The position numbers and the translations under genes were made by a program. The notes beneath the pieces were generated by a model. It did no database searches and was not told the DNA's origin. It worked only from the letters and a program-made list of their open reading frames with translations. From Bacteroidales bacterium (lineage in GTDB: Bacteria; Bacteroidota; Bacteroidia; Bacteroidales; PXBB01), in NCBI GenBank assembly GCA_028698995.1, contig JAQVVM010000003.1:62001-126000 (forward strand): a stretch of DNA of 64,000 nucleotides. The letters are read 5' to 3'. Each line of letters begins with the position of its first letter. The stretch's first letter is position 1. Below, piece after piece: positions 1-64,000 of the stretch.

Positions 1-1
1 A

Positions 2-91
2 ATCGGTGAATTGAGATTTTGTATTTCTAAGAGAATCCATATCAATGATTCAATAAAATTTCATGAATTAGAAACAATGGTGATTTTTTAA
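2..91 (+). CDS. possible C-terminal tail of an upstream gene (partial)
   Basis: The second frame is open from the left edge to a TAA at 89-91 and gives 29 residues (starting IGELRFCISK, ending ETMVIF). The peptide is of mixed composition and not recognisable, so this is only a candidate end of a gene that starts outside the window. If real, it lies 80 bp before the carbamoyltransferase on the same strand. Confidence 0.3.
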   Translation: MGELRFCISKRIHINDSIKFHELETMVIF

Positions 92-99
92 AGTTTTTA

Positions 100-107
100 T
101 ATCTTTG
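100..107 (+). promoter_or_regulatory. TATCTTTG, Bacteroidota -7 box of the carbamoyltransferase
   Basis: Matches TAnnTTTG and lies 63 bp before the ATG at 171. No clear TTG -33 element is visible at the usual 19-21 bp spacing, so the assignment rests on the -7 box alone. Confidence 0.35.
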
Positions 108-170
108 TTAAATTGTTATATGCTTCCTAAGCTCAGAAGCGTGAATTAAAATATTTAATAACAGCATATT

Positions 171-1790
171 ATGTACATTTTAGGAATTAATGGTGGTGTA
201 AGGGCCGGGTATCAGGACATATCGGCTTCACTGCTATACAAAGGCAGCGTGATTGCAGCTGTCGAAGAAGAACGATTAAACCGTATTAAATTTTCTCCCG
301 GACAATTGCCTGAACTTAGCATACATCAGGTACTGAAAATGGCAGGAATCTCCATTCATGATGTTTCTTATGTGGCTTCTCACGGCAGTACATGGGGTCA
401 GGAATATGCCGATAAGCTGCAGTCGTATTTTAAATTTACTTTTGGGCACTGCCCTCCCCTTGCTTTTGTTCACCATCATGATGCACATGCAGCCGGTGCT
501 TTTTACGGCTCTGGATTCGATGAGGCGATGGTTATAACTATTGACGGATCAGGTGATGGTGTATCAACGCAATTAGCCATAGGAAAAGGTCTTGATATAA
601 AAATAATGGAACGTTTTTCCCGTCCCGACAGTCTTGGCATTTTTTATTCAATGATAACGCAATTTTGCGGTTTTAAACGCGACAGTGATGAGTACAAGCT
701 CATGGGACTGGCTCCATATGGCAATCCCGAAGCTTATGATATGACAACATTACTAAGTTATGGCAATGGCCGATACAAAGTCGATGATTCTTATCTTCGC
801 CCCATTCCTCACGGTCAATCACAGCCCATAAGACAGGAAATGATGTTCGGACAGAAACTCATTGACATGTTTGGCCCATACCGTCTTAAAGGCGCACCCA
901 TAGAACAAAATTATAAAGATATAGCCGCATCAGCTCAAAAACACCTCGAAGATGTTATAGTTGACTTGGTAACCGCTTTTCACAAAAGAACGGGTCTTAG
1001 AAAGCTTTGTCTTGCAGGTGGAGTTGCACTCAATTGTCTGGTAAATCAGAAGCTTATGAATCTTGATTTTATAGATGATTTTTATGTGATGCCCGCTTCC
1101 AGCGATGCCGGTATTTCTATGGGAGCGGCCATGTATATAGCTGCCCAAAATGGATTCAAAACAGAAGCTTGTCAGCATGTCTTTTTGGGTAACAATTATA
1201 CAAATGATGATATTTTAAGCATTTTAAAAGCGACAAACATTAACTATAAAGAAGTTAATCCTATAGAAAAAGCGTCAGAATACATAGAAAACAATAAAGT
1301 AATTGCATGGTTTCAGGGGGGAATGGAATTTGGACCCAGAGCACTGGGTGCACGAAGTATTTTGTCCAACCCGGGACATCCCGGCATGAAAGATATTCTC
1401 AATTATAAAATAAAATTCAGAGAATCATATCGTCCTTTTTGTCCATCTGTGACAGAAGAGGATGCCATGAAATATTTTTCTGGGAAAAAAGAAGTATCTC
1501 CTTATATGACAATAACTTATGATGTTAAAGAAGGCATGGGTGTAAAAATCCCGGCTGTGACCCATGTAAATAATACGGCAAGAATTCAAACCGTAAATGC
1601 TTCGCAAAACAAACTATATTATGAATTGTTGTTAAATCTTAAAAAAATAACGGGACATGCAGTTGTGATTAATACAAGTTTTAACACGAACAATGAGCCG
1701 ATTGTGTGTTCTCCATTTGATGCGCTGGCTACTTTTCACAGAAGCGGTATTGATGCTTTATTTATTGGGGATTTTTTGGTTGAAAAGTAG
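171..1790 (+). CDS. NodU/CmcH/TobZ-family carbamoyltransferase
   Basis: A 539-residue protein of the family that makes carbamoyl-adenylate from carbamoyl phosphate and ATP and transfers the carbamoyl group to a hydroxyl, usually on a sugar or a secondary metabolite. The N-terminal Kae1-like ASKHA fold is marked by the HHHDAHAAG metal site (about residues 101-109) and the phosphate-binding DGSGDG. GGVALNCLVNQKL follows, and the C-terminal carbamoyltransferase domain carries FGPRALGARSIL (from about residue 387). Length is usual for the family and all hallmark motifs are present. The acceptor cannot be read from the sequence: the next genes are unrelated catabolic and signalling genes, so its partner pathway probably lies to the left of the window. 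Family is certain; substrate unknown. Confidence 0.9.
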   Translation: MYILGINGGVRAGYQDISASLLYKGSVIAAVEEERLNRIKFSPGQLPELSIHQVLKMAGISIHDVSYVASHGSTWGQEYADKLQSYFKFTFGHCPPLAFVHHHDAHAAGAFYGSGFDEAMVITIDGSGDGVSTQLAIGKGLDIKIMERFSRPDSLGIFYSMITQFCGFKRDSDEYKLMGLAPYGNPEAYDMTTLLSYGNGRYKVDDSYLRPIPHGQSQPIRQEMMFGQKLIDMFGPYRLKGAPIEQNYKDIAASAQKHLEDVIVDLVTAFHKRTGLRKLCLAGGVALNCLVNQKLMNLDFIDDFYVMPASSDAGISMGAAMYIAAQNGFKTEACQHVFLGNNYTNDDILSILKATNINYKEVNPIEKASEYIENNKVIAWFQGGMEFGPRALGARSILSNPGHPGMKDILNYKIKFRESYRPFCPSVTEEDAMKYFSGKKEVSPYMTITYDVKEGMGVKIPAVTHVNNTARIQTVNASQNKLYYELLLNLKKITGHAVVINTSFNTNNEPIVCSPFDALATFHRSGIDALFIGDFLVEK

Positions 1791-1829
1791 TATTTTTTAT
1801 CTGTTTTTAAAATTAAGGAACAAGGCTTC

Positions 1830-2996
1830 TTAAAGATTTCTTCTCTTTAACTCTCTTTTTATCAGGTTTAATTCTCTTGAGGTTTGACCGGCAACAGAAG
1901 TATTTTCCTTTGCTCTGCGCATCAGATAAGGCACAACCGTTTTTACTGGTCCATAGGGAACATACTTTGCAACATTAAATGCTGCATTGGCCAGAATATA
2001 GGAAATGTTATCGCTCATGCCTAAAAGTTGTGCAGAATAAACAGATTTGTTATTATTTTCAATACCCTTTTCGTCTATTAAATCCACCATTATCTGAATA
2101 CTATCTTCATTGTGGGTAGCCACACAAAAGGATGTTATATCTATATTTTCCATCAAAAGACAGATGCATTCATTAAATGCTGAGTCCGTATTTTCTTTAC
2201 TGGTGTGTATTGGTGACAAATAGTTATATTTTTGGGCTCTTTCTCTTTCTTTTTCAAGATAAGCACCCCTAACAATTTTTTGACCCACGAAAAATTTTTC
2301 TTTCCGTGCCTCCAATATTATTTGCTTGAGATGTTCGAGTCTGTCGGTTCTATACATCTGAAGCGTATTAAAAACAATTGCTTCATTTTTATTATATTTT
2401 CTCATCATATCATATGTTATCTCATCAATAACACCCTGAATCCAAGTTTCTTCCGCATCAATAAAAATGGGCAGCCTTGCCTGATGAGCAGTAAAACAGA
2501 TCTTATCCACTCTTTGCACTATGCGTTCATATTCTATTTTTTCACTTTCTGACAAAGGTTGTTTGTTTTGAATTTTTTCGAGAAGTTCAAATCTTGCTAA
2601 TCCTGTCATTTTAAAAACTGCAAAAGGAATACCTTTAATATTTTGAGCCATTGAAATGACACTCAAAATTTGGTTTTCTGTCAAATCGAAAGCGGTCTCC
2701 GACTGGATACCTTCAGCTGCAAAATCGAGTACGGTTCCTATACCGGCATTTTGCAGCTTGTTGATTGTTTTAACGGCATCCTGAATAGTTTCTCCACCAC
2801 AAAAGTGCTTAAAAATTGTAGGTTTTAAAGCCCAAACGATGGGTATTCCCATCTTGATTGCCAAAGTTGTAAAAAAGGTCCCTATCTTTACTAAAGAGGG
2901 AAAAGACATTATCTTAAACAAGTAAAAGGCTCGGCGCAACTCTTTGTTTGAGTTTCCGGAGAAAGCAATACGCGTATCGTTAAATGGTAATTTCAT
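1830..2996 (-). CDS. proline dehydrogenase (PRODH, FAD-dependent)
   Basis: A 388-residue monofunctional proline dehydrogenase. It oxidises L-proline to pyrroline-5-carboxylate with FAD and feeds electrons to the quinone pool; the second step (P5C dehydrogenase) is not encoded here. The TIM barrel is recognised from VLDFAAEG (about residue 92), the flavin and substrate segment QKIVRGAYLEKERERA (about residue 240) and the C-terminal PYGPVKTVVPYLMRRAKEN, whose paired arginines bind the proline carboxylate in this family. Length matches the stand-alone Bacteroidota type rather than the fused PutA. It is convergent with the carbamoyltransferase (39 bp gap). Confidence 0.92.
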   Translation of the reverse strand: MKLPFNDTRIAFSGNSNKELRRAFYLFKIMSFPSLVKIGTFFTTLAIKMGIPIVWALKPTIFKHFCGGETIQDAVKTINKLQNAGIGTVLDFAAEGIQSETAFDLTENQILSVISMAQNIKGIPFAVFKMTGLARFELLEKIQNKQPLSESEKIEYERIVQRVDKICFTAHQARLPIFIDAEETWIQGVIDEITYDMMRKYNKNEAIVFNTLQMYRTDRLEHLKQIILEARKEKFFVGQKIVRGAYLEKERERAQKYNYLSPIHTSKENTDSAFNECICLLMENIDITSFCVATHNEDSIQIMVDLIDEKGIENNNKSVYSAQLLGMSDNISYILANAAFNVAKYVPYGPVKTVVPYLMRRAKENTSVAGQTSRELNLIKRELKRRNL

Positions 2997-3042
2997 AAAT
3001 ATTATTTTTATAACTAACTTAATATAAAAAATTCAAAGTTTT

Positions 3043-4050
3043 TCAGATAAGATGCCATTGAAATTCATGTTTTGAAATACTATCATTTGTATCAAATAAA
3101 ACATTTTTAAACAAAGATTTTAATTGTTTTTTATTAATTCCTTTATAACCAATGGCATGATTATAATCATTCTTATTAAGTATAATTTGTAATACTTTAT
3201 CTTTTTGAGGAAAAATGTCTGAAAATTTTTCTTTCCAGATTTCCGTATAAACCAATTCTGCAAATGAGGAATGAAATGGGCCATCAATAACAGCATCATG
3301 TTGCGTCAATTCCTTTGATGGGTGTAAGCCCATTTTTAAAACTCTGACACCGGATTTATTAAAAAGGTTGAAAAGGTTTTTTGCTAAAATAACAGCTTCT
3401 TCAAGTGTCTGTGACTTATAAAGGCCTTCATTATAGAGCTTTTCAAGCTTGGTATTCTTAATAACAAGCAATGGATAAATTCTGGTTTCCTGTGCACCCA
3501 ACTCAATGATGGATTTTGCAGTTTTTATTGATTTTTCAGGGCTATCTCCCGGTAAACCGGTCATCATTTGCATGCCCAACAAAAACCCATGTTCTTTAAT
3601 TTGTTTTGCTGCTCTTATGACAGTTTCTGAATTATAGGCTCGTTCACTCTGTCTAAGAACCCCGTCATCCATAGATTGCACACCCAATTCAATAACCTTA
3701 ACACCATGTTGACGAATGAAAGATAAATTTTTATCGTTAATAAAATCGGGGCGTGTGGAGATTCTAATACCCTTAATTTTCCCTGCAATTATATAAGTCT
3801 CTGCAATTGATAAAAATTGTTTTTGTACGGGTTCGGGAATTCCAGTAAAATTACCGCCAAAAAAGGCAATTTCAACATAAGAATTTAAATAATCAATTGT
3901 AGAAAGATGCATTTCAATTTCATTTATAATGCTTCTTTCGTCAGGTAACTTACTAACTCCGGTTATTGCTTGTTGATTGCAATACACACACCTAAAGGGA
4001 CATGCCATTTCCGGAAGAAAAATGGGAATATTATAATGTTTAGTCACCAT
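3043..4050 (-). CDS. radical SAM protein, Elp3/YhcC-like
   Basis: A 335-residue radical SAM protein. The 4Fe-4S/SAM motif CPFRCVYC is at residues 17-24, very near the N-terminus, followed by FFGGNFTG, STRPDFI and the ELGVQSMDD strand typical of the Elp3/HemN-like branch. The acetyltransferase domain of true Elp3 is absent. The family is often annotated as tRNA-modifying, but the reaction is not established for this short form. The start codon overlaps the stop of the upstream kinase gene by one base (TAATG on the minus strand), so translation is probably coupled. The C-terminal 60 residues show no motif I recognise. Confidence 0.8.
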   Translation of the reverse strand: MVTKHYNIPIFLPEMACPFRCVYCNQQAITGVSKLPDERSIINEIEMHLSTIDYLNSYVEIAFFGGNFTGIPEPVQKQFLSIAETYIIAGKIKGIRISTRPDFINDKNLSFIRQHGVKVIELGVQSMDDGVLRQSERAYNSETVIRAAKQIKEHGFLLGMQMMTGLPGDSPEKSIKTAKSIIELGAQETRIYPLLVIKNTKLEKLYNEGLYKSQTLEEAVILAKNLFNLFNKSGVRVLKMGLHPSKELTQHDAVIDGPFHSSFAELVYTEIWKEKFSDIFPQKDKVLQIILNKNDYNHAIGYKGINKKQLKSLFKNVLFDTNDSISKHEFQWHLI

Positions 4051-7000
4051 TAATTAATATTTTCGTGAGGTTTTGACAAGGTGAAAATAAAACGACTGCC
4101 TTTGCCAAACTCACTTTCAATATGAATGGTACCACCATTTTTTTCTATAAGATCCTTACAAAGAACCAATCCCAGTCCAGTGCCTTTTTCTCCTGCTGTA
4201 CCTGTTGAAGAGTATTTTGTATCTAATCGTAATAATCTGTCTTTTACTTCAATTGGTATTCCCAAGCCGAAATCTGTAACTGACACATGGATATTGTTGC
4301 CAATTTCTTCTGCATCAATTATTATGCTTCCATTTTTATGAGAAAACTTAATGGCATTTCCAATAAGGTTTCTTAAAACAGTGGAAACAATGTCCTTATC
4401 GGCAAAGACTTTTATCTCTTCATTAAAATTGATATCTATAGAAATGTTTTTTTGATTGGTATTACTTTTTAATAAGCCAACAACATCTGATACAATTACA
4501 TATAAGTTAAGAACAGCTTTATTTACATGAATTAATCCAACTTGCGATCTAGACCACTCCAAAAGGTTTTCAAGCAAGCGGTACGAAAATTCAGCCGTTT
4601 CATTAACATGACCAAGCATGAGTTTAACATTTTCAACATCACTTAAATTTACATCTGACAATAAAAACCTGGTTATGCCAATAAGCGATTGAAATGGGTT
4701 TCTTAAATCATGAGCTAATATTGAGAAAAATTTGTCTTTCATGGCATTAAGCTCATTAAGATCCTCTATGGATTGTTTTCTTTCGTTGACATCAAACGCT
4801 ATAAGCATGATTGTATCTTTGTTATCAAGCCATCTAATAAGTTGTAAATCAACATCATACCATCCTTTTAAAACAGGAATATACATTTCCAGTCTTATAT
4901 CTTTTTTTAAGCATTTTTGCTGTAAAATTAATTTGTCTTTTGGTAAGGGTATAATATCAGTATCGTTATTAAAGAAAGTATTTTTGTATGAGCTGTTTTC
5001 ATTTAATGAGAAAACCTGCTTACTATATTCGTTTGAGAATATAAATTTTTCTGATTCAAAATCCAGTATAAAAACAATTGCATTAATACTATCAAAGACC
5101 TTACTGAGTTGTTCTAAATATTTTTTGTAATTGTCTTCTAAATTTTTTCTTTTTGTAATATCCTGTTTTACGGCAGCAAATTTCAGAATTCTTCCACTTA
5201 AATCTTTAATAGGTGTAATTGTGGCTTCTTCCCAAAAGTAATCTCCATTCTTTTTAATATTTTTAAAAATTCCCGACCAATGTTTTCCATCATTAATTGT
5301 TTTCCATAAATCCTTATAATAAGCTTCATTATGAAAATCGGACTTAAGGATTTTAGGATTTTTTCCTAAAACAAAATCAGCAGAATACCCTGTAAGTCTT
5401 GAAAAGCTGGGGTTAACATATTCAATGTTTCCTTTAGTATCTGTAATGACAATAGAATTATAATTTTGTTCTACAATGGTTTTAAAAAGTTGTATTTGTT
5501 CATCATATTTAATTTTTTCACTCATGTCTTTTACAACAAGTATTCTTTGTTTTCTTTTAGTAAAAATAATCGTATTACCCTCCATCTCAACGTCAATCAT
5601 AAGACCATTTTTTGCTAAAAATTTTGTCTGATAAATTACTTTCTTATTTTCAAAAACATTGTTAATCATTTGATACTCAACTTCTTGTGGAAAATAATCA
5701 TAAAGTCGTTTATTTTTTAATTCTTTAAAAGTATAACCGGAAAAAGATTCAAATGTTTTATTAACATACTTTATAATACCATTATTATGAATAATGATAC
5801 CATCAAATGCACTATCCAGTATGTGATTTAACTTTTTAGCATTTCTAAGTCTAAAATAATATATATAAAACATCAAAACTATTAAAACCAATAGAATAAT
5901 AGACAAAAAAATGATTATAATATTTAAAACAGATTGTTTTTCTTTTAAATAGTTTTCATCTTTTTCCTTAATATAATCATCAATTGCTTTTTGTAAAGAG
6001 ACAATAAAATTCACATCATTGGCCATATCTAAAGAATCATTTACACTTATGTAATTCCTGAAATATGATTGTGCTTTATTATAATCTCTTTTATTAAAAT
6101 AGTAATTGGCCAATTCTGCATATAAATGTGCATTTTTTTTGTTCATCGAATGTATTTGTGCAAGCTCTAATGCTTTTAAAAAATCGGGAAGAGCTTTATC
6201 ACTATTCATTTTCAGATAAATGTTTCCCCTGAACTGATAAGCATCAATCAATCTGATTGAGTCAGTAATATTATTAAGGTACTGAATACCATGGTTTATT
6301 TCTATCAAAGCACTGTCATAGTCTTCTTTAAGAAAAAAGATCTGAGCGGTTAAACTGTAATTGTTATAAAATTGCAGAACATACTCATCATGAGATTCAA
6401 TATTATTAATTAATCTGAGTTGGCTCTCTGCTTCTTTAGCTACCAACATGGCATTATCATAATCATTTACAGAGATGTATAATCTTGCCTTATAAGCCAG
6501 AACATGTGCTACAAGGAAGGGGTTGTTCATTGATTTTCTTATTTCGACGCATTTATTAAAATGGTTAAATGCATTAGAGGTTTCATTCTTTTTTTCGCTA
6601 ATCAAACCATAATTTAAGTAAACAACGGATTGTCCCAACAGGTTTTTCTCAATTAAAAAAATACTTAACGCCTCATTGTAATAACTTTCTGCCAAATCGT
6701 ACAGTTTTTCGGCAAAATACACATTGCCAATATCTATTAATAGCCATCCGAAGATGGTATCAGAACGAAGCTTTAACTCCTTATAAGCATCGCTGAAATA
6801 ACTAAGTGCAATTTTGTTTAATCCAAACTGAGAATAAATATTTCCATAGGCAATATTTACATAAATAATCTGCTCTTTATTATTTTCTTTTTCATAAATC
6901 TCCTTAGCAAGATTTATATATTCTAAGCTTTTATAAGGGTTTGTGACATAATATAAAGAATAACTTTGCATTAATGAATCAGCTATTTCATTTTCAGAAA

Positions 7001-7103
7001 AGCCACTGTTCTTCAAATTGCCATATAAAACACTTGCTTCCTGTCTGTTTCCATACAAAAGAAAAGTCACTCCAAAGAAAAAAATAAATGCAAGAATTCG
7101 CAT
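4050..7103 (-). CDS. TPR-sensor, multi-PAS histidine kinase
   Basis: A 1017-residue membrane histidine kinase. Residues 1-18 are a signal peptide. About residues 30-370 are tetratricopeptide repeats (several SLYLNYG/YYNEALS-type helix pairs) that would sit in the periplasm. One transmembrane helix is at about 393-417. Three PAS domains follow (about 425-530, 540-655 and 660-780), the second with the typical GYSADFVLGKNPKIL start and DITKRK end. The HisKA domain has the phospho-acceptor in FSILAHDLRNPF (about residue 797). The ATPase domain has the N box NLIGNAIKFSHKNG, then DFGLGIP and GTGLGLVLCKDL. No receiver domain or response regulator is adjacent; the only downstream partner is the overlapping radical SAM gene. 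The signal sensed is unknown. Confidence 0.9.
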   Translation of the reverse strand: MRILAFIFFFGVTFLLYGNRQEASVLYGNLKNSGFSENEIADSLMQSYSLYYVTNPYKSLEYINLAKEIYEKENNKEQIIYVNIAYGNIYSQFGLNKIALSYFSDAYKELKLRSDTIFGWLLIDIGNVYFAEKLYDLAESYYNEALSIFLIEKNLLGQSVVYLNYGLISEKKNETSNAFNHFNKCVEIRKSMNNPFLVAHVLAYKARLYISVNDYDNAMLVAKEAESQLRLINNIESHDEYVLQFYNNYSLTAQIFFLKEDYDSALIEINHGIQYLNNITDSIRLIDAYQFRGNIYLKMNSDKALPDFLKALELAQIHSMNKKNAHLYAELANYYFNKRDYNKAQSYFRNYISVNDSLDMANDVNFIVSLQKAIDDYIKEKDENYLKEKQSVLNIIIIFLSIILLVLIVLMFYIYYFRLRNAKKLNHILDSAFDGIIIHNNGIIKYVNKTFESFSGYTFKELKNKRLYDYFPQEVEYQMINNVFENKKVIYQTKFLAKNGLMIDVEMEGNTIIFTKRKQRILVVKDMSEKIKYDEQIQLFKTIVEQNYNSIVITDTKGNIEYVNPSFSRLTGYSADFVLGKNPKILKSDFHNEAYYKDLWKTINDGKHWSGIFKNIKKNGDYFWEEATITPIKDLSGRILKFAAVKQDITKRKNLEDNYKKYLEQLSKVFDSINAIVFILDFESEKFIFSNEYSKQVFSLNENSSYKNTFFNNDTDIIPLPKDKLILQQKCLKKDIRLEMYIPVLKGWYDVDLQLIRWLDNKDTIMLIAFDVNERKQSIEDLNELNAMKDKFFSILAHDLRNPFQSLIGITRFLLSDVNLSDVENVKLMLGHVNETAEFSYRLLENLLEWSRSQVGLIHVNKAVLNLYVIVSDVVGLLKSNTNQKNISIDINFNEEIKVFADKDIVSTVLRNLIGNAIKFSHKNGSIIIDAEEIGNNIHVSVTDFGLGIPIEVKDRLLRLDTKYSSTGTAGEKGTGLGLVLCKDLIEKNGGTIHIESEFGKGSRFIFTLSKPHENIN

Positions 7104-7132
7104 GCCAAAAAGTAATTAAATATCTAAACTTT

Positions 7133-7140
7133 CAAAGTTA
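7133..7140 (-). promoter_or_regulatory. TAACTTTG, -7 box of the TPR-PAS kinase
   Basis: On the minus strand this reads TAACTTTG and ends 30 bp before the ATG at 7103. The identical octamer precedes the DUF4175 operon at 11945-11952. No TTG is seen 19 bp further upstream. Confidence 0.4.
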
Positions 7141-7159
7141 TGATATTTTTTTGAATTAT

Positions 7160-8017
7160 TCAGTTTGATTTAAATATACTTGATTTTATAATGCTTAAAA
7201 TGCTTAGAATAACCACAAAACCAACATTAACAAGGAGACTTATAAAAATAAGTATATACAGCAATGAAAAATAACTACTGATAAAAAGAATGCCATTTTG
7301 AACAAAGTCTCCTATCCATAAAGTAAGTAAGTTAAACAAAAATAAAATAAAAATAAAAAATAAAAAACCATGTAAGGCCCCTCTAGTATCTGCAGGGCTT
7401 AGGGTCATAGAACATCCAATAGCATACAGCACATAAATCATAAAAACAATTTTCCACCATCTCATATTGTTTTGGTCAGAAACAGAAGATAAAAAAAACA
7501 ATATATTGTCCATAAAATCTATTGTTGCAGATTTTAAAGAATTGATATTTAAAAAAATATCATGATTTATTCTTATACGACCGATGAGCTCTGAATTCAT
7601 CCCAAATAAAAAAAAGTATATCAGAAACAATAACAAAGCACCTAAAATGACAGGACCAATACCTATAAAAAAGTTTCCGATATTCTGATAGATACTGTCT
7701 TTTCTGTATGTGTGTTTTATATGTCCCAATGAGTCACCTGAATTTGGTGAAAACAATACGATTTCATGAACTTCATGTCTGAATAAAATGGCAAAAATAA
7801 CATGTCCAATTTCATGAACAGAAGTACCTAACCAACCAAAAACATAAAGATAAATTTTTCTGCCCCAGACCATATAACTTAACTTTTCATTAAGTTTTGA
7901 CACTAAGCTCATTAAAAAAGCCAGTATTATTAATGGCCCTAATGAAATAAAAGTTTGTACTATTGTAGAAAGCACAACTTGAAACAAATAATTAAGAATA
8001 TTTGAAAAAATATCCAC
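7160..8017 (-). CDS. M50-like integral membrane zinc metallopeptidase
   Basis: A 285-residue, very hydrophobic protein with about six transmembrane segments. It carries the zinc signature HEIGH at about residues 68-72 within a helix, as expected for site-2-protease-type (M50) intramembrane enzymes. A second conserved-looking region, near residue 115, is IGNFFIGIGPVILGA. The usual M50 NPDG/LDG third-ligand motif is not obvious, though SPADTRGALHG near residue 207 could supply an aspartate in a similar position. I therefore call it M50-like without claiming a substrate. It is divergent from the DUF2752 gene with only 12 bp between start codons. Confidence 0.6.
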   Translation of the reverse strand: MDIFSNILNYLFQVVLSTIVQTFISLGPLIILAFLMSLVSKLNEKLSYMVWGRKIYLYVFGWLGTSVHEIGHVIFAILFRHEVHEIVLFSPNSGDSLGHIKHTYRKDSIYQNIGNFFIGIGPVILGALLLFLIYFFLFGMNSELIGRIRINHDIFLNINSLKSATIDFMDNILFFLSSVSDQNNMRWWKIVFMIYVLYAIGCSMTLSPADTRGALHGFLFFIFILFLFNLLTLWIGDFVQNGILFISSYFSLLYILIFISLLVNVGFVVILSILSIIKSSIFKSN

Positions 8018-8029
8018 TAGGATGTATTA

Positions 8030-8392
8030 TTGGGCAAATTTATGAATTATTCATTTAAATTTGCATTCGATTTTTTTTTCAAAAGAATGTACCAATCGTT
8101 TATTTTGTGGTTAGAAAGCAAACAAATGCCTTGTTTTTACAAAAAATTTCTTGGCGTTGATTGTCCTGGTTGTGGTATGCAAAGAGCTTTCATTGAGCTA
8201 CTTAAAGGAAATTTTTTGGAAAGTATAAAAATTTACCCCGCATTAATACCCACTATTATCATGTTGGTATATCTTATCCTTCATTTAAAATTGAAATTTA
8301 AAAAAGGTGCAGATTATTTAATTATTATGTTTATTTTTACAGCTTTAATCATTATAATAAATTATTTAATCAAACTAATCATTAACCATTAA
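8030..8392 (+). CDS. DUF2752 small membrane protein
   Basis: A 120-residue protein with the family signature CPGCGMQRA at about residues 45-53, then two hydrophobic helices (about 65-85 and 93-115). DUF2752 proteins are small inner-membrane proteins of unknown function. The annotated ATG is only 12 bp from the start of the divergent gene; an in-frame ATG at 8042 is an alternative start. The gene is followed after 10 bp by the CCC-motif protein, and the two form a probable two-gene operon. I recognise the family but not the role. Confidence 0.8.
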   Translation: MGKFMNYSFKFAFDFFFKRMYQSFILWLESKQMPCFYKKFLGVDCPGCGMQRAFIELLKGNFLESIKIYPALIPTIIMLVYLILHLKLKFKKGADYLIIMFIFTALIIIINYLIKLIINH

Positions 8393-8402
8393 AAAACAAA
8401 TT

Positions 8403-8738
8403 ATGGAAAATCAAACACAACTACGTCAAGAACCTGTACCAAATTCAACTGCTATATTGGTACTTGGAATTATTTCAATTGCTCTTTGCTGGTGTTATGG
8501 CATTATTGGACTCACATTGGGAATTATTGCGTTAGTACTTTCAGGAAAAGCAAATGCAGCTTATAAAGCTGATCCTGATAAATACACAATCGGTTCATTT
8601 AAAAATGCAAAAGCAGGTAGAATTTGTGCTATTATTGGATTATCATTGTCTGCTATATATTTAATTATAATAATTATTTATTTTGTTATTCTTGGCGCCG
8701 CTCTTACTATGGTTCCATGGGAAATGATGAACTATTAA
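8403..8738 (+). CDS. CCC-motif (DUF4190-like) membrane protein
   Basis: A 111-residue protein with a short polar N-terminus and three hydrophobic stretches. The first carries closely spaced cysteines (ALCWCYG, about residues 28-34), followed by GIIGLTLGIIALVLS; the second half repeats the pattern (AGRICAIIGLSLSAIY). This is the two-helix DUF4190-type layout called 'CCC motif membrane protein' in Bacteroidota. It is co-directional with, and 10 bp after, the DUF2752 gene, the usual neighbour of this family. Function unknown. Confidence 0.75.
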   Translation: MENQTQLRQEPVPNSTAILVLGIISIALCWCYGIIGLTLGIIALVLSGKANAAYKADPDKYTIGSFKNAKAGRICAIIGLSLSAIYLIIIIIYFVILGAALTMVPWEMMNY

Positions 8739-8763
8739 AAAAGTTTTTACGGCATAATTAAAC

Positions 8764-10272
8764 ATGAAAATTTTTACGGCCTCCCAAATAAGGCAGACAG
8801 ATGCTTATACTATTAAGCATGAACCTGTTAAATCTGCGGATTTAATGGAAAGAGCCGCAAAAGCATGTTTCGACTGGATTATAAATAAAAAATTTAACAC
8901 ACAATTTTTTACAATTTTTTGCGGATTGGGAAACAATGGGGGTGATGGCTTGGTCATAGCCCGCTTGTTATCCCAATCCGGTTTTTTTGTAAGGCTGTTT
9001 ATTATTAATTATTCTGATAAAAAAAGTAAAGATTTTATCCTTAATGAGAAAAGATTAATAAAAACTACTAAAATTCAACCTGTCTATTTAACCGAAAAAG
9101 ACACATTGCCCAATTTATCTGATTCAGACTTCGTTATTGATGCCATTTTTGGCTCCGGATTAACCAAGCCTGTAACAGGTTTCATTGCAAACATTATCGA
9201 ATATATTAATCGGGAAGCAAAAAAAATAATTGCTATTGATATTCCTTCTGGACTTTTTTGTGACAACAATTCAGGAAACTCGGGTGCTATTGTAAAAGCT
9301 GATTATACACTGAGCTTTGAATTTGTTAAGAAGGCTTTTCTATTGCCTGAATATGGCGCTAATGCCGGTCAATGGCATATCCTGCCCATTGGTTTGCATG
9401 AAGCTTTTATAGAAAACGAAAACTCATCCGATATTTTTCTAACAAAAAAAATCATCCGAACATGCCTTAAAAAGAGACCCAAGTTTTCTCATAAAAACAC
9501 ATACGGACATGCCTTACTTTTATCTGGTTCTTATGGGAAAATTGGTGCTGCCATTCTGGCAAGCAAAGCCTGTCTGAAAGCCGGGGCAGGATTAATAAGT
9601 ACTTACCTCCCCGAATGTGGTTATATCCCCATGCAGAGCGCTTGCCCAGAAGTAATGGTTATTACAGATAAAAATCATAATAAAATTACTGACATTCCAG
9701 ATCTTACAAAATATAATGCAATCGGTTGTGGCCCAGGCTTGGGTACACATAACAAAACTGTTGCTGCACTCAAAAAACTACTGACTCTTGCTTCACAACC
9801 CCTGGTTCTCGATGCTGATGCCCTGAATATTCTTTCAGAAAATAAAGACCTGCTGGACTTATTGCCACAGAATACCATTCTTACTCCTCATCATAAAGAA
9901 TTTGAGCGCCTGACAGGAAAAAAGCTTAGCTCAGATGAGGACCGCTTAGAGCAGCTCCGTTCTTTTACTGCAAAACATAAAATCATTGTTGTTTTAAAGG
10001 GTGCTCATTCCTGCATTTCAGCTCCCGATGGTTTGTGTTATTTCAATTCTACCGGAAATAACGGCATGTCAACAGCGGGTAGTGGTGATGTGTTAACAGG
10101 TATAATACTCTCCCTGCTTGCACAGCGTTATAATCCCTTACAGGCAGCAATAACAGGAGTATTTATTCATGGTCTTGCAGCAGATCTTGCCATATCCGAA
10201 TCAGAATCGCCCGAAAGCCTTATTGCCGGAGATATAATTTCTTACTTAGGCAAAGCTTTTAAAGATATTTGA
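8764..10272 (+). CDS. nnr: bifunctional NAD(P)H-hydrate epimerase/dehydratase
   Basis: A 502-residue metabolite-repair enzyme that re-makes NAD(P)H from its hydrated damage product. The N-terminal YjeF_N epimerase domain (about 1-220) has FCGLGNNGGDGLVIARLL and the catalytic-region AIDIPSGLF. The C-terminal ribokinase-like ADP/ATP-dependent dehydratase domain (about 230-500) has HKNTYGHALLLSGSYGKIGA, LDADALNIL, TPHHKEFERL and NGMSTAGSGDVLTGI. Both halves look intact and the length is standard. The start ATG at 8764 begins MKIFTASQIRQTD, as in homologues. It follows the CCC-motif gene by 25 bp and converges with the FISUMP gene with a 5 bp gap. Confidence 0.95.
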   Translation: MKIFTASQIRQTDAYTIKHEPVKSADLMERAAKACFDWIINKKFNTQFFTIFCGLGNNGGDGLVIARLLSQSGFFVRLFIINYSDKKSKDFILNEKRLIKTTKIQPVYLTEKDTLPNLSDSDFVIDAIFGSGLTKPVTGFIANIIEYINREAKKIIAIDIPSGLFCDNNSGNSGAIVKADYTLSFEFVKKAFLLPEYGANAGQWHILPIGLHEAFIENENSSDIFLTKKIIRTCLKKRPKFSHKNTYGHALLLSGSYGKIGAAILASKACLKAGAGLISTYLPECGYIPMQSACPEVMVITDKNHNKITDIPDLTKYNAIGCGPGLGTHNKTVAALKKLLTLASQPLVLDADALNILSENKDLLDLLPQNTILTPHHKEFERLTGKKLSSDEDRLEQLRSFTAKHKIIVVLKGAHSCISAPDGLCYFNSTGNNGMSTAGSGDVLTGIILSLLAQRYNPLQAAITGVFIHGLAADLAISESESPESLIAGDIISYLGKAFKDI

Positions 10273-10277
10273 AAACA

Positions 10278-10844
10278 TTATTGTTTAATACAACGGACAG
10301 AAAAACCAAGTTCTTTTATATTTCGGCTCAAATAAGCCATTCTGTAGTTACTGACAACAAGAAAAAACCATACAACATCATCATCACTCACAGTAGCAGA
10401 CCACAAATTTCCTCCAAAATCACGGGCATAAAATTGTCCATTTCTATCGCGCCAACCCCCATAAACCATATTAAACCTGCTTATACCACCTGTTATCAAT
10501 TCTGCAAAAGCATTGCTGTGGGCATCCTCATATTTACTTATTAGAATTTCAAAGTCACTTTTTGTTGGTAAACGCCATCCCGAAGGACAAACGTTTTTAG
10601 CTGTCCGGTAATCGTATAAATAACCATACTTCTCAACTTGGGTACTGTCATTATCATAGGCCCAGAAATTTCCGGATTCCGGTTTAAAGGCAAGATTATC
10701 GGCCATCCAAACTTGATTTCCTATGCGTACATAATTATAAATTTTGTTATCTCTCGGGTCTGTAAATGTGTTTGCCTCTTGTGACATCAAATTAAGTCCC
10801 AAAAGAATAAATAGAAACGCTAATCTTGCTTTTTTATAAAACAC
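10278..10844 (-). CDS. FISUMP-domain secreted protein
   Basis: A 188-residue protein with a signal peptide (residues 1-21, ending LMSQ). The rest is one 'Fibrobacter succinogenes major paralogous' domain, recognised from the ordered motifs VRIGNQVWMADNLAF, the YGYLYDYRTAKNVCPSGWRLPT core, GGNLWSATV and the terminal FSVRCIKQ. Two cysteines (in NVCPSGW and VRCIKQ) are the usual pair and could form a disulfide. Such proteins are exported and often surface-exposed; the role is unknown. It stands alone. Confidence 0.85.
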   Translation of the reverse strand: MFYKKARLAFLFILLGLNLMSQEANTFTDPRDNKIYNYVRIGNQVWMADNLAFKPESGNFWAYDNDSTQVEKYGYLYDYRTAKNVCPSGWRLPTKSDFEILISKYEDAHSNAFAELITGGISRFNMVYGGWRDRNGQFYARDFGGNLWSATVSDDDVVWFFLVVSNYRMAYLSRNIKELGFSVRCIKQ

Positions 10845-10867
10845 CTATTCTCGATATTTATATTATA

Positions 10868-10875
10868 CAAACTTA
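10868..10875 (-). promoter_or_regulatory. TAAGTTTG, -7 box of the FISUMP gene
   Basis: On the minus strand this reads TAAGTTTG and ends 24 bp before the start codon at 10844. No -33 TTG at standard spacing. Confidence 0.35.
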
Positions 10876-11022
10876 CAAAAATTATTTTAGTATATGATTT
10901 TTTTATATTTATAATTACTTATTACATTTAAAGATAATACATCAAGAATAATTATGACGAAACTAGACTATATCAAAACTAAAAATTATTGCTTTAAAAT
11001 CCCTGCTTTAAAATAAAAATAC

Positions 11023-11030
11023 TAATTTTG
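11023..11030 (+). promoter_or_regulatory. TAATTTTG, -7 box of the tRNA-Pro gene
   Basis: Matches TAnnTTTG and ends 26 bp before the tRNA 5' end, a spacing that gives a short leader. The surrounding DNA is strongly AT-rich and holds no ORF. Confidence 0.45.
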
Positions 11031-11056
11031 TGCGAGTTTTCAAGACCAAATTAATT

Positions 11057-11129
11057 CGGGGTGTAGCGCAGTTGGTAGCGTACCACGTTCGGGACGTGGG
11101 GGTCGGAAGTTCGAGTCTTCTCACCCCGA
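11057..11129 (+). tRNA. tRNA-Pro (anticodon CGG)
   Basis: A complete 73-nt cloverleaf. The acceptor stem CGGGGTG pairs with CACCCCG. The D arm GCGC-AGTTGGTA-GCGT has one G-U pair. The anticodon arm is CCACG-TTCGGGA-CGTGG, which places CGG at the anticodon. The variable loop is 5 nt, the T arm is GGAAG-TTCGAGT-CTTCT, and the discriminator is A. CCA is not encoded. A partial copy of the 3' part lies just downstream (11147-11189). Confidence 0.95.
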
Positions 11130-11146
11130 CAAAGTTGTGATCGGAA

Positions 11147-11189
11147 GGAAGTTAATCCTGATTTTATCAGGAAGTCTTCTCACCCCGAC
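11147..11189 (+). repeat. damaged duplicate of the tRNA-Pro T-arm and acceptor 3' end
   Basis: The 16 bp GTCTTCTCACCCCGAC (11174-11189) is an exact copy of 11115-11130, the T-stem 3' strand and acceptor 3' strand of tRNA-Pro. It is preceded by GGAAGTT (11147-11153), the T-stem 5' strand. In place of the normal 3-nt loop remainder there is an insert that forms a perfect hairpin, TCCTGA (11156-11161) and TCAGGA (11167-11172). Such a repeat beside a tRNA gene is what an attachment site or a tRNA-targeted integration scar leaves; slippage duplication is the alternative. Confidence 0.7.
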
Positions 11190-11520
11190 TTATGGAAGGG
11201 TGATTATTGTATCTTTCTTGTTAATTAAAACCCAAGTAGTAATTTCTGTTTAAGCTAATTGCTTTATAATAAATCGTGTATGAAAGATACTGATACCGAT
11301 TCGCTAACAATTACTGAATTTATTTCTTAAATTCAGATTGTTAGTCGGTCGGCATCAACTAAACAAAACTTGTCGTTAAATAATATTCCGTTTGGTTGGT
11401 TGAGTGGCAAAAAGGAAGAACAGTGGGAGCGAATAAACATTGAAAATATTCCCATAACAATTTATAATTTAAATTTTTTATAGATTTGGTGTGCCAAATA
11501 TTAACTAAATAAATACCGTA
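11190..11520. other. non-coding stretch with a long hairpin
   Basis: No plausible gene in 330 bp. The only structure is the imperfect palindrome at 11291-11357. Weak ORFs here on the minus strand are the shadow of the small gene that starts at 11521. Confidence 0.5.
11291..11357. repeat. 67-bp imperfect palindrome (strong hairpin)
   Basis: The inner arms 11304-11321 and 11329-11344 pair perfectly over 16 bp apart from a 2-nt bulge, around a 7-nt loop. The outer arms TGATACCGA (11291-11299) and TCGGCATCA (11349-11357) pair with one mismatch. It has no T-run on either side, so it is not an obvious terminator. It could be a small mobile repeat or the end of a lost element. Confidence 0.65.
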
Positions 11521-11850
11521 ATGTTGACTTTCCAAAAAGCAGAAGCGTTTTATTCCGTAATTCAAAGTTCGAAACTGACAGACCTCAAAAATGGGCTTAT
11601 TCAAAAAGCAATCCGTTATGCCCATATCCGTGCCGAATGGCAGTTTTTATCGGATAAAGAAAAGTCAGCCCAAGATTTGGACAGGACTGCTGCCCACAAT
11701 GTCTTTATTGATGCATGCAACATCATGAGTCGAAATATGATGAAAATCGGGGAAGACATTACATGGAGAACTGCCTTAACAAATGACAGAAAAATTATTG
11801 GCGATTTTGCTTGTTATATTCACACATTCGTCAGTATTAATAATAAATAA
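11521..11850 (+). CDS. small conserved-looking hypothetical protein
   Basis: A 109-residue soluble protein. It is predicted to be mostly helical and has a well-ordered charged composition, with a distinctive central region RTAAHNVFIDACNIMSRNM followed by EDITWR and DRKIIGDFACYIH. The balanced composition and the lack of low-complexity sequence suggest a real gene, unlike other ORFs in this gap. I do not recognise a named family with certainty. It sits alone between the tRNA scar and the DUF4175 operon, so it may be leftover cargo of an integrated element. Confidence 0.6.
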   Translation: MLTFQKAEAFYSVIQSSKLTDLKNGLIQKAIRYAHIRAEWQFLSDKEKSAQDLDRTAAHNVFIDACNIMSRNMMKIGEDITWRTALTNDRKIIGDFACYIHTFVSINNK

Positions 11851-11944
11851 TTAATTTTTAATTATTTATTACGTTTGTTAAATTTATACCCACCCTACCC
11901 TTTTACTTCTGGCTTAGTACTTATGAAATTTTAAAAAAAATACA

Positions 11945-11952
11945 TAACTTTG
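11945..11952 (+). promoter_or_regulatory. TAACTTTG, -7 box of the DUF4175 operon
   Basis: Matches TAnnTTTG and lies 99 bp before the ATG at 12052, which would give a long 5' leader. Same octamer as at 7133-7140 on the other strand. Confidence 0.35.
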
Positions 11953-12051
11953 TAATATAATTTGTTGTAGAAATTTACGTTAATTGGAACAGTTCATTTT
12001 TAGGATAAATAATATTGTAAAGAATTGATAAAAAGACACATAGCGGAATAA

Positions 12052-15000
12052 ATGAATGAGAATTATCAAATATTAATTTCTAAACTTGACGGATTTATAC
12101 GCAAATATTATAAAAACAAAGTCCTGAGAGGTTTGATATTTTTTGTCAGTTCCTCTCTGATTTTTTTTCTGTTCATCACTTTTATTGAATATTTTGCATT
12201 TCTTAATACAGTTCCAAGAGCTGTTTTATTTTTTGTTTTTATATTTTTTAACAGTGTCATAATTCTGCGATGGATTATTTTTCCTCTGCTTAAGATTTTT
12301 CGTTTGGGGCCTCAAATCAGTCATGAAGAGTCTGCTCGTATTATTGGTCTTCATTTCAGTGATATTCAGGACAAACTGCTGAATATTCTTCAATTAAAAA
12401 AACTGTCCGAAACACCGTCTCAGACAAAGCAACTTATTGAGGCTGGCATCAATCAAAAGATCAACCAGATAAAAGTTATTCCTTTTAAAAAAGCTGTAAA
12501 TTTTGGTGATAATAAAAAATATCTTAAATACGCCCTCACCCCTCTCCTGCTTTTGATCCTCATTCTTTTCATCTCCCCCAGAATGATAACGGAGCCGGCT
12601 TTTCGTTTGTACAATTATGAAAAACATTTTGAAAAGGAATCTCCATTTACCATTGAAATTCAAAACAGCAGTTTGAGCACACTTCAAAATTCAGATTATA
12701 TCCTTGAAGTGAAGGTTAGTGGAACACAGTTACCTTCGGATATTTTTGTCAATTACGGCAACAACACATTTTTGCTCAACAAAAGAAGCAAAACCCGTCA
12801 TTTTTATACATTTAGAAATGTTCAGGAAAATACACGGTTTAACCTTTCTGCACTCGATTATACAAGTGATAATTTCGTTCTGAATGTATTGCCAAAACCA
12901 ATAATTCTAAATTTTGATATTGAATTACAATATCCTGTTTATACACATAAAGAAAACGAAGTTGTTCACAATACAGGAGATTTAATCGTACCTCAGGGAA
13001 CAATTGCCACATGGCGCTTTATGACAAGAGATACGCGTCATATTCTTTTTTATTTGAACGATAGTCTCCAAAGTTTAAATCCGTTGCGGTTAAATAATTT
13101 CACATTTAAAAAGAGGCTAAATAATAGTATATTATACAGTGTGATTACTCAAAATGAATATGTTGAAAAATCGGATTCTCTGCCATTTACTATTGAGGTT
13201 ATACCGGACGAATATCCTTTTATTGATGCTGAAGAATTCAGAGATACTGTTTTAGAAAAGAATTTGTTTTTTTCAGGTTCCATCAAAGATGATTATGGAT
13301 TTTCTAAACTTACTTTTAACAATATCATTTTAAAAGATGGGAACCGTGATGAATCAAGCATTTTAAGGCGTTCAGAAATACCAATAAATAAATCATTATT
13401 GGATCAAAGGTATTATTATCAATTTGATTTAAACAGGATTTCACTTGAGCCGGGTGATCAAGTTGAATACTATTTTGAAATATGGGACAATGATGCCATT
13501 AATGGCAGTAAATCTTCACGCTCACGCACTTTTACCTACAGGGTACCCTCTGACAGTGAAATTCAGGAAAGATCGAACCAGCATGCTGAAAATATGCTTA
13601 ATCAGCTTCAGCAAGCCATGAGAAATGTAAGAAATATTGACCGAAATATTGATGACATAAACCGTAAAATCCTTGAGAGGACCACTTTAAATTGGGAAGA
13701 CAAAAAAAATATTGAAGAGCTTTTGCAGATGAATTTTGAGTTGCAGGAGCAAGTTGAGAACATTCAGGAGTTTTTTGAGCAAAAAGAACAATGGGAAGAA
13801 CAATTCAGTGAACTTAACGAAGAACTGGCTCAAAAACAGGAGGAGCTTAACAAACTGCTTGAAAGTCTTATGACCGATGAAATGAAGGAATTGCTCTCTG
13901 AACTGGAAAAGATGATGGAAAATCTCGACAGAGAAAAAGTTAAAGACATGCTTGACAAAATGAAGCTCAACACATCTGATGTAGAAAAAGAATTGGACAG
14001 AAGTCTGGAGTTATTAAAACAATTTGAATTTGAAAAATTGTTATCAAAAACCATTGAAAGGCTCGACAGTCTGGCACAAAAGCAAAATGATTTGTCAGAA
14101 GAAAGTAAAGACAGGAACAGCGATAATGAAGAGCTGGCAGAAAAACAAAATGAACTTAATGAAGAATTTGAGAGGCTTCAAAAAGATATAGAAAATTTAC
14201 ATCAGAAAAATGATTCGTTAGAGAAACCCAATAATATTGAACCGACTGATAGTGAACAAAATGCTATAGAAGAACAAATGCAGGAAAGTTCAGAGCAGCT
14301 TCAAAGGAATAATAAGAACAAAGCATCCCAATCACAGCAAAAATCGGGGCAGATGCTTCAGGAATTGGCTGATAAAATGAGAGAAATGGAGGCAGATATG
14401 CTTCAGTCGAATTTGGCTGAAGATATAGACGCCCTGAGAATGATACTTGAGAATTTAATCAGAACTTCTTTTTCACAGGAAGAATTTTTACAAGAACTGG
14501 TGGTGACACGAACAAACGACCCCCGTTATTCAGATGTCATGCAAAACCAGAACAAACTGAAAGATGATTTAAAAATGATTGAAGATTCACTTTTGTCATT
14601 GAGTAAACGTCAGGTTCAGATTGAATCTTTTGTAAACCGTGAAATTTCTGATATCAACAGTAATATGGATAAAGCCATAGAGGCTCTTGTTGAGCGAAAT
14701 GCATCAGAAGCTTCAAGCCGCCAGCAATACATCATCACCCATATTAATAATCTGGCCCTTATGCTCAGCGAATCCCTTCAGAATATGCAAATGTCCATGC
14801 AACAACAGTCAGGAAGTTGCAACAACCCATCTCAAAGACCGGGACAAGGACAGCAATCTTTTAAATCGCTGCGACAGATGCAGGAGGCACTCAACCAAAT
14901 GATGCAGGACATGAAAGAAGGAAGAACACCGCAGGGTAGGGAAGGTCAATCGCTTAGTGAGCAATTGGCGCGTATGGCAGCACAACAGGAAGCCATAAGA

Positions 15001-15378
15001 AATCATCTACAGCAGCTAAGCGAAGAACTTCAAAGCCAGGGGATGGGCAACAGCAGAACTCTGAATGAATTACAACAAAAAATGGAACAAACTGAAACAG
15101 ATATCGTAAACAGAAGAATAACACAACAAACTTTATTTCGCCAGCAGGATATTCTGACACGCCTATTAGAACACGAAAGAGCAGAAAATGAAAGAGAACT
15201 TGAAGAACAAAGAGAATCTGAGGAAGCAAAAAATGAAAATTATAGTAACCCAAATCTGTTTTTTGAGTATAAAAGATTAAAAGAAAGGGAAGAAGAATTG
15301 CTTCGAACAACACCTCCTTCTTTTAGTATTTTTTATAAGAATAAAGTAAACGAGTATTTTTACAATTTTCAGGAATAG
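12052..15378 (+). CDS. DUF4175 family membrane-anchored coiled-coil protein
   Basis: A 1108-residue protein. Two transmembrane helices near residues 27-47 and 55-77, and a third at about 160-175, anchor it. A beta-rich extracytoplasmic part follows (about 180-500). The C-terminal half (about 510-1080) is an extremely Glu/Gln/Lys-rich coiled coil with few interruptions, apart from a Ser/Pro/Gln patch near 920-935. This is the architecture of DUF4175, found across Bacteroidota, often in this same order before an RsbW-like ATPase and ybeY. Function unknown; an envelope-spanning structural role is only inference. It is 5 bp from the next gene, so it is an operon leader. Confidence 0.85.
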   Translation: MNENYQILISKLDGFIRKYYKNKVLRGLIFFVSSSLIFFLFITFIEYFAFLNTVPRAVLFFVFIFFNSVIILRWIIFPLLKIFRLGPQISHEESARIIGLHFSDIQDKLLNILQLKKLSETPSQTKQLIEAGINQKINQIKVIPFKKAVNFGDNKKYLKYALTPLLLLILILFISPRMITEPAFRLYNYEKHFEKESPFTIEIQNSSLSTLQNSDYILEVKVSGTQLPSDIFVNYGNNTFLLNKRSKTRHFYTFRNVQENTRFNLSALDYTSDNFVLNVLPKPIILNFDIELQYPVYTHKENEVVHNTGDLIVPQGTIATWRFMTRDTRHILFYLNDSLQSLNPLRLNNFTFKKRLNNSILYSVITQNEYVEKSDSLPFTIEVIPDEYPFIDAEEFRDTVLEKNLFFSGSIKDDYGFSKLTFNNIILKDGNRDESSILRRSEIPINKSLLDQRYYYQFDLNRISLEPGDQVEYYFEIWDNDAINGSKSSRSRTFTYRVPSDSEIQERSNQHAENMLNQLQQAMRNVRNIDRNIDDINRKILERTTLNWEDKKNIEELLQMNFELQEQVENIQEFFEQKEQWEEQFSELNEELAQKQEELNKLLESLMTDEMKELLSELEKMMENLDREKVKDMLDKMKLNTSDVEKELDRSLELLKQFEFEKLLSKTIERLDSLAQKQNDLSEESKDRNSDNEELAEKQNELNEEFERLQKDIENLHQKNDSLEKPNNIEPTDSEQNAIEEQMQESSEQLQRNNKNKASQSQQKSGQMLQELADKMREMEADMLQSNLAEDIDALRMILENLIRTSFSQEEFLQELVVTRTNDPRYSDVMQNQNKLKDDLKMIEDSLLSLSKRQVQIESFVNREISDINSNMDKAIEALVERNASEASSRQQYIITHINNLALMLSESLQNMQMSMQQQSGSCNNPSQRPGQGQQSFKSLRQMQEALNQMMQDMKEGRTPQGREGQSLSEQLARMAAQQEAIRNHLQQLSEELQSQGMGNSRTLNELQQKMEQTETDIVNRRITQQTLFRQQDILTRLLEHERAENERELEEQRESEEAKNENYSNPNLFFEYKRLKEREEELLRTTPPSFSIFYKNKVNEYFYNFQE

Positions 15379-15383
15379 AAAAA

Positions 15384-15887
15384 ATGATAGAAAAATTTTA
15401 TAATCTGACCTTTTTTGCTGATAAGAGCAACATACATCTGGTAGAAAACTATATTGAAAAAATATGTGATCATTATAATATTAATAATACCTATTTTGCA
15501 CATATATTAACATCCGTAACCGAAGCTGTTGAAAACGCCATATTTCATGGGAACAAGAATAATCCCTCTTTAAAAGTTCAGATAAATTTCAGCATTAAAC
15601 CCGAAGGTTATTCTTTCATTATTAAAGACCAGGGAAATGGTTTTAATTTAGCTTCTGTGCCTGATGCAACAGACCCCGAAGCAGATTTTTCTAAAACTGA
15701 AGGTAGGGGTATTTTCATAATGAAATCTCTTGCCGATGATGTCAAATTTTTAAACAATGGTTCTGCCGTTGAACTCATTTTTAAATTATCAAGCATCACA
15801 AAGCAATTATCTGATGAGAGAATTGATATTCTTACAAAAAACACTAAACAAACCGCTCATACAAGAAATAAGCATAATAAAAACTGA
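15384..15887 (+). CDS. RsbW/SpoIIAB-like GHKL ATP-binding protein
   Basis: A 167-residue single-domain GHKL ATPase of the anti-sigma-factor kinase type. The N box is TEAVENAIFHGN (about residues 49-60), the G1 box DQGNGF (about 86-91) and the G2 region TEGRGIFIMKSL (about 109-120). No transmembrane or sensor part. In Bacteroidota this stand-alone form lies just before ybeY; whether it phosphorylates an anti-anti-sigma factor is not known, and no partner STAS protein is nearby. Its TGA overlaps the ybeY ATG by one base. Confidence 0.85.
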   Translation: MIEKFYNLTFFADKSNIHLVENYIEKICDHYNINNTYFAHILTSVTEAVENAIFHGNKNNPSLKVQINFSIKPEGYSFIIKDQGNGFNLASVPDATDPEADFSKTEGRGIFIMKSLADDVKFLNNGSAVELIFKLSSITKQLSDERIDILTKNTKQTAHTRNKHNKN

Positions 15888-16318
15888 TGAAGATTAATTT
15901 CTTTTCCGAAGACATCGCATTCACTTTAAAAAAAAAGAAAATTATCAGAGATTGGATAAATAGTGTTATTAGTTCCGAAAACAAGAAACTAGGAAACATC
16001 AATTTTATTTTCTGCTCCGACAGCTATTTGCACAATATTAACACCACCTATCTGAATCATGATTCTCTCACAGATATTATTACTTTTCAATACAATGATC
16101 CTGATGATTCAACATTGTCAGGTGATATTTTTATAAGCATTGACAGGGTAGGGGAGAACGCAAACCAATTTAAATTGTCTATTTCTGACGAGCTGAATCG
16201 GGTTATTATTCATGGTATTTTACATTTGTGTGGTTATAAAGATAAAACCAAAGCTGCTCAAAAACAAATGAGAACTCTTGAAGACAAATCTTTGAGTTTG
16301 CTCAAGAATCTTTTGTAA
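15887..16318 (+). CDS. ybeY: rRNA maturation endoribonuclease YbeY
   Basis: A 143-residue metal-dependent RNase for 16S rRNA 3'-end maturation and ribosome quality control. The metal motif reads HGILHLCGYKD (about residues 104-114). The first two histidines of the canonical HxxxHxxxxxH are kept, and the third ligand position is aspartate. I believe this variant is usual in Bacteroidota, but it differs from the textbook motif. DIITFQYND and SGDIFISIDRV upstream are also typical. Translation is coupled to the ATPase gene through an overlapping TGATG. Confidence 0.9.
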   Translation: MKINFFSEDIAFTLKKKKIIRDWINSVISSENKKLGNINFIFCSDSYLHNINTTYLNHDSLTDIITFQYNDPDDSTLSGDIFISIDRVGENANQFKLSISDELNRVIIHGILHLCGYKDKTKAAQKQMRTLEDKSLSLLKNLL

Positions 16319-16405
16319 AAAATTTCCCTTTTTAACTTCAATATAATTTTTTTTTATAATATTGTATTATATTATTTATCCATAATTTTTGTTTATTCAT
16401 TAGAC

Positions 16406-17239
16406 ATGAAACACATTCTATATTTGTTATTGCTTTTTATAATAGTTTTCAACTCCTGTAAAGAAGAAGGATGTACAAACCAGAATAGTTTTAACTACAA
16501 TTCCAGTGCTGAAGAGGATGATGGTTCCTGCAAAGAAATGTATGGCTGTCTCGGTTTTGCCTCTGATATGACAAACTCAGGAACCTTGGGTGTGACAACA
16601 AATAATCAGTATTATGATATCAAAATGAATGAGGAAGTTATCATTCAAAAAGATTTCTTTTCCGGTATTCCGGCAAGTGTTTTTATTCTGTATGAGCCAT
16701 CGGCAATTTATAAGAATGCTTATGCAACAACTGATGGAAGAATTTTATTCGGATACCATATGTTTTATTATACCATAGCATCCTATGGTGAATTACCTGT
16801 TGCAGGAATTCTTGCCCATGAATTTGGTCACAGGGTCCAATTTATACATGGCTGGAATGATTATTCAGCAAACTCACATCGTGAGCTTGAAGCTGATGCA
16901 TTTTCAGGATTTTATATGGCTTTACGAAAACAGTGGGCATGGAGTCAGATTCAGAATTATTATGCAAATGTTTATGCCACAGGTGATTATAATTTTAATC
17001 ACACTTCTCACCATGGAACACCCCAACAAAGACTGGCTGCTGCCAATTTTGGTGTTCAGGTAGGTGCTGATGCGCTTCAATCAGGGACTGAATATACCTA
17101 TCTTGAGTTACATACAATTTTTAATACTGAAATCAAGAATAACATCACTGCATCAAAAAAAATTCCTCAGTTAAAAGAAGTTAAATACCCGGAAAATATA
17201 ACCGAAGAGTATATCAGATCCTTATTCCCTGTAGAATAA
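16406..17239 (+). CDS. lipoprotein zinc metallopeptidase
   Basis: A 277-residue protein. The N-terminus has a lipoprotein signal (hydrophobic MKHILYLLLLFIIVF, lipobox cysteine in FNSC at residue 18), so it is probably anchored in the outer membrane. A short Cys-containing, Asn/Glu-rich linker follows (about 19-46). The catalytic domain has the zincin motif HEFGH (about residues 138-142), followed 24 residues later by ELEADAFSGFYMA, the downstream acidic ligand of the gluzincin/neutral zinc metallopeptidase type. HHGTPQQRLAAA near residue 201 is also usual in that group. Substrate unknown. It separates ybeY from mnmG, with repeat-filled DNA behind it. Confidence 0.75.
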   Translation: MKHILYLLLLFIIVFNSCKEEGCTNQNSFNYNSSAEEDDGSCKEMYGCLGFASDMTNSGTLGVTTNNQYYDIKMNEEVIIQKDFFSGIPASVFILYEPSAIYKNAYATTDGRILFGYHMFYYTIASYGELPVAGILAHEFGHRVQFIHGWNDYSANSHRELEADAFSGFYMALRKQWAWSQIQNYYANVYATGDYNFNHTSHHGTPQQRLAAANFGVQVGADALQSGTEYTYLELHTIFNTEIKNNITASKKIPQLKEVKYPENITEEYIRSLFPVE

Positions 17240-17555
17240 ATTAATTTTTCGGGCTTCTCTTTTATTACTGACTTCTAGCAGCTATGTGTTACATAATAAA
17301 TTTTATGGCTTTATAAAACATGTCCCGAACTTATTTTGAAATATGGATGACAAAAAAGTGAGAGCAAAAAGTTTAATTTCTCCTGACATTGACATTCCGA
17401 GAGATATCGGACCGTCACCATAAATTAATCCCAATACGTAAACATCCGATTTATTATTTGTGCTATGAACGATTTTTGAAAAAATTAATATACTTCATTC
17501 ACAAATGATTACGAAGAGCTGGAACGGCCTTTTAAAAATTTGCGTTGAAAATCGA

Positions 17556-17682
17556 GGATTTCTTTACACAACTTATAAATTCTTTTCAAGGTAATTAAAG
17601 TAACCAACGAGTGAGGATGTTGAAATATATTTTAACTCATAATTTATTCCGAACGGCTTTGGTTACGCTTGTAAAGAAATCC
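17556..17682. repeat. 13-bp perfect inverted repeat
   Basis: GGATTTCTTTACA (17556-17568) and its exact complement TGTAAAGAAATCC (17670-17682), 101 bp apart. Both arms are near copies of GAACGGC (17522 and 17651), so the arms probably come from two copies of one repeat in opposite orientation. Confidence 0.7.
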
Positions 17683-17702
17683 GATGGTTTTAGAAAATTT
17701 TT

Positions 17703-17908
17703 AAGCAGCCTTGATTTTTGCGTTACTTTGGATCAAGCCAAAGTAACAAAAATTAATTATTGGGTTCTATGCGTCACCCAAATTGATACCATAAAATTTG
17801 CAAACACATTATATTCAGGAAGTTATAAAATCCATTTATTCAAAGCGTCGAAGTCAGAAAAAATTAGAGCAAAAAATTTAATTTCTTTGTTCTTTTTCAA
17901 GGCTGCTT
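17703..17908. repeat. 12-bp perfect inverted repeat
   Basis: AAGCAGCCTTGA (17703-17714) and TCAAGGCTGCTT (17897-17908) are exact complements with 182 bp between. They enclose the tight palindrome at 17722-17747. Confidence 0.7.
17722..17747. repeat. 10-bp stem palindrome GTTACTTTGG...CCAAAGTAAC
   Basis: A perfect 10-bp stem with a 6-nt loop ATCAAG. It lies inside the larger inverted repeat and has no T-run after it. Palindromes of this type are common dispersed intergenic repeats in Bacteroidota genomes, but other copies cannot be checked here. Confidence 0.75.
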
Positions 17909-18007
17909 TAAAAAAGCAGTCCAGCGACTCTGCTCTGCTTTGCCGAAGTGAAGCAATATTTGTTGCCAAGTATTAATATCGTTTGGTTTCATAGTTTTTC
18001 TTAATTT

Positions 18008-18023
18008 TGTTCCACGTAAAACA
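18008..18023. promoter_or_regulatory. parS-like site (15/16 match), left of mnmG
   Basis: TGTTCCACGTAAAACA differs from the bacterial parS consensus TGTTnCACGTGnAACA only at position 11 (A for G). It lies 120 bp before mnmG. The better site is 2.0 kb to the right. A single mismatch in the core could reduce ParB binding. Confidence 0.5.
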
Positions 18024-18142
18024 ATCATGAGATGGTGACAGACGTAATGATGAAATTATTAAAAAATACATAAATCAGAATTGTACATTACCTTCATTTT
18101 TGTTTTGGTTTTTATTTTTATTTATCTATTTGATAGGAAATA

Positions 18143-20014
18143 ATGCTTGGAAAATATGATGTGATAGTAGTAGGAGCAGGTCATGCAGGTTGTGAGGCAG
18201 CAGCAGCAGCAGCTAATCTTGGGTCAACTGTTTTGCTTATAACTTCAAACATGATGAACATGGCACAGATGTCATGTAATCCGGCTATGGGTGGAATAGC
18301 AAAAGGACAGATTGTTAGAGAAATTGATGCCTTGGGGGGTTTGTCCGGAATCATATCCGATAATTCGATGATACAATTTCGGATGCTTAATCGCTCTAAG
18401 GGACCTGCTATGTGGAGCCCACGTGCTCAGATAGACCGCATATTATTTTCAATAAAATGGCGACAATCCCTGGAAGATATTAAAAATCTGGATTTCTGGC
18501 AGGATACTGTGACTGGAATTACTTGGAAAAATAGTAAAGTAACAGGGGTTAAAACAATGCTTGGCATAGAGATAAAATGCCAAAGTTTAATTCTGACAAA
18601 CGGCACTTTTTTAAATGGTAAAATTTTTATAGGAGATAAATCATTTGAAGCAGGAAGAATAAGTGAACCGAGTGTTTATGGGCTAACAGCTTGTCTTGAA
18701 AAAATTGGTTTTGAATCCAACCGTATGAAAACAGGCACTTCTCTGCGTGTTGATGGACGCAGCTTGGATTATTCTAAAATGATTGAACAAAAAGGGGATG
18801 ACCCACCTCAAAAATTCTCTTTTACCAACACACCTTTTTTAGAAAACCAGATGAGTTGTTTTCTTACACATACCAATGAAGAAGTTCATGATATTTTGCG
18901 TACCGGATTTGAAAAATCCCCTTTATTTAAAGGAACTATAGAAGGTACCGGGCCAAGGTATTGTCCTTCGGTGGAGGATAAAATTGTACGTTTTCATGAA
19001 AAAGAATCCCATTTGATTTTTATTGAACCCGAGGGCAGATATACCCATGAAATTTATATTAACGGATTTTCTTCTTCACTTCCTGAAGACGTGCAATATA
19101 AAGCCCTTTGTAAAATGCCGGGGTTTAAAAATGCTAAAATTTTCAGACCCGGTTATGCCATAGAATATGATTTTTTTCCCCCTCAGCAATTATACCACAC
19201 CTTAGAAACAAAATTGGTTGAAAATCTTTATTTTGCAGGACAGATTAACGGCACAACAGGTTACGAAGAGGCCGCATGTCAGGGGCTTATAGCCGGTATA
19301 AATGCACATAATAAAAAAAATAATCTTAAAGAATTTATACTTAAACGTTCAGAAGCTTATATAGGTGTTCTCATAGATGATCTGGTAACAAAAGGAACAA
19401 ATGAACCCTATAGAATGTTTACATCCAGAGCAGAGTATCGAATATTATTAAGGCAGGATAATGCCGACATCAGACTTACACCTTTTGGTTATAAACTAGG
19501 TTTGATTGATGAAAAAAGATACCTTTCTCTTCAGGAAAAAACCAAAAATGTTGAAGATATAATTAAATTTATTAAAAACCAAAATATTGATCCTGTACAA
19601 ATAAACCCTTTTTTATCCACTCACAATACTTCTGAGCTTACGCAAAGAAACAAATTACTTAATATTATTTTGAGGCCTCAGGTGAATCTTTTCGATCTTA
19701 TTCAATATTATGAGCCCCTTAAAAATTATATAAGTTCTCTTCCTCTTGTTGAAAATGATGACATTGAACAAGCAGAAATTTTGCTCAAATACGAGAGCTA
19801 CATCAACAAGGAAAAAGAAATGGTTGATAAAATTGAACGCCTTGAAAATATTGAATTGCATACCAATTTTGACTATAGCAAACTTAAGTCAATTTCTTTT
19901 GAGGCAAGGGAAAAACTTAATAAAATTAAACCCAGAACAATTGGTCAAGCATCAAGAATTAGTGGTGTTTCTCCTTCCGATATCTCAGTATTATTGATAT
20001 TTCTGGGTAGATAA
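18143..20014 (+). CDS. mnmG: tRNA U34 carboxymethylaminomethyl-modification enzyme MnmG (GidA)
   Basis: A 623-residue FAD-dependent enzyme that, with MnmE, builds the cmnm5 group on U34 of tRNAs. The N-terminal Rossmann motif is [12 protein letters not shown] (from about residue 10). The signature [22 protein letters not shown] follows at about 46-67; its conserved cysteine is present. [16 protein letters not shown] (about 366-381) and the C-terminal [12 protein letters not shown]-type MnmE-binding helices ([16 protein letters not shown]) complete the family pattern. Full length, no damage. It is bracketed by two parS-like sites, fitting the frequent position of gidA near the replication origin. 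Confidence 0.97.
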
Positions 20015-20020
20015 ACTTTT

Positions 20021-20036
20021 TGTTTCACGTGAAACT
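20021..20036. promoter_or_regulatory. parS site (chromosome-partition ParB site)
   Basis: TGTTTCACGTGAAACT contains the perfect 14-bp palindrome GTTTCACGTGAAAC and matches TGTTnCACGTGnAACA at 15 of 16 positions (only the last base differs). It lies between the mnmG stop (20014) and the methyltransferase ATG (20044). The consensus is known for ParB/Spo0J and is conserved over many phyla. Confidence 0.75.
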
Positions 20037-20043
20037 TTTTATC

Positions 20044-20931
20044 ATGATAACAATAGAAAAATGTAATATTTGTGGCAGTAAAAATTTCAAAAGTTTTCTT
20101 GAATTAAAAGATTACTTTCTTTCAGAGGAAAAATTTTATATTACCGAGTGTAAGGATTGCGGTTTTAAATTTACAAATCCTTATCCTGATGAGAATCATA
20201 TTTCTTCTTATTATAAATCCGAAAAGTATGTGTCTCACTCAAATACAAAAAAAGGGATTTTCTTCAAGCTTTACCATTTGGTTAAAAAAAACGCTATAAA
20301 TTCTAAAAAAAGATTGATTGAATCTTATGTACAGAAAGGTCGTATTTTAGATTATGGTTGTGGTACAGGGGATTTTTTATCTGCTTTTATTTCTGAACAC
20401 TGGGATTGTTATGGTATAGAACCCGATGATAATACAAGATTATATGCCTCAGAAAAACACAAATTACCCATTAATAAACCGAATGATTTAACGATTTTTG
20501 AAGATTGTTTTTTTGATGTAATAAGCATGTGGCACGTTTTGGAACATATCCCTGATTTAAATACGAAATTAAGACAGCTTAGAACTCTTTTAAAACCAAA
20601 TGGAATTATTGTAATCGCTGTCCCAAACAGCGATTCGTATGATGCCCGATACTATGGAAACTACTGGGCTGCCTTTGATGTACCACGGCATTTGCACCAT
20701 TTTAACCATACCAGCTTAACTGCTCTTCTTGAAAAAAATGAATTTGAAATTTTAAGTCGTAAACCCATGCATTTTGATTCTTTTTATGTAAGCATATTAA
20801 GCGAAAAGTATAAAAAAAGTTTTCTTTCCTTTTTTAAAGGAATTGCAATTGGATTATTTTCGAATTTTATGGCCAGTCAAAAAAACCTTAACTATTCAAG
20901 TATCATTTACATCATTAGAAAAAAACCTTGA
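20044..20931 (+). CDS. class I SAM-dependent methyltransferase with N-terminal zinc ribbon
   Basis: A 295-residue methyltransferase. The N-terminus has a CxxC pair CNICG and a second pair CKDCGFKFTNP, a probable structural zinc ribbon (residues 1-45). The Rossmann methyltransferase core has motif I ILDYGCGTGDFLSAF (about residues 102-116) and the post-I ISMWHVLEHIPD (about 162-173), then LLKPNGIIVIAVPN. This is the layout of enzymes that methylate small molecules or sugars. I start at ATG 20044 because the longer version begins with TTG inside the parS palindrome. It follows mnmG by 29 bp. Substrate unknown. Confidence 0.85.
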   Translation: MITIEKCNICGSKNFKSFLELKDYFLSEEKFYITECKDCGFKFTNPYPDENHISSYYKSEKYVSHSNTKKGIFFKLYHLVKKNAINSKKRLIESYVQKGRILDYGCGTGDFLSAFISEHWDCYGIEPDDNTRLYASEKHKLPINKPNDLTIFEDCFFDVISMWHVLEHIPDLNTKLRQLRTLLKPNGIIVIAVPNSDSYDARYYGNYWAAFDVPRHLHHFNHTSLTALLEKNEFEILSRKPMHFDSFYVSILSEKYKKSFLSFFKGIAIGLFSNFMASQKNLNYSSIIYIIRKKP

Positions 20932-21042
20932 TTTTTTGCCTTTATTTGAATTCTTACCTATTTATAGTATTCTACCCCTTTTTTAAAAAAATAATTCATA
21001 AGCGTTAATTTATAGAGGTCATTTTTTTGGGGGGGTGGGGAA

Positions 21043-21078
21043 AAAAAACGGACATTAAAAAATTAATGCCCGTTTTTT
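21043..21078. terminator. bidirectional intrinsic terminator
   Basis: Arms 21043-21058 and 21063-21078 pair over 16 positions with one mismatch around an AAAA loop. The stem has A6 on the left and T6 on the right, so each strand ends with a U-run. It sits between the convergent methyltransferase and LytTR regulator genes. A run of G7-T-G4 (21029-21040) precedes it. Confidence 0.85.
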
Positions 21079-21093
21079 GTAAAAGTTATTCGC

Positions 21094-21846
21094 TTAAATC
21101 AAATTCAATCTTCCAAATAATTCTTTTCTGTACAATCCACCAATTGGAATAACTTTCATTTTTCCTTCAATAACCAAATCAGGGTATTTAATAGAGAATA
21201 TTTTATCCAATCTTACGATGTATGATCTATGAACACGAACAAATTCTTTTTCAGGAAGAATTTTCATCATGTGTTTCATTGTTGTGTGAGTGGTATAAAT
21301 ATTATCTGAAGTATTTATGACAACATAATCTTTCAATGCTTCTACATAATAAATGTCTTTAAAGTTAACTTTGTTGAGTCTGTAATCGGCTCTTACAAAA
21401 ATGCTGTCTTTTGAATCTTTATTCTCAACAATTGAATGATAAAGATCTCTTTCTTTTTTTACTTTGAAATCTTTTTCGTGTTTGTAAACTGCCATTTCGA
21501 TGGTTGTTTGCAATTCTTTTTCTTTAAAAGGTTTGATGATGTAACCATAAGGTTCGCTCATTTTTGCTTTTTCCAAAGTATTTTCATCAGCATAAGCTGT
21601 AAGAAAAATAACAGGTATGTCAAATCGTTCACGAAGGATTTTTGCGGTATCAATACCATCAATTTTTCCTTTGATCATAATGTCCATCAAAACAATTTCA
21701 GGTCTGTTTTCTTCAACAGAACTGATTGCTTTGTCACCTGAATTTACAACATCAGTTACTTTGTAACCAAGCTTCACCAAGCTGTTTTGGATGTCTTTTG
21801 CGACGATGTTTTCGTCTTCTACTACTAAAATTTTTAATTTAGCCAT
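21094..21846 (-). CDS. LytTR-family response regulator
   Basis: A 250-residue two-domain regulator. The receiver domain (1-120) has the acidic pair VEDEN at residues 9-13, the phospho-acceptor Asp55 in IVLMDIM, TAYAD (the conserved threonine) and the lysine in IIKPF. The C-terminal LytTR DNA-binding domain (about 150-250) has YYVEALKDYVVI, FVRVHRSYIVRLDKI and the final IPIGGLYRKEL. It lies 5 bp after the histidine kinase gene and is its almost certain partner. Target sites cannot be deduced. Confidence 0.93.
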   Translation of the reverse strand: MAKLKILVVEDENIVAKDIQNSLVKLGYKVTDVVNSGDKAISSVEENRPEIVLMDIMIKGKIDGIDTAKILRERFDIPVIFLTAYADENTLEKAKMSEPYGYIIKPFKEKELQTTIEMAVYKHEKDFKVKKERDLYHSIVENKDSKDSIFVRADYRLNKVNFKDIYYVEALKDYVVINTSDNIYTTHTTMKHMMKILPEKEFVRVHRSYIVRLDKIFSIKYPDLVIEGKMKVIPIGGLYRKELFGRLNLI

Positions 21847-21851
21847 GATAA

Positions 21852-23993
21852 TTAATTTTTAATGTTAAACATAATTTTAAATGTGGTTTCCTTTTTTGAT
21901 TCAAAATTTATTTTTCCGTTAATCTGGTCAACTAATGCATTTATTAATTGTATGCCCAATATCGATGATTCTTGTAAGAAATTTTTAGTTTCTATAGGAG
22001 CACCATTATCAGAAATTATTACTTGCACTTCGTTATTATTAAATTTTGCTTCGACAAAGATATGATTTTCTTTTGATATTTCGACAAAAAATCTTTTCAT
22101 CGAAAAGGAAATTATTTCATTAATTATCAAACCGCAAGGTACAGAGAGGCTTACGGGCAAATAAAAATTTTCAATATTTTTTGTTAATAAAATATTTTTT
22201 TTGTTAACATTAAAAGATCTTAGTAAATTATCAATAATACTCGATACATATTTCTCAAAACTGATGCTTGAAAAATCTTTATTATCGTAGATATTTTCAT
22301 GTACGAGGGCCATTGATTTTATTCGGTTCTGACTTTCTTCGAATAATAATTTTATTTCATTATCATTGATCGTATGAGATTGCAGATTGAGAATACTAGA
22401 AATTATCTGCATGTTGTTTTTTACCCGGTGATGAATTTCTTTTATTAATTCTTCTTTCTCTTTGAGTGAATCTTTTAGAATTTGTTCAGTGTTCTTTCTT
22501 TGATTTACTTCTTTAAGCATTTCTTCATTCATCTTTTCGGCCATCTCAGCACGTATGGTTTCCTTAATAAGACGTTTTTGCACACTGAGATCTCTAATTA
22601 CTATCTGGCATACCTGCTCCCCGTAGTACTCAAATAAAACGGGTTTAGTCTCGTATAGAATTTGATTTTTATTTTTTAGTGATATGATGGGAAATTCTTT
22701 AAAGTCCAAATTTTTTCCTTCCATCGCTTTTTGAACTCGGGCTCTTGATTCTTCTCTTAACTCTTCAGGAATAAAACAATAAATATCTTTGTTTCTTATT
22801 TTCTTTAAGTCATTGCACCCTAAGTAATTCATTGCTGTTTTATTGGCATAAACTATCTTATTATTTTTGTGAATAATAATACCGCTTGGCAAACTTTCAA
22901 CCATACTTTTATATGATTTTTCTTTATCTTTTAATATTCTCTCTCCTAAAATTCTCTTGGTAACATCTCTTATAATACATATAACTTCAAAGTCATTTGG
23001 TGCAATCAATCTGCATTCGTAAATTTTTTCCTTTTCTTTATATTCGTAAAGAAATTGTTTTAATTTTTTACTTTTTATACAAAACTTTGCTGTTGTCAAT
23101 ATCTTTTTTGTAAGCTCTATAGGTAAGTTTACTTCTGTGATTTTCTTACCTATAATTGAATCCAAATGAATCAGCTTGTCAGACTTTTCACTTTTATAAT
23201 CGGTGAAGTGTCCCTTATTATCAATGACCAAAATGGTATCAGGCAAAGAATTTAATATGATATCTTTTTTATTCTCAGCATTTTTCAATAAAATCTGATA
23301 ATATTTTTTGGCCGTTATATCTTCAGCAATAATGATGAACCTGTCTTTTATTTTTGATGACTTAAACGGAGATATAGATGTAAGCAAAATAAGATCTTCT
23401 CCCTTGTTGTTGAAAGTATGAATTTCTCCTTTCCAAACACTGCCTTCCGTAATAGTTTTCCAAATCTTTATGTTTTGAAAACGTTTGTTTTTTAAGCCAA
23501 ACGTCAATATGTTTGTACCTACAATATTTGTGGCTGTTTGAAAAACATCAATAAATTTTGTATTAGCCAGCTCAATTTCACCATTTTTATCAATAACAGC
23601 AATTATTTTTGGATTATTCATCAAAAAACTGCTCAATTCATTTACAATCAATTCTTTTTCCTCTGAAATACTAATGTCTGAAATCAGAAAAAAAATATAA
23701 TTATCATGTGGCTTTAATTTAATACATATTTTATTTGTTTTTTTTTTCAGATTACAATATACTTCTTCTTTGATATGTTGCTCTTTTGATAAATTAAAAT
23801 TTAAGAGATGTTCTATAAATATATTTAAAGCTTTAACTTTATCTGATTTCTTATATTCTCTTATGCAAAGTAATTTTAAAGAAATTTCATTAAATAAAAT
23901 GATTTTATTTTTTATTAAATCATAAATAATAACCCCTTCATTTAGACTTTTTACTAAATGTTCTATTACTTTAATTGAATTTTTTTCTTTCAT
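21852..23993 (-). CDS. cytoplasmic multi-PAS histidine kinase (HisKA_2 type)
   Basis: A 713-residue kinase without a signal peptide or transmembrane helix. About four PAS-like units: near 15-110, 120-235 (ending FIIIAEDITAKKY), 245-350 (ending VICIIRDVTKRI) and 360-475 (SLPSGIIIHKNNKIVYAN, ending VIRDLSVQKR). A short coiled coil follows, then the HisKA_2 box IKEIHHRVKNNMQIISSILN with the phospho-histidine near residue 520. The ATPase domain is rather divergent: IINEIISFSMKRFF replaces the usual NELITNALKHAF, though DNGAP and SILGIQLINALVDQ remain. It is paired with the LytTR regulator 5 bp downstream and follows the MORN-repeat gene by 11 bp. Confidence 0.9.
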   Translation of the reverse strand: MKEKNSIKVIEHLVKSLNEGVIIYDLIKNKIILFNEISLKLLCIREYKKSDKVKALNIFIEHLLNFNLSKEQHIKEEVYCNLKKKTNKICIKLKPHDNYIFFLISDISISEEKELIVNELSSFLMNNPKIIAVIDKNGEIELANTKFIDVFQTATNIVGTNILTFGLKNKRFQNIKIWKTITEGSVWKGEIHTFNNKGEDLILLTSISPFKSSKIKDRFIIIAEDITAKKYYQILLKNAENKKDIILNSLPDTILVIDNKGHFTDYKSEKSDKLIHLDSIIGKKITEVNLPIELTKKILTTAKFCIKSKKLKQFLYEYKEKEKIYECRLIAPNDFEVICIIRDVTKRILGERILKDKEKSYKSMVESLPSGIIIHKNNKIVYANKTAMNYLGCNDLKKIRNKDIYCFIPEELREESRARVQKAMEGKNLDFKEFPIISLKNKNQILYETKPVLFEYYGEQVCQIVIRDLSVQKRLIKETIRAEMAEKMNEEMLKEVNQRKNTEQILKDSLKEKEELIKEIHHRVKNNMQIISSILNLQSHTINDNEIKLLFEESQNRIKSMALVHENIYDNKDFSSISFEKYVSSIIDNLLRSFNVNKKNILLTKNIENFYLPVSLSVPCGLIINEIISFSMKRFFVEISKENHIFVEAKFNNNEVQVIISDNGAPIETKNFLQESSILGIQLINALVDQINGKINFESKKETTFKIMFNIKN

Positions 23994-24004
23994 AGCTGCA
24001 AAAT

Positions 24005-25525
24005 TTAATCTTCAACTTCGGGTTTTATAACAACGCCATCATACTTGTATTCAATACCTCTCTTATGATCTATATAAATAAATAGTAAACCGTCTTGTGT
24101 GTATTTTCGCCAAACTCCCTCAGGTTTTCCAAGAACGTATGTTCTTTCTTCTTTGATTCTTCCGTTTTCCCAGTAATAATAATGTTTTCCATCCTCATAA
24201 TCATCAATGTAATTGCCTTCAAATTTTAATGTGCCATCATTGTAGTAATGTTTCCAGATACCTGTTTTTCTGCCATAGCTGAAACTGCCTTCTTGTTTAT
24301 AATTATTTGTCATGTAAAACCATGGACCATCTTCATTACCATCTTCATAATTTCCACGGGCAATGACATTTCCGTTTTCATCAAATTCTTCAGTCATGCC
24401 TTCCAATTTTCCATTTCTGAAATTTTCAATTTTCTGAACTTGTCCATTCTCATAAAACCACTTCCACTCTCCGTTTTGGTTCCCATTATTATTATAATTA
24501 CCAATTTGTTTCAATGTGCTGTTTTCGGTATAATATTTCCATAAGCCGGTATTAATACCATTATTATAATTCCCTTCGGCCTTTAATACACCATTATCAT
24601 AAAAATATTTCCAATATCCTTGTTTAATTCCTGATGCGTCAATAATACCTTCTGAAACAATTCTTCCATTTACAAATACAAATGAATTTTCTATAGTCCC
24701 GTTTTCTGCATATTCTCTTCTGATTCCTTCGGGAATTCCTTCTTTATAACTACCTTGTATCTTAATATTGCCATCAGGATAATAGTCTGTTCTTATTTCA
24801 TATCTTGTTATTTCCTGAACATTTTCCTGAAGTTCATCATTAACATATTTTTCAATTGTTTTTAACTTGCCGTCAGGGAAATAGTATTTAAAATACCCAT
24901 TTCTAAGACCACTAACATAAAATCCTTCCATTTCAACATTGCCATCGGCATAAAAATATTTCCAGGTACCTTGCTTTCGGTTATTTCTATCAGTTCTGTT
25001 GATATTTTCTCGGTTAATTATGAGTCCATTTCTATATTCGGTAATGGTAATTACTACTCCTTCCATGGAATAATCTCTTGCAATGCCATTTTCCTTTCCA
25101 TTATCAAAATTTACTATTCGTTTAACAGCTCCATTCTTATAAAAATGTCTTGTTAAACCGTTTTTTACATCGTTTTCAAAATTTTCTTCAATAATTTCTA
25201 TTTCTGTATAGGTAATTCGTGGACCTTTTTTTAGATCATCTTCATAATTAATTTCCTGTATAATCTGGCCTTCTTCATTGTAAAATTTCCACAATCCGTT
25301 GAGCATAAAATTTTCCCTGTTTCCTTCCGATTTTATGATACCATTTTCGTGAAATGTGCGCCAAAAGCCATTGGGTCGGCCATTTTCTAATGTTCCAACA
25401 CTTGAAACATGACCGTCAGGAAAATAAAAATAGGTCAGATTTGTTGTATCTGTTTCTAAATCCTGAGCATAAATAGAAATATTTATAAATAAAAATAAAA
25501 TAAATAAGTTAATTATTACTCTCAT
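24005..25525 (-). CDS. secreted MORN/YwqK-repeat protein
   Basis: A 506-residue protein with a signal peptide (residues 1-20, ending SIYA). The rest is about 18 tandem MORN_2-type repeats of about 23 residues with the pattern G-x-W-K-Y-Y-x-D/E-N-G-x-(L/I)-x-x-E-G-x-Y-x-N-G (for example GLWKYYTENSTLKQIGNYNN). Databases often call such proteins 'YwqK family antitoxin', but no toxin is present here and the repeat alone is a beta-hairpin scaffold. It is exported and probably at the surface or in the periplasm. It lies between nadA (14 bp) and the kinase gene (11 bp), so it may be co-transcribed with the two-component system. Confidence 0.85.
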   Translation of the reverse strand: MRVIINLFILFLFINISIYAQDLETDTTNLTYFYFPDGHVSSVGTLENGRPNGFWRTFHENGIIKSEGNRENFMLNGLWKFYNEEGQIIQEINYEDDLKKGPRITYTEIEIIEENFENDVKNGLTRHFYKNGAVKRIVNFDNGKENGIARDYSMEGVVITITEYRNGLIINRENINRTDRNNRKQGTWKYFYADGNVEMEGFYVSGLRNGYFKYYFPDGKLKTIEKYVNDELQENVQEITRYEIRTDYYPDGNIKIQGSYKEGIPEGIRREYAENGTIENSFVFVNGRIVSEGIIDASGIKQGYWKYFYDNGVLKAEGNYNNGINTGLWKYYTENSTLKQIGNYNNNGNQNGEWKWFYENGQVQKIENFRNGKLEGMTEEFDENGNVIARGNYEDGNEDGPWFYMTNNYKQEGSFSYGRKTGIWKHYYNDGTLKFEGNYIDDYEDGKHYYYWENGRIKEERTYVLGKPEGVWRKYTQDGLLFIYIDHKRGIEYKYDGVVIKPEVED

Positions 25526-25539
25526 AATGGTGTTTTTGC

Positions 25540-26523
25540 TTAGGTTGCTGATATTTGCAGCATCTTCATTATTGGTTTTTTGGCTTCTTTGATAAGTTTT
25601 AAATCTAAAACAATTTCAGGTTTTTCATATTTCATACAAATGTATAACTTTTCAATTGTATTCAATTTCATATAAGGACAATCGTTACATGAACATGTTT
25701 CATTGTTGGTAGCAATAATAAATTCTTTTTCAGGAGAATTTAATTTCATTTGATGTAAAATACCTGTTTCGGTTGCAACAATATATTTTTTGCTTTTATC
25801 TGTTTGCGTATAATTTAATAGCGCAGTGGTAGAACCAACAAAATCGGCAATTTCCAATATGGGCGCCTTACATTCGGGATGTGCTATCAATTTGGCATCC
25901 TTATGTTTTATTTTTAGATGTATTATATTTTCCAATTTTAATACATCATGAACTTCACAACTTCCGTCCCAAAATATCATGGGCCTTTTTGTTTGCTGCA
26001 TCACATAGGCACCTAAATTTTTGTCAGGGGTAAATATAATTTTCTTATCAAGAGGGATAGAGTTTACAATTTTAACAGCATTACTAGAAGTGCATATAAC
26101 ATCAGAAAGACTTTTTAATTCGGCTGATGAATTAATATATGTGACAACAATATGATCAGGATAATTTGCTTTAAATTTTGCAAAGTCGCTTGCTGAACAG
26201 CTATCTGCAAGAGAACAACCTGCTTTCATGTCGGGTAAAATAACCTTTTTTTCGGGAGAAATTATTTTTGCCGTTTCTGCCATAAAATGCACACCGCAAA
26301 AAACTATCATATCCGCATTGGTTGAAGCTGCCTGTTGCGATAATCCCAGACTATCTCCTACAAAATCGGCTATATCCTGAATTTCAGGAATCTGATAAAA
26401 ATGTGCCAGTATCACTGCATTTTTTTTCTTTCTTAATAATTTTATTTGTTCAATGATATCTGATTTTTTATATTTTTCATTGATAAAACCCAATTCTTTT
26501 ATATGACCATTTGTGTTTTTCAT
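25540..26523 (-). CDS. nadA: quinolinate synthase
   Basis: A 327-residue 4Fe-4S enzyme that condenses iminoaspartate with dihydroxyacetone phosphate to quinolinate in NAD synthesis. Motifs: AVILAHFYQIPEIQDIADFVGDS-type start (split here as HFYQIPEIQDIADF and VGDSLGLSQQA), FCGVHFMAETAKI with the first cluster cysteine, CTSSNAVKIV with the second, and the C-terminal CSCNDCPYMKLNT with the third. HPECKAPI and SCEVHD bind substrate. Length is usual. nadB and nadC are not adjacent; instead it heads a run of closely spaced genes that ends with a two-component system. Confidence 0.95.
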   Translation of the reverse strand: MKNTNGHIKELGFINEKYKKSDIIEQIKLLRKKKNAVILAHFYQIPEIQDIADFVGDSLGLSQQAASTNADMIVFCGVHFMAETAKIISPEKKVILPDMKAGCSLADSCSASDFAKFKANYPDHIVVTYINSSAELKSLSDVICTSSNAVKIVNSIPLDKKIIFTPDKNLGAYVMQQTKRPMIFWDGSCEVHDVLKLENIIHLKIKHKDAKLIAHPECKAPILEIADFVGSTTALLNYTQTDKSKKYIVATETGILHQMKLNSPEKEFIIATNNETCSCNDCPYMKLNTIEKLYICMKYEKPEIVLDLKLIKEAKKPIMKMLQISAT

Positions 26524-27134
26524 TTATATTATATTTTATAAATTTTAATTAAAATAATAACTAAATAAAAGCCTGTTAGTAATCTTAATAACTTTTTGAT
26601 ATTTAATGAGAAATATTTAATTAACATTTTAATTAACATTTTAATTTTAATAAATATTTAATATTCAATATTTTATAAAAATTTGTTATATTTTATAAAA
26701 TTTGTTGTTAATAAAATTTATACTTTTTAACAGATATTTATTGTTAGAAAAATGTTTACTTAATTTTTAAACTTTTGAAAGATTTAGCTTGTTTTTTTCA
26801 AATGTAATTTTGATTAATAATTTTATGTTTCATTTATCAATTATTTATAATTTATTTAATAACAAAAATTAATACTAATTAACAAGTAATTGTTTAAAAA
26901 ATATAACTGTCTGAAAACTAAAAAGTATGTAAAAATGTAAGTTTTTCATTATATATTTTAGTATGATCATATCTTCTTTATTTCTAAATAATTATGAATT
27001 ATATTGTAATAGAATACGCATTAGGAAAAAAAAAGTTATTAACAGTTCTTTTATTATTGTGAATTTTTATTAAGCAAATTTAAATTAATGTTTATTTTGT
27101 TAGTATATATAATTTAATGTTTTATAATAAGAAA
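26524..27134. other. 610-bp extremely AT-rich gap
   Basis: No ORF, hairpin or RNA is visible. The segment is almost only A and T with repeated TTAAT/TTTAA words. A TACATTTG box on the minus strand (26799-26806) fits the -7 consensus but is 276 bp from nadA. This may hold the nadA promoter. Confidence 0.5.
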
Positions 27135-28772
27135 TTAGTTGATACTAAAAAGTGATGTAAATTCAAATTTACTGCCATCAAAGAGACCTTTGTCACTTAT
27201 TTTGAGTTCAGGAATAACTAAAAGGGCCATAAAAGCAAGAGTCATAAAAGGTGCTTTTAATGTAGAACCCATTTTTTTTACTTTATCGTCAAGTAAATGA
27301 TATTTATTTGCCACTTCGTGTGCTGTTTCATCAGTCATTAAACCACCGAAAGGTAAGGGCAACACAAGTTTTTCTTTATTATTGACAACAGATATGCCTC
27401 CTTTGTTTTTAATAAGTAAATTAATGGCTTCAATGATGTCTGTATCATTTGTCCCAACTGCAATGATATTGTGGCTGTCATGTGCTATGGTTGAAGCCAT
27501 AGCTCCTTGCTTAAGACCAAAACCATTAATAAAAGCCACAGAAGGCTTTGAAGGTTTGTAGCGTTGAAGAACCACAATTTTTAAAATGTCTTTTTCTGTA
27601 TTACTTATAACTTTTTTATCGGATATCGTAGCATTAGTAATGAGTCTTTGGGTTATGAGTTGTCCTTCAAGAGCTTTAATGACATTAATTTTAGAATGCT
27701 CAGCAAACACAACTATATCTTCAATTTTCAGAGGAATACAGTTAAAAGCATTAACAGGATTTTCTTTAACAGATTCAATTAAAGATTTACCATTTTGAAA
27801 AACAACTTGGCCATTGATATGTGTTTCAAGCACGTTAAAATCATTGAGGTTGTCAATAATAATAAAATCGGCGCTATCCCCTTTTTGCAATAAACCTGAA
27901 TCAAGTTTATAGTGTTGAGTAGGATTAAGAGTTACAGTTCTTAATATATCAATAATGTCATAGCCTTTTTCAACAGCCCTTTTTATCAACAGATTTATAT
28001 GGCCTTTTATCAGATCATCAGGATGTTTATCATCAGAACATAACATTATAGAATCAGGATGTTTTTTAATAAGTGGTATTAATTCATCAAAATTTTTTGC
28101 AGCGCTACCTTCCCTGATAAGTACTTTCATACCGTAAGAAATTTTTTCTTCTGCTTCTTCTATAGAAAAACACTCATGGTCGGTGGTTATTCCGGCATCT
28201 ATATATTTTTTTGCATCACTACCACGTAAACCTGGTGCATGTCCATCAACTACCTTATTATACTGAGTGGCAGCATATAACTTTTTCATCACTTCATTGT
28301 CTTCAAAAAGAACGCCCGGAAAATTCATCATTTCAGCAAGATATTTTATTTCATGCATTTGAAGTAGTTTTTCAATATCATTACTGTTTATGACGCTGCC
28401 TGAAGTTTCAAAACCGGTAGCTGGCACACAAGAAGGTGCACCGAAATAAAATTTAAAAGGTGTTTTTTTACCATTGTTAATCATAAACATGACACCTTCT
28501 ATACCCATCACATTAGCCAGTTCATGGGGATCCGAAACACAGGCAGTTGTACCATGAGTTATTGCAATACGTGCAAATTCAGATGGTATTAACATAGAAC
28601 TTTCAATATGCACATGACTGTCAATAAGTCCGGGAAGAATAAAGTGTTTTTCTTGAACAATGGCAGGGGTTATTTTCTTAATATGCCCCTTTTCAATGTT
28701 TATAATACCGCTGAAAATCCGACGGTTTACAACATCAACAATGTTTCCTTGTACGGTGTATGATGATTTCAT
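27135..28772 (-). CDS. ade: adenine deaminase (Ade family)
   Basis: A 545-residue metal-dependent amidohydrolase that converts adenine to hypoxanthine and ammonia in purine salvage. The metal site is DSHVHIESSML (about residues 51-61), then DPHELANVMG, DHECFSIEEAEE (about 196-207) and CSDDKHPDDL (about 241-250). The C-terminal domain has ATIAHDSHNIIAVG and PLPFGGLMTDE, as in bacterial adenine deaminases and not in adenosine deaminases. Full length. It is preceded by a TAAATTTG box. Confidence 0.93.
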   Translation of the reverse strand: MKSSYTVQGNIVDVVNRRIFSGIINIEKGHIKKITPAIVQEKHFILPGLIDSHVHIESSMLIPSEFARIAITHGTTACVSDPHELANVMGIEGVMFMINNGKKTPFKFYFGAPSCVPATGFETSGSVINSNDIEKLLQMHEIKYLAEMMNFPGVLFEDNEVMKKLYAATQYNKVVDGHAPGLRGSDAKKYIDAGITTDHECFSIEEAEEKISYGMKVLIREGSAAKNFDELIPLIKKHPDSIMLCSDDKHPDDLIKGHINLLIKRAVEKGYDIIDILRTVTLNPTQHYKLDSGLLQKGDSADFIIIDNLNDFNVLETHINGQVVFQNGKSLIESVKENPVNAFNCIPLKIEDIVVFAEHSKINVIKALEGQLITQRLITNATISDKKVISNTEKDILKIVVLQRYKPSKPSVAFINGFGLKQGAMASTIAHDSHNIIAVGTNDTDIIEAINLLIKNKGGISVVNNKEKLVLPLPFGGLMTDETAHEVANKYHLLDDKVKKMGSTLKAPFMTLAFMALLVIPELKISDKGLFDGSKFEFTSLFSIN

Positions 28773-28802
28773 GATTTTTTAATATTTAATTTTTCAATCA
28801 GA

Positions 28803-28810
28803 CAAATTTA
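28803..28810 (-). promoter_or_regulatory. TAAATTTG, -7 box of ade
   Basis: Reads TAAATTTG on the minus strand and ends 30 bp before the ade start codon. No TTG at the standard spacing. Confidence 0.35.
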
Positions 28811-28930
28811 ATCAATATTGAACGATTAATTTGAATTAAATTCCTAAGACTTTGTAAACATTTTATTGGTTACAAAAATCAAATCTCAATACTACTATAC
28901 GAATGCGTAAAAAAAGTTGAAAAAATTTTC

Positions 28931-28938
28931 TATTTTTG
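28931..28938 (+). promoter_or_regulatory. TATTTTTG, -7 box of the GH3 gene
   Basis: Lies 14 bp before the ATG at 28953, which argues that the longer TTG-initiated version of the ORF is wrong. A TTG stands 11 bp upstream (28917-28919), shorter than the usual 19-bp spacing; the same TTG-N11-TATTTTTGAA layout occurs before the patatin gene. Confidence 0.4.
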
Positions 28939-28952
28939 AAAAAAAATTTCTT

Positions 28953-30488
28953 ATGCCAATATTAGGTTCTGTTATTAAAAAAGCAATTGAAATACGTAGT
29001 AAAATTCCTGTTTTACTTAGGGAAAAAGCCCCACAGAAAATACAGGAAAGAATGTTAAAAAAATTATTAAAAAAAGCCGCCAATACATATTTTGGTGATC
29101 ATTATCAATTTTACGATATCCTAAAAAGTAAAAATGTAGTAAAAGAATTTAAAAATAAAGTTCCGGTACATGATTATAACACCATGTATAAGAACTGGTG
29201 GTATCGTTGTATCAATGGGGAACCGTATGTTTGTTGGCCGGGAACAGTAAAATATTTTGCATTGAGCTCCGGAACATCTGAAGCATCAAGTAAGTATATA
29301 CCTGTTACCAACAGTATGCTCAAAGCTATTAAAAGGGTAAGTATAAAACAAATATTTTCGTTGGTTCAGTATGATTTTCCAAAGGAATTTTTTGAGAAAG
29401 GTATGCTCATGCTGGGAGGAAGTACCCATTTACAATATAATGGAACTTTTTATGAAGGCGATTTATCCGGAATAACCGTAAAAAATATACCTTTTTGGTT
29501 TCAGCATCATTATAAGCCAGGAAAAAGAATTTCTAGAGAAAGAGATTGGACAACAAAACTTGATGAAATTGTAAAGAATGCAAAAAATTGGGATATTGGA
29601 GTTATTTGTGGAGTTCCTGCTTGGCTCCAGATTTTATTCGAGAAAATAATTGCCTATTACAATCTTAAAACCATTCATGATATTTGGCCAAATTTATCAA
29701 TTTTTGTTCATGGAGGTGTTTCATTTACACCTTATAAACAAGGATTTGAAAAACTTCTTGCGAAACCACTGATTTATATTGAAACTTATCTGGCCTCAGA
29801 AGGATTTATAGCTTTTCAGAGCAATCCAAATTCCGACTCAATGCATTTAGCTCTTAACAATGGTTTATATTTTGAATTTATTCCCTTTAATGAAAAGAAT
29901 TTCGACGAAAACAACAACCTTGTTGAAAATCCGGAAGCACTAAATTTAAGTGAAGTTGAAGAAGGTAAGGATTACGCACTCATTATTTCCTCTTGTGCCG
30001 GTGCATGGCGTTACTTAATAGGTGATACCATTAAATTTACCTCGAAAAAAAATGTCGAAATTGTGATTACGGGTCGCACCAAACATTTTTTAAATTTATG
30101 TGGTGAACACCTTTCTGTCGAAAATATGAACCAAGCCGTAAAAATGCTTGCAGATGAATTGAAAACGGAAATTAAAGAATTTGCAGTTGTGGGCATAAAA
30201 TATGAAAGTATGTTTGCACATCAGTGGTATTTAGGCATGGATGAGTCGAATGATGCTGAAAATGTTAAGAACCGTCTAGACTATTTTCTTAAGATTTTAA
30301 ATGATGATTATAGGGTGGAAAGGATAGAAGCTATTAAGGATGTATTTGTCAAGGTATTACCCACTGAAATTTTTTATGAATTCATGAGAAGTAAAGGAAA
30401 AGAAGGGGCACAAAATAAATTTCCTCGCGTTTTAAAAGGGCAACAACTCAACGACTGGGAAGAATTCATAACTATAAAAGGATATTGA
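28953..30488 (+). CDS. GH3-family acyl-adenylating enzyme
   Basis: A 511-residue protein of the GH3 (auxin-responsive promoter) family, members of the ANL superfamily that in plants adenylate carboxylic acids and join them to amino acids. In Bacteroidota the substrate is unknown. Motifs: the P-loop-like ALSSGTSEASSKYIP (about residue 106), IETYLASEGFIAFQ (about 272) and YLIGDTIKFTS, GRTKHFLNLCGEHLS (about 363-377). ATG 28953 is chosen over the TTG at 28917 because homologues begin MPILGSVIKK-like and because a promoter box lies between. It is probably co-transcribed with the LysE-type exporter 16 bp downstream, which suggests, as inference only, handling of an amino-acid-like compound. Confidence 0.88.
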   Translation: MPILGSVIKKAIEIRSKIPVLLREKAPQKIQERMLKKLLKKAANTYFGDHYQFYDILKSKNVVKEFKNKVPVHDYNTMYKNWWYRCINGEPYVCWPGTVKYFALSSGTSEASSKYIPVTNSMLKAIKRVSIKQIFSLVQYDFPKEFFEKGMLMLGGSTHLQYNGTFYEGDLSGITVKNIPFWFQHHYKPGKRISRERDWTTKLDEIVKNAKNWDIGVICGVPAWLQILFEKIIAYYNLKTIHDIWPNLSIFVHGGVSFTPYKQGFEKLLAKPLIYIETYLASEGFIAFQSNPNSDSMHLALNNGLYFEFIPFNEKNFDENNNLVENPEALNLSEVEEGKDYALIISSCAGAWRYLIGDTIKFTSKKNVEIVITGRTKHFLNLCGEHLSVENMNQAVKMLADELKTEIKEFAVVGIKYESMFAHQWYLGMDESNDAENVKNRLDYFLKILNDDYRVERIEAIKDVFVKVLPTEIFYEFMRSKGKEGAQNKFPRVLKGQQLNDWEEFITIKGY

Positions 30489-30504
30489 TTCAAAGAAAGA
30501 TATA

Positions 30505-31146
30505 ATGGTTGCAGCTTTTCTCAAAGGAATATTATTAGGTTTAACAGTAGCATTTTTAGTAGGACCGGTTTTTTTTGCACTGCTTCAAACAAGTATCTAC
30601 AGAGGCTTCAGGGCTGGTGTTAAAATGGCTGTAGGTGTTGTGTTGAGTGATTTTTTACTCGTTTTTTTAAGTTATATTGGTTTGCTTCAGTTATTGAATA
30701 ATTCTGAAAACAATTTGATTTTCGGAGCCCTGGGGAGTATTGTACTTATCATTTTTGGAGTAGTTACTTTTAATAGAAAACCGGTTTTAAAAACCAATGA
30801 AAATAAACTAAAAGTTCCCCTTAAAAAACCAGGCACATTGACCTATATTGTAAAAGGGTTTTTTATGAATATTCTTAATCCTTTCTTATTGCTTTTTTGG
30901 GCATCGGCAATGAGTATCTATACTACAAATCAGGAAGTTGAAAAAAGTGAAATCATTATGTTTTTTTCAACGGTACTGGCAACTATTTTCGTAACAGATG
31001 TTGTAAAATGTTATGTGGCAAAGAAAATTAAAAGATACATTAATGAAAAATCATTATTCTGGATTAACAGAATAGTGGGCATTATACTTCTTTGCTTTGG
31101 TGTTTTGCTTATTGGAAGGGTGATTTTATCAAGTGACTTCTTTTAG
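30505..31146 (+). CDS. LysE-family amino-acid/metabolite exporter
   Basis: A 213-residue membrane protein with six hydrophobic segments and the LysE-family start FLKGILLGLTVAFLVGPVFFALLQ (family GPxxF motif at GPVFFAL). FMNILNPFLLLFW (about residues 122-134) is the second conserved NP-containing helix. The family exports amino acids and related small molecules; the substrate is not known. It follows the GH3 gene closely and its last 18 bases overlap the convergent flippase gene. Confidence 0.88.
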   Translation: MVAAFLKGILLGLTVAFLVGPVFFALLQTSIYRGFRAGVKMAVGVVLSDFLLVFLSYIGLLQLLNNSENNLIFGALGSIVLIIFGVVTFNRKPVLKTNENKLKVPLKKPGTLTYIVKGFFMNILNPFLLLFWASAMSIYTTNQEVEKSEIIMFFSTVLATIFVTDVVKCYVAKKIKRYINEKSLFWINRIVGIILLCFGVLLIGRVILSSDFF

Positions 31147-32622
31147 TGAATCCCTATTTTTTTTATTGAATTCAAGCCTTACAACCAGTAAAGTAAATAA
31201 TATAAAGACAATCGTATTAATCGCAATGTAATACTGTCCGGTTAGGGGTTTCAGAAAAGAAGTAAGTATAAATAATACAAACGTCAGGACAAAATAAAAT
31301 CCTATTCTTTTCACATCATAATTCACTTTATAGTTTTTTTGTCCAATAATATAGGAAGCCACCATCATGCTGAAATAGCAAATTAGTGTTGCCCATGCAG
31401 CGCCCACATAGCCCCATACAGGAATCCAGAATAAATTTAAAACAATGGTTACTATGGCTCCGAATATTGAAAAGTAAGCACCGTAAATGGTTTTGTCTGA
31501 TAGTTTATACCATATTGACAGATTGTAATAAATACCCAGAAAAATATTAGCTATAAGCAAAATAGGCACTACAGTAAGGCCATCATGGTATTTATCTCCT
31601 ACAAAATACTTTATAAAATCAATATACATCATTATTCCAAGAAAAATTAGCAGACAAATGATGATGAAATATTTCATAACAAGTGCGTAAATATGTTTTG
31701 CATTTTTATTCTTAGATTCAGCAAAGAAAAAAGGATCGGCAGCAAAACGAAAAGCCTGAATAAAAATGGTAATGATGATCGAAATTTTATAACAAGCACT
31801 GTAAATACCCAGTTGTGTCATCGAAATATTTTCAGGTAGAAGAAATTTAATAAGAATTCGGTCAATTGTTTCATTGATAATACCTGCAAAACCAGCTAAA
31901 AGCAAAGGCCATGCATAAATAATCATAGTCTTCCACACTTTCTTGTCGAAAATAGGTTTAGCATTTATTATTGATGGCACAAACAAAATGAAGGTTACAC
32001 CACTGGCAATAAGATTGGATATAAAAACATATCCAACACCAATATTTTCGTTATAAAAAAAGTTAATGATGGGTGATAAAAACTGGGAAGAAATGTTGTT
32101 TTTAAGGATATAAGGACAGAATAAAAGGAAAAACAAGTTAAATCCAATATTGAGCCCAATATTGAGCAATTTTACAACAGCAAATTTTTTGGGTTTGTTC
32201 AAGGCTCTGAGTCTGGCAAAGGGAATAGTGGCTACTGCATCCAGAACAACAATAAGAGCTACCCATATAAGGTATTCAGGATTGGCGGCATAACGTATAA
32301 TGCCAGCTAATGGATTTAGAAAACTTATAATTAGAATAAAAAAAAGAATAGAGGTCAAACAGATAGAAATAAAAGAAGAGGAAAAAACCTTATTCCTATC
32401 AGCTGAATTGTTGTAATGTCTGAAAAATGAGGTTTCCATACCATAGGTTAACAGGATATTCAGAAATGCTATATAGGCATAAAGCTCTGCTATTACACCA
32501 AATTCGGATGGAATGAAAACACGTGTGTAAATTGGAACCAGCAAATAATTAAGCAAACGACCAAGTATGCTGCTAAAGCCATATATTGCTGTTTGTCCTG
32601 CCAGTTTTTTTATTGGGTTCAA
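31129..32622 (-). CDS. Wzx-like oligosaccharide/lipid flippase (MATE/MOP superfamily)
   Basis: A 497-residue protein with about 14 transmembrane segments. The N-terminus GQTAIYGFSSILGRLLNYLLVP-type helix and VFIPSEFGVIAELYAY identify the polysaccharide-biosynthesis branch of the MOP superfamily, which flips lipid-linked sugars across the inner membrane. Bacteroidota carry several such proteins. It is the last gene of the run that starts with the ketosynthase, 41 bp after the DUF6150 gene, so it could move a product of that cluster; equally it may serve an O-antigen locus elsewhere. The 3' end overlaps the LysE-type gene. Confidence 0.85.
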   Translation of the reverse strand: MNPIKKLAGQTAIYGFSSILGRLLNYLLVPIYTRVFIPSEFGVIAELYAYIAFLNILLTYGMETSFFRHYNNSADRNKVFSSSFISICLTSILFFILIISFLNPLAGIIRYAANPEYLIWVALIVVLDAVATIPFARLRALNKPKKFAVVKLLNIGLNIGFNLFFLLFCPYILKNNISSQFLSPIINFFYNENIGVGYVFISNLIASGVTFILFVPSIINAKPIFDKKVWKTMIIYAWPLLLAGFAGIINETIDRILIKFLLPENISMTQLGIYSACYKISIIITIFIQAFRFAADPFFFAESKNKNAKHIYALVMKYFIIICLLIFLGIMMYIDFIKYFVGDKYHDGLTVVPILLIANIFLGIYYNLSIWYKLSDKTIYGAYFSIFGAIVTIVLNLFWIPVWGYVGAAWATLICYFSMMVASYIIGQKNYKVNYDVKRIGFYFVLTFVLFILTSFLKPLTGQYYIAINTIVFILFTLLVVRLEFNKKNRDSLKEVT

Positions 32623-32663
32623 AGTATTTATTTTAATTTTTAATAATTGTTTTTTTATAAAAT

Positions 32664-32978
32664 TTAATCAGTAAAACCGGCTTCCGATTTCCATGTTGTA
32701 AAATAAACAATTAAATTGGCTTCACTTTTCCATTCAGTAAAATATACTTTCCAATGAGCTTCACTTTTCCATTCGGTGAAATACCATAGACCGCTGTCTG
32801 ATGTAGCCTCGCTCTTCCATTCAGTAACATATACCATCATGTCTGCCTCACTTTTCCACTCAGTAACATATACAATTTTGTCTGCTTCACTTTTCCATTC
32901 AGTTTTATAAATGATTTGTGAAAAGAGAGAAGAAATAACAAAAAAATTAAACAAAACAAAACAAAAAGCGCTTTTCAT
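32664..32978 (-). CDS. secreted DUF6150-type tandem-repeat protein
   Basis: A 104-residue protein with a signal peptide (residues 1-20, ending SLFS). The mature part is six tandem copies of a 13-17 residue unit with the invariant core (T/E)-W-K-S-E-A preceded by V/I-Y-V/F (for example VYVTEWKSEAD). This pattern fits the DUF6150 family of short exported repeat proteins of unknown function. The third unit is longer (TSDSGLWYF). Near-identical cores at the DNA level indicate recent expansion or gene conversion. Confidence 0.75.
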   Translation of the reverse strand: MKSAFCFVLFNFFVISSLFSQIIYKTEWKSEADKIVYVTEWKSEADMMVYVTEWKSEATSDSGLWYFTEWKSEAHWKVYFTEWKSEANLIVYFTTWKSEAGFTD

Positions 32979-33032
32979 TTATATAGATTTATTAAAATAT
33001 TAAAACGTTTCCGGTATTTTTTATTGTATTCT

Positions 33033-33040
33033 CAAAAGTA
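33033..33040 (-). promoter_or_regulatory. TACTTTTG, possible -7 box of the DUF6150 gene
   Basis: Reads TACTTTTG on the minus strand and ends 54 bp before the start codon, in the 122-bp gap after the dehydratase gene. It suggests that DUF6150 and the flippase can be transcribed apart from the ACP cluster. Confidence 0.3.
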
Positions 33041-33100
33041 ATTAAAAAGTAATCACAGTGAAAATTGAAAGAACGCTAAATTTATATTTCAAGTCCATTA

Positions 33101-33517
33101 TTATTCAGCCAGCAAGAAAATTCTCATTTCACAATCGGCTGCTATTTTTCCGTTTGATGTTACTTTACCGGTTATAAGCGTAAATCCCATTATTTCGCTT
33201 TCAATATGAACTTCTGTTATTAGCTGTGTTTCAGATTCAGGTAAAAAAAAGATATTCAGATTTTTAACAGCACCAATATAACCAACAAGAGGTTCTCCGC
33301 CCTTTATTTTTGTCAGGTAGCCCATTCTTGCTGCAGCAGTTTGGGCAATATTTTCTATAAGCCCTGCTTCCAAAAACAGATTATTTTCACAAAAAACATT
33401 CTCAGGTTTTATAAAAAAATGAGATATCGTTTTTGAATCATCACAATAGTTCAAACCATCAACCATTACAATGGGAGGACGTTGGGGTATAAGATCCAAA
33501 ATTTCAAATTGTTCCAT
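33101..33517 (-). CDS. hot-dog 3-hydroxyacyl-ACP dehydratase (FabZ/ApeP-like)
   Basis: A 138-residue single hot-dog protein. The start DLIPQRPPIVMVDGL has the FabZ/FabA-type PxRPP-hydrophobic pattern, and LEAGLIENIAQTAAARMGY is the central helix. The strict FabZ catalytic pair (His and Glu) is not complete: the position usually HRxPFLLVD here reads QRPPIVMVD. This is the form found in aryl-polyene and flexirubin loci, which dehydrates ACP-bound hydroxyacyl chains. It follows the radical SAM gene by 3 bp and is part of the ACP operon. Confidence 0.78.
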   Translation of the reverse strand: MEQFEILDLIPQRPPIVMVDGLNYCDDSKTISHFFIKPENVFCENNLFLEAGLIENIAQTAAARMGYLTKIKGGEPLVGYIGAVKNLNIFFLPESETQLITEVHIESEIMGFTLITGKVTSNGKIAADCEMRIFLLAE

Positions 33518-33520
33518 TTG

Positions 33521-34873
33521 TTATTGTATTAAATATTCCCATAAAGGGCCTTTTTTATTTCGTGTTCTCATTTTATTCATGATAACAGAAAGATCATCAT
33601 CAGGGAAAATCCACCTTTTATTTGTTTTTGCAGCTTTTTCTTTGAGTTGCTTGATGTTTACTTTATCCGAAAGGTAATAGACAGGTAGCAATAAATCGTC
33701 TTCCGATTTTATCCGGCCTTCTTTCAGGGCAATTTCATAAAGTCTGGTTCCAGGATAAATACGCAGACCTATAAAAGGAAAAAATACTGTTTTTTCCAGC
33801 CGTTTTGAATTTAAAAATGTTTCATCAATAGTGTCTTCAGTTTCACCGTACCCCGCCAGAATGAGAAAATGCGCATAATCAATACCTAATTTTACACAAA
33901 TGTCCGAAATACGAAAAATATCTGTCAAACCAAAAGGCTTGTTGTAGTTTTCCAGCATGGCTTCTGATAATGAATCGGTCCCGAATTCTATATGTTTGAG
34001 CCCTGCTTTTTGTAAAAGACGCAGCAAACCCTCATCAAGATTACAAAAATTAAAATAAGCCCCCCAATTGATCTTAATTCCTTTTCTGATAATATTTTCA
34101 GCAAGTTCATAATTAAATTTATTATCCAGATTAAAGATAGAATCGGTAAAAAAAAGATAGTCTATTTCTCTGTTTTTAGAGAGGTCTTCCAAAACATCAA
34201 TAATGTTATCCTTATTAAGTGTTCTGACTTTGTGACTTTCAATAACAGGGTATGTGCAATAAATACACTTGTAGGGACAGCCACGCTTGGTCTGAATATT
34301 CAGCATACCACTGTGTTGCCAGTAAAAATCGGCCATGGCTGGATTAAAACAAAGGTTAAAATTTTTTAGTGTTTGTTCTCCTTTATTAAAAACAAGTTTG
34401 TCTTCTTTTGTGAACAGCAAATTATTGATATGTGAGTAACTTTCTCCTGTGTCTAATGCTGTTAATAATTCCTTAAAACGAACCTCTCCCTCACCATAAA
34501 TGCCAAAGTTGGGCTGAATTCTACGAAACAACAATTCAGGAAAAATAGAATAACCCGAACCTCCAATTATTACAATAGCATCAGAATGGGTACGGGTATT
34601 ATCAACTATGGTTTTGTAGTGTTGTATAAAACTTTCTTGAATGTACACATTCACATCATCAATGTTGCGAAGGGAAACACCAACATAATCCGGTTTATAC
34701 TTTCGGAGAAAGCTTATATAGTCGTCTTCATTCTTATCAATAAAGTCAAATATTTTTATTTCAAAATTTTCAAGATGTGTATTCAGGTAGGCATAAAGAT
34801 AAGAAACACCAAGTGGATATACAGGGTAGGGTGCTTTCATCTGATTTGCTGAAACAAGTAATAATTTTCTCAT
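33521..34873 (-). CDS. B12-binding-domain radical SAM protein of the ACP cluster
   Basis: A 450-residue class B-type radical SAM protein. The N-terminal cobalamin-binding-like Rossmann domain (about 1-150) has PLGVSYLYAYL, YKPDYVGVSLRNIDD and IIGGSGYSIFPELLF, then GIYGEGE. The radical SAM core follows with RGCPYKCIYC near residues 196-206 and FTDSIFN, HIEFGTDSLS strands. The classic DxHxxG base-off cobalamin motif is not visible, so B12 use is inferred from architecture. Reactions of the class include C-methylation and ring formation. It lies between the acyltransferase (start overlaps that stop) and dehydratase genes, so it probably edits an ACP-bound or lipid product; the reaction is unknown. 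Confidence 0.82.
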   Translation of the reverse strand: MRKLLLVSANQMKAPYPVYPLGVSYLYAYLNTHLENFEIKIFDFIDKNEDDYISFLRKYKPDYVGVSLRNIDDVNVYIQESFIQHYKTIVDNTRTHSDAIVIIGGSGYSIFPELLFRRIQPNFGIYGEGEVRFKELLTALDTGESYSHINNLLFTKEDKLVFNKGEQTLKNFNLCFNPAMADFYWQHSGMLNIQTKRGCPYKCIYCTYPVIESHKVRTLNKDNIIDVLEDLSKNREIDYLFFTDSIFNLDNKFNYELAENIIRKGIKINWGAYFNFCNLDEGLLRLLQKAGLKHIEFGTDSLSEAMLENYNKPFGLTDIFRISDICVKLGIDYAHFLILAGYGETEDTIDETFLNSKRLEKTVFFPFIGLRIYPGTRLYEIALKEGRIKSEDDLLLPVYYLSDKVNIKQLKEKAAKTNKRWIFPDDDLSVIMNKMRTRNKKGPLWEYLIQ

Positions 34874-35778
34874 CAGTCTTTATTTCTTTCCCAAAAATAA
34901 TAAAAATTAAACCATTGTTCAGGGTATTTTTTAAGCACGTTTTCAAATGCTCCAATGTAATCAGCAATGATTTGGGACACCAAAAAATCTCTTTGTTTAA
35001 GATTTTGTCTTTCTTGATAATAGAATTTAGGAGGTGTCGCATAAAAATGATAACTGTATTTACTGTGCTTCATCGGAAAAACAAAAGATACAGGTATATT
35101 AAACTTCAATGCAAGAAAAAAAGGACCCACAGGAAAACGGGCCTCACGCCCCATAAATTTCATTTGGATGGTTTTTGTACCATCTAAAAACCGGTCACCA
35201 TGAAGACACAAAAATTCTTTATTTTCAAAAACACTTTTAATGTCGTAAATATGGGACATGTCATCTTTTATAGTGATGATGTTTGCAGGCATATCTTTAT
35301 AAACACTTGAAAGAAAATTTTTAATATTTTCATGTTCTGCCTCAAACATCAGAATATTTGCTTTTGTTTGAATTCGTTTAAGGAGATAACTTGCAATTTC
35401 AAAACTTCCTATATGGGCACTTATCAACATACCGCCTGTTTTATCGGAAGCTATGTTATGAAGATAATTTTCGCCCTCATATTCAAAATGGAGTTTGTTT
35501 TTTAAACCCGATAGTATAACCACTTTATCAATAAGGGTTTGTCCAAAAACATAATAGTTTTTCCAGATAAAAAACAGAGTTCTGAAAAAACCATATTTAT
35601 GAATGTTGCGGAAATAATAAAATGCAGCTTTTATGGACTTTGGGGAAGTGAAAATAAAATATACCACTACAAAGTTGAGAATGAAATAGGCAAAACCTAA
35701 CCCGAAAGATTTAAGAATAAAAATAAAAGTTTTGTAGCCTGTAACACCGCCACGGGTTTTACCACTCCATAAAGGCAT
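34873..35778 (-). CDS. LpxL-like lysophospholipid/ACP acyltransferase
   Basis: A 301-residue membrane-associated acyltransferase of the LpxL/HtrB (lipid A late acyltransferase) family. It has one N-terminal hydrophobic helix (about 18-44), the catalytic HxxxxE as SAHIGSFE with His122 and Glu127, and the downstream CLHGDRFLDG (family substrate-binding block). Such enzymes move an acyl chain from ACP to a lipid or sugar acceptor; in aryl-polyene-type loci they attach the product to an outer-membrane lipid. It starts 10 bp after the ACP stop and its stop overlaps the radical SAM start. Confidence 0.85.
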   Translation of the reverse strand: MPLWSGKTRGGVTGYKTFIFILKSFGLGFAYFILNFVVVYFIFTSPKSIKAAFYYFRNIHKYGFFRTLFFIWKNYYVFGQTLIDKVVILSGLKNKLHFEYEGENYLHNIASDKTGGMLISAHIGSFEIASYLLKRIQTKANILMFEAEHENIKNFLSSVYKDMPANIITIKDDMSHIYDIKSVFENKEFLCLHGDRFLDGTKTIQMKFMGREARFPVGPFFLALKFNIPVSFVFPMKHSKYSYHFYATPPKFYYQERQNLKQRDFLVSQIIADYIGAFENVLKKYPEQWFNFYYFWERNKD

Positions 35779-35787
35779 GGTCTTAAA

Positions 35788-36033
35788 TTATTGGTTTGAG
35801 CGGGTAAAAATATAATCGTAAAGCATATCAAGTGTCAATACATTTCCCATATCTTCACCTTTAATTTTAAAACCGAATTTTTCTTCAACAATAACTGCAA
35901 TATCTACATAATCAAGACTTTCCAAACCCAAATCATTTTTTAAATGGGCGCCCGGAACGAGTTTAGATTCTTCAATTTCAAATTCATTTATGAGAAAATC
36001 ATTGATAATTTCTACTATTTCATGCTTTTGCAT
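35788..36033 (-). CDS. acyl carrier protein
   Basis: An 81-residue acyl carrier protein, acidic and helical. The phosphopantetheine serine is Ser39 in LGLESLDYVD; the usual aspartate before it is glutamate, as in ACPs of secondary pathways and not of primary fatty acid synthesis. It is therefore unlikely to be the housekeeping AcpP. It lies between the ketosynthase and acyltransferase genes and has its own promoter-like element. Confidence 0.93.
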   Translation of the reverse strand: MQKHEIVEIINDFLINEFEIEESKLVPGAHLKNDLGLESLDYVDIAVIVEEKFGFKIKGEDMGNVLTLDMLYDYIFTRSNQ

Positions 36034-36056
36034 ACGTGTTGTATTATTTAAAAATG

Positions 36057-36086
36057 CAAAGATAAATTATTTTTTTAATCTTCCAA
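36057..36086 (-). promoter_or_regulatory. TTG-N19-TATCTTTG promoter of the ACP gene
   Basis: On the minus strand a TTG (36086-36084) stands exactly 19 bp before TATCTTTG (36064-36057), the full Bacteroidota -33/-7 arrangement. The -7 box ends 23 bp before the ACP ATG and the -33 element lies inside the end of the ketosynthase gene. This would let ACP and the genes below it be expressed separately from the ketosynthase. Confidence 0.55.
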
Positions 36087-37290
36087 TAATCAAAGATGAA
36101 TTTGTACCACCAAATCCAAATGAATTTGACAAAAACATGTTAAAATTGGCATCAACCCTTTTTGCTGAAATATTAAGTTTTTTGCTGAATTCATCAGGTT
36201 CTTCAAAATTAACGTTTGGCGCAATAAAACCATTCTGCATCATCAGTAATGAATAAACAACTTCACTGGCACCTGCCATCCACATTTCATGACCAGTCAT
36301 TGATTTTGTTGAATTAATAAAAGGACGTGATGAACCAAAAATGGCATCAAGGGCTTTGGCCTCATTGGCATCACCCAATGGGGTTGATGTAGCATGTGCG
36401 TTAATGTATTCTATTTGATTTGGGCTCATGTCTGCTTGTTTTAATGCCATTTTTATAGCATCCATGGGGCCTTCAATATCCGGAACGGAAATATGTTTGC
36501 CATCGGATGAAAACCCATATCCGAATACTTCGGCAAGTATAGGTGCACCTCTTTTAACTGCAGCATCATAACTTTCCAAAACCAATGTTGCTGCACCCCC
36601 GCTGGGCACTAGCCCATCTCTGTTTTTGTCGAAAGGTCGTGAGGCTTTTGTAGGCTCTGATTCTCTTTTTGAGAAAGCATTTAGAGCATCAAAATTAGCA
36701 ACACAAAAAAGATTAATTTCTTGTGAACCACCGCAGATAATACGATCCTGGTAACCATGCTTTATAAGGAGATAACTTGTTCCAATGGCATGAGAACCGC
36801 TCGCACAAGCACCACTTATGGTGAAATTTACACCCCTTAACTTCAAGATAACCGATAAATTCATTGTAACCGATGAGTTCATTGATTGAAAAACAGCCCC
36901 GGAACCGGCAAAAGTGGTATCTCTCTTTTCTCGCACAATATCAACGGTTTTTATAACCGCAGGTGTGGAACTGTCGTTGCCAAAAATAATTCCTACAGCA
37001 TTTTGTTCTAAAAAATCACTGTCTATTTGTGCATTTTTCAGGGCTTCTATGGTTGACATATAGGCATATTCACCATGTTCCGACATGTTAACACGCGATC
37101 TGCGATCTATAAGTCCTTTCAAATCAGGGCGCTCTAAAAAGCCTGTTAAGCCCGATTGATATCCATAGGCTTTACGCTCCATATCTAAAACTATTCCCGA
37201 CCGGCCATGATATAATGATTCCTTGACTTCGTCAAGATTTTTACCTATTGTCGAATAAATGCCTGTTCCTGTTATTACAACTCTGTTCAT
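36067..37290 (-). CDS. beta-ketoacyl-ACP synthase (FabF/KAS II type)
   Basis: A 407-residue condensing enzyme. The complete Cys-His-His triad is visible: Cys162 in SGACASGSHA, His299 in NAHATSTPLGD and His334 in KSMTGHEMWMAGA. It therefore should be catalytically active and not the chain-length-factor partner that lacks the cysteine. Sequence style (start MNRVVITGTGIYSTIGKN) is that of ketosynthases from aryl-polyene and related loci in Bacteroidota. No second ketosynthase, ketoreductase or AMP-ligase is nearby. It is the first gene of the ACP cluster. Confidence 0.9.
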   Translation of the reverse strand: MNRVVITGTGIYSTIGKNLDEVKESLYHGRSGIVLDMERKAYGYQSGLTGFLERPDLKGLIDRRSRVNMSEHGEYAYMSTIEALKNAQIDSDFLEQNAVGIIFGNDSSTPAVIKTVDIVREKRDTTFAGSGAVFQSMNSSVTMNLSVILKLRGVNFTISGACASGSHAIGTSYLLIKHGYQDRIICGGSQEINLFCVANFDALNAFSKRESEPTKASRPFDKNRDGLVPSGGAATLVLESYDAAVKRGAPILAEVFGYGFSSDGKHISVPDIEGPMDAIKMALKQADMSPNQIEYINAHATSTPLGDANEAKALDAIFGSSRPFINSTKSMTGHEMWMAGASEVVYSLLMMQNGFIAPNVNFEEPDEFSKKLNISAKRVDANFNMFLSNSFGFGGTNSSLIIGRLKK

Positions 37291-37539
37291 TTTTGTTCTT
37301 GCATTTAATTAAACATTGACATATCGCTTATTGATAATGATAAAATCAACATTACAAAGGTAGATAAAAATAAATATATTAAAACAGTTCTAATTTTGAA
37401 ACAGATATGTTTTTTAAAAGACAAAATTTTCAAAAACAACTATTTTGAAAGATTCTATCTTGTTATTATTCCAAAATTATATTTTTTATTTAACATAATT
37501 TAACAACAAAACCAATATGGATGTAAGTGGGGTAATTAA
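37291..37539. other. 249-bp gap before the ketosynthase cluster
   Basis: AT-rich and without an ORF. It contains the ketosynthase promoter box at 37355-37362 and, at the far end, the 3' end of the M20 peptidase gene. Confidence 0.5.
37355..37362 (-). promoter_or_regulatory. TACCTTTG, -7 box of the ketosynthase cluster
   Basis: On the minus strand reads TACCTTTG, ending 64 bp before the ketosynthase start. A CTG instead of TTG stands 22 bp upstream. Confidence 0.4.
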
Positions 37540-38991
37540 CTAAAAAGACACTGAATCACCCTCAATATTTGTTGAATCAATAAGAATTTTAATAAATTGT
37601 TCAAAAACCATTTGTCCTTCCATCAACTTATCAATTGGTAAATGTTCATTAAAATTGTGAATAGTATTCAGAAGGGCTTTGTTTTTAATTATGGGATTTA
37701 TACCATAAACAGGCACACCTTTATTTCTAAAATAATTATTATCACTTGATGCCGGGAAAAAAATGGGCACCACTCGGGATTTTTTGTAAATGCTTTTAAT
37801 GGCTGTTTCAAATTTTAGAAAAAAATCTTCAGGAATGGTAACAAAAGAGTTAACTTCCTTATCAATAATCTCAATTTTAATACATGGGTCTTTAAGTAAA
37901 GTGCGGATTTCTTGTATAAGTTCATGTTCTTCTCCTGTGGCAAGTAAGCGACAATCTAATGTGGCTTCAATGGATTGAGCTATTTGATTGTGTGCCCCAC
38001 TGGGGTTGTTAATGGAAGTTATGGTAATAGTATTTGCAGAAACTGCATATAAATTTGGATCACTAAGAGAAAACTGTGTAACAAAGGGTTTAAAAATTAT
38101 CCAGTTGATGTTTTGCAAAATAAAACCTTTTAAACCACCTTCAATTTTTCCTATTTCTTTGAACATGCGTCGTGATGCTTTATTGAATTTTATTTGTGGT
38201 ATTCTGTTATTGATACGACTCAAGGCTTCAATCATTATCTGATTCGGGTATTCATCTGGTGTAATGGAGCCATGCGCCAGAGTTTCAAGGTCGAGGGATA
38301 AACGAAGCCAAAGTGTAACTTTTTCAGCTATGGAAATTCCAAAAACAGGTCTTTCTTTAGTGGCTGGCAATATATCACTGATACCGGAGCCGCCTTCTCC
38401 CAAAAACAATACAGCATTGAGCTCATCAAAAAAACTATTAGCAATTATTTTAGATCCTAGATGTCCACCGGTTTCTTCTCCCGAAACAGCCAAAAGAGTA
38501 AAATTATAAGGTAGCTCTCTTTCTTTGGCAATTTCGGAAAAAGATGCCAATGCAAAAAGATGCATGATTCCCAAACCTTTTATATCAAGAGCACCTCTTC
38601 CCCAAACGCTTCCTTCTGTTATAATACCGGAAAAGGGCGGATATTTCCATTTGCTGACATCTCCTTCGGGAACAACATCCAGATGATGGAAAAAAACAAT
38701 ATTGGGTTTTTTCAATTCAAGAGGATACAATGAGGCAGCAAAATTAATACTGCCCCCTGTGTCTGTAAAAATACGTGTATATAGGTTTTTTTCACGACAT
38801 ACATTAAGTAAATACATGCCCGCATCATATTCATTTCCCGAATATGAACGCTGTTGGATATATCGACTTAGAACAATTGCCTGCTCAGGAATACTATCTG
38901 ACAGCGAATTCTGAAATGAACCGGCTGCAAAAACAGAATAACCTGAAATGTGAAAAAAAAACAAAAAGAGAAATCGTATCAACCTATTCAC
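37540..38991 (-). CDS. secreted M20-family zinc carboxypeptidase/amidohydrolase
   Basis: A 483-residue M20 metallopeptidase with a signal peptide (about residues 1-23, ending VFAAG). Metal and catalytic motifs: FFHHLDVVPEG, VWGRGALDIKGLGIMH (the bridging Asp), SGEETGGHLGSK (Glu-Glu catalytic pair), LFLGEGGSG and a late His in NTIHNFNEHLP. The layout is that of the carboxypeptidase S/PM20D1 branch, longer than the cytosolic ArgE/DapE types. Probably periplasmic; releases amino acids from peptides or N-acyl amino acids. No operon partner: 24 bp downstream of the next small gene on the same strand. Confidence 0.88.
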   Translation of the reverse strand: MNRLIRFLFLFFFHISGYSVFAAGSFQNSLSDSIPEQAIVLSRYIQQRSYSGNEYDAGMYLLNVCREKNLYTRIFTDTGGSINFAASLYPLELKKPNIVFFHHLDVVPEGDVSKWKYPPFSGIITEGSVWGRGALDIKGLGIMHLFALASFSEIAKERELPYNFTLLAVSGEETGGHLGSKIIANSFFDELNAVLFLGEGGSGISDILPATKERPVFGISIAEKVTLWLRLSLDLETLAHGSITPDEYPNQIMIEALSRINNRIPQIKFNKASRRMFKEIGKIEGGLKGFILQNINWIIFKPFVTQFSLSDPNLYAVSANTITITSINNPSGAHNQIAQSIEATLDCRLLATGEEHELIQEIRTLLKDPCIKIEIIDKEVNSFVTIPEDFFLKFETAIKSIYKKSRVVPIFFPASSDNNYFRNKGVPVYGINPIIKNKALLNTIHNFNEHLPIDKLMEGQMVFEQFIKILIDSTNIEGDSVSF

Positions 38992-39015
38992 AATAAGTAA
39001 TTCAAGAGAAATAAC

Positions 39016-39354
39016 TTATCGTATTGTAAGCTCCTGAGCTTTTTTACCCATTTTATTACAATTGGCCACAACTTTTACTTTGTCTCCTGCATTTAATACA
39101 CCAATGGTATATACATATAAAGCTGCTTCAAGACTGGATTGTTTTGTTAATGTGATTTTTTCACGTTCAACTCCATTTACAAATATGGTAATTTCATCAA
39201 TGAAATGTGCTTCAACATTGCTTACCTTATGTTTTGCTTCAATAGTAAGTTTTTGATCTGCCCTGGAATAAGTTAAGCGGATTGTTTTTGGCGGGTGTGA
39301 AAATACACTTGTAAAAATGATAATACCTAAAAGGCTTAATAATAACTTTTTCAT
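39016..39354 (-). CDS. small exported beta-sandwich protein
   Basis: A 112-residue protein with a signal peptide (residues 1-19, ending SVFS). The mature part begins HPPKTIRLTYSRADQKL and continues as alternating beta strands, with VSNVEAHFIDEITIFVNG, GDKVKVVANCNKMG and a single cysteine. The HPP start and the His-containing strand resemble small Bacteroidota proteins with a desulfoferrodoxin- or SoxZ-like fold, but I cannot confirm that. It is followed upstream (28 bp) by the 61-residue membrane protein; the two could work together. Confidence 0.6.
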   Translation of the reverse strand: MKKLLLSLLGIIIFTSVFSHPPKTIRLTYSRADQKLTIEAKHKVSNVEAHFIDEITIFVNGVEREKITLTKQSSLEAALYVYTIGVLNAGDKVKVVANCNKMGKKAQELTIR

Positions 39355-39381
39355 AATGAAATGTTTTTAAATGGAACAATA

Positions 39382-39567
39382 TTATTCAAAGAAACTCATA
39401 TAAATAAATGAACCGGCATGTAATGTTGCAAGAATCATGGTAACGATGGCAAAAAAACGATGTTTTTTAAATCCCGCTTTAATTACACGCATGCCAATAA
39501 GAAAAGTAATTAACAGAAATGAATAGGTTGCTATTCCAAGGTAAATTGCTAAATTGTACAAGTCCAT
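39382..39567 (-). CDS. two-helix small membrane protein
   Basis: A 61-residue protein with two transmembrane helices (about 7-29 and 38-57), linked by a basic loop KAGFKKHR. A histidine stands in the loop (KHRFF) and another in the second helix (ATLHAGSF), a spacing reminiscent of half of a cytochrome b561/ferric-reductase-like bundle; heme binding is speculative. It is 28 bp before the small exported protein and has a TAATTTTG box 15 bp upstream. Confidence 0.6.
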   Translation of the reverse strand: MDLYNLAIYLGIATYSFLLITFLIGMRVIKAGFKKHRFFAIVTMILATLHAGSFIYMSFFE

Positions 39568-39581
39568 AATTTATTTTTTAG

Positions 39582-39589
39582 CAAAATTA
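39582..39589 (-). promoter_or_regulatory. TAATTTTG, -7 box of the 61-aa gene
   Basis: On the minus strand reads TAATTTTG, identical to the box before the tRNA gene. It ends 15 bp before the start codon and overlaps the stop of the FkbM-type gene. Confidence 0.35.
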
Positions 39590-40498
39590 CATTTTTTTTG
39601 CTAAAATATGTATGTGTAATTGTTTGAGTTGAGTAATAAAAAATGTTAAATCTACAATTTCTGACAATTTTTTTTCTGACAGGGTTTCGAATAATGTAAA
39701 TTTTTCATTTCGGAGATAAGTCAAAAAATCAAAAGCACCATTTTTATCTAACAAATTATAAAGAGAAGGGTTAAATTCAAAAATCAGGGTGCAATTGTTA
39801 TTTTTAATAAGCTCCTGCATTCCTTTCACAACTTCAAATTCATAACCTTCTGTGTCTATTTTTATAAGTATATTTTTTTGAGTAAAAGATAAAATCCCGT
39901 CAATTTTTTCTGTTTTTACCAACAGTGTTTCAACTTTTTTTTCTTTGTTCCGGATAAGTGAATTTTGCTCAGGAAATAATCCTTTATATAAAAGTTTGTC
40001 ACCTCTTTCAGAACCAGCTGCAAAGTTAAATGCTTTAATATTTGAACAATTATTGAGGTCAATATTACATTCCAACTCAGTAAAAGATAAAGGATCCGGT
40101 TCAAATGAGAAGATCTGCAAAAAAGGATTTATCGATGCTGCTAAAATTGTATAATAACCAATACAGGCGCCAACATCCAGAAAAATATCTTGTTTGGGAG
40201 CTGCATCAATTATATGTGCAGTGATGTCTCTCTCATAGGCACCTGCAGCGTAAAGACTATGACGGTGAAAGTCAGTATTGGGCTGAAATTTCAAAAAAAA
40301 ACTGACTTTACTATCAGGCTTTAGTTTGTATGTATTTGTTTTAAAATTAAGTTTTCTGTTTATTCGGAAATGCAGATACTGAATTTGTTTATAAAGAGGA
40401 TATTTCCCAATATTGAAGGAAAATAAACCTTGAAAAAATCCCGTGTAAAAAGGAGTAAATAATAATTTTAAGAAGAAATAAAAAGGTTTGTTTAGCAT
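39587..40498 (-). CDS. FkbM-family methyltransferase
   Basis: A 303-residue methyltransferase. The FkbM domain (about 90-280) has motif I ILDVGACIGYYTILAAS-like (here FLDVGACIGYYTI), then IFSFEPDPLSFTELECNI, and the later ILIKIDTEGYEFEVVKGM which is the family hallmark. FkbM enzymes O-methylate sugars, lipids or polyketides. It heads an envelope-oriented block together with the second radical SAM gene and the Wzi-like gene on the same strand, but has its own promoter-like box. Substrate unknown. Confidence 0.88.
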   Translation of the reverse strand: MLNKPFYFFLKLLFTPFYTGFFQGLFSFNIGKYPLYKQIQYLHFRINRKLNFKTNTYKLKPDSKVSFFLKFQPNTDFHRHSLYAAGAYERDITAHIIDAAPKQDIFLDVGACIGYYTILAASINPFLQIFSFEPDPLSFTELECNIDLNNCSNIKAFNFAAGSERGDKLLYKGLFPEQNSLIRNKEKKVETLLVKTEKIDGILSFTQKNILIKIDTEGYEFEVVKGMQELIKNNNCTLIFEFNPSLYNLLDKNGAFDFLTYLRNEKFTLFETLSEKKLSEIVDLTFFITQLKQLHIHILAKKM

Positions 40499-40512
40499 AC
40501 CTGCATTTTATA

Positions 40513-40520
40513 CAAAAATA
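40513..40520 (-). promoter_or_regulatory. TATTTTTG, -7 box of the FkbM gene
   Basis: On the minus strand reads TATTTTTG, 14 bp before the start codon. CTG stands 20 bp upstream in place of TTG. Confidence 0.35.
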
Positions 40521-40569
40521 GGGTTTTATTAAGTTTGATGCAGAACGAAATATAAAAATTTATTTCTCA

Positions 40570-42120
40570 TCAAAAAGGCAAAACACCGCTATTCCTGCTT
40601 TGAAAAATATGGGGGAGATGTTTGCCCATATAATGACGGAAATAGCGATGAAGGCTGAAAAAGGTTTTTAAATACGATCCTTGGTACGACATGTGTATCA
40701 GTCCTATCAAACGTATTGGTTTTATAAATATCAAGTTCAATAGTTTTGCAAACAAAATTTGTTTGCTTAGTGATTTACCCAGAGGATTGTCAATGTATTT
40801 TTTTATTAGATAATGACTGTGCCATCCAAAAAGAAATGGCAACATCTTGATTAACTGATTATAATTGTCATTGTCGGGCATGCAAAAATTTTTCTCAAGA
40901 TAGGCATCCGTTTTTTCGGGATGGTCGGCTACAAAACGATCATAGAGCTTTGAACCGGGATAAAATGTTAAAGAAAAAACCCTGATAATATAGGGTTTGG
41001 GAATTTTATCAACAGCTAATAAAGTCTGAATTTTATCTTCTTCTGTTTCATAGGGGTTGTCAACAAGCACATCGTAAAAGGCTGCAACCTTGTGTTTTTT
41101 GAGAATATCTGCAGCTTTGAAAAAATCTTTAGCCATAGATTTTCTTTCATATATATTGATGAGGGTATTGTCGCTGGCACTTTGCAGCCCTACATTAATC
41201 CATGCCAATCCTGCTTTTTTCAAAAGCAAAATTTTTTCTTCTGAAATACTTATGGGAATACTATGCACAATAAGGGGAATATGGATTTTTTGAGCATAAG
41301 CCTCACAAAATTCTTTTAAATAGTCAAGACTACATGATAAAAAACTATCATCTTCAAAGTTGAAAAAATCAAGCTCAGGGTAATCTTTAATGGCTTTTTC
41401 AAGCTCATTTATAATATGTGCAACACTCCTACGGCGTATTAATTTATTATTGTAAAGATTCTTATTGAAATTATTACAACAATAGGTGCATGAATAAGGA
41501 CACCCCCTTGAACTCATAACAGTATATGAATTGCCTGCTGTTTTATCGTATTTTTTAAACAACTTTTTGGTAAGTGGTTTTACTTCATTATTTTCCAGTA
41601 CATAACAATTCACAGGTATATGTTCATAGGGTTCTACCTTATCCAGATTGTTAAGTTGGGGGAAAAGCGGGTTTTTTACAATTCTGCCGTTTTTTTTATA
41701 TGCCAGATTATTTACGGATTCAAACGATAGGTTGTTTTTTAATGCCTCTGCTATTTGAAGAACACTTTGTTCGGATTCTCCTATGGAAACGTAATCTGCA
41801 TATTGAAGACACATTTCAGGGTAAATAGTTGGATGAATACCGCCCCAGATAACGGGAATTCCTGGTAATGAAGAGCGTATAATTGAGGTTATATCCACAG
41901 CCCTGTGATAATCAATAGACATAAGGCTAACTCCAACAAGTGAAGGGTTTAAATCTTTAAAAAAAGCAGAAATGGACTGAATGGATTTATTGCTGTTTCT
42001 ATCAAAATATTTTAAATAGAATAATCTGGAATCATAATTATTGGCAAGCAAATTATAATGAAGAAATTTTAACCCCAATTGCTCTCGGTTATCCTGTAGC
42101 GAAATAAGTAAAATTTTCAT
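40570..42120 (-). CDS. B12-binding-domain radical SAM protein (second)
   Basis: A 516-residue protein. The N-terminal cobalamin-binding-like domain (about 1-140) has PSLVGVSLMSIDYHRAVDI, VIWGGIHPTIYPEMCL and YVSIGESEQS, a pattern of the BchE-like class. The radical SAM motif SSRGCPYSCTYCCNN is near residue 205, followed by FFNFEDDSF and WINVGLQSAS. Unlike the 450-aa paralogue in the ACP cluster it has a longer C-terminal basic extension. A DxHxxG motif is not seen; the GGIHPT segment is present as in related enzymes. Neighbours (FkbM methyltransferase, Wzi-like protein, sugar dehydrogenase) suggest a role in envelope lipid or glycan modification. Reaction unknown. Confidence 0.82.
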   Translation of the reverse strand: MKILLISLQDNREQLGLKFLHYNLLANNYDSRLFYLKYFDRNSNKSIQSISAFFKDLNPSLVGVSLMSIDYHRAVDITSIIRSSLPGIPVIWGGIHPTIYPEMCLQYADYVSIGESEQSVLQIAEALKNNLSFESVNNLAYKKNGRIVKNPLFPQLNNLDKVEPYEHIPVNCYVLENNEVKPLTKKLFKKYDKTAGNSYTVMSSRGCPYSCTYCCNNFNKNLYNNKLIRRRSVAHIINELEKAIKDYPELDFFNFEDDSFLSCSLDYLKEFCEAYAQKIHIPLIVHSIPISISEEKILLLKKAGLAWINVGLQSASDNTLINIYERKSMAKDFFKAADILKKHKVAAFYDVLVDNPYETEEDKIQTLLAVDKIPKPYIIRVFSLTFYPGSKLYDRFVADHPEKTDAYLEKNFCMPDNDNYNQLIKMLPFLFGWHSHYLIKKYIDNPLGKSLSKQILFAKLLNLIFIKPIRLIGLIHMSYQGSYLKTFFSLHRYFRHYMGKHLPHIFQSRNSGVLPF

Positions 42121-42152
42121 CAGGACACAATTAATATTAATTTAAAATTATA

Positions 42153-42160
42153 CAAAATTA
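42153..42160 (-). promoter_or_regulatory. TAATTTTG, -7 box of the second radical SAM gene
   Basis: On the minus strand reads TAATTTTG, ending 32 bp before the start codon. Lies in the 52-bp gap behind the Wzi-like gene. Confidence 0.35.
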
Positions 42161-42172
42161 GTAATAAGGAAA

Positions 42173-43822
42173 TTAAAAACCTACATGAGCACCAAAAGAG
42201 AATGTTCTTTGTGTGCCTTTTAAAAAATCAGGAGAGTAAATACCAAGATCATCCTCTATTTCTGAATAGGAGAAACCTCCAAATAAACGAGTTTTATTAA
42301 AGAGATCGTAAAAAACTTTGAAGGAGTAAGTTTCGTTTTTCCAAATAATTTTATCAAGAAAAGGAGTGGCAGAGGTTGATCCGTTTGATGTGTAGGCATG
42401 TTGTTCTCCCTTTAGGGCTTTTGTATAAGATGCTGAAAAACAAAGCCCCCTTAGAGGTTTATATCCTAGTGCAACAAAATATTCTTCAGCATTCTCTCGC
42501 AAATAATGACCAAGATTATAGGTGTTTGATGCAAAAGTTGTTGTTGAAATGGAATGTCTATAAGTCCATGGGTTTGTGCGCGTATATTCTCCGGTAAGAA
42601 AAAAATTAGAAATAATATTACTAATTTTAAAACCACCCTTGAAAGAAAGTTCATTTCTTTGTTTGTTTTTATCAAACATTGTACTCAGCATGATTTCATC
42701 TATAAAAAGAGTAGCAAATAAATGGGTGTTTGGTATTTGGCGGGAGCTTATATCAAAAAACATCTGTGAATTTTGCCCTCTGTAATTAGAAGTGCTGTTA
42801 AGACTATGATCAACAGATTTATAAAACATTACAGGAATAAGATAAGCAGGTTGGACTCCTATGTCGCTGTAAACTATTGAGTTTCCGAAAGAAAAATCCA
42901 ATCTCTTAAAAGGGGTCAACGTAAAGAGGTTGGCAGCAAGATATTTTTCGTGAAAAACACCACGATACACATTTTGGGAATCATAATAAGAGCGACTGCT
43001 ATCTATAACTTCGGAAACAAGCCATCCGTGAAAATAATCGAATTGCAGCCAATCAGTCGGTTGCAGATGGAGCTTTATATGTGCAAACGAAGGTGTACGT
43101 CCTGAAAAAATATTTGCCCCGTTATAGTTATTACCCCACATAATGTGATCCTTAACAAGACCAAAATGACCCCATTTAAAGCTGTAAATAATACCTCCGC
43201 GCATTTCACTGTAGTCATTACGCCCTGAATTATTGACATTTTTTTTGTAATTTGCCCCCATGCGTTGTGTAAGAAAATCTTCTTTTGCCATTATTTGACT
43301 TTCATTATTGTCAACTAAAGAAGCATATACCGACAGGTGCTTATTTATTTCTCCGAAAGCTTCAGCGCCGTTAAAACGGTGATAAATAAATCCCTTGTTA
43401 TTGCTGAATGCATGAAGCCCCATGACAGGTCTCACGGATAAAAGGAAAATGGAATCTTTATAATGTAAACCGGGAGGATTTAAGGTTATGACGGTATTTT
43501 CCTTTTTTTTAAGCACATCAAAAATAACTGCAGATGGTAAATTATTACAAAGACCATAGTCTTTCATGTAAAAATCAAGTTCAGCTTTTTGTCGTTTATT
43601 TAACTGGTTGCTTTCAGATATTAGTATAAGCTTTTCAGTAATAAACATTCGCGTATATGGTTTTGTAACTGAAACTAATGAAATAATTTGCTCATTGGCC
43701 ATTTCGTCCAAAAAATCATAAATACTATTTTCGTATGGGTTTTCATAGACAACCTGACTTTTTAGAAAGTTTGCTGTGAAAACCAACAAAAAAGAAAACC
43801 AAAGAGCAAAAAATTTTGACAT
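42173..43822 (-). CDS. Wzi-like outer-membrane beta-barrel protein
   Basis: A 549-residue protein with a signal peptide (about residues 1-21, ending FLKSQ). The N-terminal about 100 residues are alpha-helical, followed by a long run of amphipathic beta strands and a C-terminal aromatic end (FGAHVGF), as for outer-membrane barrels. KDHIMWGNNYNGANIFSG and FAHIKLHLQPTDWLQFDYFHGWL match the pattern of capsule-assembly Wzi-family proteins in Bacteroidota, where the WWGP/WGNN region is the landmark. It would anchor or guide surface polysaccharide. Its 3' neighbour is the radical SAM gene; its start overlaps the sugar-dehydrogenase stop by one base. Confidence 0.65.
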   Translation of the reverse strand: MSKFFALWFSFLLVFTANFLKSQVVYENPYENSIYDFLDEMANEQIISLVSVTKPYTRMFITEKLILISESNQLNKRQKAELDFYMKDYGLCNNLPSAVIFDVLKKKENTVITLNPPGLHYKDSIFLLSVRPVMGLHAFSNNKGFIYHRFNGAEAFGEINKHLSVYASLVDNNESQIMAKEDFLTQRMGANYKKNVNNSGRNDYSEMRGGIIYSFKWGHFGLVKDHIMWGNNYNGANIFSGRTPSFAHIKLHLQPTDWLQFDYFHGWLVSEVIDSSRSYYDSQNVYRGVFHEKYLAANLFTLTPFKRLDFSFGNSIVYSDIGVQPAYLIPVMFYKSVDHSLNSTSNYRGQNSQMFFDISSRQIPNTHLFATLFIDEIMLSTMFDKNKQRNELSFKGGFKISNIISNFFLTGEYTRTNPWTYRHSISTTTFASNTYNLGHYLRENAEEYFVALGYKPLRGLCFSASYTKALKGEQHAYTSNGSTSATPFLDKIIWKNETYSFKVFYDLFNKTRLFGGFSYSEIEDDLGIYSPDFLKGTQRTFSFGAHVGF

Positions 43823-44802
43823 TAAATAGGCTTTTTATAAAAAGGATGATATTCTACAGGTTTAAGAGCAAAAGGATGGTAATCGCCCGTAAGTCCAATT
43901 GGTTTGTTGTTTCTAATTTGATAAGCAAGCTCAATACTCGGACGAGCAGAATCAAGTCCAAAGCCTTCGTTGTTGAGTATTTTTTGATAACTGATGGTAT
44001 GTAAATCAGTAAATCCTTCGCTAAATTCAAAACTTTCATTATCAATGCTTAAAACACGGTAAGTACGTTTTCCCTTTTCTTTAATAGCATCAGGAATGAC
44101 ATCATAATCAACAGAAAGATACCACCTGACCTTGGCGTTTTTAAGCTCTAAAAAACCGGCAGCTCTTTTGGGCTCTAATATATTCACTGTGTTTTTCTGA
44201 ACATCACCAAAAATCCAAATAAGCATATCAAAAAAGTGAATACCAATATTTGTAGGAATTCCACCTGATTTTTCATCTTGAGCTTTCCAGCTTGCAAAAT
44301 ACCAATGTCCTCTAGCGGTAATATAAGTAAGATCTATATTGTAAATTTTATCTTTCGGTCCATTGAGAATTTTGTTGCGTAAAGCTATAATACTGGGATG
44401 TAATCGGAGTTGTAAGATGTTAAACACTTTTTTTCCCGTTTTATTTTCAACTTCTGATAAGCCATCCACATTCCAGGGATTTAATACAAGTGGTTTTTCA
44501 CAGATAGTATCAGCACCATGTTTAAGGCCAAAACGAATATGGGAGTCGTGAAGATAGTTTGGTGTGCAAATACTCATATAATCAATAGATAGGCTTGTTC
44601 GTTTCAACTTGTCAATATGTCTGTCAAAGCGTTCAATTTCTGTGAAAAAATCAGCTTCAGGGAAGTAATTGTCAATTTTTCCCACACTGTCATTTTTATC
44701 AAGAGCGGTTACTAAAACATTTCCTGTGTCTTTTATGGCTTTCATGTGTCTGTCGGCAATGTAACCTGCGGCACCTATCAATGCAAAATTCTTTTTAATC
44801 AT
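43822..44802 (-). CDS. Gfo/Idh/MocA-family sugar dehydrogenase (WbpB/WlbA-like)
   Basis: A 326-residue NAD-dependent oxidoreductase. The N-terminal Rossmann fold starts FALIGAAGYIADRHMKAI, with SICTPNYLHDSH and the hallmark EKPLVLN (about residues 97-103). ILQLRLHPSI and NIGIHFFDMLIWIFGD in the C-terminal domain match the WbpB/WlbA branch that oxidises UDP-N-acetylglucosaminuronate at C3 for making di-N-acetylated uronic acids of O-antigens. That assignment is by resemblance; the partner aminotransferase and acetyltransferase are not in this window. One-base overlap with the Wzi-like gene suggests coupled translation and a surface-polysaccharide role. Confidence 0.82.
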   Translation of the reverse strand: MIKKNFALIGAAGYIADRHMKAIKDTGNVLVTALDKNDSVGKIDNYFPEADFFTEIERFDRHIDKLKRTSLSIDYMSICTPNYLHDSHIRFGLKHGADTICEKPLVLNPWNVDGLSEVENKTGKKVFNILQLRLHPSIIALRNKILNGPKDKIYNIDLTYITARGHWYFASWKAQDEKSGGIPTNIGIHFFDMLIWIFGDVQKNTVNILEPKRAAGFLELKNAKVRWYLSVDYDVIPDAIKEKGKRTYRVLSIDNESFEFSEGFTDLHTISYQKILNNEGFGLDSARPSIELAYQIRNNKPIGLTGDYHPFALKPVEYHPFYKKPI

Positions 44803-44854
44803 TTTGATTCACTGGTTTTAATATTAAACATTATTTATGTAAGAAACGAAACTA

Positions 44855-44862
44855 CAAAAATA
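44855..44862 (-). promoter_or_regulatory. TATTTTTG, -7 box of the sugar-dehydrogenase operon
   Basis: On the minus strand reads TATTTTTG, 52 bp before the start at 44802. A second, plus-strand TATTTTTG lies 49 bp away, so the gap probably holds back-to-back promoters. Confidence 0.35.
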
Positions 44863-44911
44863 TGCTAAGTATTTTAATAAACATTAATTTATCTGATTTG
44901 AAAAAAAGTTA

Positions 44912-44919
44912 TATTTTTG
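44912..44919 (+). promoter_or_regulatory. TATTTTTG, -7 box of the patatin gene
   Basis: Lies 23 bp before the preferred ATG (44943). A TTG stands 11 bp upstream (44898-44900) with A-tract between, the same layout as before the GH3 gene. Confidence 0.4.
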
Positions 44920-44942
44920 AAATATTAATAAAATTCTGCTTT

Positions 44943-45710
44943 ATGAAAAAGTATAAAATAGCATTGGTGTTAAGTGGAGGAGGTGTGAGGGGGTTTGCAC
45001 ACTTAGGCGTTATTAAGGCTTTAAATGAATATGGTATTTATCCTGATATTATTGCAGGAACAAGTGCAGGAGCAATCGCCGCGGCACTATACGCAGATGG
45101 TTATAAACCAGATGAAGCGGTTGCTATTTTTAAGGAAAAAGAATTATTGAAGTATATTGAGCTCATTATTCCCCGAACAAGTCTTGTTAAAATGACAGGG
45201 ATGATTAAACTTTTAAATAATTACCTCAGAGCAAAACAGTTTGAAGAATTAAAAACTCCCATTATAATTGCGGCAAGTAATATTAATACAGGAAAATGTG
45301 AATATTTTTCTAAAGGAGAACTAATTAAACCCCTTGTTGCTTCTGCCAGTATTCCCATTTTATTCAATCCCGTAAATATTAACGATAACTATTTTATTGA
45401 TGGTGGTGTATTGGATAATTTTCCAATTAAAACAGTTGAAAAGAAAGCAGAAAAAATTATTGGAGTTTTTGTAAATCCTGTTAATTATCAAGATAATTTC
45501 AATAATATTAAAAATATTGCTGTACGCTCTTTTCAGATTTCCATAAATAAAAATATGCATGAAGAATCAAAAAAATGTGATATTTTTATTGCTCCTTCCA
45601 AACTAAATAATTATGGGGTTTTAGAGATTGATAAAAATGAAGAAATTTTTGAAATCGGATATAAAGAAGCAATTAAAATATTAAATAAATCAGATTTATC
45701 TTTTTTATAA
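44943..45710 (+). CDS. patatin-like phospholipase (RssA type)
   Basis: A 255-residue serine lipase/esterase with the patatin catalytic dyad. The oxyanion block is LSGGGVRGFAHLGV (about residues 10-23), the nucleophile lies in AGTSAGAIAAAL (Ser about 42), and the acid lies in FIDGGVLDNFPI (Asp about 152). No signal peptide, so cytoplasmic or membrane-associated. I start at ATG 44943 (MKKYKIALVLSGGG) because the longer ORF adds 27 residues with no family match and crosses the promoter-like box. Stand-alone gene of the short bacterial type. Confidence 0.92.
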   Translation: MKKYKIALVLSGGGVRGFAHLGVIKALNEYGIYPDIIAGTSAGAIAAALYADGYKPDEAVAIFKEKELLKYIELIIPRTSLVKMTGMIKLLNNYLRAKQFEELKTPIIIAASNINTGKCEYFSKGELIKPLVASASIPILFNPVNINDNYFIDGGVLDNFPIKTVEKKAEKIIGVFVNPVNYQDNFNNIKNIAVRSFQISINKNMHEESKKCDIFIAPSKLNNYGVLEIDKNEEIFEIGYKEAIKILNKSDLSFL

Positions 45711-45863
45711 AACTTTGTTTAATTATTTTGCCATGATTATTAATTTTAAGCTACCAAAAAAATCAAATACTTGTATATTTTAATTATCTTTACCTTTTTC
45801 TTGCTATAAATAACTGAAAATTATATCTGTTATAATCAAATATTAAACTATTATTCTTAATTT

Positions 45864-48800
45864 ATGAAACTCAAATATTTTTTAATCGTAATTTTTCAAT
45901 TGTTAATAACTTTCTTAGGGTCTTTTGCTTATTCACAGGTTCTTACAGGTAATCCAACAGATGCAAGTATTCCCAATCAAAATCCGTTTTTTGATGCATC
46001 TACCAATCATGACCCCTCTGTTACGTTTGAAAACAACAACAACAAAGGTCTTGTTTTTCCTCGTACTGATTTAACCCAGTGGGAATTCAAAACAGATTTG
46101 TTGGATGGCAGCATGTTTCCAACAGCCTTTGATGGCATGATTGTATATAATGTAGGCACAGGCACTACACTTACAGGTCAGGGACAAGTTGTCAGTGTTA
46201 GCCCGGGATTTTACTATTTCTATAATCCAACAGGAACAACAGATATTTCAGATGGCTATTGGATAAAATTAGGAAGTGGCGGAGATAACATATATACAGC
46301 AGATGGTACTATTAATGGAAACCGTCTTGTAGATTTGGATGGAAATAATATAGCTTTTGGTGGTGCAGGCAATGTAAAAGTAGGAGAAAATCCTCAGATA
46401 ACAGCCCCCAGTGCAATAATGGAATTGGAAAGTACCACCAAAGGTATTTTGATACCACGATTAAAAACCACAGAGCGTAATGCGATTTCCTCCCCTGCCA
46501 ATGGATTACTGGTATATGATTTAGATTATGGCCAATTTTGGTATTTTAACGGCACCATTTGGGTTACCGCTATTGGCCCACAAGGTCCCATAGGCTTAAC
46601 AGGTCCTGCCGGATCAGTAGGTCCAACCGGTCCCATGGGCTTAACCGGATTAACCGGCCCAACCGGTCAGGTAGGTCCACAGGGCGATATTGGCCCAGTA
46701 GGTCCGCAAGGCATTCAGGGAGAAGTTGGAATAACCGGAACTACAGGCCCTACAGGTCCTCTGGGTCTTCAAGGTGATGTTGGTCCAACTGGTCCAATTG
46801 GTCCACAGGGAATTCAGGGTGATATAGGATTAACCGGAGCCACCGGAAGTACCGGATTGACGGGCCCAACCGGTTCTGAGGGAGATATGGGGATGATAGG
46901 CCCTCCCGGACCTACTGGATTAACTGGTGTCTCTGGTGCTACCGGACCTCAAGGCATTCAGGGAGAAGTTGGACCTACCGGACCTCAAGGAAATGTTGGA
47001 TCAACAGGAGCAACCGGCCCTATCGGCGCACAAGGACCAATAGGTAATACCGGTGCCATTGGTGCACAAGGCCCCCAGGGTCCCCAGGGAAATGTTGGAG
47101 CAACCGGAGCAACCGGAGTAACCGGAGCAGTTGGTGCAGTTGGAGCCCAAGGTCCCATAGGAAATACCGGAGCTATTGGATCAACCGGTGTGACTGGAGC
47201 TCAAGGTTTAACAGGTAATACCGGAGCCATAGGAACTACAGGTGTAACCGGAGCTATAGGAGCCCAAGGACCACAAGGTCCCCAAGGAAATGTTGGAGCA
47301 ACGGGAGTAACAGGAGCTGTTGGCACAGTTGGAGCCCAAGGTCCCATAGGAAATACCGGAGCTATTGGATCAACCGGTGTGACTGGTGCTATTGGAGCCC
47401 AAGGAATACCAGGTCCTCAAGGAAATGTTGGATCAACAGGAGCAACCGGCGCTGTTGGCGCACAAGGACCAATAGGTAATACAGGAGCTATTGGTTCAAC
47501 AGGTGTAACCGGAGCCATTGGAGCCCAAGGAATACCAGGTCCTCAAGGAAATGTTGGTGCAACCGGCGTAACAGGAGCTGTTGGTGCAGTTGGAGCCCAA
47601 GGCCCAATAGGTAATACAGGAGCTATTGGTTCAACAGGTGTAACCGGAGCCATAGGAGCCCAAGGAATACCAGGGCCTCAAGGAAATGTTGGAGCAACCG
47701 GAGTAACAGGAGCTGTTGGTGCAGTTGGAGCCCAAGGTCCCATAGGAAATACCGGAGCCATAGGAGCAACCGGCGTAACCGGAGCTCAAGGTTTAACAGG
47801 TAATACCGGAGCCATAGGAACTATAGGTGTAACCGGAGCTATAGGAGCCCAAGGTCCACAAGGTCCTCAAGGAAATGTTGGAGCAACGGGAGTAACAGGA
47901 GCTGTTGGTGCAGTTGGAGCCCAAGGTCCCATAGGAAATACCGGAGCCATTGGAGCTACCGGCGTAACCGGAGCCATTGGAGCCCAAGGAATACCAGGGC
48001 CTCAAGGAAATGTTGGAGCAACCGGAGTAACGGGAGCTGTTGGTGCAGTTGGCGCGCAAGGGTCAATAGGCAATACAGGCGCTAAAGGAGCAACCGGAGC
48101 AACCGGAGCACAAGGCCTAACAGGTAATACAGGTGTCATAGGAGCAACCGGTGTAACCGGAGCCATAGGAGCCCAAGGAATACCAGGGCCTCAAGGAAAT
48201 GTTGGCGCAACTGGTGCTATTGGCGCACAAGGTCCTCAAGGAAATGTTGGAGCAACGGGAGTAACAGGAGCTGTTGGTGCAGTTGGCGCGCAAGGGTCAA
48301 TAGGCAATACAGGCGCTAAAGGAGCAACCGGAGCAACCGGAGCAACCGGAGCACAAGGCCTAACAGGTAATACAGGTGCCATAGGAGCCACCGGTGTAAC
48401 CGGAGCTATTGGTGCACAAGGGCCTCAAGGAAATGTCGGATCGACAGGACCAACCGGCGCAGTTGGTGCACAAGGACCCATCGGTAACACTGGAGCAGCA
48501 GGTACAAATGGTACAAATGGTACAAATGGGATTGATGGGGCAACTGGTTCAACTGGAGCTACAGGAGCCAGTGGTGCAGACATTGTCGTAACAAAAAGCA
48601 GTACAACAGTCGTAACTATAGGTGCAGGAGTAAAAACTTTTAGTTTTAGTAATACACCAAATTTGGGATGGATTAATGGAATGCGACTAAGAGCCTCAAA
48701 CAATGCTACCAATTTTGTAGAAGGTATTATAATCACTGTTTCAAGTACAGGAGTTACTATAGATGCAGACTTAGCAGGAGGTAGTGGTACACATGCCAGT

Positions 48801-51053
48801 TGGTATATTGGTATTGCCGGAGAAAAAGGCTTAATCGGAGCTACGGGTATAACAGGTGCTGTTGGTTTTACCGGAGCTATCGGGGCTCAAGGACCAATAG
48901 GATATACCGGAGCACAAGGGGCAATTGGTGTAACGGGTGCTGCTGGTATAAATGGAGTAACAGGTGCAGTAGGCGCCATAGGTAATACCGGTGCAAAAGG
49001 TGCAACCGGAGTAACTGGCGCTTTAGGTGCCACAGGTAATACAGGAGCTATTGGCGCAACTGGTGCAATAGGCGCAGCAGGTATTAATGGAGTAACAGGC
49101 CCAACCGGAGCTGTCGGTGCTCAAGGTAATACAGGTGCCATCGGTCCCATTGGAAATACTGGTGCTATTGGTGCTACAGGTCCTCTAGTTGCAGGTACTT
49201 CTGGTCAGACATTAAGACATAACGGTAGCTCTTGGATTGCCAATGATTTATTATATAACAATGGGACTAATGTGGGTATTGGAACAACTTCCCCGACTTC
49301 AAGGTTGCATTGTGTTAGTACACTATATGGCCCGGTATCACCTGAACAACGTGCATCAATTGCAGGTATTAATACCAATACAGATTTGACGTATAATAAT
49401 GGCATAGGTATTTATGGAAAGTGTAATGCTAACAATGGATACGCTGGCTATTTTGATGGTATAGGTTATTTTAATGATAAAGTAGGCATAGGAACTTATT
49501 CTCCTGCTTCAAAACTTAGTGTTGGAGGAGATGGTAACTCCTTTTACAGAATTTATGGAAATTATACCGGTTCAGGAAGCGGAGGTTTTTATGGAATATA
49601 CGGTGAAGCATCGATTAATTCTACCACTGCAAGTTGCTGGGGGATTTATGGCAAAGCAACGTCTTCTACTTCTGCCGGTGGTTCAACATATGGAGTTATG
49701 GGTAATGCAAGCGGTGCATCTACAAATTATGGTATTTATGGCACAGCATCAGGAGGAACATCAAACTGGGCAGGGTATTTTAATGGCGACGTTTATGCTT
49801 TAGGCAATGTGGGTATCGGAACTACAAGTCCTGCCTACAAACTTGATGTAAGCGGCGATGTGCACACTACTGGAGATTTATATGTTGAAGGAGGAAATAT
49901 TGGGGTAGGCGCACCTCCAAGCAGTTCTTATGGTGTTTATGTCCCCTCAACCGTAGCTCCTTCTTATGGTGTATATGCTTATGGTACTTATACAGGAGGC
50001 TATTTTGAAGATACTGATTTCGGCTCCTATGGGAGAATAGGATACAGCTCTTATGGGGGTTATTTTAATTCTACTAATTCTGGGGGCTATGGTGTAAGAG
50101 CTTATGGTGATTCATATGGCATATACAGTACCTGTTATAATGGCCATTCTTTATATGGTTATTCAAGTGCAACTGGGACTTCACATAAAGCTGGAACCTA
50201 TGGAAGTTCTAAAGGATATATTGAGCTTGAACAAGATTTTTGGTTAGGGGATATTTATCATTTTTGGACTGGTTCTGCAGGTGCTTACGGATATGGAAGT
50301 GAGTCTTATGTCGATGGTGGAACATATAATAAAAAAGGTGGTTTAGGTGTATATGGAAATGGCACCATGGTTGGTGTGTTAGCTGATGGAGGTAAAATAG
50401 ATATAACTTATGCAAAAATGAATGGTTTAAAAGATGTATCATTGCTTAGCTCACTCTTTTCTGGAGAATTTCATTTCGGAACAGGTATTATTGCAACAGG
50501 AACTGCCGGTGGAAAATTTAAAGGACTTCAATTTGGAACAATATCCAAGGCTATGGGTATTGGCCTGCTTTCTAGTTCTGAAAAAAACATTTCTGCCTAT
50601 TTTACTGAAAATGCTGTTGCTGAAGGTGGTTATGCTTCTGTACTAGGTGCTGGTAGCAATAATGCAAAAATTGCCTATGCTGTTTTATCTGTAGGTAAAA
50701 CAATTATGATTTCAGGATCTGCTGAGTTTAACCATGGAAATGCTGATATCAATTTCGACCCTGCAATAGCACAGTTTGTTGACGAAACTTTGTCTATTAC
50801 TGTATCAATTACACCCACTGAAATTGCTGATGGCCGCTGGGCAGTCGTTAGTAAAACGGCACAAGGATTTAAAGCCATTAAAGATGGCATTGATAATATG
50901 ACTTTTGATTATATTGCTATTTTGCCTTTGAAGGATAATATACCTCTTCCTGAGGATGTTATAAGTAAAGAGTTTCAGCAAATAATTTATAAAGCTGTTA
51001 ATTTCCATGTAGAAACTACTACTATACCTGAAGAGGAACCAGAACAGGAGTAA
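45864..51053 (+). CDS. giant secreted collagen-like (Gly-X-Y) protein 1
   Basis: A 1729-residue exported protein. Residues 1-24 are a signal peptide (ending FAYSQ). Residues 25-235 are a head domain that is nearly identical in the second paralogue and contains the [24 protein letters not shown] motif frequent in Bacteroidota surface and tail-fibre-like proteins. From about 236 to 905 and 988 to 1108 run Gly-X-Y triplets of collagen type, with Thr often at the third place ([10 protein letters not shown]) and little proline. A globular insert of about 80 residues ([10 protein letters not shown] to WYIGIAGE) interrupts them. The C-terminus has tail-fibre signatures VGIGTTSP (twice) and Gly/Tyr/Ser repeats, then a unique C-terminal domain of about 200 residues and an acidic end. 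No type IX sorting domain is evident. Partner gene 51837-57926. Confidence 0.85.
46570..49180 (+). repeat. collagen-like repeat block of protein 1
   Basis: Tandem 9-bp (Gly-X-Y) units grouped in higher-order repeats, the clearest being a 45-residue (135-bp) module, [18 protein letters not shown] joined to [10 protein letters not shown] and [15 protein letters not shown]. Almost identical copies recur from about 47.1 kb to 48.4 kb. The globular insert lies at about 48577-48825. Confidence 0.9.
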
Positions 51054-51836
51054 GCTTTCGTCTTTATTAATGGTTTCACATTTTTTCGGTTAATTACTTG
51101 AATAGCAAGTATTTGATTTATTAGATATAATTTGCTAAGATAATTCATATAATTATTAAAAAATAATATGCGCTTTTATTTTACTAATTTTAATCCAATT
51201 TTTATACACTACAAAAATTTTTATCAATAACCTTGATTATTTTCTCGTGTGATTATTAAGTCAAACCTTTGTTACTTCAATTTTAATTTTTGATTTAATG
51301 CATGGGTTTCATAAGTTTTAAATAAAATACCTTGCACTTGTTGTACACAAAATATTCATAAGTGTATAATAATGTGAGTGTTGTGTGTTCCGATGGTTCT
51401 ATCGGAACAGCAGGCCCTAAATACTTTTTAACCGCTGTAATAATAATATCTGAGGTTCTGAAAGAGCGATGAATACTCCTCTCAACATAAATTCCAATGT
51501 AATTTAACACTCTTTGTTTGACTTTTCCATCTTCTCTACAATTTTCAACTTCGGCCAGATATGTGTCGCTTTTTTCTTATAAATAACATAGTGTATAAAA
51601 CATGGAGTAAAAGTTAAGTATTTTAATTCACGCCTGAATAAAAATATAGCATGAATAAAGGGTGTAAATATTACTTTTCGTTTTAGCCATTTAAATATTT
51701 TGGTAGATTATCTATTAAAATTTATACCACTTAACCAAAAAATACAACCAAATACTGTTTATTTTATTTTATTATACATTGTCATAGTAATATTAACTAT
51801 TTTTATGATTTTACATAATGTATAATTATTTCGTAT
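51054..51836. other. 783-bp gap between the collagen-like genes
   Basis: No intact gene. It contains the transposase remnant at 51295-51589 and, inside it, a perfect 8-bp hairpin GTTCCGAT/ATCGGAAC (51387-51408). The rest is AT-rich; no promoter for the second collagen-like gene is identified with confidence. Confidence 0.6.
51295..51589 (-). pseudogene. transposase N-terminal fragment (IS1634-like), frameshifted
   Basis: Read on the minus strand from ATG at 51589, the first codons give MLFIRKK. After a one-base shift in an A-run (about 51570) the frame continues as SDTYLAEVENCREDGKVKQR then VLNYIG, the usual start of an IS1634/IS4-type transposase (basic start, aromatic/acid 'ENxRExGKVKQRVLxYIG' block). 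The next part (SDIIITAVKKYLGPAVPI) matches the following region loosely, and then a stop ends the frame after about 95 codons. Catalytic DDE residues are absent. So it is a short dead remnant of an insertion sequence. The recognition is by pattern only and rests on the 25-residue block. Confidence 0.5.
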
Positions 51837-54800
51837 ATGAAAAAAATACTTTTAATCTCGTTGACATGTATATTTAGCTTTGGTTTATTAAAATCAGAAG
51901 CACAAGTTCTCACAGGAAATCCGGTAGATCCGAGTATCCCCAATCAAAACCCGTTTTTTGATGCATCCACCAATCATGATCCCTCGGTTACTTTTGAAAA
52001 TAACAACAATAAGGGTCTTGTTTTTCCTCGTACTGATTTAACCCAATGGGAATTCAAAACAGATTTGTTGGATGGCAGCATGTTTCCAACAGCCTTTGAT
52101 GGCATGATAGTGTATAATGTAGGCACAGGCAGCACGCTTACAGGTCAGGGACAAGTAGTCAGTGTTACTCCGGGTTTTTACTATTTCTATAATCCAACAG
52201 GGACAATAGATATTTCAGATGGCTATTGGATAAAATTAGGAAGTGGTGGAGATAACATATATACAGCAGATGGTACTATTAATGGAAACCGCCTTTTAGA
52301 TCTGGATGGAAATAATATAGCTTTTGGTGATGTAAGAAATTATAAAATAGGAGATAATCCTCAGATAACCGCTCCGAGTGCAATAATGGAATTAGAAAGC
52401 ACTTCCAAAGGTATTTTGATACCACGATTAAAAACCACAGAGCGCAATGCCATTTCATCTCCCGCCAATGGATTACTGGTATATGATTTAGATTATGGCC
52501 AATTTTGGTATTTTAACGGCAGCATATGGGTTGCCGCTATAGGCCCACAAGGCCCCATAGGTTTAACAGGTCCGGCGGGAGCAGTAGGTCCAACCGGTCC
52601 CATGGGCTTAACCGGCCCAACCGGACCTGAGGGAGACATGGGTATGATAGGCCCTCCCGGTCCTACCGGATTAACCGGTTCTCCCGGAGCTACAGGTCCG
52701 ACAGGTTTTCAGGGCCTTCAAGGTGAAGTCGGTCCAACCGGCCCAATTGGTCCACAGGGAGATATTGGCCCCATAGGCCCACAGGGAATTCAGGGTGATG
52801 CAGGAATAACAGGAGCTACCGGAAATACGGGATTGACCGGTCCAACCGGCCCAATAGGTCCACAAGGTGATATTGGCCCCATAGGCCCACAGGGAATTCA
52901 GGGTGATGCAGGAATAACCGGAGCTACCGGAAATACGGGATTGACCGGTCCAACCGGCCCAATAGGTCCACAAGGTGATATTGGCCCCATAGGTCCACAG
53001 GGAATTCAGGGCGATGCAGGAATAACCGGAGCTACCGGAAATACCGGATTAACCGGCCCAATAGGTCCACAAGGTGATATTGGCCCAGTAGGTCCACAGG
53101 GAATTCCGGGTGATGTAGGATTAACCGGAGCCACAGGTCCGACAGGTTTCCAGGGCTTTCAAGGTGAAGTCGGTCCAACCGGCCCAATTGGTCCACAGGG
53201 AGATATTGGCCCCATAGGCCCACAGGGAATTCAGGGTGATGCAGGAATAACCGGAGCTACCGGAAATACGGGATTGACCGGTCCAACCGGCCCAATCGGT
53301 TCACAAGGTGATATTGGCCCTATAGGCCCACAGGGAATTCAGGGTGATGCAGGAATAACAGGAGCTACCGGAAATACCGGATTAACCGGTCCAACCGGCC
53401 AACAAGGTGATGTTGGTCCAACGGGCCCCATAGGCCCACAGGGAATTCAGGGTGATGCAGGAATAACCGGAGCTACTGGATTAACCGGTCCAACCGGCCC
53501 AATAGGTCCACAGGGAATTCAGGGTGATGCAGGATTAACCGGAGCTACCGGAAATACCGGATTAACAGGTCCAACCGGTCCCGAAGGAGATATGGGTATG
53601 ATAGGTCCTCCCGGGCCTACCGGTTTAACGGGTTCTCCGGGAGCTACTGGACCAACAGGCCCCCAAGGTCCTCAAGGAAATATCGGTATGACTGGCGCTA
53701 CCGGAGCCACGGGTAATACTGGTGCAATAGGTGCTCAAGGTCCAATAGGTAATACAGGTGCTATAGGAGCAACCGGAGTAACCGGTGCAATTGGAGCGAC
53801 AGGTGCCAGCGGAGCCGATATTGTCGTAACACAAAGTAGCACAACACCAGTAACAATAAGCACAGGAGTAAAAACCTTTAATTATAGCAACACACCAAAT
53901 TTAGGATGGATTAATGGAATGCGACTTAGAGCCTCAAACAATGCGACCAATTTTATAGAAGGTGTAATTATATCTGTATCTGGAACATCTGTATCAATAG
54001 TTGTAGATTTAACAGAAGGAAGTGGAACACACGCCAGCTGGTATATTGGTATAGCTGGTGAAATTGGCCTAATAGGCGCAACCGGTGTAACCGGAGCTAT
54101 TGGAGCACAAGGAATACCGGGGCCTCAGGGAAATGTTGGAGCGACAGGAGTAACCGGAGCTGTTGGTGCAGTTGGTGCAGTTGGCGCGCAAGGACCAATA
54201 GGCAATACAGGCGCTAAAGGAGCAACGGGAGTAACCGGCGCGCAAGGTTTAACAGGTAATACAGGTGCCATAGGAGCAACCGGAGTAACCGGAGCCATTG
54301 GAGCACAAGGAATACCGGGCATTCAAGGAAATGTTGGAGCAACGGGAGTAACCGGAGCTCAAGGTTTAACAGGTAATACAGGTGCCATAGGCGCAACCGG
54401 AGTAACCGGAGCTATTGGTGCCCAAGGAATACCGGGGCCTCAAGGAAATGTTGGAGCAACAGGAGTAACCGGAGCTGTAGGTGCAGTTGGCGCGCAAGGG
54501 CCAATAGGTTATACCGGAGCTAAAGGCGCAACCGGTGTAACCGGCGCTATTGGAGCACAAGGAATACCAGGTCCCCAGGGAAATGTTGGAGCGACAGGAG
54601 TAACAGGAGCTGTTGGTGCAGTTGGCGCACAAGGAATACCGGGCATTCAAGGAAATGTTGGAGCAACAGGAGTAACCGGAGCAGTTGGTGCAGTTGGCGC
54701 GCAAGGGCCAATAGGTATTACAGGCGCTAAAGGAGCAACGGGAGTAACCGGAGCTCAAGGTTTAACTGGTAATACAGGTGCCATAGGAGCAACCGGTGTA

Positions 54801-57800
54801 ACCGGAGCCATTGGAGCACAAGGAATACCGGGCATTCAAGGAAATGTTGGAGCGACAGGAGTAACCGGAGCTGTTGGTGCAGTTGGCGCGCAAGGACCAA
54901 TAGGTAATACAGGCGCTAAAGGAGCAACGGGAGTAACCGGAGCTCAAGGTTTAACAGGTAATACAGGTGCCATAGGCGCAACCGGTGTAACCGGAGCCAT
55001 TGGAGCACAAGGAATACCGGGCATTCAAGGAAATGTTGGAGCAACCGGAGTAACCGGAGCTGTTGGTGCAGTTGGAGCGCAAGGACCAATAGGCAATACA
55101 GGCGCTAAAGGAGCAACGGGAGTAACCGGAGCTCAAGGTTTAACAGGTAATACAGGTGCCATAGGCGCAACCGGTGTAACCGGTGCCATTGGTACACAAG
55201 GAATACCAGGACCTCAAGGAAATGTTGGAGCAACAGGTTCAACTGGAGCTGTTGGTTCAATTGGAGCTCAAGGTCCAATAGGCAATACAGGTGCTAAAGG
55301 AGCAACGGGAGCAACCGGAGCGCAAGGTTTAACAGGTAATACAGGAGCTATAGGAGCTACAGGCGTAACCGGCGCTATTGGTGCACAAGGAATACCGGGG
55401 CCTCAAGGAAATGTTGGAGCAACAGGAGTAACAGGAGTAACCGGAGCAGTTGGTGCAGTTGGCGCGCAAGGACCAATAGGTAATACAGGCGCTAAAGGAG
55501 CAACAGGAGTAACCGGAGCAGTTGGTGCAGTTGGCGCACAAGGTCCAATAGGCAATACAGGTGCCATAGGCGCAACCGGATCTACCGGCGCTGCCGGAAC
55601 AAACGGTACCAATGGAACAAACGGTACCAATGGATCCACAGGGCCTACCGGAGCTACTGGCCCCCTTGTTGCTGGTACTTCTGGTCAAACACTAAGGCAC
55701 AACGGTAGTACTTGGGTTGCCAATAGTAGAATTTATGATAATGGTACTACAATAAAATTGGGTACTACATCTAGTCTTACATCAACTTTATCAGGTGTAA
55801 CTATTGCACATGATGTGGATGGAATGCAACAAGGAGTAACTGATGCACATATTGCATTAAGCCTTCATCATGACTTGGATGCTACAAATCAGGGTGTAGC
55901 TTTAGCTTTTGGTGTATCAACATTGGATGAAGCTATAGGCGCCAAAATAGTGCACCTTAGAGAAGGAGCTTACAGTTCTGGATCATTATGCTTTTTTACT
56001 AAAAATTCCGGAGCAGGAACTCAAGACCAAACTACTGAAAAAATGAGAATCACTGCCAATGGAAATGTGGGTATTGGTACTACCAACCCCATTCAAATGC
56101 TTGATATTAATGGTCAAATACGTATTGGTGGTGGGTCGCCGGGTTCGGGCAAAGTATTAACTTCTGATGCTAATGGTGTTGGTACTTGGGTAACTCCAAC
56201 CACAGGTACAGTAACATCTATTGCCACTAACAATGGCATTACCGGTGGCACTATTACTTCAAGCGGAACTATTGGATTGACAGGGCAGGCCTTAGCATTG
56301 CATAATTTATCATCCAATGGAATTATTGTAAGAACCGGTGCTGGAACAGTAGCAGCACGCAGTATAACCGTAAGTGGTAATGGTATAGCTGTTTCAAATG
56401 GAGATGGCATCAGCGGGAACCCCACCTTATCTTTAAGCATTGGCACAGGCTCTACTCAGGTCGCATCAGGAAACCACACCCATGACGCCTCTCATATTGT
56501 ATCCGGTGAACTTAACAGGGCTAGAGTCAGAAGAATGATTTCTGCAGATACAAGAAATGATAACCCTAACCCAGAAACTTACGAAAATGCTATACAGGCA
56601 GATTTTAAAGCAAACACAACAGATGGATTATCAGATGGAGGTACCTATCATGGTGTATTATCTTTCAGAACCTATGGTTCAAGCACAGATTTTTCGGGTG
56701 GACAAATGCACCAGTTAGGATTTACTGATAATGGTAACCTTCATATCAGAACGTCTTCAGGTACAACAGCATGGACGGCTTGGAAAAAAATTATGCTGGG
56801 CGAAATGTCAGGAACAACAAACTACGTAGCTAAATTTACAGGAACCAATGCTCTCGGAAATTCCGTAATATACGATAATGGAACAAATGTGGGGATAGGG
56901 TTAACATATCCCTATTCAAAGCTTGATGTATATGATAGTGACACTACAAAATCTAATATAATTTATGCCTCTAAACCCTCAAACAACTATGGCGGTGGCA
57001 GATCAGTTATTTATGGCTACAGATCTGGTTCTTATGTAAGTGGTGGCACAGGTAACGGCGGAACTGCTTATTCAAATTATGGCTCTTGCGTGGGAGTTAG
57101 AGGTTCTTCTTTTTACGGAAATACTTATTCATTTGGAGTACATGGGACAAACTGGAACGATTATACCAGGTGCGGTGGTACACTTGGTTCAGATTACTTT
57201 GGAGATTATTGGGCCTCATTAGGATATAAAAATTCAGGAAGTTCTACTTATGGTGTATATTGGACAAATTCCGGATCCGGTGCTGGTTATAATGCCGGTG
57301 GCTCTGCCGTAGCAGGAATAGGTGCAGGCGGTTATGGCGATATGCTTGGTCTATGGACTCGTGGTGATGTTATGGGTCAAATTGTAGCCGGCGAACTTTT
57401 TGCTTCTTACAATATGGGAAATACCTATACTTCCGGTACTCAGGTTGAACTTGTCAATACCGGCACAGAAAGAGTTGCTGCCTATACGGTCACATCTCGG
57501 GAAATGAAAGTATATGACAATGGTTTCGCTACCTTATCCGGCACTGAAACATATATCCCGTTCGATCAGAATTTTAGTAATATGCTCAGTACAGAACGAC
57601 CTGTAGTAACCATTACACCAATTGGACAACAAGCCATGATATACTTAAAATCAATTACAAAAGATGGGTTTATTGTTGCATCGAATACATCTCAGAATAT
57701 TGAATTTGCATGGATTGCTGTTGGGAAAAGAGTTGACGCCGAAGAACACACCCGCATTCCCGAAGACCTTAAAGATATCCGTTTTGATGAAAACTTAAAA

Positions 57801-57926
57801 GATGTTATGTTTGATGAAAACAATAAAGAACATAACGCTAAGGCGATGTGGTGGGATGGTAACAGATTGCGATTTGGACAATTACCTGCAGGATTAAACC
57901 CTGTTAGACCAAAACCGGAAGAATAG
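51837..57926 (+). CDS. giant secreted collagen-like protein 2 with pyocin-knob-like tail
   Basis: A 2029-residue paralogue of protein 1. Signal peptide at about 1-22 (ending KSEAQ); head domain 23-235 nearly identical to protein 1. Gly-X-Y shafts run at about 236-660 and 745-1278; the first is proline-rich ([19 protein letters not shown]), the second threonine-rich. The insert [13 protein letters not shown] to WYIGIAGE (about 661-743) matches protein 1. The tail differs: [22 protein letters not shown], then [13 protein letters not shown] as in tail-fibre proteins, then a probable pyocin-knob domain (about 1560-1660; ending [18 protein letters not shown]), then a Gly/Tyr/Ser-rich domain and a C-terminus rich in acidic and basic residues. 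It probably forms a trimeric surface fibre; receptor or partner unknown. Confidence 0.85.
52782..53105 (+). repeat. 108-bp tandem units (36 residues)
   Basis: The word CAGGGAATTCAGGG starts at 52782, 52890 and 52998, each 108 bp apart, and the units are almost identical. A degenerate version continues to about 53.5 kb with shortened units. Confidence 0.9.
54642..55208 (+). repeat. 189-bp tandem units (63 residues)
   Basis: GGCATTCAAGGAAATG starts at 54642, 54831 and 55020; the equivalent point in the next unit is 55209. So three exact 189-bp periods stand here. Within each unit a 45-residue part is shared with the 135-bp module of protein 1. Confidence 0.9.
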
Positions 57927-57955
57927 AGGGAAATAGTAATAAGAAATTAATATAA

Positions 57956-57988
57956 GTGAACTGGTAAGTGTATATATTACCGGTTCAC
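57956..57988. terminator. hairpin terminator between collagen gene 2 and the lutB-like gene
   Basis: GTGAACTGGTAA (57956-57967) and TTACCGGTTCAC (57977-57988) pair over 12 positions with one G-U pair and a 9-nt loop. The right arm overlaps the last codons and stop of the minus-strand lutB-like gene. There is no long T-run, so efficiency is uncertain; it fits a bidirectional terminator for convergent genes. Confidence 0.65.
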
Positions 57989-59362
57989 TTGCCTTGTTTC
58001 TTTCCAAAGCTTGTTAAAGGATTTAGGCTTAAGTTTTGGAAGATCTCTGCGAGGTCCCCAATATTTAGAGATAAATTTATTCATAAAGAAATTCTTGATA
58101 CCGGCATTGCCAAATTCCATCCATTTGCGGTTCATGAGTACTTTATTAAAAGCAAACATCACCAATTTATCGGCAGAGGTTGAAAAACCTTTCTTAACAG
58201 ATTCCCTTCTGTTAAAAAGCAGCAATTCATGAAGATTTATTCCGGCAGGACACACTTCCGTACACCTGCCACATAGGGAAGAAGAAAAACTGAGATGTTT
58301 ATAAGATTCCATGCCTAGTAAATGAGGCGAAATAACAGCTCCGATAGGACCACTGTAAGTAGTTCCATAAGCATGGCCACCAATGTTTTTATAAATCGGA
58401 CAAAAATTCAGACAGGCTCCACATCTGATACATGCCATAGCCCTTCGTTGTTCTTCGTGATTGAGCAACTCTGTACGGCCATTATCAACAAGAATAACAT
58501 ACATGTCAACAGGTCCGTTGCTTTCGTTGTCTTGTTTTGGCCCTGTTACAATTGAATTATATGCCGTTAATTTTTGCCCTGTACCATGGGTGGACAGCAA
58601 TGGCCAAATTAAGTCAATATCTTTAATGGAAGCAATTATTTTATCAATTCCGGCAATAACAATATGCACTTGTGGAAAAGACATACTCATGACTCCATTT
58701 CCTTCATTTTCTGTTAAAGCAATACCTCCGATATCGGCAATTAAAAAATTAGCACCTGTTATACCAACATCTGCTTTAACAAATTTTTCTCTTAATAATT
58801 TTCTGACATATTTTGTTATCTCTTCAGGGGTTGATTCAATTGGAAGACCATACTTTTTATTGAAAATTTCAGCCACATCCTCCTTTGATTTATGCATGAT
58901 TGGGGTGATGATGTGATAAGGCTTGTCGTGTGCAATCTGAACAATAAATTCTCCTAAATCCGTTTCAAGAACCTCTGCACCATATTTTTCCAGATGTTCA
59001 TTCAATTCAATTTCTTCTGTGATCATTGACTTTGACTTGACCACGGTTTTTGCATCGTAACGGCGCAAAATACCGACTATTTCATCAATAACCTCTTTGG
59101 TGTTATTTGCCCAAATGATTTTGCCACCACGTGAGGAAAAATTGGCTTCAAACTCAACAAGATATTTATCCATTTCGTTAATGACCTTATGTCTTGTAAG
59201 CGCCAATCGTTTCTTTGCAAGTTCTAAATTTTTATATTGAAGTTTTCCCTTTGAGAAAGCTTTTTCATATACAGAAATATTCTTCTTGATCACATTCCTG
59301 TGCTGCAAATCAAAAGCTTTCTGCGTTGAATCTTCAACAAATTTGTTGTAGGCTTCTGTCAT
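57977..59362 (-). CDS. lutB: LutB/LldF-type iron-sulfur LUD-domain protein
   Basis: A 461-residue protein of the lactate-utilisation LutB family. The LUD domain (about 60-300) is followed by a two-cluster ferredoxin region, ACIRCGACLNFCPIYKN (about residues 306-322) and SLCGRCTEVCPAGINLHELL (about 362-381), which holds eight cysteines for two 4Fe-4S clusters. LutA and LutC, with which it oxidises L-lactate, are not in the window, so the role here is family inference. It is the last gene of the run gatE-M28-gatD-rpiB, 45 bp after rpiB, and has its own TAATTTTG box. Confidence 0.88.
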   Translation of the reverse strand: MTEAYNKFVEDSTQKAFDLQHRNVIKKNISVYEKAFSKGKLQYKNLELAKKRLALTRHKVINEMDKYLVEFEANFSSRGGKIIWANNTKEVIDEIVGILRRYDAKTVVKSKSMITEEIELNEHLEKYGAEVLETDLGEFIVQIAHDKPYHIITPIMHKSKEDVAEIFNKKYGLPIESTPEEITKYVRKLLREKFVKADVGITGANFLIADIGGIALTENEGNGVMSMSFPQVHIVIAGIDKIIASIKDIDLIWPLLSTHGTGQKLTAYNSIVTGPKQDNESNGPVDMYVILVDNGRTELLNHEEQRRAMACIRCGACLNFCPIYKNIGGHAYGTTYSGPIGAVISPHLLGMESYKHLSFSSSLCGRCTEVCPAGINLHELLLFNRRESVKKGFSTSADKLVMFAFNKVLMNRKWMEFGNAGIKNFFMNKFISKYWGPRRDLPKLKPKSFNKLWKETRQVNR

Positions 59363-59378
59363 CTTAGGGAAATTTTTG

Positions 59379-59386
59379 CAAAATTA
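59379..59386 (-). promoter_or_regulatory. TAATTTTG, -7 box of the lutB-like gene
   Basis: On the minus strand reads TAATTTTG, 16 bp before the start codon, in the short gap after rpiB. It allows separate transcription of lutB within the operon. Confidence 0.35.
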
Positions 59387-59407
59387 ATAAAAAATGTTGA
59401 TTAATTC

Positions 59408-59845
59408 CTAAATCTTGTCAATCCTTTTTTTGTGCCTGCCTCCTTCAAATTCTGTATTTAAAAAGGCTTCAGATATATCAATTGCTTTTTCAAGTGAAAC
59501 AAAACGAGCCGGCATGCACAGTACATTGGCATTATTATGCAATCGCGCCAATGTGGCTATTTCAACTTCCCAGCATAAGGCACCCCTTATTGATTTATGT
59601 TTATTAACACTCATACAGACACCATTTCCGCTGCCACATAAGATTATACCTGCTTCGCATTCACCATTTTCAACAGATAAAGCAAGTGGATGTGCATAAT
59701 CAGGATAATCAACACGCTCTTCAGTATAGGGTCCTAAATCGGATACTGTCAGTGTAGGATATTTTTTTTTGAGATAAGAAATAATACCTTCTTTATAGTG
59801 AACACCTGCATGGTCGGACGCGATACTGATTTTTGAAAATAACAT
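59408..59845 (-). CDS. rpiB: ribose-5-phosphate isomerase B
   Basis: A 145-residue enzyme interconverting ribose 5-phosphate and ribulose 5-phosphate. Typical blocks: ISIASDHAGVHYKE (residues 6-19), DYPDYAHPLAL, the catalytic cysteine in GIILCGSGNGVCMSVNK (about residues 66-82), and ARLHNNANVLCMPARF. Length as usual. It lies 23 bp after gatD and 45 bp before the lutB-like gene. Confidence 0.95.
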   Translation of the reverse strand: MLFSKISIASDHAGVHYKEGIISYLKKKYPTLTVSDLGPYTEERVDYPDYAHPLALSVENGECEAGIILCGSGNGVCMSVNKHKSIRGALCWEVEIATLARLHNNANVLCMPARFVSLEKAIDISEAFLNTEFEGGRHKKRIDKI

Positions 59846-59868
59846 AGAATGAGGTATTTTGAGTGCGT

Positions 59869-61254
59869 TTACTTTCTTACTTTTCTGATAAATGCTTCAA
59901 CTTCAGGAACACCACCCTGATAAATGAGGTATCCATTATAAGGTTCCCTTTTGGTAATTTCATCATTAATAGGAGTAAGCATTATTTTTTTAACCTCTTC
60001 CATGTCGTTTGTTTGTCCTAAAGCCCATCCCAATTTAATGTAAGCTGCTTCGGGAAGCATGTTGGCAGCAGGTACTACCCCCATGGACATAAGATCTCGT
60101 CCTGTATCATAAACAAACATGTGAACATAACCCCACAAGGTCTGCACAGTCATAAAAATTGAAACTCCCTTTTTGTGTGCTCTTTCTATTGCAGGATATA
60201 ATGGTTTGTTAACATGCCCTAATCCGGTTCCGATGATGATGATACCTTTGTAACCATTGTCAACCAAAGAGTCAATCATATCTGGCTGCATATTGGGATA
60301 ATAATAAATCATGGCTACTTTTTCTTCGAAATAGGGAAGAATTTTAACGTTCCTGTCTTTTCTGCGTGGGTTAAAGTCTTTTTTGATAGGATTAACACCT
60401 TTGCGTGTGATTGTTGCTAAAGGCACATCTCCTATGGTCCTAAAGGTTGAACGGTAGGAAGAGTGCATTTTTCGAACACGTGTGCCTCTATGTAAGAAAC
60501 CGTATTCATCGGATGTGGGACCAAACATACATACCATAACTTCTGCTATTTCTCCGTAAGCTGCAGCCGTACATGCATGCATAAGATTAAGAGCTGCATC
60601 TGAACTTGGTCTGTCGGACGAACGTTGTGAACCAACAAGAACGATGGGAACAGGTGGATTCTGAATCATATAAGTGAGTGCTGCTGCTGTATGGTGTAAA
60701 GTATCTGTACCATGTCCAATGACAATGCCGTCAACTCCGTTTTCAATTTCTTTACCAATGGCTATAGCCAGTTTTTTGTATTGCTCAGGCCCCATATTTT
60801 CACTGAATACTGCGAAAAGTTTCTCGGTTTTAAGGTTACAAATATCTGCCAATTCGGGAACAGCACCGTAAAGTTCTCCCGGAGAAAATGCAGGAATAAC
60901 AGCTCCTGTTCGGTAATCAAGGCGTGATGCTATGGTGCCGCCGGTACCAATAAGTTTAACATTTGGTAATGACTTAGAATACGGGAATTCTTTTTCCGGT
61001 ATTTTGTAGTTGGCCTTTTTGTAACCGGTCTCTGCCATCTCTATAACGTTATTGGTATCTATACCAACATTATATCCCGTCGCAATTTTAATGACAATAT
61101 GTTTGTCATCATCGTTTTCAGAACGCGGCAAAACGGTCCCCTCAAAATCACCCCTGCTTGTTTTTATCTTGGTTTGACCCCAAACCCTGACGTTAAATTT
61201 TTTAAGCACTGCCAATGCTTCTCCTTTATATCCTTGAAAAAAATCTTCACTCAT
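59869..61254 (-). CDS. gatD: Glu-tRNA(Gln) amidotransferase subunit D (GatD)
   Basis: A 461-residue asparaginase-fold subunit. The small N-terminal GatD-specific domain (about 1-85, beginning FQGYKGEALAVLKKFNVRV) separates it from plain L-asparaginases. The glutaminase/asparaginase active site is complete: first Thr in GTGGTIAS (Thr107), the second Thr-Asp in HGTDTLHHT (Thr183, Asp184), SQRSSDRPSSD, and a lysine in GTRVRKMHSS. In the known GatDE enzyme, GatD makes ammonia and GatE uses it to turn Glu-tRNA(Gln) into Gln-tRNA(Gln). GatDE is classically archaeal. Its partner gatE is one gene upstream with the M28 peptidase gene between. Confidence 0.9.
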   Translation of the reverse strand: MSEDFFQGYKGEALAVLKKFNVRVWGQTKIKTSRGDFEGTVLPRSENDDDKHIVIKIATGYNVGIDTNNVIEMAETGYKKANYKIPEKEFPYSKSLPNVKLIGTGGTIASRLDYRTGAVIPAFSPGELYGAVPELADICNLKTEKLFAVFSENMGPEQYKKLAIAIGKEIENGVDGIVIGHGTDTLHHTAAALTYMIQNPPVPIVLVGSQRSSDRPSSDAALNLMHACTAAAYGEIAEVMVCMFGPTSDEYGFLHRGTRVRKMHSSYRSTFRTIGDVPLATITRKGVNPIKKDFNPRRKDRNVKILPYFEEKVAMIYYYPNMQPDMIDSLVDNGYKGIIIIGTGLGHVNKPLYPAIERAHKKGVSIFMTVQTLWGYVHMFVYDTGRDLMSMGVVPAANMLPEAAYIKLGWALGQTNDMEEVKKIMLTPINDEITKREPYNGYLIYQGGVPEVEAFIRKVRK

Positions 61255-61277
61255 ATTATTCAGTGTTAAATGTGTTT

Positions 61278-62510
61278 TTATATTTTAATAAATTTATGTT
61301 GGATAATGTGTTCCTCGGTTTTAATGATACAATAGTAAACCCCCGACCTATAGTCCTTTAAATCAACGGTCAGGTGATAATCCTTTTCAACGAAAGATGA
61401 ACTTGAAAAAAGGCATCGGCCTGTGATGTCGTAAATGTATGTTTCTGTGTGCTGAGGTTTATCAAAAGTTGCATTTATGGATATTAAATCTGTTACGGGG
61501 TTTGGATAAACTCGGATTTGACAAGAATTAAAGGTGTCAAATTCTGAAATTTGAGAAGGGATGTTCATTTTAAGTAAAACAGCAGCAGCAATTTTAATTA
61601 TTTCTGAACAGTAGCTCATATCAAGAGAATCAATAATGTCGTTTTCTGTGTGAAACAAATTATAAAAATCATATTCTTGCAGAAAAACAGCATCATAACC
61701 CTGAAGATAGAAGGGGTAGCTGTCTGAATACTCTATGGAAGAAGAATCAACAACAGAAGTAATGTTTGAGTACTCTTGGGCACTTTCATTAATCAATTCC
61801 TCCACCCATTCTGTTCCCGGGTATTTTTGAATTTTGAAATGCCTTTGAAGCGGGGCTTCAAGAGTGTGAGCAATCATGTCGTTGTTAATCATCAGTTTAA
61901 CATTCGTATTTTGTGCCGCAAGTTTATTAACATGATAAGCACTGCCATGCAGATAAAGTTCTTCAGCAGCAAAACACACAAACTCAATTTTGTGTATAGG
62001 AGTGATGTTGTGTAATTTAAATACCCTTGCAGTCTCGAGGACACTTGCGACACCACTGGCATTATCATCGGCACCGGGGGTAAAAACAAATGCATCTCCG
62101 GGATTAACAATGGCATCGTAATGTGCTCCAAGAAGACACATTTGATCAGAACCTGACTGCCCTTCTAAATGTGCAACTACATTGTATTGCCAGGTCGAAT
62201 TAAAAATACCACTGCCCCATGGCCATTCAATAGAATCAAGTAAAAATGAGTCTAGGTGGGCGTTTGTATAACCCCAATCCGTAAACATTTGTTTAAGCCA
62301 TAATGCCACATTTTTACGATTATCAGATAAAGCAAAACGGGTATCAAAGTCTTGCATTTGCTGTATGTAAAACTGTACACTGTCGCTATTTATGTTTCCT
62401 AATACTTCTGTTATGACAGAATCTGTATTAACCAAAACAGGCTTCTGCCCTTGAATGGTATGAATATAAAGACTGTTAATCAGAAAAATAATCAGAAGTA
62501 CTTTTTTCAT
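61278..62510 (-). CDS. secreted M28 aminopeptidase with type IX sorting domain
   Basis: A 410-residue exported zinc peptidase. Signal peptide at about 1-21. The M28 catalytic domain has GAHYDAIVNPG (His-Asp ligands), TPGADDNASGVASVLE (bridging Asp), FVCFAAEELYLHGS (catalytic Glu) and MINNDMIAH. The C-terminal about 75 residues are a type A T9SS sorting domain, starting QIRVYPNPVTDLISI and with the GVYYCIIKTEE strand before the final basic KFIKI. So it is released or attached at the cell surface through the type IX system. It separates gatE (30 bp) from gatD (23 bp), with no functional link known. Confidence 0.93.
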   Translation of the reverse strand: MKKVLLIIFLINSLYIHTIQGQKPVLVNTDSVITEVLGNINSDSVQFYIQQMQDFDTRFALSDNRKNVALWLKQMFTDWGYTNAHLDSFLLDSIEWPWGSGIFNSTWQYNVVAHLEGQSGSDQMCLLGAHYDAIVNPGDAFVFTPGADDNASGVASVLETARVFKLHNITPIHKIEFVCFAAEELYLHGSAYHVNKLAAQNTNVKLMINNDMIAHTLEAPLQRHFKIQKYPGTEWVEELINESAQEYSNITSVVDSSSIEYSDSYPFYLQGYDAVFLQEYDFYNLFHTENDIIDSLDMSYCSEIIKIAAAVLLKMNIPSQISEFDTFNSCQIRVYPNPVTDLISINATFDKPQHTETYIYDITGRCLFSSSSFVEKDYHLTVDLKDYRSGVYYCIIKTEEHIIQHKFIKI

Positions 62511-62540
62511 GTTTTTGCTGACTTATTGCCACTCAATAGA

Positions 62541-64000
62541 TTATTTGCTCTTGCCAATTTCTTTTTCAATTAACTGATGCAGCTCATTAAAATTCATATT
62601 GCCGGCTGCAAACATTCGCAATTCTCCCATAATCCATTCTATAAGAGACTTATCGTCCTTTTTACGACGGATGCTGTAGAATTTTTCCTTAAAAAAAGGA
62701 ATGTGTTCTTTGATATTTTCAGCCGTGATTTTCTTGAATTTGATAATGTTCAGTATGGAATCGAAATCCATTTTTGGATGCTGGTATAAGTGCGGTAACA
62801 TGTATTTCATGATGGAATAGTTGATGTTTTTTTCCTTCAGAAATTTGAATAAATCATATACAAGTTCGTAAGACCATTGTGAAGAAGGCTTGTAATGTCC
62901 TTCAACAAATTTCATTGTATGCCCTAAGAAAGAACCGGCAAAACGAGGATTGACATTCAGGTCTGTGATAATTTTTTTAATGAGGGGATACAGATTCTTA
63001 CTAAAAATATAAGTGTAAGTATCTTCAGGAACCTGCCACTCTTTAAGTTGTTTGTAACGCTCAACGATTTCGGTAGGAAGTCGTTTTCTGATGTTTTCAA
63101 TATATTCATCTGAGAGCGGAATAGGAGCAGAGTCCGTGTCGGGGTACATCCTGTCGGCACCGGGTAATACCCTCTCAAAAATAGTAGTGCCGTCCTTGAA
63201 CGATTTACGTGTTTCGTTTGGTACACCGGCAAAAGCCCATAAACATCTTTCTTCTATTGTTTCAAGAGCAGTATTGATGTCTTCTGAAGGTCCCCAGATT
63301 AAAAGCTGTGCATCATTTTCCTGAGCATGAAGAAGTTCCTTTATTTTTTCAAAATCTTCATCAAGGATTATTGGTTTTAAATCTTCGGAATGCGTCATGT
63401 GAGGCATTTCTATACAAGCTATCACTTTTATTCGCTCGCTGATTTCATCTGAAAATGATTTTCCGGGCTGTGTGAAATGGGATAAAATACCCTGAAATCC
63501 GGGCAGGTTGACTGCAACAAATTTATGCTTCAAATCAAAAGCCTCTTTCAGTGATTTATTTTTAAACTTAAAATCAATATAATTAACCTGAGCATGTGTA
63601 ATCTTCCAATCCGCATGATTTTTAATTCTCTTTTTCAGCTTCTCTCTTATAATGAGCAAAGCCCATTGCCTAAAGCACTCATTATGAGTGAGTTCAGGGA
63701 TCCATTTATTATGCGACACACCCTTAATCTCAACCCTAGTACCCCCCTTACAACTGACGTTCACATCTTCTCTTCCGGCACCAATACCGGTTCTCACTTT
63801 ACCGGTGCTCCTGTTAAGAAAACGGATATAATTAGCAGCTTCCATAACCTCATCCGGATTAGTCATATCTGGATAAGTTACTGTTTCTATAAGAGGCATG
63901 CCCAGTCGGTCGGTGCGGTAAATACGAGTGTGTCCTATGTCCGATACTTCGCGACAGGAATCTTCCTCAAGACTGAGTTGAATTAAACGGACTTTTTTGT
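62541..64000 (-). CDS. gatE: Glu-tRNA(Gln) amidotransferase subunit E (GatE), partial
   Basis: The visible 485 codons are the middle and C-terminal parts; the frame is open to the right edge (residues before the internal Met at 63899 read SLEEDSCREV, GHTRIYRTDRLG). The transamidase kinase-like part has GIGAGREDVNVS. The AspRS-like GAD insertion (about AVNLPGFQGILSH to CLWAFAGVPNETR) is specific for GatE and absent from GatB. ADRMYPDTDSAPIPL follows, and the YqeY-like tail ends the protein. The start codon is outside the window; full-length GatE is about 600-630 residues. Confidence 0.9.
   Translation of the reverse strand, partial: KKVRLIQLSLEEDSCREVSDIGHTRIYRTDRLGMPLIETVTYPDMTNPDEVMEAANYIRFLNRSTGKVRTGIGAGREDVNVSCKGGTRVEIKGVSHNKWIPELTHNECFRQWALLIIREKLKKRIKNHADWKITHAQVNYIDFKFKNKSLKEAFDLKHKFVAVNLPGFQGILSHFTQPGKSFSDEISERIKVIACIEMPHMTHSEDLKPIILDEDFEKIKELLHAQENDAQLLIWGPSEDINTALETIEERCLWAFAGVPNETRKSFKDGTTIFERVLPGADRMYPDTDSAPIPLSDEYIENIRKRLPTEIVERYKQLKEWQVPEDTYTYIFSKNLYPLIKKIITDLNVNPRFAGSFLGHTMKFVEGHYKPSSQWSYELVYDLFKFLKEKNINYSIMKYMLPHLYQHPKMDFDSILNIIKFKKITAENIKEHIPFFKEKFYSIRRKKDDKSLIEWIMGELRMFAAGNMNFNELHQLIEKEIGKSK

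Follow-up and report, generated by a model that had tools for sequence, protein, structure and literature searches.

The window analysed here is a 64-kb stretch of contig C28 (JAQVVM010000003.1, positions 62001-126000) from the 4.47 Mb draft genome of a Bacteroidales bacterium (GCA_028698995.1; 119 contigs, 98% complete). It holds two adjacent paralogous genes on the forward strand, A (45864..51053) and B (51837..57926), which their open reading frames and the Pfam Collagen profile identify as intact genes for collagen-like fibre proteins of 1729 and 2029 residues. Protein A opens with a putative signal peptide of 24 residues (45864..45935), probably cleaved before QVLTGNP, since the conserved block opens at that Q in all paralogues; a mature head of 213 residues follows, delimited by paralogue alignment (45936..46574). 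A repeat scan divides the next part into a Gly-X-Y shaft of 223 triplets (residues 238-906; 46575..48581), a non-collagen insert of 76 residues (48582..48809), also recognised by PHROG and by alignment to B, and a second shaft of 42 triplets (residues 983-1108; 48810..49187), and the protein closes with a tail of 621 residues (49188..51053). Protein B consists of a putative signal peptide of 22 residues (51837..51902), placed from its sequence and the paralogue alignment, a head of 213 residues (51903..52541), shafts of 142 triplets (residues 236-661; 52542..53819) and 180 triplets (residues 738-1277; 54048..55667) on either side of a 76-residue insert (53820..54047), and a tail of 752 residues (55668..57926), in which PHROG and BLAST searches distinguish a connector, a knob and a C-terminal module common to B and its paralogue C50. 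The neighbours are metabolic in character, with a patatin-like gene and an oxidoreductase upstream, and genes for a LUD-domain protein, a ribose/galactose isomerase-type protein, an asparaginase-type protein and an M28 peptidase with a type IX secretion system (T9SS) sorting domain downstream.

The mature heads of A and B are 93% identical over 213 residues, which bears out the original prediction that adjacent paralogues share a nearly identical head of about 210 residues. Its description of the pair as twins has to be abandoned, as A and B belong to a head-sharing family of about 15 genes; both this family and the 76-residue shaft insert common to A and B had been overlooked. A search of the genome with the B head gave 16 head-bearing places, both in arrays (six on contig C64, four on C98 and two on C28) and dispersed (C49 with two, C83 and C50 with a single one each). 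We put the number of genes at about 15 because some pieces at contig ends are probably parts of the same gene: C49 ends in a 5' piece and C50 opens with a 3' piece, and these two, which show no overlap, may belong together; likewise, C49a may be the continuation of the gene truncated where C64 begins. These counts rest on sequence searches and retrieved stretches of the genome, and one paralogue, C64c, contains an assembly gap.

Conservation among the paralogues begins exactly at the predicted mature N-terminus (QVLTGNP), and many of their BLAST alignments open at gene nucleotides 62-73, the start of the mature protein. Residues 1-109 of the head constitute the family-wide module, while the remainder includes a second module (KGxLxPR...WYFNG...W); roughly half of the genes are conserved only up to about residue 109, the others as far as the collagen. 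Mean nucleotide identity among the paralogues is 0.87 in the head, 0.67 in the signal peptides, for which shuffling gives a baseline of 0.59, and 0.64 in the upstream DNA. Over 88 head codons the paralogue comparison gave a mean pS of 0.36 against a mean pN of 0.04. Silent sites have diverged and the protein has not, a codon pattern which indicates that purifying selection maintains the head, possibly with the help of gene conversion. The same divergence at synonymous sites argues that the heads are not alike solely because they were duplicated recently, and that explanation was rejected.

When 395 genomes of the phylum were searched with the 109-residue module, at most 11 candidates being scored per genome, four other carriers emerged, all from a single genus and with 1-3 copies each. 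A scan of GTDB contigs other than those of the source genome located related heads in Myroides, Chryseobacterium, Riemerella, a Crocinitomicaceae bacterium and other Bacteroidota, where they are fused to non-collagen tails, one of which ends like S74 proteins. The head has no match in PHROG, Pfam or NCBIfam, no relative in the viral contigs searched and no significant match among solved structures. Its relatives in the Flavobacteriales and its absence from viral contigs argue for a bacterial origin, and a phage origin for this part was rejected. The fibre plan proposed originally, which likened the proteins to phage receptor-binding fibres, stands as far as the signal peptide with head, the collagen stalk and the phage-type tip are concerned, and fails for the head as a phage part. 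The structure model of the head is poor (mean pLDDT 52, from a 13-sequence alignment), so it is the conservation that suggests a docking role for it.

The second head module appears, from its sequence pattern, to be a widespread unnamed fibre module of the Bacteroidota; searched as KGxLxPR...FWYFNG...W it gave 34 matches in genome G014 and 27 in G048, both of the same order (loci L024 and L025). Two small secreted proteins of 236-241 residues that adjoin the C49 fibres (L012:7418-8904) share it.

The shafts are collagen-like as originally described. Gly-X-Y is unbroken within each block and amounts to 265 triplets in A and 322 in B (Pfam Collagen, E = 4e-111 and 5.5e-137, respectively), and the longest in-phase glycine runs, of 223 and 180 triplets, compare with at most 9 in composition-preserving shuffles. 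Threonine prevails at the Y position (102 of 265 triplets in A and 131 of 322 in B); proline occupies X and seldom Y, and charged residues are few, so that the stability of a triple helix in these shafts is not assured. Glycosylated threonine as in Bacillus BclA, which the original prediction brought up, is conjectural here; the O-glycosylation sequon known from Bacteroides, D(S/T)(A/I/L/V/M/T), is absent from the shafts of both proteins. The shaft inserts of A and B are 81% identical over 85 aligned residues and match phrog_31840 (E = 1.7e-13). A tblastn search with the insert, in its B copy, found a protein from Aphanizomenon phage CL131 at 49% identity, in which two short Gly-X-Y blocks lie close to the copies of the domain; a search of the viral contigs with peptide patterns confirmed no further instance.

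BLAST similarity between the tails of A and B is confined to the first 29 residues, in agreement with the original prediction of different C-terminal modules. Most tails in the family, including that of A, open with a connector ending in NVGIGTTSP, which is a plausible candidate for a crossover site. Over most of its length the tail of A has no family match in BLAST and profile scans, which returned only a 25-residue match to phrog_28668. Elsewhere in the family the tips are varied: the tip of C64c is glycine-rich as read from its sequence, that of C83 is Gly_rich_2, that of C49b Fib_succ_major and that of C64b S74, while C64d, C64e, C98c and C98d carry YadA_head tips with or without S74. C98a combines an Lcl_C tip (E = 1.5e-11) with fn3-like repeats and a shaft of only 8 triplets, and is the only paralogue scanned to have Lcl_C, which A and B lack; several other tips have no family match. 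B and C50 share a C-terminal part of 268 residues at 54% identity, and C50 has no knob. In a tree of the heads, A pairs with the dispersed C83, and B groups with C64c and C49b, the closest heads of all (96.5-98% nucleotide identity over 318 nucleotides). That these three carry unrelated tips counts in favour of tip exchange, and the notion of interchangeable tails, first drawn from two genes, is strongly extended by the paralogues. A diversity-generating retroelement was considered as the source of this variety and rejected, with no RVT_1 match above the cut-off in the genome. One weak match to a reverse transcriptase, interrupted by stop codons (G000:C91:20501-20805), is possibly a decayed retroelement.

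The tip of B is a knob (about residues 1565-1662; 56529..56822), located by PHROG, viral contigs, phage records and a structure model. It matches the tail fibre family phrog_5342 (E = 1.4e-17), has relatives at 33 loci on viral contigs with up to 63% identity, and recurs in 45 phage records, mostly of cyanophages, where the annotation reads tail fibre or structural protein. The AlphaFold model is confident (pLDDT 84). Among viral models Foldseek pairs it with a phage collagen-repeat protein (E = 1.3e-4) and a Synechococcus phage protein (E = 2.0e-4); against the PDB its hits are not significant (E above 0.1), and the knob sequence has no match among PDB chain sequences. With VIA-align 2, ten of the eleven best PDB rows are by name phage or pyocin fibres, spikes or baseplates (Z 5.2-7.1, below 8), and the knob aligns to residues 443-538 of the R1 and R2 pyocin fibres (Z 5.2-5.5, 83-84 residues, rmsd about 4), although such Z values alone could reflect a common arrangement and not close kinship. 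With the sequence evidence added, the assignment of a phage tail-fibre knob in B is good, as the original prediction had it. Its closest sequence relatives are the fibres of viral contigs and cyanophages and not R-type pyocins, with which it would share an arrangement (Z below 8, no PDB sequence match).

By its sequence distribution the knob appears to be mainly viral. The search in related genomes that the original prediction called for does find it, but in only one other of the 395 genomes of the phylum. Two tail fibres of about 2800-2900 residues on viral contigs (L093:4833-13214 and L099:4524-13217) combine long collagen blocks with the same knob and end in coiled-coil/S74-type parts, all within one protein; the first has the order collagen-knob-S74 and is 45% identical to B over 139 residues around the knob. 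A pattern search of viral contigs did not recover the C-terminal module of B, and the end of one viral fibre, L077, resembles it weakly (E = 5e-5, in a single comparison).

Every complete head-bearing copy opens with a signal-peptide-like segment. In A, B and nine paralogues, Pfam scans found no T9SS C-terminal sorting domain (Por_Secre_tail) and no YadA membrane anchor, though YadA_head is present in some, and the fibres have no lipobox. T9SS sorting domains number at least 150 in the source genome; one of them falls within a giant protein, encoded by an open frame of 11,730 residues (G000:C85:96097-96303).

Taken together, these data are best read as describing a lineage-specific family of trimeric collagen-like adhesins that are exported, share a docking base and carry binding tips that are exchanged and in part phage-type; we give this reading a probability of about two in three. 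Its foundation, namely the architecture, the pattern of conservation, the diversity of the tips and the homology of knob and insert, is established, and from it we infer the trimer, the triple helix, the outer-surface location, anchoring by the head, adhesion and cassette exchange. The signal peptide probably carries the fibre through the inner membrane. Trimerisation would start via the C-terminal globular parts, as S74, YadA_head and Lcl_C-type modules are trimeric in their known proteins, and the Gly-X-Y region would then zip into a collagen triple helix that acts as a spacer, from none to about 280 nm in length if 0.286 nm per residue is assumed. The common mature N-terminal head, as a constant docking or export module, would hold the fibre at the cell, with the variable tip exposed and binding a ligand such as a glycan. 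Shaft and tip would be exchanged between copies, some of these modules being drawn from the same pool as those of phage tail fibres. Against this reading, the fibres have no T9SS signal, lipobox or YadA-type anchor, and the route across the outer membrane is its main gap.

A more specific version is tentative, and we hold it to be somewhat doubtful. Here one head would dock all fibres to the same partner on the cell surface, much as the N-terminus of a phage fibre docks to the virion, and shafts and tips would be swapped as cassettes among the roughly 15 loci and with phages to give an attachment repertoire; the head would then represent an anchoring or export domain of a kind not described before, one that needs no T9SS, lipid or YadA-type anchor.

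The great length and repetitiveness of the shafts and the many copies would also suit structural fibres that assemble into an extracellular sheath or matrix, such as biofilm filaments, with tips that serve mainly in trimerisation and capping, and S74 and YadA-head modules do drive folding or form stalks elsewhere. We consider this unlikely, as a matrix would have little use for such a range of unrelated tips, and the Lcl_C, Fib_succ_major, glycine-rich and knob tips belong to families with a binding role or a phage receptor-binding context. Nor does a shaft length that ranges across the family from zero to 322 triplets favour it.

The phage-type knob and insert, the S74 tips and the occurrence of collagen-knob-S74 fibres in viral contigs raise the question of whether the proteins are parts of a phage, a tailocin or an extracellular contractile injection system. 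This is largely refuted: phage fibres assemble in the cytoplasm, whereas each complete copy here has a signal-peptide-like start, and the head is absent from viral contigs. PHROG scans of nine neighbours of A and B found no virion genes, in line with the original prediction that the locus is not a prophage, and no Phage_sheath_1 match occurs in the source genome, on which ground a contractile tail or injection system was rejected. Hardly more probable is a decoy function, in which phage-fibre-like tips occupy phage receptors or block adsorption. The identity of up to 63% between the knob and those of viral contigs would fit, but the knob sits on only one of about 15 tips and the others have no special link to phage knobs.

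The adhesin reading has precedents in known systems. Lcl_C is a family that includes the trimeric glycan-binding domain of Legionella Lcl, and Lcl homologues are listed in Bacteroidota (PMC11162425). Like the present family, Lcl has a signal sequence, a short N-terminal stretch for surface targeting, a collagen stalk of variable length and a globular C-terminal tip, of the type found on paralogue C98a; it differs in that only one gene encodes it, its N-terminus is a helix of 30 residues and its stalk is short and helical, whereas the family here comprises about 15 genes with a common beta-rich head of 109-213 residues and many tip types. Pasteuria ramosa likewise shows a lineage-specific expansion of collagen-like proteins, partly clustered and proposed as adhesins, but these are Bacillota spore proteins in triplets, and neither N- or C-terminal domains nor a constant head with phage-type tips were found to be mentioned in the paper (PMC13233619). 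The E. coli prophage EPcl proteins, of which EPclB has two collagen blocks divided by a fibre repeat (PMC3368898), and the viral L093 and L099 fibres resemble A and B in joining collagen blocks to fibre modules; unlike A and B, whose head is an exported bacterial one and which lie far from phage genes, these fibres bind the virion through their N-termini and have no signal peptide. In the open-access literature we found no description of this Bacteroidota family.

The family is thus a large, lineage-specific set of collagen-like fibres in the Bacteroidota whose base is constant and whose tips appear to be freely exchanged, and it links bacterial adhesins and phage receptor-binding proteins within a single gene family. 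It offers a testable case of traffic in binding modules, whether from phage to host or from host to phage, and should the head prove to be a docking domain, it would represent a new Gram-negative way to hold fibres and a handle for protein display. The genome also encodes a second, distinct collagen-like group with another head (SAMLDV..KGxLVPRM module), found at G000:C37:1-1266 and C55:3-9072 (L016 and L017). One of its members, C55b, is a protein of 2265 residues with four collagen blocks separated by three copies of an 80-residue repeated insert, and a gene beside this group (C37, 1291-2352) looks by eye like one for a PorP/SprF-type protein.
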